Both the position numbers and the translations under genes were made by a program. From Candidatus Cloacimonadota bacterium (GTDB lineage: Bacteria; Cloacimonadota; Cloacimonadia; JGIOTU-2): a DNA stretch of 41,778 bases. Within the stretch, counting starts at the first letter, position 1, and each line of letters begins with the position of its first letter. Shown piece after piece: positions 1-41,778 of the stretch. The notes under the pieces were generated by a model, which did no database searches, had not been told where the DNA came from, and was given only the letters and a program-made list of their open reading frames with translations. The stretch is from positions 1-41,778 of the forward strand of contig JAUWPE010000007.1 of NCBI GenBank assembly GCA_030611765.1. The letters are read 5' to 3'.

Positions 1-2371
1 TTCCTTTATTCCGGGATTTGCTCTCGCTCAAGACAGCCCGGACACTACCTCTGTTTCTCTTGATTCTCTTGATTATTCGGCGAGAAAGATCATATACCAC
101 GTTGACAAAGAACAGATAAAACTCATAGAAAAAGCATTCATTAGATATCATAATTCCTATATTAATTCCGACTCCATGCTCATTGATCTTGATAAAAAAA
201 TTGCATTTTCTCACGGAGAATCAGAGCTTTTTGACGGTAAACAAAAAATCTTTGGCTCAACGATCTATTATAATATTGATTCTGAGGAAGGATTGCTTTT
301 CGATGGCAGAACGAAATTTGAAGATGGTTATTATGCCGGTGTGAAGATAAGAAAAGTAGGAAAAGATGTTTTAGACATCGATAATGCAAGATTCACCACC
401 TGTGAGGATGAATCACAGTATTTCATTTTTAGTCCGAAATTCCGAATATTTCTTGATGAAAAAATCGTTGCCAAACCTGTCGTTCTCTACATAAACTATT
501 TCCCTGTCCTCGTGCTTCCCTTTGCGAGTTTCCCGATCAACCAGGAAAGGAGATCCGGATTCTTACTTCCTGAGCCGGGTTACAATAATACTGAAGGTAA
601 ATTTTTGAAAGATATTGCTTATTTCCTTTCTTTGGGTGATTATGCAGATATGCTTTTTTCAATTGATCTCATGGAATTGACAGGAATTGAATTCAGGTAT
701 CGGGCGCGTTATATCAAACGATACATTCTGGACGGTAGGATAGATTCACGGTTTCTTTATTATCATGAACAACTTAATGATGATTATCGCCTGCGCTGGT
801 CAATTGATGCTTATCATAAGCAGATATTATCTCCTTATAGCAACCTGAGCTTGAAAGCTGATTTTGTAAGCGATGTAAATATTCGTAAAACCAGTGATGA
901 TCAGGAAACCAGGATGGATCAATCTCTTCACTCATATATTTATTATTCTTATCTTAAGGACAAAAATACTTTCAATACTACCCTTGATTATAGGAAGGAC
1001 CTTGTTGATCAGGATCAGACCTATTACTCAAAAATTTATTACTCAACAAAGGGAAAGTTCTTCAATCTATCAGGTTACTGCGATTTCCGAGCATATGCCT
1101 ATCCCCAAAAAACAGATAAAATGACACTGAATCTGCCTTCCATGTCCTTCCGTCTATCCAGAATGAACCTGACAAAAATTATCAACAAACAGGCATCAGA
1201 ATCATCTGTTTTAAATAAAATCTATTTTTCTTATAAGAATATACTTTTGCATTATGGCGAGTTAAATACCAATGACCCCACCCTTGCCCAGCTTCTATAT
1301 AAAGACACCTATGATTCTCTTGGCAACTATATCTCAGAACATCGAGAAGGAATCAAGCATACACTCTCTTTAAGTTATTATGACGATCTGTTCAAATATT
1401 TTAAATTCCGGCAAACATTGAATTATAAAGAGATCTGGGAAGATAAAGATAAGAATAACAAAAAGTTTGTTCGTGGCTTCGATTACAATAGCCAAACCAG
1501 TCTTACCACTAATATCTACGGTGTATATAGTTTTTCTAAAGGAAGATTGAAAGCACTGCGCCATATTATCACTCCAAATATTACTTACACAATGCATCCT
1601 GATTTTTCTAAAAATGACAGATTTTATAATTTCTCTTCCATATCGATCTCAAAAGCGGGTCGATCTGAAAATATCTCGCTCGGGCTTACGAACAAGCTGC
1701 AGGCAAAGGTCATTGATAAAGAAGGAAAGCTTAAGGAGCTCAATGACCTCTTCACCTGGAAAAGTTCTCTTAGTTATGACTTCCAGAAAAAACCCAAAGG
1801 ATTCAGTACGTTATCCCACACAATTACTACAATGCCGTTCAATATGACTCTTGGTACAACAACTTTGAATATCTCTAATAGTTTCAGGGGTGTGCAGGAT
1901 TTCTATACAATGAAAGTGACAAATTACTCACTTTTTGCTACATTATCTTTGAAAGGAAATTTAGATTATTTGAATTATTATCCTGTAAAGCCGACTTTTA
2001 AAATGAAAGGTATAAGCGATGATGAAGAGTGCTGCAATGGTTCTCAGAAACAAGAAACCAAACCGTGGGATATTAATACGTCATTTTCATACAGCAAAAA
2101 CACCCAGACAGGTTACTACAGCTCTGGATTGCACAACACACTTCATGTCAATCTGACAAAAAACTGGAGTCTTACTTACTCGAATTATTATAATTTCAAA
2201 GAGAAGGAACTCATCAGCCAGAGCATCGATATATATCGTGACCTTCATTGCTGGCAGCTCAAATTCGGGTGGAATAAATCCGGTGATTACTGGTCATACC
2301 GGCTTGAGATACAGGTGAAGAAACTCCCTGATCTGAAATTCCTTCAAACAGACAGTAAATCATATTATTAG
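1..2371 (+). CDS. lptD: LPS-assembly protein LptD (OstA), 3' part; start lies upstream of window
   Basis: Outer-membrane LPS translocon protein that inserts lipopolysaccharide into the outer leaflet. The reading frame is open from base 2, well upstream of the first ATG at 176, so the gene is partial: 789 residues are visible. The first residues look like the tail of a signal peptide (…PGFALA followed by QDS). An OstA/LptA-like jellyroll follows (about residues 25-130, repeated 'Y..D..' strand pattern, including the stretch before ATG 176), then a long beta-barrel rich in alternating aromatic residues with the LptD-like patch RRSGFLLPEPGY. It ends 8 bases before the following lipoprotein gene. 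A CC pair (DDEECCNGS) sits near the C-terminus; whether it forms the disulfides known in E. coli LptD is unclear. Family assignment rests on the N-terminal pattern and size; the barrel is divergent. Confidence 0.8.
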   Translation, partial: SFIPGFALAQDSPDTTSVSLDSLDYSARKIIYHVDKEQIKLIEKAFIRYHNSYINSDSMLIDLDKKIAFSHGESELFDGKQKIFGSTIYYNIDSEEGLLFDGRTKFEDGYYAGVKIRKVGKDVLDIDNARFTTCEDESQYFIFSPKFRIFLDEKIVAKPVVLYINYFPVLVLPFASFPINQERRSGFLLPEPGYNNTEGKFLKDIAYFLSLGDYADMLFSIDLMELTGIEFRYRARYIKRYILDGRIDSRFLYYHEQLNDDYRLRWSIDAYHKQILSPYSNLSLKADFVSDVNIRKTSDDQETRMDQSLHSYIYYSYLKDKNTFNTTLDYRKDLVDQDQTYYSKIYYSTKGKFFNLSGYCDFRAYAYPQKTDKMTLNLPSMSFRLSRMNLTKIINKQASESSVLNKIYFSYKNILLHYGELNTNDPTLAQLLYKDTYDSLGNYISEHREGIKHTLSLSYYDDLFKYFKFRQTLNYKEIWEDKDKNNKKFVRGFDYNSQTSLTTNIYGVYSFSKGRLKALRHIITPNITYTMHPDFSKNDRFYNFSSISISKAGRSENISLGLTNKLQAKVIDKEGKLKELNDLFTWKSSLSYDFQKKPKGFSTLSHTITTMPFNMTLGTTTLNISNSFRGVQDFYTMKVTNYSLFATLSLKGNLDYLNYYPVKPTFKMKGISDDEECCNGSQKQETKPWDINTSFSYSKNTQTGYYSSGLHNTLHVNLTKNWSLTYSNYYNFKEKELISQSIDIYRDLHCWQLKFGWNKSGDYWSYRLEIQVKKLPDLKFLQTDSKSYY

Positions 2372-2379
2372 GATATTTT

Positions 2380-3495
2380 ATGAAAAACATTATTCTTATT
2401 GGAATCACTTTATTTCTTTATTCCTGCGGAACAAGTATAAACAAAAACAATGATGAAAATTTTCTTAAAGCCAATTTCACTTCATCTCTTCAAACAGGCA
2501 TAATTCCTTTTGAAGTTACATTCGAGGATTGTTCTACTTCAGGTAATATCCCAATAACTAGCTGGGAATGGGATTTTGGGGATGATTACTCCTCGACAGA
2601 ACAGGATCCAATCCATATATATGAGGAACAGGGAAATTTTACTGTTTCTTTAACAGTATCAGATAGTTTGCGTAGTGATACAAAAACCAGATCAAACTAT
2701 ATCACTGCCTTGATCTTGGATTCTACATATATTGGAACAGAGCAGACTCTGGATATTCTTACCTGGAATCTAAAAGAATTTCCTCTTTCCGGAAATCTTA
2801 CAATAGAAATAGTTGAAAGTATAATCGAAGAACTCAATCTTGACTTTATCGCATTGCAGGAAATGTGGGGCGGAACGGCTTTTAGTGATCTGAAAAATTC
2901 TTTGGCGGGCTGGGAAGGTTTTCGTTCAACAAGTGCAGCTTATGATATTAATATTGCTGTTTTATACAAAACCTCTACGATTCAGATTAATAATATTCAG
3001 GAAATATATGTGGATAATTCGTGGGCATTTCCACGAAGCCCTATTGTTGCTGATATTACTTTTAAGGAAAATGATTATACGATCATCAATAATCACCTGA
3101 AAGCCGGGGTGGATCAAGAGGATGAAGCTCGCCGCTTGGAAGCCAGTATTAAATTGAAAGAATATATTGATAATAATCTCGCAGACGAAAATGTCATTCT
3201 TCTCGGTGATTTGAATGATGAAATTACTGATCCTGAAAACGAAAACGTTTTTTGGTGTTTTATTGAAGACCCGGATGAATATCAATTTGCGGATATAGGG
3301 ATTGCAGAAGGAAGTTCATATTATTGGTCATATCCTTCTTGGCCCAGCCATATCGACCATATTTTAATCACAAACGAATTATACGATGAATGGGAAAACA
3401 GTAATGTTTTAACATTGAGAATAGATGATTACTACCAAGACTATGCAACTAATATTTCAGACCATCGTCCTGTTTTAATAAAACTGAAAATATAA
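2380..3495 (+). CDS. Lipoprotein with PKD domain and endonuclease/exonuclease/phosphatase domain
   Basis: Predicted exported lipoprotein: an N-terminal hydrophobic segment ends in the lipobox LYSC (Cys16). Residues about 38-110 form a PKD domain (core SWEWDFGDD, then 'Y.EQGNFTVSLTVSD'). Residues about 122-371 match the DNase I-like endonuclease/exonuclease/phosphatase fold: TWN at 128-130, LQE with Glu161, NNH with His239, GDLND at 276-280, SHIDH at 323-327 and the terminal SDH at 360-362 are the usual metal and catalytic positions. All key residues are present, so it should be an active metal-dependent phosphodiesterase or nuclease. It may scavenge extracellular DNA or act on a phosphoester such as sphingomyelin or inositol phosphate; the substrate cannot be read from sequence. 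It follows lptD by 8 bases and is probably cotranscribed with it. Confidence 0.85.
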   Translation: MKNIILIGITLFLYSCGTSINKNNDENFLKANFTSSLQTGIIPFEVTFEDCSTSGNIPITSWEWDFGDDYSSTEQDPIHIYEEQGNFTVSLTVSDSLRSDTKTRSNYITALILDSTYIGTEQTLDILTWNLKEFPLSGNLTIEIVESIIEELNLDFIALQEMWGGTAFSDLKNSLAGWEGFRSTSAAYDINIAVLYKTSTIQINNIQEIYVDNSWAFPRSPIVADITFKENDYTIINNHLKAGVDQEDEARRLEASIKLKEYIDNNLADENVILLGDLNDEITDPENENVFWCFIEDPDEYQFADIGIAEGSSYYWSYPSWPSHIDHILITNELYDEWENSNVLTLRIDDYYQDYATNISDHRPVLIKLKI

Positions 3496-3588
3496 TCATA
3501 AACTGTTCCTCCGAAACGGTAAAGCATTCCATCAAATGCAGCTACCGAAAATATCATCACATCCCTGTCGCGATTCAATTAGAATTTT

Positions 3589-3629
3589 CAAAATAAAAAA
3601 AATGGGAAGAACTCAATGGTCCTTCCCAC
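3589..3629 (-). terminator. Rho-independent terminator of the cmk-plsC-ispH-rpsA operon
   Basis: Read on the minus strand, a 7-bp stem (TGGGAAG at 3628-3622 with CTTCCCA at 3609-3603, 12-base loop) is followed directly by eight T residues and then ATTTT. It lies 22 bases beyond the rpsA stop. The convergent lipoprotein gene ends at 3495, so the signal serves rpsA. Confidence 0.85.
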
Positions 3630-3650
3630 AAATGTATAGACGACTTTATA

Positions 3651-5918
3651 TTACTTTTCTGAAGAATTCGCTTCTTCAGCTATTTTCTCTCTTACTTTTT
3701 TATCTTTTTGTCGCCTGCGTTCTTTGATCTTCTCCAGATGATCCTGGACAAAAGCATTAACTTCATCTTCATCTCTTCCAAAGAAATAGGTTTTGACACT
3801 GAAGATCAATCTTCTGTTCTCTTTATCAGCTTCAATAACTTTTACAGGAATGACTTCTTTGGGATCAAAAGCAAGCTCCGGCTCTTCCAGTCCGGGAATA
3901 CCAAGATGGGAGGTCGGAATAAATCCTTCAATTCCGGAATCCTTATCCGCAAGCACAAGTGCACCTTTGGTGATTATTTTGATCACTTCGATTTCATGCT
4001 CTGAGTTTATTGGGAATCGTTCTTCTATCTTATCCCAGGGATCATCTTGAAGCTGTTTAACCCCAAGTGCGATCCTCTGCATAACCTTATCAATAGAAAT
4101 CACAACTGCTGTCACTTCCTGACCTTTTCTGAGCATTTCACTGGGGTGCATTATTCGCTTTGTCCAGGAGAGATCAGAAATATGGATAAGCCCATCAATA
4201 TCTTTCTCGACTTCCATGAAAGCGCCGAAATTTGTGATATTCTTGATCTTTCCAGTCACAGTGGATCCGACAGGATGAGTCACACCAATTGTCATCCATG
4301 GATTTGGCTCAACCTGCTTCAATCCAAGAGATATGCGGTGCTCATCCTTATCAACATTAAGTACGATTGCATTGACCGCATCTTCGACTTTAAGTATTTG
4401 CTTTGGATGAGTGATCTGTTTTGTCCAGGACATTTCAGATACATGTATCAAGCCCTCGACACCCTTCTCAAGTTCAACAAAAGCACCATAGTTCGTAAGA
4501 TTTGTTACTTTCCCTTCGACCTTTGAACCCTCCGGATATTTTATCTCAATATTTTTCCATGGGTGTGGCACAAGCTGCTTGAGACCCAAAGAAATTTTTT
4601 CATTATCCTTATTAAAATCAAGGACTTTTACTTTTATTTTATCACCAATATTCAACATTTCTGAAGGGTGTTTAATATGTCCCCAGGACATATCCGATAT
4701 ATGAAGCAACCCATCAATTCCACCAAGATCAACAAAGACACCGTATTCCATAATATTTTTTACTACACCGTCAATTTCTGCTTCAATTTCTAATTTCTTC
4801 ATCAGATCTTCTTTTTTCTTATCAATTTTTTCTTCAATAACAATTTTCCGGGAGATGACAATATTTTCTTTTTCGCGGTTAAAATTGATGATCCTGAAAT
4901 CCAGTTCTTTACCAACAAAATGATCAAGGTTAGGCAATGTTTTAGTTGATACTTGAGAAGCTGGAAGAAATGTGTTTATACCTTTGATGTCAACAATGAG
5001 TCCACCTTTTACTCTTTTAACCACATTACCTGTTACCTCTTCATTAGTTTTTGATTTTTCTTCAAGTTCTTGCCAGGTTTTTTGAATATCTGCTCTCTTT
5101 TTCGAGAGGTAGGGTCTGCCATTTCTGCCCTCCCGCTTGATGATAAACACAGAGACTTTATCACCAACTTTGACCTCCGCATCTTCACCAAATTCACTAA
5201 TGGGTATGATACCCTCCGCCTTGAAACCAATATCAACCAATACTTCCGTTTGATCAACTCGGACAATATTACCTTCAACAATATTTCCAGAACGAACGGT
5301 CTCCATAGTCTCTTCATACATTTTTATTTGATTTTCACGGATTGTTCTGTCCTCAGTTTTTTCCTCTTTCTTTTTCTTTGTAACCTTCTTTTCTTTCTTC
5401 TCTTCTATGAGAACCTCAGGTTCAGCTTGTTCTTCCTCAGGTTGCTCTTCTACCTCTTCTTCAACATCTTTATTAACTTTCTCTTCAATAGCATCATCAG
5501 TTGCTTCTTTAGGTTCTTCGTTCTCTGGAGTTTCTTTAAGCTCTTCAGCTTTCTCTGGTTTTTCCTCAACAACTTCTTCTTTTACTTCTTCAACTTTTTC
5601 TTCTGCAACACCCTCGTCAACTTCTTCGGTTTTTTCCTCATTCTCTTCCTTTGTTTCTTCAGATTCTTCCGATATTTCAGGTTCATCTTTAGTTTCTACT
5701 TCAACTTCTTCAACCTCTGTTTCTTCTACTTCCGTCGGTGCTTCAGTTTCTTCAGTTAATTCCTCATTTTTTCCTTCTTCCTTCTTCTCCTCAACCTTCT
5801 CTTCTTTAATCTCTTCTTTTTCGACAGCTTCTTCAACTGCTTTTGTTTCGTTTTCTTCTTTTTCTTCTACCTTAGAAATTTCTTCTTTTTTAGTCTTAGC
5901 TTGTAAATTATCAGCCAT
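3651..5918 (-). CDS. rpsA: 30S ribosomal protein S1 with long acidic N-terminal extension
   Basis: Ribosomal protein S1, which binds mRNA on the 30S subunit. Six S1 (OB-fold) repeats are visible at about residues 212-275, 294-357, 378-447, 464-535, 551-622 and 638-708; the third to fifth carry the conserved 'YGVFVDL…GLLHISDMSW' core. This is the standard six-repeat layout. The first ~190 residues are unusual: an almost uninterrupted Glu/Lys/Val/Thr low-complexity tract, then a Lys-rich patch (KKVTKKKKEEK) just before the first repeat. The start is set by a GGAGGA box at 5927-5922 with normal spacing. At 755 residues it is about 200 longer than E. coli S1. It is the last gene of the cmk-plsC-ispH-rpsA cluster and is followed by an intrinsic terminator. 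Confidence 0.95.
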   Translation of the reverse strand: MADNLQAKTKKEEISKVEEKEENETKAVEEAVEKEEIKEEKVEEKKEEGKNEELTEETEAPTEVEETEVEEVEVETKDEPEISEESEETKEENEEKTEEVDEGVAEEKVEEVKEEVVEEKPEKAEELKETPENEEPKEATDDAIEEKVNKDVEEEVEEQPEEEQAEPEVLIEEKKEKKVTKKKKEEKTEDRTIRENQIKMYEETMETVRSGNIVEGNIVRVDQTEVLVDIGFKAEGIIPISEFGEDAEVKVGDKVSVFIIKREGRNGRPYLSKKRADIQKTWQELEEKSKTNEEVTGNVVKRVKGGLIVDIKGINTFLPASQVSTKTLPNLDHFVGKELDFRIINFNREKENIVISRKIVIEEKIDKKKEDLMKKLEIEAEIDGVVKNIMEYGVFVDLGGIDGLLHISDMSWGHIKHPSEMLNIGDKIKVKVLDFNKDNEKISLGLKQLVPHPWKNIEIKYPEGSKVEGKVTNLTNYGAFVELEKGVEGLIHVSEMSWTKQITHPKQILKVEDAVNAIVLNVDKDEHRISLGLKQVEPNPWMTIGVTHPVGSTVTGKIKNITNFGAFMEVEKDIDGLIHISDLSWTKRIMHPSEMLRKGQEVTAVVISIDKVMQRIALGVKQLQDDPWDKIEERFPINSEHEIEVIKIITKGALVLADKDSGIEGFIPTSHLGIPGLEEPELAFDPKEVIPVKVIEADKENRRLIFSVKTYFFGRDEDEVNAFVQDHLEKIKERRRQKDKKVREKIAEEANSSEK

Positions 5919-5921
5919 TTT

Positions 5922-5927
5922 TCCTCC
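5922..5927 (-). promoter_or_regulatory. Strong ribosome-binding site of rpsA
   Basis: GGAGGA on the minus strand, 3 bases before the ATG at 5918. It fixes the start upstream of the Glu-rich tract and so shows that the acidic extension belongs to the protein. Confidence 0.8.
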
Positions 5928-5972
5928 ACGATGAGGAAGCCTAATTTGTAAGTTTGCGACAAATAGAGCCTC

Positions 5973-6815
5973 TTATTTCGTTTCATTGATTTTTTTTATT
6001 TTTTCTTTCACACTATTTATTATCCAATTAGGTGTTGATGCGCCGGCACTGATCCCGACATTGTCAACATCCTTAAACCATACGTCTTTCAGTTCATCTT
6101 CTGTTTCGATATGAAAGGTCTTGCATCCTTCTGCACGAGCTATTTCAGCAAGGCGTGTCGTATTTGCGCTATTCTTTCCGCCTATGACGATCATGATGTC
6201 AACTTTTTTTGCTAAATTTCTTGTAGTTTCTTGACGAAGGATGGTTGCATTGCATATAGTTTTCACGACATAAAGCTCTTCACTGACGTGGATAAGCTTC
6301 TTTGCGAGACGTTCAAACTTTTCTTCACTTTGTGTGGTTTGTGCAATCAACGCGACTTTTCTTTTGGATGGCTTTGGGAAGTCTGCATCTGGATCCGCCA
6401 CCACGACTGCTGAATTATCTATATAGCTGAGCAATGCTTCAACTTCAGGATGATCTTTTTCTCCAAGTATGTATAATTGATACCCATCTTTTGTTAATTT
6501 TTTGGCATATTCCTGAGCTTTTTTTACAAACGGACAGGTTGCATCAACAATATTCAACCCTTTTTCAACAAGCAATTGATAATTTTCAGCAGTAATACCA
6601 TGAGAACGGATGATAACCGTTTCATCAATAATATCCTTAATATCATCGACTGAATGCAACCCTTTCTTCATCAGAAATTCAACTATTTGTGGGTTATGAA
6701 TTATTGGACCTAATGTTACTGTTTTTTTGTTATTTTGAGCCGTTTCTGTAGCGATCTGAATTGCTCTTTTTACTCCGAAACAAAAACCCGAGTGCTTTGC
6801 AGTCTCAATTTTCAT
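5973..6815 (-). CDS. ispH: 4-hydroxy-3-methylbut-2-enyl diphosphate reductase
   Basis: Last enzyme of the MEP isoprenoid pathway: reduces HMBPP to IPP and DMAPP using a [4Fe-4S] cluster. The three cluster cysteines are present (Cys12 in SGFCFGVKRA, Cys94 in DATCPFVKK, Cys188 in TICNATILRQ), as are the substrate-binding histidines His40 (IIHNPQ), His72 (RSHG) and His122 (EKDHPEV), and the SAGASTP loop near the C-terminus. Length 280 is normal for the family. The start overlaps the stop of plsC by 4 bases (ATGA), so translation is coupled. It lies 54 bases upstream of rpsA; ispH-rpsA adjacency (and even fusion) is known from Firmicutes. Confidence 0.97.
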   Translation of the reverse strand: MKIETAKHSGFCFGVKRAIQIATETAQNNKKTVTLGPIIHNPQIVEFLMKKGLHSVDDIKDIIDETVIIRSHGITAENYQLLVEKGLNIVDATCPFVKKAQEYAKKLTKDGYQLYILGEKDHPEVEALLSYIDNSAVVVADPDADFPKPSKRKVALIAQTTQSEEKFERLAKKLIHVSEELYVVKTICNATILRQETTRNLAKKVDIMIVIGGKNSANTTRLAEIARAEGCKTFHIETEDELKDVWFKDVDNVGISAGASTPNWIINSVKEKIKKINETK

Positions 6816-7399
6816 CTTTCTATACTATTGATTCTATTTAAAATAAACGCAGCAAATTCTCTATATTCACCTTCTTTGAACATTGATTTATATTCTTTTG
6901 GGAAAATAGGTTTTTTAAAGATAAATAAGAGTTGTTTCTTTCTGAAAAAACAAGCCCAAAGATCATCAATATTTTCAATTTGAACTGGATAGATCGGTGC
7001 ATCTGTTTCCCATGCGATCTTTGCGATGCCGGGTTTTGCCGAGAAAGATTTCCTGCTTCCTTCCGGAAACATTACTATATTTTTTTTATCCTCTAAAAGG
7101 TGTATAAATTTTTGTATCGTTCCTCGTGTAAAACCCCTCCTGTGGACCGGAATCGCATTTAAGTAGCCAATAAGAGCGCCAAATTTCTTATTTTTAAAAA
7201 GTTCTGATTTAGCCATGAAATAGCATTCAAAGGGAAAAATTGAGCCAAGAAAAGGTGGATCAAAAGCACTTTGATGATTTGCACAGATGATACATCCTTT
7301 TTTGAAGCGAATCTCTTTCATTCCTGTTATCTTAAGATTCCAAAGAAAGTGCATCAATGTTCTAATAGAAGTAGTAGTTAATCTATAAAAAAATCTCAT
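6812..7399 (-). CDS. plsC: 1-acyl-sn-glycerol-3-phosphate acyltransferase
   Basis: Membrane acyltransferase making phosphatidic acid from lysophosphatidic acid. The catalytic NHQSAFDP block (NH-x4-D, residues 41-48) and the FPEGSR substrate-binding block (111-116) are intact, with the intermediate 'NAIPVHRRG' motif. Length 195 is short but typical of the compact PlsC group. It overlaps cmk by 17 bases at its start and ispH by 4 at its end, so all three are one translational unit. The same cmk-plsC-ispH-rpsA order is known from other phyla. Confidence 0.92.
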   Translation of the reverse strand: MRFFYRLTTTSIRTLMHFLWNLKITGMKEIRFKKGCIICANHQSAFDPPFLGSIFPFECYFMAKSELFKNKKFGALIGYLNAIPVHRRGFTRGTIQKFIHLLEDKKNIVMFPEGSRKSFSAKPGIAKIAWETDAPIYPVQIENIDDLWACFFRKKQLLFIFKKPIFPKEYKSMFKEGEYREFAAFILNRINSIER

Positions 7400-8072
7400 T
7401 TTTTATTATTCCATAAATTTCTTCAACCTGCTGTTGAACACTCAGATTCGTTGTGTCTATCTCGATCGCATCCTCAGCTTTTTTCAAAGGGGCGATTTCT
7501 CTTGTGCTGTCTGTTTTATCACGAAATGCGAGTTCTTGTTTTATCTCATCAAGCGTTTTAGAACCAAGTCCTTTGTTTTGATTTTCCAGCCAGCGGCGTT
7601 TTGCACGCTCTTCAATCGAAGCTATTACGAAAAATTTAAAATCTGCGTGAGGAAAAACAACAGTACCTATATCCCGTCCATCCATCACAATAGATCGAGT
7701 TTCCGCCAATTTTCTTTGAAGTTCGACCATTCGCTCACGGATCAAACCATCTTTAGCGATTGTCGATGAATAATTCGTGATTTCCGGTTCCCTTATTTTT
7801 TTTGTAACATTTTCACCATTAAGAATAATTGTATTTTCTTCCTTGTGCTTCGATGAAATTATTTCAATATTGATAGCTACGAGTGCTTTTCTCAGCATAG
7901 TTTTATCATGAAAATTTATATCGTTCTGCAGTAAATATAATGCAACTGCCCGATACATAGCTCCGGAATCCACATAAATACAATCCAGCTTTTTCGCAAG
8001 CTGCTTTGCAGTAGTGCTTTTTCCTGAACTTGCAGGACCATCAATTGCCACAATTATTTTTTTCATTCTCAT
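7383..8072 (-). CDS. cmk: Cytidylate kinase
   Basis: Phosphorylates CMP and dCMP to the diphosphates. The P-loop GPASSGKST lies at residues 12-20, followed by 'DSGAMYRAVALYL', the central 'DGRDIGTVVFP' motif and the Arg-rich lid 'RAKRRWLE'. Length 229 is normal. Two in-frame ATGs (MRMKK) are possible, 8072 or 8066; neither has a clear Shine-Dalgarno box. It is the first gene of the minus-strand operon and diverges from the wecA-like gene across a 127-base intergenic region. Confidence 0.95.
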   Translation of the reverse strand: MRMKKIIVAIDGPASSGKSTTAKQLAKKLDCIYVDSGAMYRAVALYLLQNDINFHDKTMLRKALVAINIEIISSKHKEENTIILNGENVTKKIREPEITNYSSTIAKDGLIRERMVELQRKLAETRSIVMDGRDIGTVVFPHADFKFFVIASIEERAKRRWLENQNKGLGSKTLDEIKQELAFRDKTDSTREIAPLKKAEDAIEIDTTNLSVQQQVEEIYGIIKNEIFL

Positions 8073-8079
8073 AGTTAAT

Positions 8080-8164
8080 TTGGCATAAAATCAAAAGGAG
8101 TACTTTTTCGTCAATTTTTTATCGCTTCTGAAATTCAAAATAATTGACATAAAATCAAGAGGGG
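8080..8164. repeat. Pair of 21-bp near-identical direct repeats between cmk and the wecA-like gene
   Basis: Two copies, 8080-8100 and 8144-8164, share the core CATAAAATCAA and differ at about three positions. They sit 64 bases apart in the only gap between the divergent operons. The second copy begins with TTGACA, a -35-like hexamer for the plus strand, but no convincing -10 box follows at 16-18 bases. They may be binding sites for a regulator or tandem promoter parts; function unknown. Confidence 0.45.
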
Positions 8165-8199
8165 TTGGGAAATTAAAAATAAAATTTTAAAAAAATACA

Positions 8200-9255
8200 A
8201 TGAATCATTTTATAATATTTGCAATATCCTTTGTTTTAGTTTTTTTGCTGACTTTTCTCATCAGAAAGGTCGCGATCAAACTCAATTTTCTTGATAAGCC
8301 GGAAGAGAGAAAATTTCATAAAACCCCTACTCCGCTCATGGGTGGGCTTGCAATATTAATTGGAATGATATGTGCCTTTTTTCTTTCATTCTTTATATGC
8401 ATAAACCTGATACCGCCTGTTAAAAATGTCCTTTACTATTTCATTGGACTCTTCCTGGTATGCGTTATTGGTTTGTGGGATGACCATCAGGGTATGAATC
8501 CTTATATAAAATTTTCTGTGCAATTTATCGTTGCGCTTTTCCTGATAATTGGAAGCGGGTACACCAACTTGATCGGACCGTGGTTTGTAACAGTACCAAT
8601 TTTAGTGCTTTGGATGGTCGGCTTAATGAATGCACTGAACTTCCTTGATAATATGGATGGAATTACTGCCGGGTTGGCTTCAATTCTTGGTTTGGGTTTC
8701 TTTGCTTTGGGTATTCTCGCAAGAAATCACTTCATTTCTTTGATTTCAGCAATTTTTATCGGTGCAAATTTGGGATTTCTACTGCACAATTTTCATCCGG
8801 CTAAGATATTTCTCGGTGATGCAGGGAGTATGCTTATTGGATATACACTCTCTGTTCTTGGTATCGTTCTCCTCACAGAACTGCCAAAAAACTTTTCGTT
8901 ATTCCTCCCAATTCTTTTGCTTTCTTATGCAATTTTTGACATCTCTTTGGTCAGCTTCACTCGCAAAAGGGATGGAAGACGGGTATTTCAGGGAGGTAAG
9001 GATCATTCAACCCATAGAATTGGCACTGCGACAGGTTCTGTACGCATAACCGCTGTCATGGTTTATTTGATAAATATACTGATAGTGCTTATAACAGTTA
9101 TTGTATATGAAACTTCCAGCCAGTGGGCAATTTTGATAACAACGGTTTTATTTGCACTTGTCTTCATCTTTTTCGGAGGTAAGTTAGATCAGATACCTAT
9201 ATTAATATCCCGAAATCAATTACGAACAAAATCATCCCATGATACTACAAAATAA
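8200..9255 (+). CDS. Undecaprenyl-phosphate glycosyl-1-phosphate transferase (WecA/TagO/MraY family)
   Basis: Polytopic membrane enzyme that transfers a sugar-1-phosphate (usually GlcNAc-1-P) from a UDP-sugar to undecaprenyl phosphate, starting O-antigen, enterobacterial common antigen or other glycan synthesis. Family motifs are all visible: KFHKTPTPLMGG (38-49), the Mg-binding DDHQG (94-98), NALNFLDNMDG (144-154), FLGDAGS (204-210) and the cytoplasmic RDGR…GGKDHSTHR loop. About ten hydrophobic segments fit the fold. The cytoplasmic loop and motif spacing fit WecA/TagO better than MraY. No Shine-Dalgarno is seen; the leader is A/T-only. It heads an operon of overlapping genes and probably provides the lipid-linked start sugar for the glycosyltransferase locus at 18-24 kb (inference). 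Confidence 0.88.
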   Translation: MNHFIIFAISFVLVFLLTFLIRKVAIKLNFLDKPEERKFHKTPTPLMGGLAILIGMICAFFLSFFICINLIPPVKNVLYYFIGLFLVCVIGLWDDHQGMNPYIKFSVQFIVALFLIIGSGYTNLIGPWFVTVPILVLWMVGLMNALNFLDNMDGITAGLASILGLGFFALGILARNHFISLISAIFIGANLGFLLHNFHPAKIFLGDAGSMLIGYTLSVLGIVLLTELPKNFSLFLPILLLSYAIFDISLVSFTRKRDGRRVFQGGKDHSTHRIGTATGSVRITAVMVYLINILIVLITVIVYETSSQWAILITTVLFALVFIFFGGKLDQIPILISRNQLRTKSSHDTTK

Positions 9256-10651
9256 GAACTTTGCCATTATAATTCTGATCGGAGTTCTCTTTATCTCCTG
9301 TACGAATTTCCCTTATAAGAAATCAGTTAAAACTCTCAAGGAAGGTAAATATACTGAAGCAATTCAGGAACTTGATTCATATATTGAAACTTCAAAACAT
9401 CCCGCTTTTAAAGAAAAAGCAAAAGAACTTCGTTCGCAGGCATATTATCAGCTTGGCTTGCAGGAATATGAAAAGAATAACTACACGGAAGCATCTGAAT
9501 ATTTTTTCCTCGCAAATTCAAATAAAGCTGATTCACTTCTTGATAACTGTTATTTCGAAATCGCCCAATCAGCTTTGGATGATCTGGATTATCCCGATGC
9601 ATCCGACTATCTCTCCTTTATTATTTTCCACCTTCAGGAATCAGAGAAAATGCCCGAAGTGATGTATGATCAAATCCTTATACAGACAAATTATTCACAA
9701 GATATTCATGTCGCATATGCAACATACCAAATTTTACAGAATAGATTTCCTACTTCTGATGCTTTTGCTCAGGCAACTAAAATTGTCGATTCGTTTATGC
9801 CGCAATTGATCGATGAAGCAAAGTCACAATGGGATGACAACTTATACGCAGATGCTTTAGATAAACTCTTTATCTACCTTGATTATCCCGCAGATTTCAT
9901 TACAGAGATCAAAGATATGATTGGAAATGTGTACTATACATGGTCGGTTACATTGCTCCAGAATAGAGAGCTGGATAACGTACAGACATATCTCATTCAT
10001 GCAGAAGAATATAATTCTCAGCTTGCAGATCAGGTAAATGATAAATTGGTTGAGCTTGCATCAATATACATTACGCAGGGCGATGGATTTCTTGTGGATA
10101 GAGATATTGAGAGTGCGATCTCATCATATCGAAAAACTCTGGCTATTATTGAAAACTATGAGGTTGCCAATAACAAGATCGCTCGCGCTGAAGAATTTGC
10201 TCGTAGAATTGCTCAAGCAGCCCAGCTTGTTGAAGAAGGTGATGCGCAATTTTATAATGAAGAATATGTTGCAGCTTATGAATCATATTCAGATGCATAT
10301 AAAATCGATAGTATTCCACAAATTTATGATAAGATAAATCTGGCTTATATCTGGACAAGGATTACAAATGACCCTGAACAATATGCCATTGAAATAGTTA
10401 AGCAGTACAATAATGGAATTATTCCTGAGAAAATAGATGAAGTAGAAACCATTGCACAAAAGAATTATTCAAGGCAGGACATCCGCGTTACACCGTGGCA
10501 GGTCTTTCGAACTGTCACAAGAAACAGCTATGAAGTCCGTTATACCATTCTAATACCTGACAAGAACTATTTCCTACGCTGGCTTATCCGTCTGGAAACC
10601 GGAGAAGTTGTTCCTCTCAATGAAGCAACAGAAGAATTATTAGCATCATGA
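9239..10651 (+). CDS. TPR-repeat lipoprotein, function unknown
   Basis: An N-terminal hydrophobic segment ends in LFISC (Cys21), a lipoprotein signal. The body is alpha-helical with recurring tetratricopeptide-like units: 'A…LKEGKYTEAIQELDSYI', 'GLQEYEKNNYTEASEYFFLAN', 'SQWDDNLYADALDKLFIYLDY', 'GDAQFYNEEYVAAYESYSDAY'. The C-terminal ~90 residues are non-TPR and more hydrophobic ('RVTPWQVFRTVTRNSYEVRYTILIP'). Such periplasmic TPR lipoproteins often scaffold envelope complexes. It overlaps the wecA-like gene by 17 bases and the next gene by 4, suggesting coupled translation. I do not recognise a named family. Confidence 0.75.
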   Translation: MILQNKNFAIIILIGVLFISCTNFPYKKSVKTLKEGKYTEAIQELDSYIETSKHPAFKEKAKELRSQAYYQLGLQEYEKNNYTEASEYFFLANSNKADSLLDNCYFEIAQSALDDLDYPDASDYLSFIIFHLQESEKMPEVMYDQILIQTNYSQDIHVAYATYQILQNRFPTSDAFAQATKIVDSFMPQLIDEAKSQWDDNLYADALDKLFIYLDYPADFITEIKDMIGNVYYTWSVTLLQNRELDNVQTYLIHAEEYNSQLADQVNDKLVELASIYITQGDGFLVDRDIESAISSYRKTLAIIENYEVANNKIARAEEFARRIAQAAQLVEEGDAQFYNEEYVAAYESYSDAYKIDSIPQIYDKINLAYIWTRITNDPEQYAIEIVKQYNNGIIPEKIDEVETIAQKNYSRQDIRVTPWQVFRTVTRNSYEVRYTILIPDKNYFLRWLIRLETGEVVPLNEATEELLAS

Positions 10652-11241
10652 AGAAAATATTACTAATCATCATACTTATAGCTCTTTCACTTCCACTTTT
10701 TGCGGATGAACACACTAAATTTGATATAGACGCTATCCTACAAAACAATATTAAATATGGCTGGGATAATGCAACGAACTGGGAAAACTCCAGAAAAGAT
10801 ATACAAGAGAATATGACCATTTTCAAGCAGTGGGAGAATAAAAAACAATCCCATTTTACAAATTGCCTGAAATCAATGATCGCTCCGGGATGGGGTCATT
10901 TTTCTACAAGAAATTATCTCAAAGGCGAAGTCCTTTTAGGATTGCAAGTATTATTAGCCGGAAGTGCTTACTATTTTTATGATCAGTCACAGGACTACTA
11001 TGAAAAATATCGAAATGCCCATCAGATCGATGAGATAAACCAGTATTATATCAATGCGAACTCATCCTACCGCACATCGGGTATTCTTGTCGGCTTATGG
11101 ATAATCGCTTGGGGATATACTGTGCTGGATACGATCCCGGCAACAGAAAATTATAATCGCGATCTCTGGTATGCCTTGTATGATGAATATATGAATAAAA
11201 AAATTACTGTTACTGCACAAGGCATACAAATACGTTTTTAG
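10648..11241 (+). CDS. Exported membrane protein, DUF5683-like
   Basis: A signal peptide (MKKILLIIILIALSLPLFA) is followed by a charged helix, then 'KSMIAPGWGHFSTRNYLKGEVLLG' (76-98), which resembles the start of the DUF5683 family ('…PGWGQ…KG'). Two hydrophobic segments follow at about 92-111 and 142-162, separated by a Tyr-rich linker ('YYEKYRNAHQIDEINQYY'). Function of the family is unknown. The start overlaps the upstream TPR gene by ATGA, and a small lipoprotein gene starts 4 bases after its stop. Confidence in the reading frame is high, in the family assignment moderate. Confidence 0.7.
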   Translation: MKKILLIIILIALSLPLFADEHTKFDIDAILQNNIKYGWDNATNWENSRKDIQENMTIFKQWENKKQSHFTNCLKSMIAPGWGHFSTRNYLKGEVLLGLQVLLAGSAYYFYDQSQDYYEKYRNAHQIDEINQYYINANSSYRTSGILVGLWIIAWGYTVLDTIPATENYNRDLWYALYDEYMNKKITVTAQGIQIRF

Positions 11242-11245
11242 CAAT

Positions 11246-11647
11246 ATGAAAAAGCATTTAATATATTTTATTCTACTTTTGATATCAGCGATCTTAATAC
11301 TATCCTGTTCTCTAAGCAGAAACAACCCTCTTGATCCGCTTGGAAATCCGGATGTTTTTGCCCCACCAGTTGTTCAGATAGATACACTTAACACAAATCC
11401 TGATCTTATCAAATGGTATGTAGCAATAACCGAAGAGGATAGTCTTGCGGACGGATATTACATATACGGAGCGTTTCAGAATAATTATTTCGGGACTTAT
11501 GATCGAGTGAGAAGAAATATAAGCGCCTACGACACAACCTTCTCAAAGGACTATGTCAGCCATGAATACGTCTGGTTCAAAATCACATCTTATAATATTT
11601 TCGAAAATGATACTTTAGAAGGGAAATATTCGCAGATCACTCAATAA
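11246..11647 (+). CDS. Small lipoprotein, function unknown
   Basis: 133 residues with a hydrophobic N-terminus ending in LILSC (Cys21). The mature part starts with 'NNPLDPLGNPDVFAPP', a linker seen in many FCB-group lipoproteins, followed by what may be a single immunoglobulin/fibronectin-III-like beta-sandwich ('PDLIKWYVAITEEDSLADGYYIYGAF…VWFKITSYN'). It sits 4 bases after the DUF5683-like gene and 1 base before pcrA in a tightly packed operon. Nothing in the sequence points to a catalytic role. Confidence 0.7.
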   Translation: MKKHLIYFILLLISAILILSCSLSRNNPLDPLGNPDVFAPPVVQIDTLNTNPDLIKWYVAITEEDSLADGYYIYGAFQNNYFGTYDRVRRNISAYDTTFSKDYVSHEYVWFKITSYNIFENDTLEGKYSQITQ

Positions 11648-11648
11648 T

Positions 11649-13826
11649 ATGTCTTCATCCATTCTTAACACGCTGAATGAGAAGCAGCGGAAAGCTGTTC
11701 TTGCAGCCGAAGGTCCGGTGCTTATCTTAGCAGGTGCCGGCAGTGGAAAAACTCGCTGCATAGTACACAGAATTGCCTATCTCATTTCAGAAAAAAAAGT
11801 CAGTCCTCATAATATTCTAGCAGTTACTTTTACAAATAAAGCTGCAAATGAAATGAAAGAACGTCTGCAGGATCAGTTCAATATAAATACTCGCTATTTA
11901 TGGGTTGGAACTTTTCACTCAATGTGTGCTCGAATATTGAGAACAGAATCACAATATTTGCCTGTCACACAGAATTATACTATTTACGATGACGTTGATC
12001 AGCAGCGTATCATGAAAAATGTGCTTAAAGAAATCAACCTTGCAGAAACGAATTTCCCAATAAAAAAGGTTCTCAACATCATATCACAGCAAAAGAATAA
12101 TCTTATCGAATATGATAAATTTTCTAGCAATGATTCCTATTATGGAAAATATCTTCAGCAAATTTATAAGGCGTATCAAAAATATCTTATCAGAAATAAT
12201 GGTGTCGATTTTGACGACCTTCTTCTATATACCGCCAAGCTCTTTGAGAATCATAAGGACGTGTTGGAACGTTATCAAGATCGATTCAAATATGTGATGA
12301 TCGACGAGTATCAGGACACAAATTACGCACAGTACCGCTTTGCATATTTGCTTGCCCAAAAGCACAAAAATATCTGTGTGGTCGGTGATGATGATCAATC
12401 AATATATAGTTGGCGTGGTGCAAATATCGGAAACATTCTCTCTTTTGAAGATGAATATGAAAAGCCACAAGTCATTCGTATGACTCAAAATTACCGCTCA
12501 CCGAAACGTGTGCTCTCTGCTGCGAATGAGCTTATTTCGCATAATCAGTCCCGCCACAAAAAGGAGCTCTGGACTGATAAGGAATATGGAAAAGATATTT
12601 CATTATATAATACTCAAAATGAACGCCATGAAGCGATAATGGTCTCACAAAAAATTAATGAACTACATGATACCCACAATGTTTCCCTAAAAGACATTGC
12701 TATATTTTATCGAACTAATGCTCAGTCCCGTGTTTTCGAAACTCAGTTCATCAAAGACCACATAGACTATCGGATCGTGGGAGGGGTAAATTTCTTCCAG
12801 CGTAAGGAGATAAAAGATATTATTGCATATCTCAGACTCATTTCAAATCTAAAGGATAATGAAAGTTTTTTAAGAATAGTAAATTTTCCAAGACGCGGAA
12901 TTGGTAAAACGACCGTTTCATACCTTTTAGATTTCGCTGTTGAAAAAAATTGTTCTCTCTTTGATGCAGTTGAAACAATTGATTCTTGCGAAGCAATATC
13001 TTCTTCGGGCAAAGAGCACCTGAAACTCTTCAAAAGGATGATCGATGGTTTTATTGATATTTCTCAGAAGCAACCAATCAATGAATTAGTCAAAAAGGTT
13101 ATTGATAATACAGAGATTTTAGATTTTTATAAACACGATGATTCAATTGAAGGTGAAAGCAAAGCAGAGAATATTCTGGAATTTGTTGCCTCAACTGATG
13201 AGTTTGCAGAGAATTTTATTACTATTCATGATAAAAAACCATCCCTGCAGGAATATATGCAGAATCTCTCGCTTGTTTCAGATATTGACTATGCCGACAC
13301 CGATAGAGACGTAGTTTCTCTTATGACAATGCATAATGCAAAAGGGCTTGAATTCCCCTATGTGTTCATTGTAGGAGCAGAAGATGGTTTGATTCCACAT
13401 AGAAATTCCATGGAATCCACTGGTGATATTGAAGAGGAACGACGGCTTTTCTATGTTGCGATGACACGAACGATCAAAGAACTTTTCATTTCTTACGCCC
13501 AATCACGCAGATATTATGACTCTACTATGTCCTCTTACCCTTCTCGCTTTCTGAATGAAATTAGCAAGAGCCATTTCCAGATGTTTGATATGACGAATTT
13601 CCAGACGAATAATGATTTCACTCCCAAAAGGCATACTGGTAAAAAGACCTTTAATCTGGGTACACAGGATGATACTTTTAAGGTAGGACAAAGAGTCGAG
13701 CATATGAGCTTCGGGAAAGGCAGGATACTCTCGATCAGAAAAGATGGTGAGTTAATTAAGTTGACAATATCTTTCGATTCTGGCGAATTAAAAAAAATAA
13801 TTTCGGATTATATTAAAGTATTATGA
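11649..13826 (+). CDS. pcrA: ATP-dependent DNA helicase, PcrA/UvrD family (SF1A)
   Basis: 3'-5' helicase for repair and removal of stalled complexes. Superfamily 1 motifs occur in order: Q-motif 'LNEKQRKAV' and Walker A AGAGSGKT (28-35), Ia 'TFTNKAANEM', Ib 'GTFHSMCARILR', II 'IDEYQDTN', III 'VVGDDDQSIYSWRGA', IV 'QNYRS', V 'TMHNAKGLEFPYVF' and VI 'EERRLFYVAMTR'. The C-terminus carries the PcrA-type Tudor-like tail ('GQRVEHMSFGKGRILSI'). Length 725 is normal. The gene is embedded between envelope genes and overlaps the following PorV-like gene by ATGA, an odd neighbourhood for a repair enzyme but typical of compact operons. Confidence 0.95.
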   Translation: MSSSILNTLNEKQRKAVLAAEGPVLILAGAGSGKTRCIVHRIAYLISEKKVSPHNILAVTFTNKAANEMKERLQDQFNINTRYLWVGTFHSMCARILRTESQYLPVTQNYTIYDDVDQQRIMKNVLKEINLAETNFPIKKVLNIISQQKNNLIEYDKFSSNDSYYGKYLQQIYKAYQKYLIRNNGVDFDDLLLYTAKLFENHKDVLERYQDRFKYVMIDEYQDTNYAQYRFAYLLAQKHKNICVVGDDDQSIYSWRGANIGNILSFEDEYEKPQVIRMTQNYRSPKRVLSAANELISHNQSRHKKELWTDKEYGKDISLYNTQNERHEAIMVSQKINELHDTHNVSLKDIAIFYRTNAQSRVFETQFIKDHIDYRIVGGVNFFQRKEIKDIIAYLRLISNLKDNESFLRIVNFPRRGIGKTTVSYLLDFAVEKNCSLFDAVETIDSCEAISSSGKEHLKLFKRMIDGFIDISQKQPINELVKKVIDNTEILDFYKHDDSIEGESKAENILEFVASTDEFAENFITIHDKKPSLQEYMQNLSLVSDIDYADTDRDVVSLMTMHNAKGLEFPYVFIVGAEDGLIPHRNSMESTGDIEEERRLFYVAMTRTIKELFISYAQSRRYYDSTMSSYPSRFLNEISKSHFQMFDMTNFQTNNDFTPKRHTGKKTFNLGTQDDTFKVGQRVEHMSFGKGRILSIRKDGELIKLTISFDSGELKKIISDYIKVL

Positions 13827-14785
13827 AAAAAATAATTATTCTTCTGATAAGCTTTTTTCTTGCAAGTAGTTTTTTGCACGCTGATAAATATGCAGGAGAA
13901 TTTTTGAATATCGGAGTCGGCGTCAAAGCTCGAGCACTTGGAAATGCTTTTGTCGCTCTCGCTGACGATCCAACTGCAGTCTATTGGAATCCAGCTGGAA
14001 TTTATTATTGCAACAATCTTTCTTTCAATATTATGCATTCTGAAGAATATGCCGGGAATTTAAAATATGATGTGCTTAGTGTAATATATCCTCTCGATGA
14101 TGCAAAGAAATTTGGCTTTCTTATTACTCGCACTGGTATTTCGGGAATTCCTATCAGCAAATTGCCATACCCAGAGTTAGCTATTTCAGATACAAATCAA
14201 CCTTATGTAGAGAAATATGTAAGCGATGCTGATTATACAGGTTATCTATCGTTCAGTTCAAAACTGTTTCAAACCATCTCATTTGGAATTACCACAAAAC
14301 TGATCTACAGAACAATTGGAGATATAAAGGCATCAGGAATAGGACTGGATGCAGGATTTCTCTATAAGATCAATCCAAGTATTCAGGTTGGCTTGAATAT
14401 TCGTGATGCGATCGGGACATCGATCTGGTGGAAGAACGGTGAAACAGAAAAGGTAATACCAAATGTTTTGGCAGGTGCAAGTGCAAAATTGATGTTTCCA
14501 ATTATTAATGTACCTTCAAGATTTTTATTTCAAACGGATATTCTATTTGAAAACCGAGACGAATCTGCCCAACTATCCGTTGGGAAAGCGAGTTTTGACT
14601 TTCATGCCGGTATGCTTTTTAACTTTGCTCCATTCCTTTCAGTTGCCTGTGGAATTGATAGAGAAAATCTCACTGCCGGTACTTTTATTTCCTATAAGAA
14701 CTATACTCTTCAGTATGCTTTTGAGAATAATCCCGACCTGAATTATATTCATAGGATCTCTCTTGGAGTAGATTTTTTTAATTAA
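13823..14785 (+). CDS. PorV/UPF0164-like outer-membrane beta-barrel protein
   Basis: A signal peptide (…LASSFLHA) is followed by the hallmark N-terminal block 'GVGVKARALGNAFVALADDPTAVYWNPAGI' in two parts (residues 32-46 and 47-60), shared by PorV/PorQ and UPF0164 proteins of the FadL-like fold. The rest alternates short beta-strands and ends in an aromatic-rich strand (…ISLGVDFFN). In Bacteroidetes, PorV shuttles type IX secretion substrates; here that role is only suggested by the 'YPNPFN' C-terminal module of the peptidase at 24121-25866. It is the last gene of the operon starting at 8200 and overlaps pcrA by 4 bases. Confidence 0.8.
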   Translation: MKKIIILLISFFLASSFLHADKYAGEFLNIGVGVKARALGNAFVALADDPTAVYWNPAGIYYCNNLSFNIMHSEEYAGNLKYDVLSVIYPLDDAKKFGFLITRTGISGIPISKLPYPELAISDTNQPYVEKYVSDADYTGYLSFSSKLFQTISFGITTKLIYRTIGDIKASGIGLDAGFLYKINPSIQVGLNIRDAIGTSIWWKNGETEKVIPNVLAGASAKLMFPIINVPSRFLFQTDILFENRDESAQLSVGKASFDFHAGMLFNFAPFLSVACGIDRENLTAGTFISYKNYTLQYAFENNPDLNYIHRISLGVDFFN

Positions 14786-14798
14786 AATAATAAAAAAT

Positions 14799-14936
14799 TT
14801 GACAAACATTTTAATAAATGCACTTTAGTTGATAATTAATTTTCATTAATTCAAAATTAGAGAAAAACAAAATATGATATGGATTTATGATAATTCAATC
14901 ATATTCTCTATGTATTAAAATGAAAGGAGAAATTTA
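14799..14936 (+). promoter_or_regulatory. Probable promoter/operator region of the porin-like gene pair
   Basis: A consensus -35-like TTGACA lies at 14799-14804, with no good -10 hexamer at the usual distance. Perfect 8-bp inverted arms AATATGAT (14871-14878) and ATCATATT (14898-14905) flank a 19-base centre, and a nested TATGAT/ATCATA pair (14886-14891, 14898-14903) shares the right arm. The palindrome could be an operator or an mRNA hairpin. An AAGGAGA box precedes the ATG at 14937. Confidence 0.35.
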
Positions 14937-15896
14937 ATGAAAAAAATTGGATTAATACTTATTGGTTTACTTCTATTCAGTTCTTTTTCTTTTGCATCAG
15001 TTGCTGTCATTGAAAAGATAATTCCAAATTCAAACATTTTCAGCTTCTATTACTCATCAAAATGTATTGATAAAGGGGTAGGCTCAGAAAGATTCTGGCA
15101 TCTCAAATCAGCTCGTTTGGAATGGATAGGTGATAATTATGATGTGGATTTAGAACTTGCCCCTCTTGCAGCTGGTAATCCCATTTCTATAAAACAAGCT
15201 TGGATTAAATTCACCCCATTCAAATTTATGGACATTTCACTAGGAAAAATTAATTATCCTTTCTGTAATGTATCGAGTAAAACCACAAGCAATATCACCA
15301 ATTTTCAACCCACATTCTTTGAGGCAAACTGGATGGTAAAATTCAACGGAAAAGTTGATAAACTCGGCTGGTACGCATATTGGGCAGATGGTGGAACTAA
15401 TGAAGGAATTGGTGGAACTGATTCGCCCTCAACTATTGGATTTAGAGGAAAATACTCATGGGTAGGACTTGATGCAGGCGCTTCTTTCAGAATCCGCGAC
15501 TGGGATGAAGATGGTAGAAAATATCAATGGGGCGTAGACCTTCTATATGAATTAGGAAATATTGCCAAATTTAATTTACAAGTTTATAATCTACCTGATG
15601 AAGATGATAATTCCGATTTAAACTTCTTTTTAATTACCTCATATGAAAAAGGATTTATTCTTCCATTTGCCAAGAAAACTATTCCATATTTGGGTTACTT
15701 CTCAAGAAACGGACAAGATGGTAAGAGGGCAAAAGAATCTAATATTGTAATTGGTATAAATATAAAACCGGTTAATAATGCCTTTATAAAGTTGGAATAT
15801 AATATTGACTCAGCAGTTGGTGTAAAAAATTTCACGAACCCAGATAATCAGAATATTTCAAATGCCCTTTCACTTGAAATCGGATATGGTTTTTAG
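14937..15896 (+). CDS. Outer-membrane porin-like beta-barrel protein, copy 1
   Basis: 319 residues with a signal peptide (MKKIGLILIGLLLFSSFSFA) and a body of alternating polar/aromatic beta-strands. Patterns such as 'SIKQAWIKFTPFKFMDISLGKINYPF' followed by 'WMVKFNGKVDKLGWYAYWADGG' recall phosphate-selective (OprO/P) type porins, and the protein ends in Phe, the usual outer-membrane barrel signature. A well-placed AAGGAGA box supports the start. It is paralogous to the next gene; the C-terminal two thirds are nearly identical. It lies in its own transcription unit, closed by the terminator at 16945-16969. Substrate unknown; assignment as a general porin is inference. Confidence 0.7.
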   Translation: MKKIGLILIGLLLFSSFSFASVAVIEKIIPNSNIFSFYYSSKCIDKGVGSERFWHLKSARLEWIGDNYDVDLELAPLAAGNPISIKQAWIKFTPFKFMDISLGKINYPFCNVSSKTTSNITNFQPTFFEANWMVKFNGKVDKLGWYAYWADGGTNEGIGGTDSPSTIGFRGKYSWVGLDAGASFRIRDWDEDGRKYQWGVDLLYELGNIAKFNLQVYNLPDEDDNSDLNFFLITSYEKGFILPFAKKTIPYLGYFSRNGQDGKRAKESNIVIGINIKPVNNAFIKLEYNIDSAVGVKNFTNPDNQNISNALSLEIGYGF

Positions 15897-15933
15897 ATGC
15901 TAACCTTTATTCAAAAAGTTTAAGGAGAAACTA

Positions 15934-16920
15934 ATGAAAAAAATATTATTAATAACTCTCTCTCTCCTGCTTGTAAGCTCAATCCTCGTTGCAAATGAGA
16001 TCAGTTTCTATTATTCTTCAAAACGAATCGATAAGGGTGTAGATTCAGAAAGATTTTGGCATCTTAAAGATTTTTATCTTGAATGGGAAGGTAAAAATTT
16101 TATAACCTCACTGGACTTTTCTGGGCTTATGGAAAATAATCCTAAACTCAGTATCAATGAAGCTTGGATAAAATTCAATTTGTTCACTTCATATTACTCT
16201 TATTTCCAAAAATATCAATGGTTCACAATTGACATGAAAGTTGGAGATATGGCGTATCCATTTGGGAATGTTTCGAGTAGATCCTCTAAAAATATCAGTA
16301 TTTTTCATCCGAAAACCTTTGATTCTAATTGGATGGTTAATTTTACCGGTGAACTCTGTTCAAAGTACACTTTCAAAGCATATTGGGCAGATGGTGGAAC
16401 TAATGAAGGAATTGGTGGAGCAGATTCACCTTCAACTATTGGATTTAGAGGAAAATATTCATGGGAAGGACTTGATATTGGTGTTTCATTACGTAATCGC
16501 AATTTAACAGATGATGAAGATTTTGATTGGGATAATGATAATTACTTCGACATTGGCGTAGACCTTCTATATGAATTAGGGAATATTGCCAAATTTAATT
16601 TGCAAGTTTATAATCTATCTGATGAAGATGATAATTCCGATTTAAACTTCTTTGTAATTACCTCATATGAAAAAGGATTTATTCTTCCATTTGCCAATAA
16701 AACTATTCCATATTTAGGTTATTTCTCAAAAAACGGAATAGATGGTAAGGGAGCAAAAGAATCTAATATTGTAATTGGTTTAAATATGAAACCGGTTGAT
16801 AATTCCTTTATAAAGTTGGAATATAATATAGACTCAGCAGTTGATGAAAAAGGAATATTGAGCACAGATAATCAGAATATTTCAAATGCTCTCACCCTTG
16901 AATTTGGATTCTTGTTTTAA
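15934..16920 (+). CDS. Outer-membrane porin-like beta-barrel protein, copy 2
   Basis: 328 residues; signal peptide MKKILLITLSLLLVSSILVA, then the same barrel as copy 1. Shared blocks include 'FYYSSK.IDKGV.SERFWHLK' and 'AYWADGGTNEGIGG.DSP'; the DNA from about 16550 to 16840 is almost base-for-base the same as 15530-15820, while the N-terminal third differs and carries a short insertion ('TSYYSYFQKYQW'). It ends in LEFGFLF with a terminal Phe. Start supported by AAGGAGA. It follows copy 1 by 37 bases and precedes a strong terminator. The two copies probably arose by tandem duplication, with later homogenisation of the 3' half. Confidence 0.7.
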   Translation: MKKILLITLSLLLVSSILVANEISFYYSSKRIDKGVDSERFWHLKDFYLEWEGKNFITSLDFSGLMENNPKLSINEAWIKFNLFTSYYSYFQKYQWFTIDMKVGDMAYPFGNVSSRSSKNISIFHPKTFDSNWMVNFTGELCSKYTFKAYWADGGTNEGIGGADSPSTIGFRGKYSWEGLDIGVSLRNRNLTDDEDFDWDNDNYFDIGVDLLYELGNIAKFNLQVYNLSDEDDNSDLNFFVITSYEKGFILPFANKTIPYLGYFSKNGIDGKGAKESNIVIGLNMKPVDNSFIKLEYNIDSAVDEKGILSTDNQNISNALTLEFGFLF

Positions 16921-16944
16921 TAAAAAAACCAATATATGTTTTTT

Positions 16945-16969
16945 ACCCCGCCTTTGAGCGGGGTTTTTT
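16945..16969 (+). terminator. Rho-independent terminator after the porin-like pair
   Basis: Perfect 7-bp stem ACCCCGC (16945-16951) and GCGGGGT (16958-16964), 6-base loop CTTTGA, followed by a T tract. It stands out in AT-rich surroundings. It separates the porin pair from butyrate kinase. Confidence 0.93.
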
Positions 16970-17023
16970 ATTGACCATTTATAAATCATCTTCAGATTTT
17001 GGAAAAAATTTTCAGGAGGAAAC

Positions 17024-18100
17024 ATGCCCGATTTCCGTATTCTGGTAATCAATCCCGGCTCAACATCGACAAAAATTGCAGTTTTTGATAATGACAAAGA
17101 AGTCTTTAAAAAAACACTCAACCACAAACCGGAAGAACTCTCACCATTTGAAGAATTGATCGATCAGTTCGAGTTCAGAAAAAATATCGTTGAGGAAGCT
17201 CTTGAAGAAAACAATATTCACGTTGATTCTCTCGATGCGGTTGTAGGTCGAGGAGGTTTATTGCGACCAGTCCCAAGTGGAGTTTTCAAGATAAGTGAGA
17301 AAATGCTTGCTGATCTGAAAGATCCGACAATCTGGGGAAGAGTTCATGCATCAAATCTGGGTGCTTTTATCGCCAAATCAATCGCTGACGAACTGAACAT
17401 TCCATGCTTTATTGCTGATCCCATTACTGTTGACGAAATGGAAGATGTTGCACGGATCTCAGGTGTGCCGGGAATAGTCAGGCAAAGTCTTTTTCATGCG
17501 CTCAACATAAGAGCGATTTCCCGTAAAACCGCAAAAGAACTCAACAAAGCTCTCACCGACTGTAATTTGATCGGTGTTCATATGGGTGGCGGTATCAGTG
17601 TGGCAGCTATCAAAAAAGGGAAAGTTGTGGATGTAAATAATGCACTCCTTGGAATGGGACCTTTCTCACCGCAAAGAGCAGGTGCACTTCCTCTCAGCGG
17701 AGTCATTGATATGTGTTTTTCCGGCGAATATACAAAATCGGAGATCGAAAAAACATTCACCAAAACAAGCGGTTTGATAGGTTATCTTGGCACAGATAAT
17801 GATATTGAGATCGAAAAGCAGGTTGAAAAGGGAAATGATAAATATCGCCAAATACTTGAGGCAATGGCGTATCAGGTTTCGAAAGAAATCGGCGCTTATG
17901 CAACAGTACTCAAAGGTAAAGTTGATGCGATTTACCTTACCGGCGGACTCGCTTATGACAAATTCCTTACTGGATGGATCAAAGAACGGACATCCTTCAT
18001 TGCCCCAATTTATATATTCCCGGGTGAAGGTGAAATGGAAGCGCTTGCTGGTGCTGGGCTGCGAGTTTTGAAGAAAGAAGAGAAACCCAAAAGTTACTAA
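17024..18100 (+). CDS. buk: Butyrate kinase
   Basis: Converts butyryl phosphate and ADP to butyrate and ATP (or the reverse), or acts on a branched-chain analogue. It has the acetokinase/ASKHA fold: N-terminal phosphate loop 'VINPGSTSTKIAVF' (8-21), 'VVGRGGLLRPVPSG' typical of Buk, 'VHMGGGISVAAIKKGKVVDVNN' and the C-terminal 'YLTGGLAYDKF' and 'FPGEGEMEALAGAG' blocks. Length 358 is normal. A perfect AGGAGG box precedes the ATG. It is monocistronic here: no phosphotransbutyrylase (ptb) gene lies next to it. It suggests substrate-level phosphorylation in fermentation of amino acids or acids, in line with the EtfA gene at 37.6-38.8 kb. Confidence 0.95.
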   Translation: MPDFRILVINPGSTSTKIAVFDNDKEVFKKTLNHKPEELSPFEELIDQFEFRKNIVEEALEENNIHVDSLDAVVGRGGLLRPVPSGVFKISEKMLADLKDPTIWGRVHASNLGAFIAKSIADELNIPCFIADPITVDEMEDVARISGVPGIVRQSLFHALNIRAISRKTAKELNKALTDCNLIGVHMGGGISVAAIKKGKVVDVNNALLGMGPFSPQRAGALPLSGVIDMCFSGEYTKSEIEKTFTKTSGLIGYLGTDNDIEIEKQVEKGNDKYRQILEAMAYQVSKEIGAYATVLKGKVDAIYLTGGLAYDKFLTGWIKERTSFIAPIYIFPGEGEMEALAGAGLRVLKKEEKPKSY

Positions 18101-18220
18101 ATACCAAATAGAAAAAATCTTTCATTAGATAATGCCCTTAAAGTCTTAAAAAATAATTAAAACTGGACTGCAAAAGTTGTCATATCATATTGTATGTTTT
18201 ACTAAAATGTGAGGAACTAT

Positions 18221-19219
18221 ATGTGTAATGAAAGTATTAAGTATGATATTACATTTATATGTAGACGTGGTAAAGATCATTTTGCTGAGCCTATTCTTTC
18301 CGAATTGGCAAAAACATACACAATTCAGTATTTATATCCCGAGCATAAAAGGGATTTATTATTAAATCAGATAAAAGGAAAAATAATTTGGGTTGAGTGG
18401 GCGCATAAATTTGCTAAAATAGTTTCAAAAAAGAAATGGAAAAATAAGAAAGTCTTTGTTCGTTTGCATCGTTATGAAATTGATACAGATTATATGAAAA
18501 AAATCAAATGGCAAAATATTGATAAGATAATTTTTGTTAATAAAAACTTTGAGAAGCAGTTTACAGAAAATATCAATTCTAAGGTTGAGACAGTTACGAT
18601 CACTAATGCGCTTTCAATCAGCGACTTCCCAATGCGCCAGATAAAAAATACTAAAAAACTTTTCTCTTATAGTATAGCTTTCTTGCCATGGAAAGGCTAT
18701 CTTGAACTGTTAGACTCTTTTGCAAAATTACTCATCAGAGATAATTCCTTTCATTTGAGTATTCTGGCAAGAAAACCTCAAACAAATTTAGAAGGTTCAT
18801 ATATAGGACAAATTAATAGTCGTTTACAAACTTTGAGGCTTAAAAATTTTGTCACCAAGATTGAGCGAGAGAATATTACTGATTTTGTCAAGGATAGGAA
18901 GAACATTTCTGATTGCTTATCTCAACATGATGCTATTATTAGTTTTAGTAAAAAGGAGTCCTTCCATTATGCCTTTGCTGAGGGTCTTCTCAGTGGATTA
19001 CAAGGCTTCTATAATGCCTGGGAGAATCCTTTGGTCAAAGAATTTTGGAGTAAATGGGGATATAATTCAGAAGATGATATGATCGCAGGTATTTTGCAAT
19101 GGAGTAATTTATCACTTAAAGATAAAGAAAAAATAGTTCAAGAAAATAGAAATTATGTAATTAAAAATTTTGGTACAAATAATATTGCAAAAGTTTATGA
19201 AAATGAATTCTTCAGTTAA
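18221..19219 (+). CDS. Glycosyltransferase, GT4-like (GT-B fold)
   Basis: 332 residues. I chose ATG 18221, preceded by GAGGA at 5 bases; an in-frame GTG at 18209 would overlap that box and is less likely. The N-terminal half reads 'DITFICRRGKDHFAEPILSELAKTY…LYPEHKR'; the C-terminal half has a GT-B donor-site pattern ('FLPWKGYLELLDSFAKLL', then 'DAIISFSKKESFHYAFAEGLLSGL'), where SKKESF…AEGL corresponds to the E-x7-E region of GT4 enzymes. No membrane segment. It is the first gene of the surface-glycan locus and overlaps the next gene. Lys/Ile/Asn content is very high. Sugar specificity cannot be inferred. Confidence 0.72.
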   Translation: MCNESIKYDITFICRRGKDHFAEPILSELAKTYTIQYLYPEHKRDLLLNQIKGKIIWVEWAHKFAKIVSKKKWKNKKVFVRLHRYEIDTDYMKKIKWQNIDKIIFVNKNFEKQFTENINSKVETVTITNALSISDFPMRQIKNTKKLFSYSIAFLPWKGYLELLDSFAKLLIRDNSFHLSILARKPQTNLEGSYIGQINSRLQTLRLKNFVTKIERENITDFVKDRKNISDCLSQHDAIISFSKKESFHYAFAEGLLSGLQGFYNAWENPLVKEFWSKWGYNSEDDMIAGILQWSNLSLKDKEKIVQENRNYVIKNFGTNNIAKVYENEFFS

Positions 19220-20315
19220 AAATATCCTCTTCGTTCAGGACTCTTCTCCCTGCATCAGGACGATAAAAATCGCTTCAGCTTTGCAATCAAAAGGAATAAA
19301 TGTTCATCTGGCTCATCGTGAAAAAACTCCGGATGAAGTTTATGGTTATGGGAATTCCTCGTTTGAATCTATTGTTTCTTTACCAAAAAATGATCTTAAA
19401 GCGGTCGAAATCATTAAGTCACTAATAAAGGAAGAAGAAATAGATTTGCTCCATTATCACAATTTCCCGGATAAATTGGGAGCAAAATTGATTCGATCAA
19501 AATTATTAATTCCAATAATATATGATCAGCATGATTTTTTTTCCGAAAAGAAAAAGTTATCAGAAAAAAAACTGTCGTATGAAAAAATCTGTAATGAAGA
19601 GAATGATGGAGCAGTTTATATAACTGAAAACTATAAACAACTTGTCTCTGAAAAATACAAAATTAATCCTAACAACTTAATATTTCCTAATTACGGACTT
19701 TCCTGGCTGATTCTTAAAGAGGAAGAATTTTTACCGAAATTATCAGATTCAGATAATAATATCCATTTGGTTTACGTCGGATTGATAACTCAACACAAAA
19801 ACAAAGTTCGGAACATGCTGAAAATTTTTGAACGGCTGACAAAAAGAGGATTTATCATCCATGTTTACTCGACCAGAAACAAAAAGTATAAAAAATACAG
19901 GAAGATCAAGAATGTCATAATTCATCGGCAACTTCCTATCTCGATGTTGATTAAGGAAATAAGTCAATATGATTTTGGCATTGCTTTTTTGAATTACGAA
20001 CTCGCTGATAAAAAAAAGATTGATGAGATCAAATTTGGATTCTGGAACAAAATGTATGATTATCTGATGGCAGGAATTCCGGTTCTGACAATAGATTTGT
20101 TCAAAGATATGTCGGATTTTATCAAATCAAATGATTTCGGAATTTCTGTTAAAGACATCTCGGAAATTACTCCTGAATTTTTAAAGAAGCAGGATTTAAA
20201 AAGTATTTTGTATCAAATTCTACAGAATCGGGAAAAATGGACAATGGAAAATCAAATTCAAAGAACAATAGATTTTTATCAGAAAACACTGGAGAAATTT
20301 CATGCGAAAAAATAA
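19197..20315 (+). CDS. Glycosyltransferase, GT4-like (GT-B fold)
   Basis: About 372 residues from ATG 19197 (19203 is an alternative); both starts overlap the end of the preceding gene, so translation is coupled. The N-terminal domain has 'NILFVQDSSPCIRTIKIASALQSKG' and 'DLLHYHNFPDKLGAKLI…IIYDQHDFFS'; the C-terminal domain has 'LVYVGLITQHKNKVRNMLKIFERL' and 'FGFWNKMYDYLMAGIPVLT', the usual donor-binding end of GT4 enzymes. It is likely soluble or peripheral at the inner membrane and adds one sugar to a lipid-linked or LOS-core acceptor. It overlaps the downstream GT2 gene by 14 bases. Confidence 0.78.
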   Translation: MKMNSSVKNILFVQDSSPCIRTIKIASALQSKGINVHLAHREKTPDEVYGYGNSSFESIVSLPKNDLKAVEIIKSLIKEEEIDLLHYHNFPDKLGAKLIRSKLLIPIIYDQHDFFSEKKKLSEKKLSYEKICNEENDGAVYITENYKQLVSEKYKINPNNLIFPNYGLSWLILKEEEFLPKLSDSDNNIHLVYVGLITQHKNKVRNMLKIFERLTKRGFIIHVYSTRNKKYKKYRKIKNVIIHRQLPISMLIKEISQYDFGIAFLNYELADKKKIDEIKFGFWNKMYDYLMAGIPVLTIDLFKDMSDFIKSNDFGISVKDISEITPEFLKKQDLKSILYQILQNREKWTMENQIQRTIDFYQKTLEKFHAKK

Positions 20316-21069
20316 GATTTCAGCATTCATTCCCGTACAGGATGTTGAGGATATTATTGAGGATTGTCTCAAGTCGATAACATGGGTCGATGAGATTTTT
20401 ATTGTAGATGCTTTCAGCAAAGACAGAACAGTTGAGATTTGCCGGAAATTTCCTAATGTGAAGATCGTTCAGCACGAATATGAAAATTCCGGTGCACAAC
20501 GAACCTGGGGAATGCCAAAGGTTTCCAATGAATGGGTTCTGATCATCGATTCGGACGAAAGATGCACTCCTGAATTACAAACGGAGATCGAGAAAATCCT
20601 GGCAATGGATAAAATTCCATTCGATGGATATTTGGTTTATTTGAAGACAAAATTTTTGGGAAAGATCCAAAATCATGATCGTAATCTCGGCTATCAGGGA
20701 ATGCGTTTGGTGAGAAGAGAATCATACAAAGAATACAATTTGCGAAGCGTTCATTCAACACTCGATATTAAAAATCGATCAAGAATTAAAAATAAAGATG
20801 CTTATATAATTCATATTCCAATTCGAGATTTTAAATCTCATTGGAATAAAATGGTTCGTTACGCAACCTGGCAAGCAAACGATATGTTTAATAAAGGGAA
20901 AAAAGCCAATCTGTTTCATTTCATTTTCAGACCCTCTTATAAGTTTCTTTATCATTATTTTATTAGATTGGGTTTTTTGGATGGAATTCGGGGTTTGATC
21001 CTTTGTTCGGTTGCGTCCATTTCAGTGTTTATGAAGTATTATAAATTGTTTATAATGAGAAATAAATGA
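20302..21069 (+). CDS. Glycosyltransferase family 2 (WaaE/KdtX-like)
   Basis: GT-A enzyme of 255 residues. The N-terminal 'ISAFIPVQDVEDIIEDCLKSITWVDEIFIVDAFSKDRT' (in two blocks, 6-24 and 25-43) and the DSDE metal site (83-86, in VLIIDSDERCTPEL) match the GT2 family; the overall pattern, with 'GAQRTWGMPKVSNEWVL', is closest to the WaaE/KdtX LOS-core beta-glucosyltransferases. A hydrophobic C-terminal patch ('FLYHYFIRLGFLDGIRGLILC') may bind the membrane. It overlaps the upstream GT4-like gene by 14 bases and a 20-codon ORF by ATGA at its stop. Confidence 0.85.
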   Translation: MRKNKISAFIPVQDVEDIIEDCLKSITWVDEIFIVDAFSKDRTVEICRKFPNVKIVQHEYENSGAQRTWGMPKVSNEWVLIIDSDERCTPELQTEIEKILAMDKIPFDGYLVYLKTKFLGKIQNHDRNLGYQGMRLVRRESYKEYNLRSVHSTLDIKNRSRIKNKDAYIIHIPIRDFKSHWNKMVRYATWQANDMFNKGKKANLFHFIFRPSYKFLYHYFIRLGFLDGIRGLILCSVASISVFMKYYKLFIMRNK

Positions 21070-21128
21070 ATTTTAAAGACCTTACAAAAGAAGTCATTGC
21101 GGAAATCTTCAACCTTAAACAATTATGA
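21066..21128 (+). CDS. 20-codon mini-ORF bridging the GT2 and GT9 genes
   Basis: An ATG at 21066 overlaps the GT2 stop (ATGA) and a TGA at 21126-21128 overlaps the ATG of the GT9 gene (21125). The peptide begins MNFKDLTKEV and ends IFNLKQL. Both overlaps are exact, so the short frame would carry ribosomes across an otherwise untranslated 55-base gap. It may be a translational-coupling peptide or the scar of a deleted gene whose first codons remain. No family is recognisable. It is too short for standard gene callers. Confidence 0.45.
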   Translation: MNFKDLTKEVIAEIFNLKQL

Positions 21129-22111
21129 AAAGAATTCTCTTGATCCAACACGGTGCAATCGGTGATGTCCTGATGTGCACTCCAGCAGTTCGGGCTTTAA
21201 GGAAACATTTACCGGAAGCTGAAATAACTTTTCTTGTTGGAAATAAGGCTTTTGATGCAGTTCGTCATAATCCCAACATCGACAAATTCATTGTCCCGAA
21301 TTTGCAAATGCACTTCCTCAAATACTTGATTTATCTTTTCGGATTTGTTTTTTCCAGATATGATATTGTGATAGATTTTCAACAGAATCCGAGATCTGCA
21401 TTGATCACTTTTCTGACTTTTGTAAAAAAGAGGATCTCTTTCACAGAAAGGCACAGGAATTATGCTTATAATATTAAGATCGGACCTATCAATACTCAAA
21501 TTTATGCAGCGATAAATAAATTAAAATTGCTGCAACCTCTTGGTATAAATGAATCTGATGATTTCCTGCCCGAATTATTCATAACCGATAAAGAGAAAAA
21601 ATGGGCAGAAAAATTGTGGCATGATCTCAATTTTCAAAAGCAAGATTTGATAATCGCTCTTTCGCCTGTCAGTATCAAATCTTATCGTTTATGGGATCCG
21701 AAAAATTTCGCTCAAATCTGCGATTTTCTAATCGGCAAATATCAGGCAAAGATCGTGTTTACGTGGGGTCCCGGAGAATTTCACATTATAAAAACTATTC
21801 AACAGAATATGAATAATAAAATCGAGATCAACTACAAAATTTCAAATATCAAACAACTGAAAGCTATATTTGAAAGATCATCTCTTTTTCTCGGAAATGA
21901 TAATGGTCCAAGACATATTGCTATCACATGCGGAATTCCTACTATCGGAATTTTCAGTCATATTTATGCTTATCACTGGACTCCGCCGGGAATGGAAAAA
22001 CATCTGGCGATCCAACCGGAAATTCCGGGAATCAAAAATCTGAAAGTTGAAACCGTGATCGAAAAAATTGAAAAATTTATGGAAAAATTTCAAAGGAATA
22101 GAGATTTATAG
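21125..22111 (+). CDS. Glycosyltransferase family 9 (heptosyltransferase-like)
   Basis: 328 residues with GT9 signatures: 'RILLIQHGAIGDVLMCTPAVRALRK' at the N-terminus (acceptor domain, as 'R.LGDV..T..l') and 'FLGNDNGPRHIAITCGIPTIGIFS' near residue 260-283, the ADP-heptose-binding 'D.G..H.A..LG.P' region with Asn-Gly in place of Ser-Gly. Such enzymes add heptose to the LOS inner core from the cytoplasmic side. The first codon overlaps the stop of the mini-ORF. Whether the donor is ADP-heptose is not certain; no heptose synthesis genes are in the window. Downstream, 179 bases without a plus-strand gene separate it from the phosphotransferase gene. Confidence 0.85.
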   Translation: MKRILLIQHGAIGDVLMCTPAVRALRKHLPEAEITFLVGNKAFDAVRHNPNIDKFIVPNLQMHFLKYLIYLFGFVFSRYDIVIDFQQNPRSALITFLTFVKKRISFTERHRNYAYNIKIGPINTQIYAAINKLKLLQPLGINESDDFLPELFITDKEKKWAEKLWHDLNFQKQDLIIALSPVSIKSYRLWDPKNFAQICDFLIGKYQAKIVFTWGPGEFHIIKTIQQNMNNKIEINYKISNIKQLKAIFERSSLFLGNDNGPRHIAITCGIPTIGIFSHIYAYHWTPPGMEKHLAIQPEIPGIKNLKVETVIEKIEKFMEKFQRNRDL

Positions 22112-22143
22112 GTGAATTAATCATGAGCAAACCTTTATCCTGT

Positions 22144-22266
22144 CTATTTTAAAAAGATGTACTTCAGCTCTATTCTCCAACGATCAGGCATCTTATTATT
22201 GATAATACCCTTCATGAAAAATGAATCTTTATTGACATTAAATAAATGATTTTTCTTTTCAATTGA
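22144..22266 (-). pseudogene. Possible remnant of an outer-membrane protein C-terminus
   Basis: A 40-codon open stretch on the minus strand between two plus-strand genes, bounded by stops and with no proper start. Its translation contains 'NVNKDSFFMKGIINNK' followed by 'MPDRWRIELKYIF', which looks like the last beta-strands of an outer-membrane barrel with the terminal aromatic residue followed by LK and a stop. It may be a gene fragment left by a deletion. Short length means chance is possible. Confidence 0.3.
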
Positions 22267-22290
22267 TTAAATCGAACACATGAAGGAAAC

Positions 22291-23385
22291 ATGTATAAAA
22301 TTCTTTTTGATATAACGCAAGAATATTATTGGCCCAGTTTAAAGCCGGTATATGAACAGTATGCTCATGATAAGCATTACCAATTATTTTTCAGAATTGG
22401 TAAAAACCAAAAAAGATTCCTCTACTTCTTTCTCATCTCACAGAAAAAAAGGATTGAAAGAATATTTTCTAAACTGGGATATCGTATAACGAATAATACC
22501 AATTGCTTTGATGTTGTTTTCTGTGGCTCTCCTTTAACTAAGCCCGAAAATTATGGAACGGCAATACTCTGTAATGTTGATCATGGACCCGGCATCAAGA
22601 CTCTCAGATACAGGCATTTTCTGAAACAGCCCGACACACATTATCATTGCTTCATCGAAGGTCAATATCGTATTGACAAATTTAAAAAATATGGCTTAGA
22701 TAAAATAGAATTCCTCCATGATGTCGGCTTGCCAAAACTTGATGTGTTATTTGACGGTACTTACAAGAGAGAGACGCTTATTAAAGAATACAATCTTGAT
22801 CCGAAGAAAAAAATCATACTCTACGCTCCGTCATATAAGCCAACATCAATTTTTACTATTGGTAAAGAGGTTGTTTCCCTTTCACGTAAATATAATCTTA
22901 TTGTTAAATTACATCCCTACAGTTGGAGTGGGAAATATGCATCCCATTCTCAGCATAGATTTTTTGAAAAACTCAAAACAGAATATCCCGATTTCATGTT
23001 AGTACCTAAAGAACATCATAATATCCTTCCCTACATTTTCATTGCAGATACAATGATAAGCGACGGCTCAAGCGTGATTAATGAATTTCTTGCTTTGGAG
23101 CGCTGCGGTATTATTGTTGATCTTCCTGACGATTCCTTAAAGCATCATGACGGACAATCGATCCTTGAAGATAAATCTTCGGAATGGTTAAAGGATTCTT
23201 TCATTCATGTGACATCCGGTTCAGAGCTGGAAAATGCTGTTGAAGAATCACTCAATCCTTCAACTGAAAGAAAGAATAAGATAAAAAAAGACAAGGAATA
23301 TATATTTTCCTATACTGATTCCTCATCAGCCAGAAGAGTAAAAGAAACTATTGAAAAATTACTACAAAAAGGCAATCATAAATGA
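22291..23385 (+). CDS. CDP-glycerol:glycerophosphotransferase family protein (PF04464)
   Basis: Transfers an alcohol-phosphate unit (glycerol, ribitol or another polyol/amino-alcohol phosphate) from a CDP carrier to a glycan. Family features: 'AILCNVDHGPGIK' with the conserved HG, 'KIILYAPSYKP', 'LIVKLHPYSW' and the C-terminal 'ADTMISDGSSVINEFLALERCGIIVDLP' in two blocks (247-261, 262-274), where SDGSS-x4-E is the donor-site signature. Length 364 equals the catalytic domain alone, as in TagB-like enzymes. The next gene overlaps its stop by ATGA and encodes a cytidylyltransferase-type enzyme that could make its donor. Acts presumably at the cytoplasmic membrane on the glycan built by the neighbouring transferases. 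Confidence 0.85.
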   Translation: MYKILFDITQEYYWPSLKPVYEQYAHDKHYQLFFRIGKNQKRFLYFFLISQKKRIERIFSKLGYRITNNTNCFDVVFCGSPLTKPENYGTAILCNVDHGPGIKTLRYRHFLKQPDTHYHCFIEGQYRIDKFKKYGLDKIEFLHDVGLPKLDVLFDGTYKRETLIKEYNLDPKKKIILYAPSYKPTSIFTIGKEVVSLSRKYNLIVKLHPYSWSGKYASHSQHRFFEKLKTEYPDFMLVPKEHHNILPYIFIADTMISDGSSVINEFLALERCGIIVDLPDDSLKHHDGQSILEDKSSEWLKDSFIHVTSGSELENAVEESLNPSTERKNKIKKDKEYIFSYTDSSSARRVKETIEKLLQKGNHK

Positions 23386-24131
23386 CTTCCATCAAAACAG
23401 CGATAATACTTGCAGCAGGTCGCGGATCGAGATTGAAAGAACAAACTCTTGAAAAACCGAAACCGATGACTCTTGTGAATAAGGTTACTATAATCGACAA
23501 TCTAATCCAGGAATTACATAGTCAAAAAATAAAAGACATCGTAGTAGTTACAGGTTATATGTCAGATAAACTGGAAAAACATCTACAAGATTTCTATAAA
23601 GACACCAACATTATCTTCGTCGAAAATGAGCTCTATCATTCAACAAACAACATATATTCACTATGGCTGGCAAAAGACTATATGGAAAACGGATTCTTTT
23701 TATTTGAAGCTGATGTTTTTTGCGATGAATTCCTCATCCATGAATTAGTACATTCCCATCATCATAACCTGATCGTTGTAGATAAATTCCGAAAAGGTAT
23801 GGAAGGTACCGTAGTAGAACTAACCGATGATGGTTTGGTAAAGGAGATGTATTTAAAAAGACATCAAGGTGAAGGATTTTCATATTATCAAAAATACAAA
23901 ACAGTAAATTTCTACAAATTGAGCGGATATTATTCACAGAAATATCTTATTCCTAAAATGGAAAATCACATTAATCGTAATGACGTTAATGTATATTATG
24001 AACAGATCATTAAAGAGGATATCGACGAAGGACATTCATTTTATACATTAAAAACAGGTGATAATCGTTGGTGGGAGGTCGATACACCGGAGGATCTTGA
24101 AAAAACAAGATCAATGTTTAATGAAAAATAA
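23382..24131 (+). CDS. LicC-like nucleotidyltransferase (NTP-transferase family)
   Basis: Sugar-nucleotidyltransferase fold: 'IILAAGRGSRL' with the NTP loop (residues 8-18), 'EKPKPM' with Lys25/Lys27, 'FFLFEADVF' (metal site Asp111) and 'GDNRWWEVDTPEDLE' near the end (second metal Asp). The block 'YHSTNNIYSLWLAKDY' (85-100) is the hallmark of LicC/phosphocholine cytidylyltransferases and the related aminoethylphosphonate cytidylyltransferases, so CTP and a small phospho-alcohol or phosphonate are likelier substrates than a hexose phosphate. It overlaps the CDP-alcohol phosphotransferase by 4 bases. No choline kinase (licA) or LicD is present. The C11 peptidase starts within its last codons. 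Confidence 0.78.
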   Translation: MTSIKTAIILAAGRGSRLKEQTLEKPKPMTLVNKVTIIDNLIQELHSQKIKDIVVVTGYMSDKLEKHLQDFYKDTNIIFVENELYHSTNNIYSLWLAKDYMENGFFLFEADVFCDEFLIHELVHSHHHNLIVVDKFRKGMEGTVVELTDDGLVKEMYLKRHQGEGFSYYQKYKTVNFYKLSGYYSQKYLIPKMENHINRNDVNVYYEQIIKEDIDEGHSFYTLKTGDNRWWEVDTPEDLEKTRSMFNEK

Positions 24132-25866
24132 GAAATTTATTGTATTATTTTGTCTTATTCTTGGAATATTAACAATTCCCCTCGTTGCAGAAACAGAATG
24201 GACTGTACTCGTCTATCTGGCTGCGGATAACAGTTTGAGCCAGCAGTCCTTTGTGGACATTAATGAAATGGAAGCTGTCGAGGATAACGATTCTATTAAG
24301 TTTATCATACAAGTAGACCCGTTGGATGACCCAAATTATCCCCCCTATTTCACAACCAGCCGAAGATATTTGATACGTCATGATAATAATCAGGACTCGA
24401 TCGGCTCAATTCTTCTCGATGATCTTGGTGAGATTAACTCGGCTGATCCTCACACTCTTGCTGATTTTGCTAACTGGGGATTTGACTTTGCTCCTTCTCA
24501 AAAGAGAATGCTCATCATCTGGGACCACGGGAATGGCTGGACTAAAGATGACGATCTTGTAAAAGAAATATGCTATGATGATTACTTTAATGACATAATG
24601 AGTGTCGCCGATGGTGAACTTAAAGAAGCAATTTCTTCAATAGAGTTCCCCATCAATATCCTTGTTTTTGATGCTTGCCTGATGCAGATGACAGAGGTTA
24701 TCACTGAAATTTATGAATTCTGTGATATTGTCGCCGGCTCAGAATTTACTGTACCTATAGATGGTATTCTTTATGGCGCACCAGCAGTAACTGCTTGTTC
24801 TAAGTATGGTCTCTTTAACTATATAGCTGACAATCCATCGTGTACTCCGATTGAACTCTCAAACGAACTTGTATATCGATATATTAATTCCTATACAACG
24901 CACTGCCAGTCTGGTTCAACAATTTCTTTTTCAGCGATTGATATGAGCAGTTATTCATCTTATTTAAACAAACTTAACGAATTTACACGAACTTACTCAG
25001 ATACTATTTATAACGATCTCTACCATGATGCGCGCAGCAATTGTCTTCAATTTAGTGGAGATAAAATAGATATTTGGGAATTTTTAGATGAAGTTTCTTT
25101 CATTGATAAAGATGTGCAAACAGCAGCAGGAGATATCGCAGTATTAGTAGATTCTATGACTATCGCATTCAGCGCTCTCTACCAAGATGTCCTTTATCCT
25201 AAACTTGGGAGGATGAGCATCTATTTTCCTCCTAATAACTTCAATTGGGAGCTTTATTACTTTTTAGATTTCAACGATCTTACAGAATGGGATAGATTCC
25301 TCAGCTACTATATAGGTAATTTTTCGGATTCTCCAATTATTGAAGATTTTGCTGTTTCGTCAGTAAGTGAAATGGTTAATTTTTCATGGGAAGTTTTCGC
25401 TACTACAGATTTGTCTTATAAATTATACTATAAACCAAGTCCGGACACAAGCTTCATCGAGATACAGGATTCAACGATCACTCATGCGACAAGTTATTCC
25501 TCCCAGTTTGAAACAGGTAACTATGAATTCAAACTACAAGCAACTGATGAGTTCGAGAACTCCTCCTCTGTTACTATATCCCACTTTATTTCTAGTGGCA
25601 ATATATTCAGATATTATCCAAATCCCTTTAATATAAATGAGAATAATATTGGGAAATTCATTATTTCAAATGATAATCTGACAGACGCTGCTATATATAT
25701 TTATAACCTTGCAGGTGAGTTTGTTGATAAGATTAAAATTGATGACACTACAGAACAAACGATAGAGGTGAATTACACTCCGGATAATGTCTCTTCAGGT
25801 ATCTATTTTTGTCTACTCAGATCAGGTAACACGATAGCGACAATTAAACTGGCTGTTATCCGCTGA
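24121..25866 (+). CDS. Secreted clostripain-family (C11) cysteine peptidase with C-terminal sorting-type module
   Basis: 581 residues from ATG 24121; an in-frame ATG at 24058 would place 21 non-signal residues before the signal peptide (MKNKKFIVLFCLILGILTIPLVA, shown in part), so the later start is preferred. Catalytic dyad: His136 in DHGNGW and Cys186 in FDACLMQM, both typical of C11. The middle has 'GSEFTVPIDGILYG'. Residues about 425-500 look like a fibronectin-III domain ('VNFSWEVF…YKLYYKPSPD'). The last ~75 residues ('YYPNPFN… IYNLAGEFV… SSGIYFCLLRSG') are the YPNPFN/type-A sorting-like module used by type IX secretion substrates and common in FCB bacteria. It probably degrades extracellular protein (Arg-specific in clostripain). 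It overlaps the LicC-like gene. Confidence 0.88.
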   Translation: MKNKKFIVLFCLILGILTIPLVAETEWTVLVYLAADNSLSQQSFVDINEMEAVEDNDSIKFIIQVDPLDDPNYPPYFTTSRRYLIRHDNNQDSIGSILLDDLGEINSADPHTLADFANWGFDFAPSQKRMLIIWDHGNGWTKDDDLVKEICYDDYFNDIMSVADGELKEAISSIEFPINILVFDACLMQMTEVITEIYEFCDIVAGSEFTVPIDGILYGAPAVTACSKYGLFNYIADNPSCTPIELSNELVYRYINSYTTHCQSGSTISFSAIDMSSYSSYLNKLNEFTRTYSDTIYNDLYHDARSNCLQFSGDKIDIWEFLDEVSFIDKDVQTAAGDIAVLVDSMTIAFSALYQDVLYPKLGRMSIYFPPNNFNWELYYFLDFNDLTEWDRFLSYYIGNFSDSPIIEDFAVSSVSEMVNFSWEVFATTDLSYKLYYKPSPDTSFIEIQDSTITHATSYSSQFETGNYEFKLQATDEFENSSSVTISHFISSGNIFRYYPNPFNINENNIGKFIISNDNLTDAAIYIYNLAGEFVDKIKIDDTTEQTIEVNYTPDNVSSGIYFCLLRSGNTIATIKLAVIR

Positions 25867-26086
25867 TTTTCCTGTGCACAACTTGTGGATAACTCGCAAT
25901 TCCATCACCATCTGGTTGCTAATTAGCTTCTATTATGTAAGTTATGAATTTTTACTAAATTTGTGTGAGGTGCATAATATTTTTTTCTCTCACCAAAATA
26001 GAACTTCTTATATAGCAGTAACTTAGGGGAAAAACCCTCATTTGCTCATAGGATTTTGGGCATAGAATTTGCTATAAAATATAGCT
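25867..26086. other. Convergent intergenic region
   Basis: 220 bases between the C11 peptidase and the FAD dehydrogenase, read toward each other. It contains a small A/T hairpin GCTATA-AAA-TATAGC at 26071-26085 immediately after the minus-strand stop, and an AGGG/CCCT 4-bp hairpin at 26025-26038, neither a convincing terminator. Two DnaA-box-like nonamers (TGTGCACAA 25873-25881, TGTGGATAA 25884-25892) are present. No ORF or RNA gene is seen. Confidence 0.5.
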
Positions 26087-27238
26087 CTATTTAAATTTTT
26101 CTTCAACCCCAAAATCTCTGTATAAACTGAGAGATTTCAGGTTATCTTTATCGTCTCCTGAAAGCGAATTTGTAAATAAACGTGTAAGTAATTTTCCTAT
26201 TCCGGGTCCCAGCATAAATCCCTGTCCGCACATACCGACAGCTAGGTAAAAGCCATCCACTTCGGTCTCTCCAAGTATGGGAAAACCATCAGGTGTTGCA
26301 GGGTATTGTCCCCGCCATGTTCTGCGTACTTTCAAATTCTTCAAACGAGGAAAAAGTTCCAGCATTCTCTGGGCTACTTGAGGAAGAAAAATAGATGTCG
26401 CCCTGCTGTCTGTGCCGACAATTGGAGGTTCTGGAGTTATGCAGAAAATAACCTGTCCTTCAGGTCGCTGATAAAAATAGTAGTTCTTGGAGTTCTCGGC
26501 AGGTCTGAGATCAACTATCATAGGGTCAAAGAAGTGCTGAACCGCATCAGTAATACCACCCTCATGACTATCCGGTACAACCGGTATATCTAAACCAACC
26601 ATTTTACCAATGAGATTTGCATTATTTCCTGCAACATTAATTACATTTTGTGCTGAAAAGGAATTTCCTTTATTTGTGTGAATTAAAAATTCGTTGCTCT
26701 TTTTTTGAATCCCGGTTACTTCCTCATTGAAAATATAGGATGCACCGTATTCCATACTCTTAAAATAAAAATAATTGAGTGCAAGATAAGGCGACGCACT
26801 GCCATCATCAGGAGAGAAAGTCGAACCTCTCAAACCATCAGGATTAACTCCTGGGGCTATTTTAAGGAATTCTTCAGCCAATATCCAATCAATATTCAAA
26901 CCATAACTTTTTTGGATTTTTAATAGGTCTTTGAGCATCTTCTCATGCTCACTAGTATATGCAAGAAAAGAGTAGCCATTGGACCGCCATTCGATATCGT
27001 CGCCATATTTTTCTTTCCAGGTAGAGAATACGTCTATTGCTTCTATCGAAATATGGATCTTTGCTTTATCGGAATGAGTTGCACGGATGCCCCCAATTGC
27101 TTTTTTATTCTGACCTTGTCCCGGTGAAGCAAGACTTTCGATAACAAGTACAGAGAAATGATCTTCAGCAAGAAATAAAGCGATCGGAACTCCTACAGAG
27201 CCGGCGCCAATGATAATGATATCAAAATTCTTATTCAT
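26087..27238 (-). CDS. FAD-dependent oxidoreductase, DAO family (sarcosine oxidase beta / HcnC-like)
   Basis: 383 residues; FAD-binding Rossmann motif 'DIIIIGAGSVGVPIALFLAE' at the N-terminus, 'GQGQNKKAIGGIRATHS' (DAO-type flavin loop) and C-terminal 'RTWRGQYPATPDGFPILGETEVDG', 'VGMCGQGFMLGPGIGKLL' (second FAD contact). This is the catalytic subunit that oxidises an amino or imino acid. It sits 6 bases downstream of the larger iron-sulfur/FAD subunit, the same two-gene pattern as HcnBC, octopine/nopaline oxidase and the archaeal dye-linked L-proline dehydrogenases. The C-N bond substrate (proline, sarcosine, opine, glycine) cannot be read from sequence. Cytoplasmic; no signal peptide. Confidence 0.88.
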   Translation of the reverse strand: MNKNFDIIIIGAGSVGVPIALFLAEDHFSVLVIESLASPGQGQNKKAIGGIRATHSDKAKIHISIEAIDVFSTWKEKYGDDIEWRSNGYSFLAYTSEHEKMLKDLLKIQKSYGLNIDWILAEEFLKIAPGVNPDGLRGSTFSPDDGSASPYLALNYFYFKSMEYGASYIFNEEVTGIQKKSNEFLIHTNKGNSFSAQNVINVAGNNANLIGKMVGLDIPVVPDSHEGGITDAVQHFFDPMIVDLRPAENSKNYYFYQRPEGQVIFCITPEPPIVGTDSRATSIFLPQVAQRMLELFPRLKNLKVRRTWRGQYPATPDGFPILGETEVDGFYLAVGMCGQGFMLGPGIGKLLTRLFTNSLSGDDKDNLKSLSLYRDFGVEEKFK

Positions 27239-27244
27239 ACGATC

Positions 27245-29314
27245 CTACTTTTCCTTCATTGTAGAAAGGATTTCAAGTGGAACTTCAACATATAATGGAC
27301 GTCGAGTGTTTAAGGTAATATCCTGCAAAGCATATCCTTCTTCTTGATACATTCGTAAAATGAGAATTTCGCAAGTCTTTCCTCCGCATGCGCCCATACC
27401 AGCACGTGTAAGCTGCTTGAGCTGGTTCATATCGGTTATCCCCTTGCGAATCCATTTTCGGATCTCACCCGCAGTAACCCGTTCACACCGGCAAACAATG
27501 ACACTGTCATCAATAGTATCCAGCAGCGGATTTTCCCTCACTTCGGAAACAATGAGTTCCTGAATCCGAATACCTGCGATCTTTTTTGCAACATGTGAAG
27601 GAGCTTTCACCTGTATGATCTGGGTTTTAGTTTTTGTATCACGAACCTTTACCACATGAAGTTCGTCTAGGAGGTCACCATCAATATCAACAACATGAAT
27701 TTGTTGCCCGGATTCGATTGGATGATTTCCAACTTCATATGGAATCGAAACAGTCGGAAAATGCGAATCCTTTCTATAATCTACCAGCGTGATTGCCAGT
27801 GCAGGGCATACAGTAAGGCATTGCATGCAACCGGTACACTTTCCTTCAAAAGTTGGCAAGCCGAGCAAGCTATCATCTTCAATCTTTATCTGATTAAGCG
27901 GACAGACAGATGCGCATGGATTACACGGAATTTCCTGGACACAATGAAATACCGGAAATACACCTTCTTCTGATTTGGGAAGTTTGTAAGGTAAAGTCTT
28001 TTGTGGTGGACTCTTTAAGATTTCTGCTTTTTTGCTCCACTCCTCAGGAATTTTTTCTGAAGATCGATTTAATGCTTTTGCAATTTTGATGCCCATAATT
28101 TTTCCGTTGAACATTGCTGATGAAGCTTCAGCGATCTCTTCCGCATCACCGGTGGAGAAAACTTCCATTCCTGCTTCCTCAGCTTCTTTATGAAATTCAT
28201 CGATTGGATTGAGACCCACTGCGATCAGGATTGTATCACAATGAACCGTTTTTTCTGTTCCGGAAATTGGTTTAAATTTTTTATCAACCTCTGCGATAGT
28301 TATGGATTCAACCTCATCTCTGCCATTCGCAGAAAGAATTGTATGCGAAGTATAAATAGGTACACCAAGGCGTTGAAGCTTGTCTTTATGAACCTTATAA
28401 CCGCCGCATTCAGGCATCGCTTCTGCCAGTCCCGCCACTTGAATACCGGCTTGTAATGCATGGTAACCGGCAATCAGTCCAACATTTCCACCGCCAATAA
28501 TGAAAATTCTCTTAGAAGGAATAACCATATCTCTGTTGACCAGTGTCTGAAATGCTCCTGCTCCATACACACCCGGCAAAGTATTACCGGGGAAAACCAG
28601 CATTTTTTCGCGAGCGCCGGCTGCATTTAACAAGATTTTGGGCTTGATGAGCAAATAGGTATTATCTTTTAGAATTCCTACTTTTTTATCGCTGAATACA
28701 TAAACCGCAGTGCTGTTCGTCCATATTGTTGCGGTATCATATTTCAGCAGTTCTTCGGATAAAATTTTGGCGATATCAATTCCCCGTGTTCCGGCATAAC
28801 AATCTTTTATCGAACCAAAAAATTTGTGTGTTTGAAGCACCAGTTTCCCACCAAGTTCTGACTTATCATCAACTAAAATGAGCGGCACATTGTTTTTGGA
28901 TAATTCGATCGCAGCAGATAATCCGGATGGTCCTCCACCAATTATAAGAACATCGGTTTCATATTCCTCAATTGGATCAAAAGATGGACTTTCATTCACT
29001 TCCGGCAATTCAGGAAGCCCCTCACAGCTTTGAACGATCATGTTTTCTGCCACAGGTATCATGCAGGATTTTACCGGAATTCCGTTTGCAATTACTGTAC
29101 ACTGTGCACATTGACCATTTGCACAGAATATCCCTTGAGGACTGTCATCTTTCACATGATGACCAAAAACATGTATTCCATGAGCAAACAATGCAGAAGC
29201 GATCATTTCACCCTCTTGAGCATACAGCTTTTGATCGTTCCAATAAAAGGGAATTGCCTTTCTCTCTTTTATTTCAAGAATAGGATGTTCTTTTATTCGA
29301 TAAGTTTCTGCCAT
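27245..29314 (-). CDS. Multi-domain FAD/NAD and iron-sulfur subunit (sarcosine oxidase alpha / HcnAB-like)
   Basis: 689 residues, domains in order: [2Fe-2S] Fer2_4 domain (Cys64, Cys69, Cys72, Cys84; 'GIFCANGQCAQCTV'); Pyr_redox_2 with FAD loop 'LIIGGGPSGLSAA' (123-135) and a second dinucleotide loop 'IIGGGNVGLIAG' (271-282); a two-cluster 4Fe-4S ferredoxin insert (Cys457/463/466/470 and Cys492/495/498/502); and a C-terminal BFD-like [2Fe-2S] domain (CRC at 607-609, Cys642, Cys647). It therefore combines HcnA and HcnB and adds ferredoxin clusters. It passes electrons from the DAO subunit (next gene) to a ferredoxin, quinone or electron-transfer flavoprotein. Start ATG 29314 follows an A-rich leader. 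Confidence 0.88.
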   Translation of the reverse strand: MAETYRIKEHPILEIKERKAIPFYWNDQKLYAQEGEMIASALFAHGIHVFGHHVKDDSPQGIFCANGQCAQCTVIANGIPVKSCMIPVAENMIVQSCEGLPELPEVNESPSFDPIEEYETDVLIIGGGPSGLSAAIELSKNNVPLILVDDKSELGGKLVLQTHKFFGSIKDCYAGTRGIDIAKILSEELLKYDTATIWTNSTAVYVFSDKKVGILKDNTYLLIKPKILLNAAGAREKMLVFPGNTLPGVYGAGAFQTLVNRDMVIPSKRIFIIGGGNVGLIAGYHALQAGIQVAGLAEAMPECGGYKVHKDKLQRLGVPIYTSHTILSANGRDEVESITIAEVDKKFKPISGTEKTVHCDTILIAVGLNPIDEFHKEAEEAGMEVFSTGDAEEIAEASSAMFNGKIMGIKIAKALNRSSEKIPEEWSKKAEILKSPPQKTLPYKLPKSEEGVFPVFHCVQEIPCNPCASVCPLNQIKIEDDSLLGLPTFEGKCTGCMQCLTVCPALAITLVDYRKDSHFPTVSIPYEVGNHPIESGQQIHVVDIDGDLLDELHVVKVRDTKTKTQIIQVKAPSHVAKKIAGIRIQELIVSEVRENPLLDTIDDSVIVCRCERVTAGEIRKWIRKGITDMNQLKQLTRAGMGACGGKTCEILILRMYQEEGYALQDITLNTRRPLYVEVPLEILSTMKEK

Positions 29315-29385
29315 TTTAAGTCCAATAATTATTTTTTAAGTTCCTTTTATTTTTAAGTGGGTCGATATACTTAAAATCTGAATTT

Positions 29386-29417
29386 CCAATATCCAACACG
29401 GAATATCGAATATCCAA
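29386..29417. repeat. Left inverted repeat of the S23 pseudogene unit
   Basis: Composed of CCAATATCCAA and CACGGAATATC followed by GAATATCCAA. Its reverse complement recurs to the right of the pseudogene as GATATTCCGTG (29882-29892) and TTGGATATTGG (29932-29942), split there by a hairpin. The pair frames the whole S23 unit. Confidence 0.7.
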
Positions 29418-29575
29418 GTGTTTTTGTTGATATCGCTCATTTTTCTTTTTCGCCGTATCAATGCTCTTAAAAAGTATTGAGATCAACTTGTCTGTCTCCT
29501 GCAATAGAGGAGACAATTTTGTTGAAGGTTGAATTAATTTTGCCTTTACTATTATCTTCAACCACACTTCGATTG

Positions 29576-29650
29576 CCTTGCGGATGGTTGAAAACCTACG
29601 CAATGGTAATCCGTTCACAACCATTGCGAAGGTCAAGACCATTCGCAAGG
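29576..29650. repeat. Nested palindromic element inside the S23 pseudogene
   Basis: Outer arms CCTTGCGGATGGT (29576-29588) and ACCATTCGCAAGG (29638-29650) pair with one mismatch; inner arms ACCTACGCAATGGT (29594-29607) and ACCATTGCGAAGGT (29620-29633) also pair with one mismatch. The four arms are variants of one 13-14-base module in alternating orientation. It can fold as a double-stem hairpin and lies exactly where the S23 reading frame is lost. Confidence 0.72.
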
Positions 29651-29881
29651 TTTCAGATTGTTTCAGCACTTTGCGCCTCTCCGTAATTGGGAGCAGGTGA
29701 TGTACCACTTTTCAGCATTTGAAAAGAAATATGTTTACCTGCTTTTGTGTCAGGTAGTTGCTCAGAAACATGAATAATTCTAACCGCATAATCAATAAGA
29801 CGATCCTGCAAATCGAACTTCATTTGATTATTTTCTCTATTCTTTTCTTTCTCGCTCATTTATCTTTTTCCTTCATCATTG

Positions 29882-29942
29882 GATATTCCGTGCCTGCCCC
29901 GTGTAATCTTCTTTTTTTTATTACACTGGGGTTGGATATTGG
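29882..29942. repeat. Right inverted repeat of the S23 unit, interrupted by a hairpin
   Basis: GATATTCCGTG at 29882-29892 and TTGGATATTGG at 29932-29942 together equal the reverse complement of 29386-29408. The 39 bases between them contain a hairpin, CCCCGTGTAAT (29897-29907) with ATTACAC-T-GGGG (29920-29931), one bulged base and a T-rich loop. This looks like a palindrome inserted into an older repeat. Confidence 0.65.
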
Positions 29943-29972
29943 ATATTTTTCCCAACTTACACACCTATTTCT

Positions 29973-31532
29973 TCAAAGAGCCTTTTTTATTTTCTTTTTA
30001 AGCTGCTTGATATGACCTTTACCCACACCTATCACGTTGCATCCAAGCTCGATATACTTCATGATCTTTTCATCAGTTAAAAAATTGGAGCAGTCAACGA
30101 TCAGTGGTTTTCTTCCACACATTTGGACAACATCTTCAGGTGCAAGGGCTTTATATGGTTTATGACCAACTGCAAACACTACGATCTCGGCATCAAAAAG
30201 GGTTTTGCTCAAATCCTTCTCAATTCTCATATATCCAAGCTCCGGCCACACTTCTACAAGTGGATCGTGTACAGAAATGATCGCATCTTTTTCCATGAGA
30301 TGCTCCCAGAGAAGTTTTGTTGGGGAATGCCTTGTATCAGCTACATTCTGCAGGTATGAAACACCGAGTATAGCAATACGTTTATCCTGAAGAGAAGGAC
30401 ATGCCTCCTCGATTATCTCAATCGTATGCATGGGCATCAGGTCATTTATATTTACAGCACTTACAGCCATTGGAAGTTTATTCTCCAAACCAAAAAGCGC
30501 TTCAGCAGCCCAATTCGCAAGTACCGGATCCTTTGTAAGGCAATAACCTCCAACACCCAAACTTGGACGCAGCATATTATCATGAGTACCCTCACGAACT
30601 TTAATTGATTTGATCACATCAAAAAGGTTCACCCCGATGTTTTCAGCGAGTTTCGCCCACTCGAACATCAGTGCAATATTTGTAGCGCGGTATGAATTTT
30701 CAAGCACTTTTGCCATTTCTGAAGCGTTGGTATGCCCCAATCGGCAGATTGGAAAATGTTCTGTATCGAGCACATTTGTGAGAAATTCTTCAGCAAGATA
30801 AGCTGCTTTCTCGTTAATGCCAGAAAAAGTTCTCCAATAATTTCTAATAGAGCTTACATATTTTGAACCGGGCATTACACGCTCATAGGAATGGGCTATA
30901 AGAGGAGGAAATTTTTCTACATCGATTCCTCTCTTTGTGAATTCCTCTCCGATCACAGGTTTGACTATTTTCTCTGAAGTGCCCGGCGGAACAGTTGTTT
31001 CAATAAGTATCAGGCACTCGGGTTTGATGCTTCTTCCAATTGTTCTCATCCCTTCCTTGAAGGCATTAAGGTCACAATATCCTTCTTCTGCCTGTCCAAG
31101 CTCTGGTTTTTGCGCATCCAGTTGAATATCTACTACAACAATATCTGCAAAAGTAAATACTTTTGGATGCCAGGTGGCACGAAGAGTTTTCTTCTTGTTT
31201 ACACAACGTGGAAAAATTTCCGGGATTTCCGGATCATCCGCATTCACTGGCGGTTTTCCGCTATTTATAACAGGAATTTTCCAATATGATCGACGTGAAA
31301 CAAGGTCGTTGCCATGAACAAAATACACTGGCTCTCCATTTTTATCTTCGGCATCTGCAACCACTGCAGCCATAACTGAGCCAACGAATCCCATACCCTG
31401 TACAACAACGATCTTCCTCCCCTTTTTTCTTTCTTCTTCTGAAAGAGACTTGAGGATTTCGAATTCCTGCTTGTCCTCTTCCGGCGTTGGAAATGGATAT
31501 TCAGTTCCATCTGGAGCAACCGATAATGACAT
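29973..31532 (-). CDS. UDP-glucose/GDP-mannose dehydrogenase family protein (nucleotide-sugar dehydrogenase)
   Basis: Oxidises a UDP-hexose (or UDP-HexNAc) to the uronic acid with two NAD+. I chose ATG 31532 (519 residues) because a perfect AGGAGGA box lies 3 bases upstream; the frame continues to 31595 but that start has no such box. Motifs: NAD loop 'VVVQGMGFVGSVMA' (42-55), 'LILIETTVPPGTSEKIV' (174-190), catalytic Cys331 in GVGGYCLTKDP, and C-terminal 'ILGVSYLQNVADTRHSP'. Compared with usual 430-450-residue members it has ~40 extra residues before the NAD loop and an insertion after it ('NDLVSRRSYWKIPVINSGKPP', shown in part). Probably supplies uronic acid sugars for surface glycans. Confidence 0.88.
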   Translation of the reverse strand: MSLSVAPDGTEYPFPTPEEDKQEFEILKSLSEEERKKGRKIVVVQGMGFVGSVMAAVVADAEDKNGEPVYFVHGNDLVSRRSYWKIPVINSGKPPVNADDPEIPEIFPRCVNKKKTLRATWHPKVFTFADIVVVDIQLDAQKPELGQAEEGYCDLNAFKEGMRTIGRSIKPECLILIETTVPPGTSEKIVKPVIGEEFTKRGIDVEKFPPLIAHSYERVMPGSKYVSSIRNYWRTFSGINEKAAYLAEEFLTNVLDTEHFPICRLGHTNASEMAKVLENSYRATNIALMFEWAKLAENIGVNLFDVIKSIKVREGTHDNMLRPSLGVGGYCLTKDPVLANWAAEALFGLENKLPMAVSAVNINDLMPMHTIEIIEEACPSLQDKRIAILGVSYLQNVADTRHSPTKLLWEHLMEKDAIISVHDPLVEVWPELGYMRIEKDLSKTLFDAEIVVFAVGHKPYKALAPEDVVQMCGRKPLIVDCSNFLTDEKIMKYIELGCNVIGVGKGHIKQLKKKIKKAL

Positions 31533-31535
31533 ATA

Positions 31536-31542
31536 TCCTCCT
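31536..31542 (-). promoter_or_regulatory. Strong ribosome-binding site deciding the sugar dehydrogenase start
   Basis: AGGAGGA read on the minus strand, 3 bases upstream of the ATG at 31532. It argues against the longer frame starting at 31595. Confidence 0.8.
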
Positions 31543-31608
31543 AAAAAAATCATCCTACCAAATGAGGATGTGTCTCTCTTTTTTTTCGGGTTCATACAGT
31601 GTCAAGAA

Positions 31609-31950
31609 TTTCACTCTATACCTTGCATACCCCCAAAAATTTACAGATCCATGTCAATAGGTTATGAAATCACATAAAGAATAAACAATAAATTGTCACC
31701 CTGAGCTTGCCTGTCGAGGCGGAGCGGAGCGCAGACTGGTCGAAGGGTCTGCCAATTCTTAATATAAAACACTTCGAGAACCTCAGTGTGACAACGAATA
31801 AAATATTTTGAAATAGTTTGAGCGAAGGTGAATTTCACAAGAATTGTACAAAGTAATTTTCCAACTGATAATTCCCGCTATCCATTTATTCATGGGCTCT
31901 ACAGAAAATGTGTGCCTAATTTTGGGGGGTATCACTGTTTCACTCTATAC
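31609..31950. mobile_element. MITE-like element with 13-bp direct repeats and terminal inverted repeats
   Basis: The 13-mer TTTCACTCTATAC occurs at 31609-31621 and again, same orientation, at 31938-31950. Just inside lie inverted ends: ATACCCCCAAAAATT (31627-31641) and AATTTTGGGGGGTAT (31918-31932), 14 of 15 positions pairing. The ~316-base interior has no ORF but contains a larger palindrome (31693-31794). This matches a non-autonomous transposable element with target-site duplication, though 13 bp is long for such a duplication. It fills most of the gap between the sugar dehydrogenase and the nucleoside kinase. Confidence 0.55.
31693..31794. repeat. Imperfect palindromic repeat of the 'CACCCTGAGC…CGAAGGGT' type
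   Basis: Ends TTGTCACCCTGAG (31693-31705) and CTCAGTGTGACAA (31782-31794) pair with one mismatch; an internal GTCGAAGGGTC (31739-31749) faces CACTTCGAG (31770-31778). The CACCCTGAGC…TCGAAGGGT phrase is a widespread intergenic repeat in bacteria. It carries no ORF. Confidence 0.65.
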
Positions 31951-32035
31951 ATTCTATAATGAGCAACTCCAAAATCAGCAATTGAAAAATTTGACAAGGA
32001 TTTAGGGTCATGATGATTGAGTTCAAGGTTTTTAT
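31951..32035 (+). other. Leader of the nucleoside kinase gene
   Basis: AT-rich stretch with a TTGACA hexamer at 31990-31995 and a TCATGATGA palindrome near 32009; no clear -10 box. AAGG lies 9 bases before the ATG. It is the remaining part of the 31596-32035 gene-free region outside the MITE-like element. Confidence 0.3.
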
Positions 32036-35169
<3,134 letters not shown>

Positions 35170-35174
35170 ATTGT

Positions 35175-35209
35175 CGTAAAGCGTAGAGCGAGGAGCGTAG
35201 GGCGAAGGA
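35175..35209. repeat. Left heptamer array (5 units) flanking the S23 gene
   Basis: Five consecutive 7-base units starting with CG in perfect register, such as CGTAGAG and CGTAGGG. They are the reverse complement of the unit in the right array (35684-35760). The array begins 5 bases after the guaB stop. Confidence 0.8.
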
Positions 35210-35244
35210 TGAGATTTAGTTCTTGTGTAATATCTGAATAAATT

Positions 35245-35646
35245 TCAAAAATTTTTACACCATTTGTTTGCACTCTTTATCATATTAGTCAGCATTCTAC
35301 ATATATGATCATATTTATCTAACAATTCTTCATATTCTGTTTTGTTGAGATAACCACATTCACAGGCGAACTCCAACCACACAATGGTTTCGGCAGCTTC
35401 AGCATCAGAATCGCTTAGTTTGCTAATAAAATGTGCAAGATATCTACGTTTTCTCCATGCTTCGGCAATGTTGCCACACACTGATCGAGAAGAACGTCTG
35501 ATTTGATCGGTTAATGAATATTTCTCATCAATTGGCCACTTTTTCGATAAATGAAAAATGCGCATTGCAGCTTCAAATGATATTATATACACTTCCAGTT
35601 CTGTAAAATCCAAAATTATCTTAGAACGAACTCTTGAATTATCCAT
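35245..35646 (-). CDS. Four-helix-bundle protein (S23/IVS family), intact
   Basis: 133 residues, helical. The diagnostic core 'DQIRRSSRSVCGNIAEAWRKRR' (48-67, in part) matches the S23 family ('Q.RR.s.SI..NIAEG..R'), followed by 'AHFISKLSDSDAEAAETIVWLEFA' and 'YEELLDKYDHICRMLTNMI'. The family was first found inside 23S rRNA intervening sequences, and also occurs as free genes; biochemical function is unknown. A partial AAAGG box lies before the ATG. The gene is enclosed by inverted arrays of 7-bp repeats (35175-35209 and 35684-35760), so it may travel as a repeat-bounded cassette between guaB and queE. Confidence 0.88.
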   Translation of the reverse strand: MDNSRVRSKIILDFTELEVYIISFEAAMRIFHLSKKWPIDEKYSLTDQIRRSSRSVCGNIAEAWRKRRYLAHFISKLSDSDAEAAETIVWLEFACECGYLNKTEYEELLDKYDHICRMLTNMIKSANKWCKNF

Positions 35647-35683
35647 AAATATAACCTTTCATTTTTCTTCAATCTTCTCTTTT

Positions 35684-35760
35684 CGCTCCTCGCACCTCGC
35701 TCTTCTCTTCTCGCTCTTCGCTCCACGCTCCACGCTCTACGCTTCACGCTTCACGTTCTT
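35684..35760. repeat. Right heptamer array (11 units) overlapping the end of queE
   Basis: Eleven 7-base units in unbroken register; ten begin CG, with consensus CGCTCNN (for example CGCTCCA twice, CGCTTCA twice), and one is CTCTTCT. On the other strand the unit equals that of the left array. The last unit contains the queE stop codon (35751-35753) and the last codons of queE continue to 35762. Confidence 0.85.
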
Positions 35761-36386
35761 CGAATATCCCCCCATATCAACTTATGCAACTGCATATTCA
35801 ATCTAATAGGCAGCTTAGTTTCCAAAATCCATTCAGCTAATTCTTTTCTATCTAATTTTTCATAAACTGGAGAAAATAGGATTTGATACTGAACGAGATC
35901 ATACTTATCAATAATCTGAAGCGACCAATCAAAATCCTGCTTGTCTTCAATTACAAATTTCAGCTCATCCCGATCATTGAAATATTTGATGTTATCCCAT
36001 AAAATTTTATTGCACATTCCGCTTGAGGGAGTTTTAAAATCAACGATCTTAATGACTTCTTTCGGAACATCTTTTAACGAAATTGAGTTATTGGTTTCCA
36101 GCAAAACATCATAATTTTTTTTTAACAAAAGCTTTATGAGCTCTATGGACTTAGCTTGCAGGAGCGGCTCCCCACCGGTAATTTCAACGAGTTTTATAGG
36201 ATGATATTTCTCAACTTCTTTAACAATATCTTCGATCGAAAGTGTAAATTCCGGCTCATAAGCATACTGAGTATCACAGTAAGTGCAGCGCAAATTGCAA
36301 CCGGCAAGGCGCACAAAAACACAAGGGAGTCCAGCGTATGAGGACTCCCCTTGCAAACTATAAAAAATCTCAGATAATTCCATCAA
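35751..36386 (-). CDS. queE: 7-carboxy-7-deazaguanine synthase
   Basis: Radical-SAM enzyme that converts 6-carboxytetrahydropterin to CDG in queuosine/preQ0 synthesis. The cluster motif CNLRCTYC (Cys30, Cys34, Cys37; CxxxCxxC) is intact, preceded by 'EIFYSLQGESSYAGLPCVFVR' (in part) and followed by 'EITGGEPLLQ'. C-terminal 'NMQLHKLIWGD' is also typical of QueE. Length 211 is normal. It overlaps the amidohydrolase upstream by ATGA. The final RRT and stop are encoded by the repeat array on its right side, so the C-terminus has been reset by the repeat. Other que genes are not in the window. Confidence 0.93.
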   Translation of the reverse strand: MMELSEIFYSLQGESSYAGLPCVFVRLAGCNLRCTYCDTQYAYEPEFTLSIEDIVKEVEKYHPIKLVEITGGEPLLQAKSIELIKLLLKKNYDVLLETNNSISLKDVPKEVIKIVDFKTPSSGMCNKILWDNIKYFNDRDELKFVIEDKQDFDWSLQIIDKYDLVQYQILFSPVYEKLDRKELAEWILETKLPIRLNMQLHKLIWGDIRRT

Positions 36387-37597
36387 AAAGGCAAGTAATC
36401 GAAATGTTTTTTATATCCTAACTTTTTTTCTATCTTTTTAAGGATCTCTTCAGGATGTCCTGTCACGAACATCTTGCTGCCATTGCATTCAAAGAGATAA
36501 TAATCCTTTGCATCCCAGGAAAAATATTTTAGATATTCGACCTTTCCGAAAATCGGTTTTCCGACAGACATAAGCAGTTCAATATCGCAGGTATTCAGTG
36601 TCACAAAATTTTCGTAAGGGTCTTTTTTATTCATTCTGGTCAGAAGCAGATTAGCATCAACGTCTGGCTCAATCTTACCCTTATAAGTATCGAGCATAAG
36701 CGCTTTTGCAGAATTTTCAGTCACCATTTTAAAAAGTGTTTCATTAGGAATCTCAGGGAATGTCTGCTTCGTGTATATGATCTCTTTCAATAAATTTGTA
36801 CTTCCCGATAATGTCGAATCCGTACCAAGACATATATTGATCCCCAACTTTAGAACAGTATCAATATCCAGTGTAATTCCAAGCAGATAGATATTAGAGT
36901 TCGGACACCATGCAATGCTCGCTCCAGCTGCTTTAAGCTGTTTAAACTGTTCTGTTGTAAGCGCCGTACAATGAACAAAAATTGAATTGCTCTTAAGCAG
37001 ACCCTGTTCCACCAATTCGTCAAATTCGCCTCGTGAAAGCTCATCGCTGCCCTCTGCGAGATGAATGATAAAGGGAATTTTCCCTCTAGTTTTTTTCATC
37101 TCTTCAGAAAGCTCATCCCCACCCCACCAGTTTTTGCCAGTAATGGAATGTCCCTGCTGAAAATCAGATATAACTTTTATTGGAAAGGATTGATAGTATT
37201 CGTCTTTCTGGCGCGGTACATGATCCTGAATAATAGTCACGCCGGAAAAGATATTTTTATATACACCAAGCATTGCAAGATCCAGTCCGGCTTCTTCCAT
37301 AAGATGACTCATCGGTGTTTTCAGGTATTTATCACGCTCTTTTATAGGATCAGAGTCATTGAGTTCTTTGACCCAGATGTTTGTGTTTGCATAAGGTCTG
37401 CCTGGAGCGCCTTTCGGTACCCAGTTCCCAACAAGATGATCATGAATATTGATAAGAGAGGGATAGGCAACAAGACCATTACAATCTGCATGGATCTTAT
37501 CATAAGATTTATCAGAATACTTGCCGTTTGTCACATAGAGATTATTCACTCCATGCTCTTTGGCATTCTTCACAATTAAAACATTTGTAAATTCCAT
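36383..37597 (-). CDS. Amidohydrolase-family protein (chlorohydrolase/deaminase-like)
   Basis: About 404 residues from ATG 37597; the frame extends by three codons to a TTG at 37606. TIM-barrel metal hydrolase pattern: 'YPSLINIHDHLVGNW' (the HxH metal pair), 'FIIHLAEGSDE' (third His), 'SIFVHCTALT' (fourth His) and 'GINICLGTDSTLSGS' (Asp that activates water). This equals the TRZ/ATZ/SsnA and guanine-deaminase branch. The enzyme may deaminate a purine- or pterin-like ring. It overlaps queE by 4 bases, which hints at a link to deazaguanine metabolism, although operon position alone is weak evidence. It follows etfA by 29 bases. Confidence 0.82.
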   Translation of the reverse strand: MEFTNVLIVKNAKEHGVNNLYVTNGKYSDKSYDKIHADCNGLVAYPSLINIHDHLVGNWVPKGAPGRPYANTNIWVKELNDSDPIKERDKYLKTPMSHLMEEAGLDLAMLGVYKNIFSGVTIIQDHVPRQKDEYYQSFPIKVISDFQQGHSITGKNWWGGDELSEEMKKTRGKIPFIIHLAEGSDELSRGEFDELVEQGLLKSNSIFVHCTALTTEQFKQLKAAGASIAWCPNSNIYLLGITLDIDTVLKLGINICLGTDSTLSGSTNLLKEIIYTKQTFPEIPNETLFKMVTENSAKALMLDTYKGKIEPDVDANLLLTRMNKKDPYENFVTLNTCDIELLMSVGKPIFGKVEYLKYFSWDAKDYYLFECNGSKMFVTGHPEEILKKIEKKLGYKKHFDYLPF

Positions 37598-37626
37598 GGT
37601 TACCAACTTTATTTTACATAAAATTA

Positions 37627-38808
37627 TTATCTATAAAGCTGCTTTACAAGCTGTGGGATCACTTCAAAGAGATCGCCCACAATGCCGACATCTGCAACCT
37701 TGAAGATCGGAGCATCTTTGTCTTTATTGATCGCAATAATAATATCTGATGACTGCATGCCAACGAGATGTTGAATTGCGCCGGATACTCCACAAGCGAT
37801 ATAGATCTTTGGTTTGACTGTCTTACCTGTCTGCCCGACTTGGTGAGAATACTGTATCCAACCGGCATCAACAGCAGCTCTGGATGCGCCAACTGCAGCG
37901 CCCAGTGCAGAGGCAAGCTCTTTTATCAAAGAAAAATTTTCAGCACATTTGATCCCGCGTCCACCTGTCACAATGATATCGGCATCAGTAATTTTCACAC
38001 TTTGAGTTTCATCTTTTATAAATTTAAGAAATTTAGACAAGAATTTAGTTGCATCGAATGTAACTTTTTCCTGAATGATCTGCCCTTTTCGAGTTTCATC
38101 CTTTGGCAGGGGATCAAAAACTTTGTGCCGAACAGTTGCCATTTGGGGACGATAATTCGTGGTTCGTATTTTTGCCATGATATTACCGCCAAAGGCAGGT
38201 CTGGTCTGTATAAGCTCTTTTGTTTCGGGATCGATTTCAAGATCGGTGCAGTCAGCGGTCAAACCGGTTTGAAGTTCAACAGCAAGTCTCGGAATAAAAG
38301 AGCGACCTATTGCAGTAGCGCCGCTGAGAAGTATCTCCGGTTTGTATTTGTTCACAATATATGCAAGCGCTTGCGTATAGGGTTCATCAAGAAAATTCTC
38401 AAGAAATTTATCATCAACAACAATCACTTTATCAGCACCATGATGGATAAGACCTTCCGCCTGGTCATGAAAATCATATCCAAGCAACACTGCTGTGACC
38501 TCTTTCTCAAGGGAATCTGCAAGCTCTTTTGCTTTGCTGAGTATCTCAAAAGTGATAGGCATAACTGTGCCATTTTTCTGTTCTGCAAAAATCATCACAC
38601 CTGAATAATCTGCAAAATTTGCTGATTGCTCCTGCTTCTTTTCGATTACTATTGCATAAACAGGACATTCCGGCACACATGCTCCACACAGCGTGCAGGC
38701 ATTCAGGTCAATAACTGCTATCTTATTAACAAGTGTTATTGCCTGATATGGACAAACAGGTATACATTTACTGCAACCAATACATTTTTCTTGAATTATT
38801 TCTATCAA
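37627..38808 (-). CDS. etfA: Electron transfer flavoprotein alpha subunit with N-terminal ferredoxin domain
   Basis: 393 residues. Two [4Fe-4S] motifs at the N-terminus: Cys9/12/15/19 (CIGCSKCIPVCP) and Cys38/41/44/48 (CTLCGACVPECP), then the EtfA domains with 'LSGATAIGRSFIPRLAVEL', 'TRPAFGGNIMAKI', and the FAD-binding C-terminal 'VTGGRGIK', 'ASRAAVDAGW', 'HQVGQTGKTVKPKIYIACGVSGA' (in blocks). Ferredoxin-fused EtfA occurs in anaerobes with bifurcating or ferredoxin-linked acyl-CoA dehydrogenases. The start is a TTG at 38808 with GGAGG 3 bases upstream; no ATG fits. No etfB is adjacent: the neighbours are a Ca2+ exchanger and an amidohydrolase. Confidence 0.9.
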   Translation of the reverse strand: MIEIIQEKCIGCSKCIPVCPYQAITLVNKIAVIDLNACTLCGACVPECPVYAIVIEKKQEQSANFADYSGVMIFAEQKNGTVMPITFEILSKAKELADSLEKEVTAVLLGYDFHDQAEGLIHHGADKVIVVDDKFLENFLDEPYTQALAYIVNKYKPEILLSGATAIGRSFIPRLAVELQTGLTADCTDLEIDPETKELIQTRPAFGGNIMAKIRTTNYRPQMATVRHKVFDPLPKDETRKGQIIQEKVTFDATKFLSKFLKFIKDETQSVKITDADIIVTGGRGIKCAENFSLIKELASALGAAVGASRAAVDAGWIQYSHQVGQTGKTVKPKIYIACGVSGAIQHLVGMQSSDIIIAINKDKDAPIFKVADVGIVGDLFEVIPQLVKQLYR

Positions 38809-38817
38809 TTTGCCTCC
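38806..38817 (-). promoter_or_regulatory. RBS and TTG start of etfA
   Basis: On the minus strand GGAGGC (38817-38812) precedes TTG (38808-38806). The next in-frame ATG is far inside the protein, beyond the ferredoxin motifs, so the TTG is the likely start. Confidence 0.75.
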
Positions 38818-38872
38818 GCTCTGGAAAAAAAGAATGGTAATTTTTTCGTCAAGTTACTCGATTTCATAAAAT

Positions 38873-39820
38873 CTATTTGAAAAGGGAAAATATATACACA
38901 ACGTAGATGGCAATGAGGGTAAAACCCTGAATACGCCCGATACTTTTGAGAAATCGTGAAGAAGCAAAAAATAGCAGTGAAACAAAGAGACACACAGCCA
39001 CATCATAAACTACATTCGAACCAAGAATAATCGGCTTTATGGTGGAAGCAATACCGAGAACGAACAAAATATTGAAAATATTACTACCTACAATATTACC
39101 AATTGCGATCGAAACCTTGCCCTTTACTACTGCCACGATCGAAGTTACTATCTCCGGTATCGAGGTTCCCAGCGCAACAACAGACATTCCGATGACCTTA
39201 TCGCTCACACCCCACAAAGCAGCAATTTTAGTTGCATTCTCGACTGCAAGATGCCCACCGTACGCAATGGATGCTCCGCCCAAAATTGTTAGAAATAAAT
39301 CTTTAAAAAGCGGGGATTGCAATTCTACATTATCATGATTCTCTTTGCGATCCTGCTTCGCCATACGGTATAAATAAAAAAGAAATCCTATAAAAAGTAA
39401 AAGAAAGATAATTCCTTCTATACGAGATACAACCACAAAACCTGTTTTTTGAGATGAAAAATTTATCACAAAAAGCATCATAAGAATAGTGATGAAGATC
39501 ATGAAGGGATTTTCTTTTCGGATTGTGCTGCTCTCAAAATGAAGGGGTTTGATCAACGCAGCAATACCGATCGCAAGACAGATGTTCGCAATATTGCTGC
39601 CTACTACATTTCCGAAAGCAATACCATTTACGCCTGCAAGTGACGCCTTTATACTTACTGCTGCTTCCGGTGCGCTCGTGCCGATCGCTGCAATGCTCAA
39701 ACCAATAAAGAGTGGTGAAACTCTGAAATATTGTGCAATGCTCGATGCGCCTTCAATGAAAAAATCCGCACCCTTTGCAAGCAACACAAAGGCAACCACA
39801 AGCAGAATATATGGTATCAA
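38873..39820 (-). CDS. Calcium/sodium antiporter, CaCA family (YrbG-like)
   Basis: About 315 residues; inner-membrane cation exchanger. The two alpha-repeats are present: 'FIGLSIAAIGTSAPEAAVSI' and 'VIGMSVVALGTSIPEIVTSI', each with the ion-binding 'GTS.PE' motif, plus 'GNVVGSNIANICLAIGI' and 'GNIVGSNIFNILFVLGI'. About ten hydrophobic segments. The frame is open to 39895, but those extra residues overlap the metallo-hydrolase gene and are polar; a TTG at 39820 preceded by GAGGTG gives the usual N-terminus 'IPYILLVVAFVLLAKGADFF'. The start follows the upstream stop by one base, so the two genes are coupled. Confidence 0.9.
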   Translation of the reverse strand: MIPYILLVVAFVLLAKGADFFIEGASSIAQYFRVSPLFIGLSIAAIGTSAPEAAVSIKASLAGVNGIAFGNVVGSNIANICLAIGIAALIKPLHFESSTIRKENPFMIFITILMMLFVINFSSQKTGFVVVSRIEGIIFLLLFIGFLFYLYRMAKQDRKENHDNVELQSPLFKDLFLTILGGASIAYGGHLAVENATKIAALWGVSDKVIGMSVVALGTSIPEIVTSIVAVVKGKVSIAIGNIVGSNIFNILFVLGIASTIKPIILGSNVVYDVAVCLFVSLLFFASSRFLKSIGRIQGFTLIAIYVVYIFSLFK

Positions 39821-39821
39821 T

Positions 39822-40598
39822 CTACACCTCGATCCATTCTGTGGGCTGATGCTGCCCTGCAACAAACAAGTTGCACTTTGCTTTTTTACTCGCAAGAAAT
39901 CTTTTCATTGCTGAATACGCAAGCTCCGGTTCGTTATTCGTCTCACTGAGATGAGCAAGTACAATATTCTTCAAGCCATCATGTAGGATTTCGTCAACAA
40001 GTTCGGATGCCTGCAGGTTTGAAAGATGTCCATTCTTGCCCTTGACACGCTGCTTGAGCCACCATGCATAGGGACCATTTATAAGCATATCAATATCGTG
40101 ATTACTTTCAAGGATGATAGTGCTTGGACTCTTCATTTTCTGTTTGACCAGCTTAGTCGGATAACCGAGATCGGTAAGAACTGCCAGCTTGAAAGCATTG
40201 CTGCGTTCCGAGATCAAAAAGCAGGAATTATCAGCACTATCATGAGGAACGGAAAAGGGTTCGATCAAAAAATTCTGCATGGTGAATCGTGTCCCATTTT
40301 CGAAAAAATTTACCTCTCTGATACGACCAAACCGACTTTCGCCTGCTATGTATGTACTTTCATTCACATATAAAGGAATTCCAAGGTTACGAACCACAGC
40401 TCCAGCACCTTTTATATGATCCGAATGCTCATGAGAAATAATGACAGCTTGAATATTTTGAATTGGGAAATCTATGTCAAAAAGTATCTCTTTGAGACGC
40501 TTCAAGCTCAGCCCTACATCAACCAGTATGGCTGATTCCTGACTGGAAACCAGAATGCAGTTTCCTTTACTTCCGCTTGCTAAAACTCGAACTTTCAT
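39822..40598 (-). CDS. Metallo-beta-lactamase-fold hydrolase, YycJ/WalJ-like
   Basis: 258 residues. N-terminal 'VRVLASGSKGNCILV' and the metal-binding HEHSDH (56-61, in VIISHEHSDHIKG) are diagnostic of the YycJ/WalJ branch of the MBL-fold superfamily, whose members are linked to DNA repair (5' exonuclease) and in Firmicutes to the WalKR system. Further metal ligands are likely in 'VPHDSADN', 'LTDLGY', 'LESNHDIDML' and 'VLAHLSETNNEP'. No walK/walR genes are present. A 1-base gap to the CaCA gene suggests cotranscription. Confidence 0.88.
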   Translation of the reverse strand: MKVRVLASGSKGNCILVSSQESAILVDVGLSLKRLKEILFDIDFPIQNIQAVIISHEHSDHIKGAGAVVRNLGIPLYVNESTYIAGESRFGRIREVNFFENGTRFTMQNFLIEPFSVPHDSADNSCFLISERSNAFKLAVLTDLGYPTKLVKQKMKSPSTIILESNHDIDMLINGPYAWWLKQRVKGKNGHLSNLQASELVDEILHDGLKNIVLAHLSETNNEPELAYSAMKRFLASKKAKCNLFVAGQHQPTEWIEV

Positions 40599-40661
40599 AT
40601 TAATTGAGAGATGAATTCTTGAAAAAAGGGATGGTTGTCAATGTTATCATTCATAAACCAT

Positions 40662-40680
40662 GCATACCCCAAAAAAAATT
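40662..40680. repeat. Solo copy of the GCATACCCC-type motif
   Basis: TGCATACCCC followed by a run of A and TTC resembles the left end of the MITE-like element at 31624-31642 (TGCATACCCCC then AAAAATTT). No matching opposite end is seen nearby. It may be a degenerate end of a related element. Confidence 0.35.
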
Positions 40681-40690
40681 CTCCTCTCAC

Positions 40691-40710
40691 TCCCAAGCCC
40701 CAGCTTGGGA
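40691..40710. repeat. Perfect 8-bp hairpin
   Basis: TCCCAAGC (40691-40698) and GCTTGGGA (40703-40710) with a 4-base loop CCCA. No T tract follows, so it is not an evident terminator; similar 'TCCCAAGC' hairpins are found as intergenic repeats in many bacteria. Confidence 0.6.
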
Positions 40711-40728
40711 ATGCATAATAGATCCCAA

Positions 40729-40744
40729 TCCGCCAGATGGCGGA
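40729..40744. repeat. Perfect 6-bp GC-rich hairpin
   Basis: TCCGCC (40729-40734), loop AGAT, GGCGGA (40739-40744). It lies just before copy R1 of the RAYT-linked repeat. Confidence 0.55.
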
Positions 40745-40749
40745 GGACT

Positions 40750-40877
40750 TCAATAAATCTACTTCGAATCCTAACCTGTCGGGGCGTAACGAAGTGAAGA
40801 CTGAAGCGCAGCGAGGATTCGAGGTATTGTTTCACTTCAAAACTCGACTCCTTGTCGCTTCACTCCTTAGGAGTCGA
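40750..40877. repeat. RAYT-linked palindromic repeat, copy R1
   Basis: Starts TCAATAAATCTACTTCG. Hairpin 1: CTTCGAATCCT (40762-40772) with AGGATTCGAGG (40814-40824), one mismatch. Hairpin 2: TCGACTCCT (40844-40852) with AGGAGTCGA (40869-40877), perfect 9-bp arms. The loop region of hairpin 1 has about 30 bases absent from copy R2. The RAYT stop codon (40867-40869) lies inside hairpin 2. Confidence 0.85.
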
Positions 40878-41451
40878 TGAATATTTTATTTTCTTTTTTA
40901 TCATCAACCCACTTTGAATATTCTTGTATCATTTGTTCATATTCGTCTAAATATTCGCTGAAGATCTCTAATGTTTCGGGAGAAGTTAATTTATCAGGTT
41001 GTTTCATAATAAAATTTCGATAATTTGAATATTTCCATTCTATTGGATTACTTACGAGACCTGCTTTAACTGGATTATTGTGAATATATAAAGCTAACTG
41101 AATCAAATATTTCTCATTAAAAATTTTAATATGCTGAAGTTTTTCCTGAAAGATTGGTCCTTTGCGCTTTAATTTATAGTTGAGATGTCTGACATATGGA
41201 GACAGCGAATGATTGAATAACGAATATAAAGGTTTTTCAGAATCCTGTCTGATTAAAAAATGAAAATGGTTTGGCATCAAACAATAAGCAAAAATAGTTG
41301 CTGGATAATTATTTAATACATTGCCAAATCTTTGTAAGAACCATAAATAGTCATTATCTTTGTAGAATAACTTTAAGGTTTGCATTGTTTTATTATAGAT
41401 ATGAAAAATGGAACCTTTTGTGAAATCATCTTGACTACATCTCTTTATCAT
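40867..41451 (-). CDS. REP-associated tyrosine transposase (RAYT, Y1/IS200-like)
   Basis: 194 residues; Y1-type HUH nuclease. The metal-binding HUH motif is His62-Phe-His64 in 'AYCLMPNHFHFLIRQ'; candidate catalytic tyrosine is Tyr115 in 'EKYLIQLALYIHNNPVKAGL', the helix-and-NPV pattern typical of RAYTs; 'WKYSNYRNF' follows as usual. N-terminal 'GSIFHIYNKTM' is also typical. Size fits RAYTs. A TTGAGGT box upstream of the ATG lies in repeat copy R2 and the last codons (IDS, stop) lie in the hairpin of copy R1, so both gene ends are formed by the repeat. RAYTs move or maintain palindromic REP sequences; there are no IS200-style left/right ends beyond these repeats. Confidence 0.92.
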   Translation of the reverse strand: MIKRCSQDDFTKGSIFHIYNKTMQTLKLFYKDNDYLWFLQRFGNVLNNYPATIFAYCLMPNHFHFLIRQDSEKPLYSLFNHSLSPYVRHLNYKLKRKGPIFQEKLQHIKIFNEKYLIQLALYIHNNPVKAGLVSNPIEWKYSNYRNFIMKQPDKLTSPETLEIFSEYLDEYEQMIQEYSKWVDDKKENKIFIDS

Positions 41452-41462
41452 ATTTTATTACC

Positions 41463-41558
41463 TCAATAAATCTACTTCGAATCCTAAGCGCAGCGAGGAT
41501 TCGAGGTATTGCTTCACTTCAACCTCGACTCCTCGTCGCTTCGCTTCTTAGGAGTCGA
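41463..41558. repeat. RAYT-linked palindromic repeat, copy R2
   Basis: Hairpin 1: CTTCGAATCCT (41475-41485) with AGGATTCGAGG (41496-41506). Hairpin 2: TCGACTCCT (41525-41533) with AGGAGTCGA (41550-41558), perfect. It begins immediately upstream of the RAYT start and supplies its TTGAGGT ribosome-binding site on the minus strand. Confidence 0.88.
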
Positions 41559-41605
41559 AATTGATTGATTAATTTTAATATAAATTGTGTCAATATTTTA
41601 TCACC

Positions 41606-41675
41606 TCAATAAATCTACTGAGGTATTGTTTCACTTCAACCTCGACTCCTTGTCGCTTCGCTCCTTAGGAGTCGA
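41606..41675. repeat. RAYT-linked palindromic repeat, copy R3 (hairpin 1 deleted)
   Basis: Same start (TCAATAAATCTACT) and same hairpin 2 (TCGACTCCT 41642-41650, AGGAGTCGA 41667-41675) as R1 and R2, but the whole hairpin 1 is missing: CTACT joins directly to GAGGTATTG. The 13 bases before it (41593-41605) match those before R2 (41450-41462) at 12 positions, so R2 and R3 share flanking sequence as well. Confidence 0.85.
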
Positions 41676-41778
41676 AATTGAGCGTTTCTTATTTCCCCAA
41701 AACTTGACAACCAGACCTCCCACTTTGCTTTTCTCTTACTTTACGTATAGGATGTTAATTACGTGATAATAAGCCACC
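41676..41778. other. Right edge of window, no gene seen
   Basis: About 100 bases beyond copy R3. A TTGACA hexamer is at 41704-41709 without a fitting -10 box. No ORF, RNA gene or further repeat copy is visible. Confidence 0.4.

Follow-up and report, generated by a model that had tools for sequence, protein, structure and literature searches.

Within a stretch of 41,778 nucleotides from a Candidatus Cloacimonadota bacterium (the window; contig C122 of genome G000, other genomes, contigs and loci being designated by G, C and L numbers), a transposase-like gene is enclosed by palindromic repeats, and both ends of the gene are made of repeat sequence. This arrangement raises the question of whether the repeat is the substrate of the encoded enzyme, and whether gene and repeats are moved or controlled together as one block. 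As judged from the evidence given below, the block is very probably a REPtron, that is, a REP-associated tyrosine transposase gene (RAYT; a Y1 HUH single-strand nuclease/transposase of the TnpA-REP type) bordered by its own REPINs.

The RAYT gene is located on the minus strand (40867-41451) and encodes 194 amino acids, as identified from the open reading frame, Pfam and NCBIfam matches, alignment, PDB profile and predicted fold. The protein matched Pfam Y1_Tnp with 24.1 bits (cutoff 23) and NCBIfam REP_Tyr_transpos (NF047646) at 2e-21 with 76.3 bits, just under the cutoff of 80. The HUH motif and the catalytic tyrosine of Y1 transposases are both present, and the catalytic residues H62-F63-H64, Y122 and N126 were invariant in a 23-row alignment of relatives. 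A PDB search with the single RAYT sequence gave no match; with the RAYT profile, the sole chain found was 4er8 (TnpA-REP; 5e-10). For the AlphaFold model (mean pLDDT 89), 4er8 was again the nearest structure, followed by IS200/IS605 TnpA. Other RAYT genes exist in G000, the next one being 48% identical to the window RAYT, and the subfamily of the window RAYT is represented by one gene per genome.

Three copies of the repeat surround the gene. The intact copy R2 (41460-41565; recognized from sequence and fold, and used as the BLASTN query) is located upstream of RAYT and includes hairpin 1 (TCGAATCCT-AAGCGCAGCG-AGGATTCGA; arms 41477-41485 and 41496-41504) and hairpin 2 (TCGACTCCT-AAGAAGCGAAGCGACG-AGGAGTCGA; arms 41525-41533 and 41550-41558). 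Copy R1 (40750-40877), containing the 3' end of RAYT, is composed of a leader, hairpin 1, a spacer and hairpin 2. Its hairpin 1 (40764-40822; arms TCGAATCCT at 40764-40772 and AGGATTCGA at 40814-40822) carries an enlarged loop (about 41 nt, as compared with the usual 10 nt), and its hairpin 2 (40844-40877) is formed by arms at 40844-40852 and 40869-40877. Copy R3 (41603-41681; the tRNA-Thr side taken from contig C90) abuts the upstream region of tRNA-Thr and has lost hairpin 1, CTACT being directly joined to GAGGT at 41619/41620; only hairpin 2 remains (41642-41675; arms 41642-41650 and 41667-41675). Of the three two-hairpin copies originally described, therefore, R2 stands in full and R1 in enlarged form, but R3 does not, while the description of hairpin 2 as perfect holds for all three copies, each with a 9-bp stem.

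When read on opposite strands, hairpins 1 and 2 turn out to be two versions of one and the same REP in inverted orientation (TCGAxTCCTAAG...AGGAxTCGA), and each intact copy is thus a REPIN, i.e. two inverted REPs within one hairpin. As single-stranded DNA, R2 folds into one long hairpin of -26.8 kcal/mol, against a mean of -11.5 for shuffled sequences (z = -6.8; none of 200 shuffles equalled it). When eight copies from G000, G006, G005 and G007 were aligned, 97.9% of the cells were paired; comparison of the G000/G006 rows with those of G005/G007 shows compensatory changes, the two outermost base pairs of hairpin 1 being altered in both arms. This fold and the occurrence of about 15 further genomic places rule out a repeat arisen by chance. 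Directly 5' of the hairpins, no GT[AG]G head was found at any foot, the 5' feet being CTACT, CAATT and ACC.

The physical fusion of gene and repeat was confirmed at both ends. A Shine-Dalgarno-like GAGGT box, the complement of 41460-41464 at the outer end of R2, precedes the ATG (41451-41449) by 8 nt, and at the other end the codons GAC TCC TAA (40867-40875, minus strand; TAA at 40867-40869) lie in R1 hairpin 2, with GAC TCC and the first base of TAA within the arm AGGAGTCGA. A comparable arrangement was found in the orthologs of G005 (65% identical), G007 and G003 (63%). These proteins end with LIDFDS* and LIDFDY*, the stop again being in a hairpin, and an RBS-like stretch is located between the REPIN and the ATG, TTGGAGGAGAAATG being the stretch comparable to the window in G005. 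The NtrC-type gene upstream of RAYT in G005 and G007 also ends with a REPIN-supplied TTC GAC TCC TAA. The sequence TCGACTCCTAA provides a ready-made in-frame stop, which is used by RAYT and by the NtrC-type gene of G005 and G007.

For a wider view, a set of 51 RAYT genes was analysed, nearly all from Cloacimonadota and two from Marinimicrobia. A repeat shared by both flanks was detected for all 51 at E ≤ 0.01 and for 46 at 1e-6, while a control with shuffled upstream sequences gave 2/51 and 0/51, respectively, ruling out a chance overlap of gene ends with the repeat. The flank repeat starts no later than the last base of the stop codon in 17 of the 51 genes at E ≤ 0.01 (11 at 1e-6). Tight fusion is therefore common among the relatives, with different REPs, and is not unique to the window gene. 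The overlap of RAYT ends with REPINs would follow from the close bordering of RAYT genes by REPs.

The proposal that the repeat is the partner of the enzyme is supported by the relatives: RAYT and this REP/REPIN very likely belong together as a cognate pair, since the repeat flanks the ortholog in G005 and adjoins it in G003 and G007. Among 41 relatives examined by BLASTN, the repeat is present in all four with a RAYT at least 60% identical and in 2 of the 37 without it (G006 and G009), giving p = 1.5e-4 with relatedness uncorrected. By a covariance model within the 17-genome family, the association was not significant (p = 0.10, relatedness likewise uncorrected). Throughout the phylum, the same model, which matches its building sequences by construction, detected related repeats in 23 of 125 genomes, some of them having RAYTs 43-48% identical to that of the window; directly beside a RAYT, such repeats were found in G090 (C157) and G082 (C193). 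In the phylogenetic tree, the window RAYT was grouped with those of G005 and G007 (support 100/100); next closest to it, at a fork with weak support, were those of G082 and G090, which carry the related REPs. RAYT type and REP type go together, consistent with an enzyme and its substrate, and such a relation is probable for the window pair. The RAYT contigs of G007 (C19; L122/L041) and G003 (C96; L123) are near-identical, and the MBL-fold loci of these genomes differ from each other (90% and 73% to the window); one of the two bins may hold a foreign contig.

Most likely, the enzyme would recognize the REP hairpin in single-stranded form, and nick and rejoin the DNA next to the hairpin foot. 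By such cleavage, REPINs could be copied, excised or recombined, possibly being mobilised in trans.

The block resembles the RAYT/TnpA-REP REPtrons of gammaproteobacteria (Nunvar 2010, PMC2817692; PMC8266576) in several respects: the Y1 HUH protein is related to 4er8, cognate palindromic REPs border the gene, in many cases at the stop codon or directly behind it, and a single gene is accompanied by dispersed intergenic repeats and inverted REP pairs (BIME/REPIN). In contrast, the canonical GT[AG]G head, located 5' of the hairpin (PMC2817692, PMC6006769), is missing from the window repeat, the flanking REPIN doublets are in direct orientation, about 15 places are occupied instead of tens to hundreds, and the host belongs to the phylum Cloacimonadota. 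Flanking hairpins of a non-GTAG type, with copies elsewhere in the genome, are also known for TnpA-REP subclass 2.6 with atypical secondary structures (PMC6006769), a likeness of the flanks and not a class assignment. In other bacteria, genes next to a repeat take their stop codon from the repeat terminus, and flanking repeats overlap the 5' or 3' ends of tyrosine-transposase genes (PMC3733652). REP-supplied stops and 3' overlaps have thus already been published for other bacteria (PMC3733652; PMC2817692); the stop of those REPs, however, is a TAG from the GTAG head (PMC3733652), whereas that of the window is a TAA from inside the palindrome. A literature search combining Cloacimonadota and REPIN found no paper. 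Most work on RAYT/REPIN systems has concerned gammaproteobacteria, and a clear REPtron lineage is seen here in Cloacimonadota, with atypical REPs and a gene-repeat fusion conserved across species. Counting against the REPtron reading are the missing GT[AG]G head, the NCBIfam score below the cutoff, the repeats in the RAYT-less genomes G006 and G009, and MITE-like neighbours of the repeat.

How the repeats were dispersed is less clear-cut. BLASTN with R2 detected about 15 further places in G000 outside the window, and none of 17 clusters on 15 contigs of G000 is located inside an ORF of at least 100 aa. This count is a lower bound, many copies standing at contig ends, and the repeats probably broke the assembly of G000. 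One gene per REP type together with dispersed extragenic repeats, as is characteristic of RAYT/TnpA-REP, was thus observed. The further intergenic copies anticipated by the original prediction do exist, but the expected absence of the repeat from genomes without the RAYT was found only in part, G006 and G009 retaining a few.

The possibility that all the dispersed copies are products of RAYT was rejected, because the copies have flanks in common. These flanks represent a MITE-like element with inverted termini GGGATACCCCCAAAAATT / AATTTTGGGGGTATGCC. The repeat lies between both arms of the element in three contigs of G000, namely C121, C30 (where the left arm is truncated) and the 16.5-kb C130, as it does in C31 of G006, and is adjoined by one or both arms in C4, C123/C124, C151, C1, C73, C106, C10 and C60. 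REPIN-free copies of the element were identified in C43 and C141, and inspection by eye of L009, L149 and L005 showed direct repeats, about 10-14 bp long, on both sides of the element. Since most of the dispersed copies are in or beside the element, RAYT need not have spread them. Chances are even that most of the copies are cargo of an element mobilised by a transposase, with RAYT acting mainly near its own gene; against this, no transposase was found for the element, and it encloses neither the repeats that surround the RAYT genes nor those located at tRNA-Thr in G006 and G009 and at NtrC in G000. From these flanks, MITE-like spread is a serious alternative to spread by RAYT, with the caution that an unrelated mobile element can raise the copy number of REPINs.

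The MITE-like element, which has GGGATACCCCCAAAAATTCGATG / AAAATTTTGGGGGTATGCC as its termini and varies in its interior, was observed in G000 contigs C121, C30, C130, C4, C43, C73 and C141 (L160, L161, L164, L166, L234, L159 and L237). In 7 of 8 copies, a TTGAC(A) box follows the right end at a distance of 18-20 nt, as would be expected if the element inserted just upstream of promoters.

Besides the spread of REPINs within the REPtron reading, movement of the whole block was considered, in which the REPtron left the NtrC site of G000 and is now located between the MBL-fold gene and tRNA-Thr. The order NtrC-REPIN-RAYT-REPIN was detected in G005, G003 and G007, whereas the syntenic NtrC site of G000 (C85) contains a single REPIN, split by two insertions, and no RAYT. 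A 10-base stretch of this site agrees with the RAYT 3' end at 7 positions, a match equalled by about 0.2% of random 10-mers, and RAYT looks to have been lost from here in G000. Beyond the MBL gene, most of the relatives checked differ from the window and carry no RAYT. An ortholog of NtrC was found in just four genomes of the family, those with RAYT. Next to the solo hairpin 2 of this NtrC site, in G000 C85 (L169; 6222-6597 of the reverse complement), there is a second insertion of the MITE-like kind, bounded by CAACTAACATTTCCCA / TGGGAAATGTTAGTT.

A simple move away from the NtrC site at first looked attractive, but is improbable in view of the RAYT, NtrC and hairpin-1 divergences. Among themselves the RAYTs of the NtrC site share 76% identity, but with the window RAYT only 62-65%, whereas the three NtrC proteins do not differ in this way (79-81% identity throughout), so that the window RAYT looks like a separate lineage. 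Moreover, hairpin 1 of the NtrC site is AGGAATCCT, unlike TCGAATCCT of the window. Because the divergences of RAYT and NtrC are unequal and the type of hairpin 1 differs, two REPtron lineages with differential loss would explain the sites better than one moved gene.

The tRNA-Thr site is filled by a REPIN in G000, G006 and G009, with no RAYT in the latter two, and is free of REPIN in G002 and G003. The REPIN of G006 and G009 is of the window type, which also argues against relocation of the block. Insertion of the REPIN as a unit at an empty site may account for the filled and free states, but G006 and G009 carry in addition a neighbouring 4.5-kb gene at this site. In G004 (C206; L311), a run of N is present at the tRNA-Thr site where G006 has the REPIN. 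The last 141 bases of the window (41638-41778) are identical to the ends of C185 and C90, indicating a branch of the assembly at the tRNA-Thr flank. Contigs C122 and C185, as two left neighbours of one tRNA-Thr end, may represent strain variants or a recent duplication, which leaves some doubt about where the block ends on the right.

Movement of the block as a unit, as suggested originally, gained no support from gene number, since the subfamily has one gene per genome and no second RAYT block was found. Excision of the REPtron as a unit is likewise doubtful; REPINs in direct orientation on both sides of RAYT, as at the NtrC site of G005, would permit loss of the gene through recombination or the action of the encoded enzyme, with one REPIN left as a scar in G000 and reappearance in the window. 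RAYT genes are described as keeping their chromosomal location (PMC2817692), REPtrons as not transposing as a unit (PMC6006769), and it has been stated that evidence of tnpA-REP mobility is lacking (PMC8266576). Unit movement, if true, would contradict the last statement, but nothing here overturns the published immobility of REPtrons. The NtrC site, at which presence of RAYT and a RAYT-less scar can be compared, is a place to test movement of the gene.

The other part of the block proposal, control as a unit, was not supported. The GAGGT box lies at the end of the repeat, with a comparable arrangement in G005, and a precedent is known in ISPpu9, of which the transposase is controlled by mRNA structure over the RBS (PMC8450116). 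In the predicted mRNA fold of the window gene, however, the strong REP-REP stem does not include GAGGT, which is covered only by a weak A-U stem. A device controlling RAYT translation through the RBS-bearing repeat is accordingly quite improbable, even more so than unit movement. Since the model predicts disorder for residues 190-194 of RAYT, including the REP-encoded end, the fusion is probably tolerated or neutral instead of being a control device.

Least likely of all, and by a wide measure improbable, is an ordinary IS200/IS605 insertion sequence, which shares the catalytic fold and the subterminal hairpins at both ends, but differs in that the window gene is not multicopy (one gene of the subfamily per genome), that doublet REPINs replace the single LE and RE hairpins at the borders, and that the nearest solved structure is TnpA-REP.

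In addition to the REPINs, short palindromes of the CCAAGCCCCAGCTTGG type and the CCGCCAGATGGCGG type were observed in the window at 40680-40746, where they adjoin R1, and in L005, L008, L011 and L243; the CCAAGCCCCAGCTTGG type also recurs within the arms of the MITE-like element.
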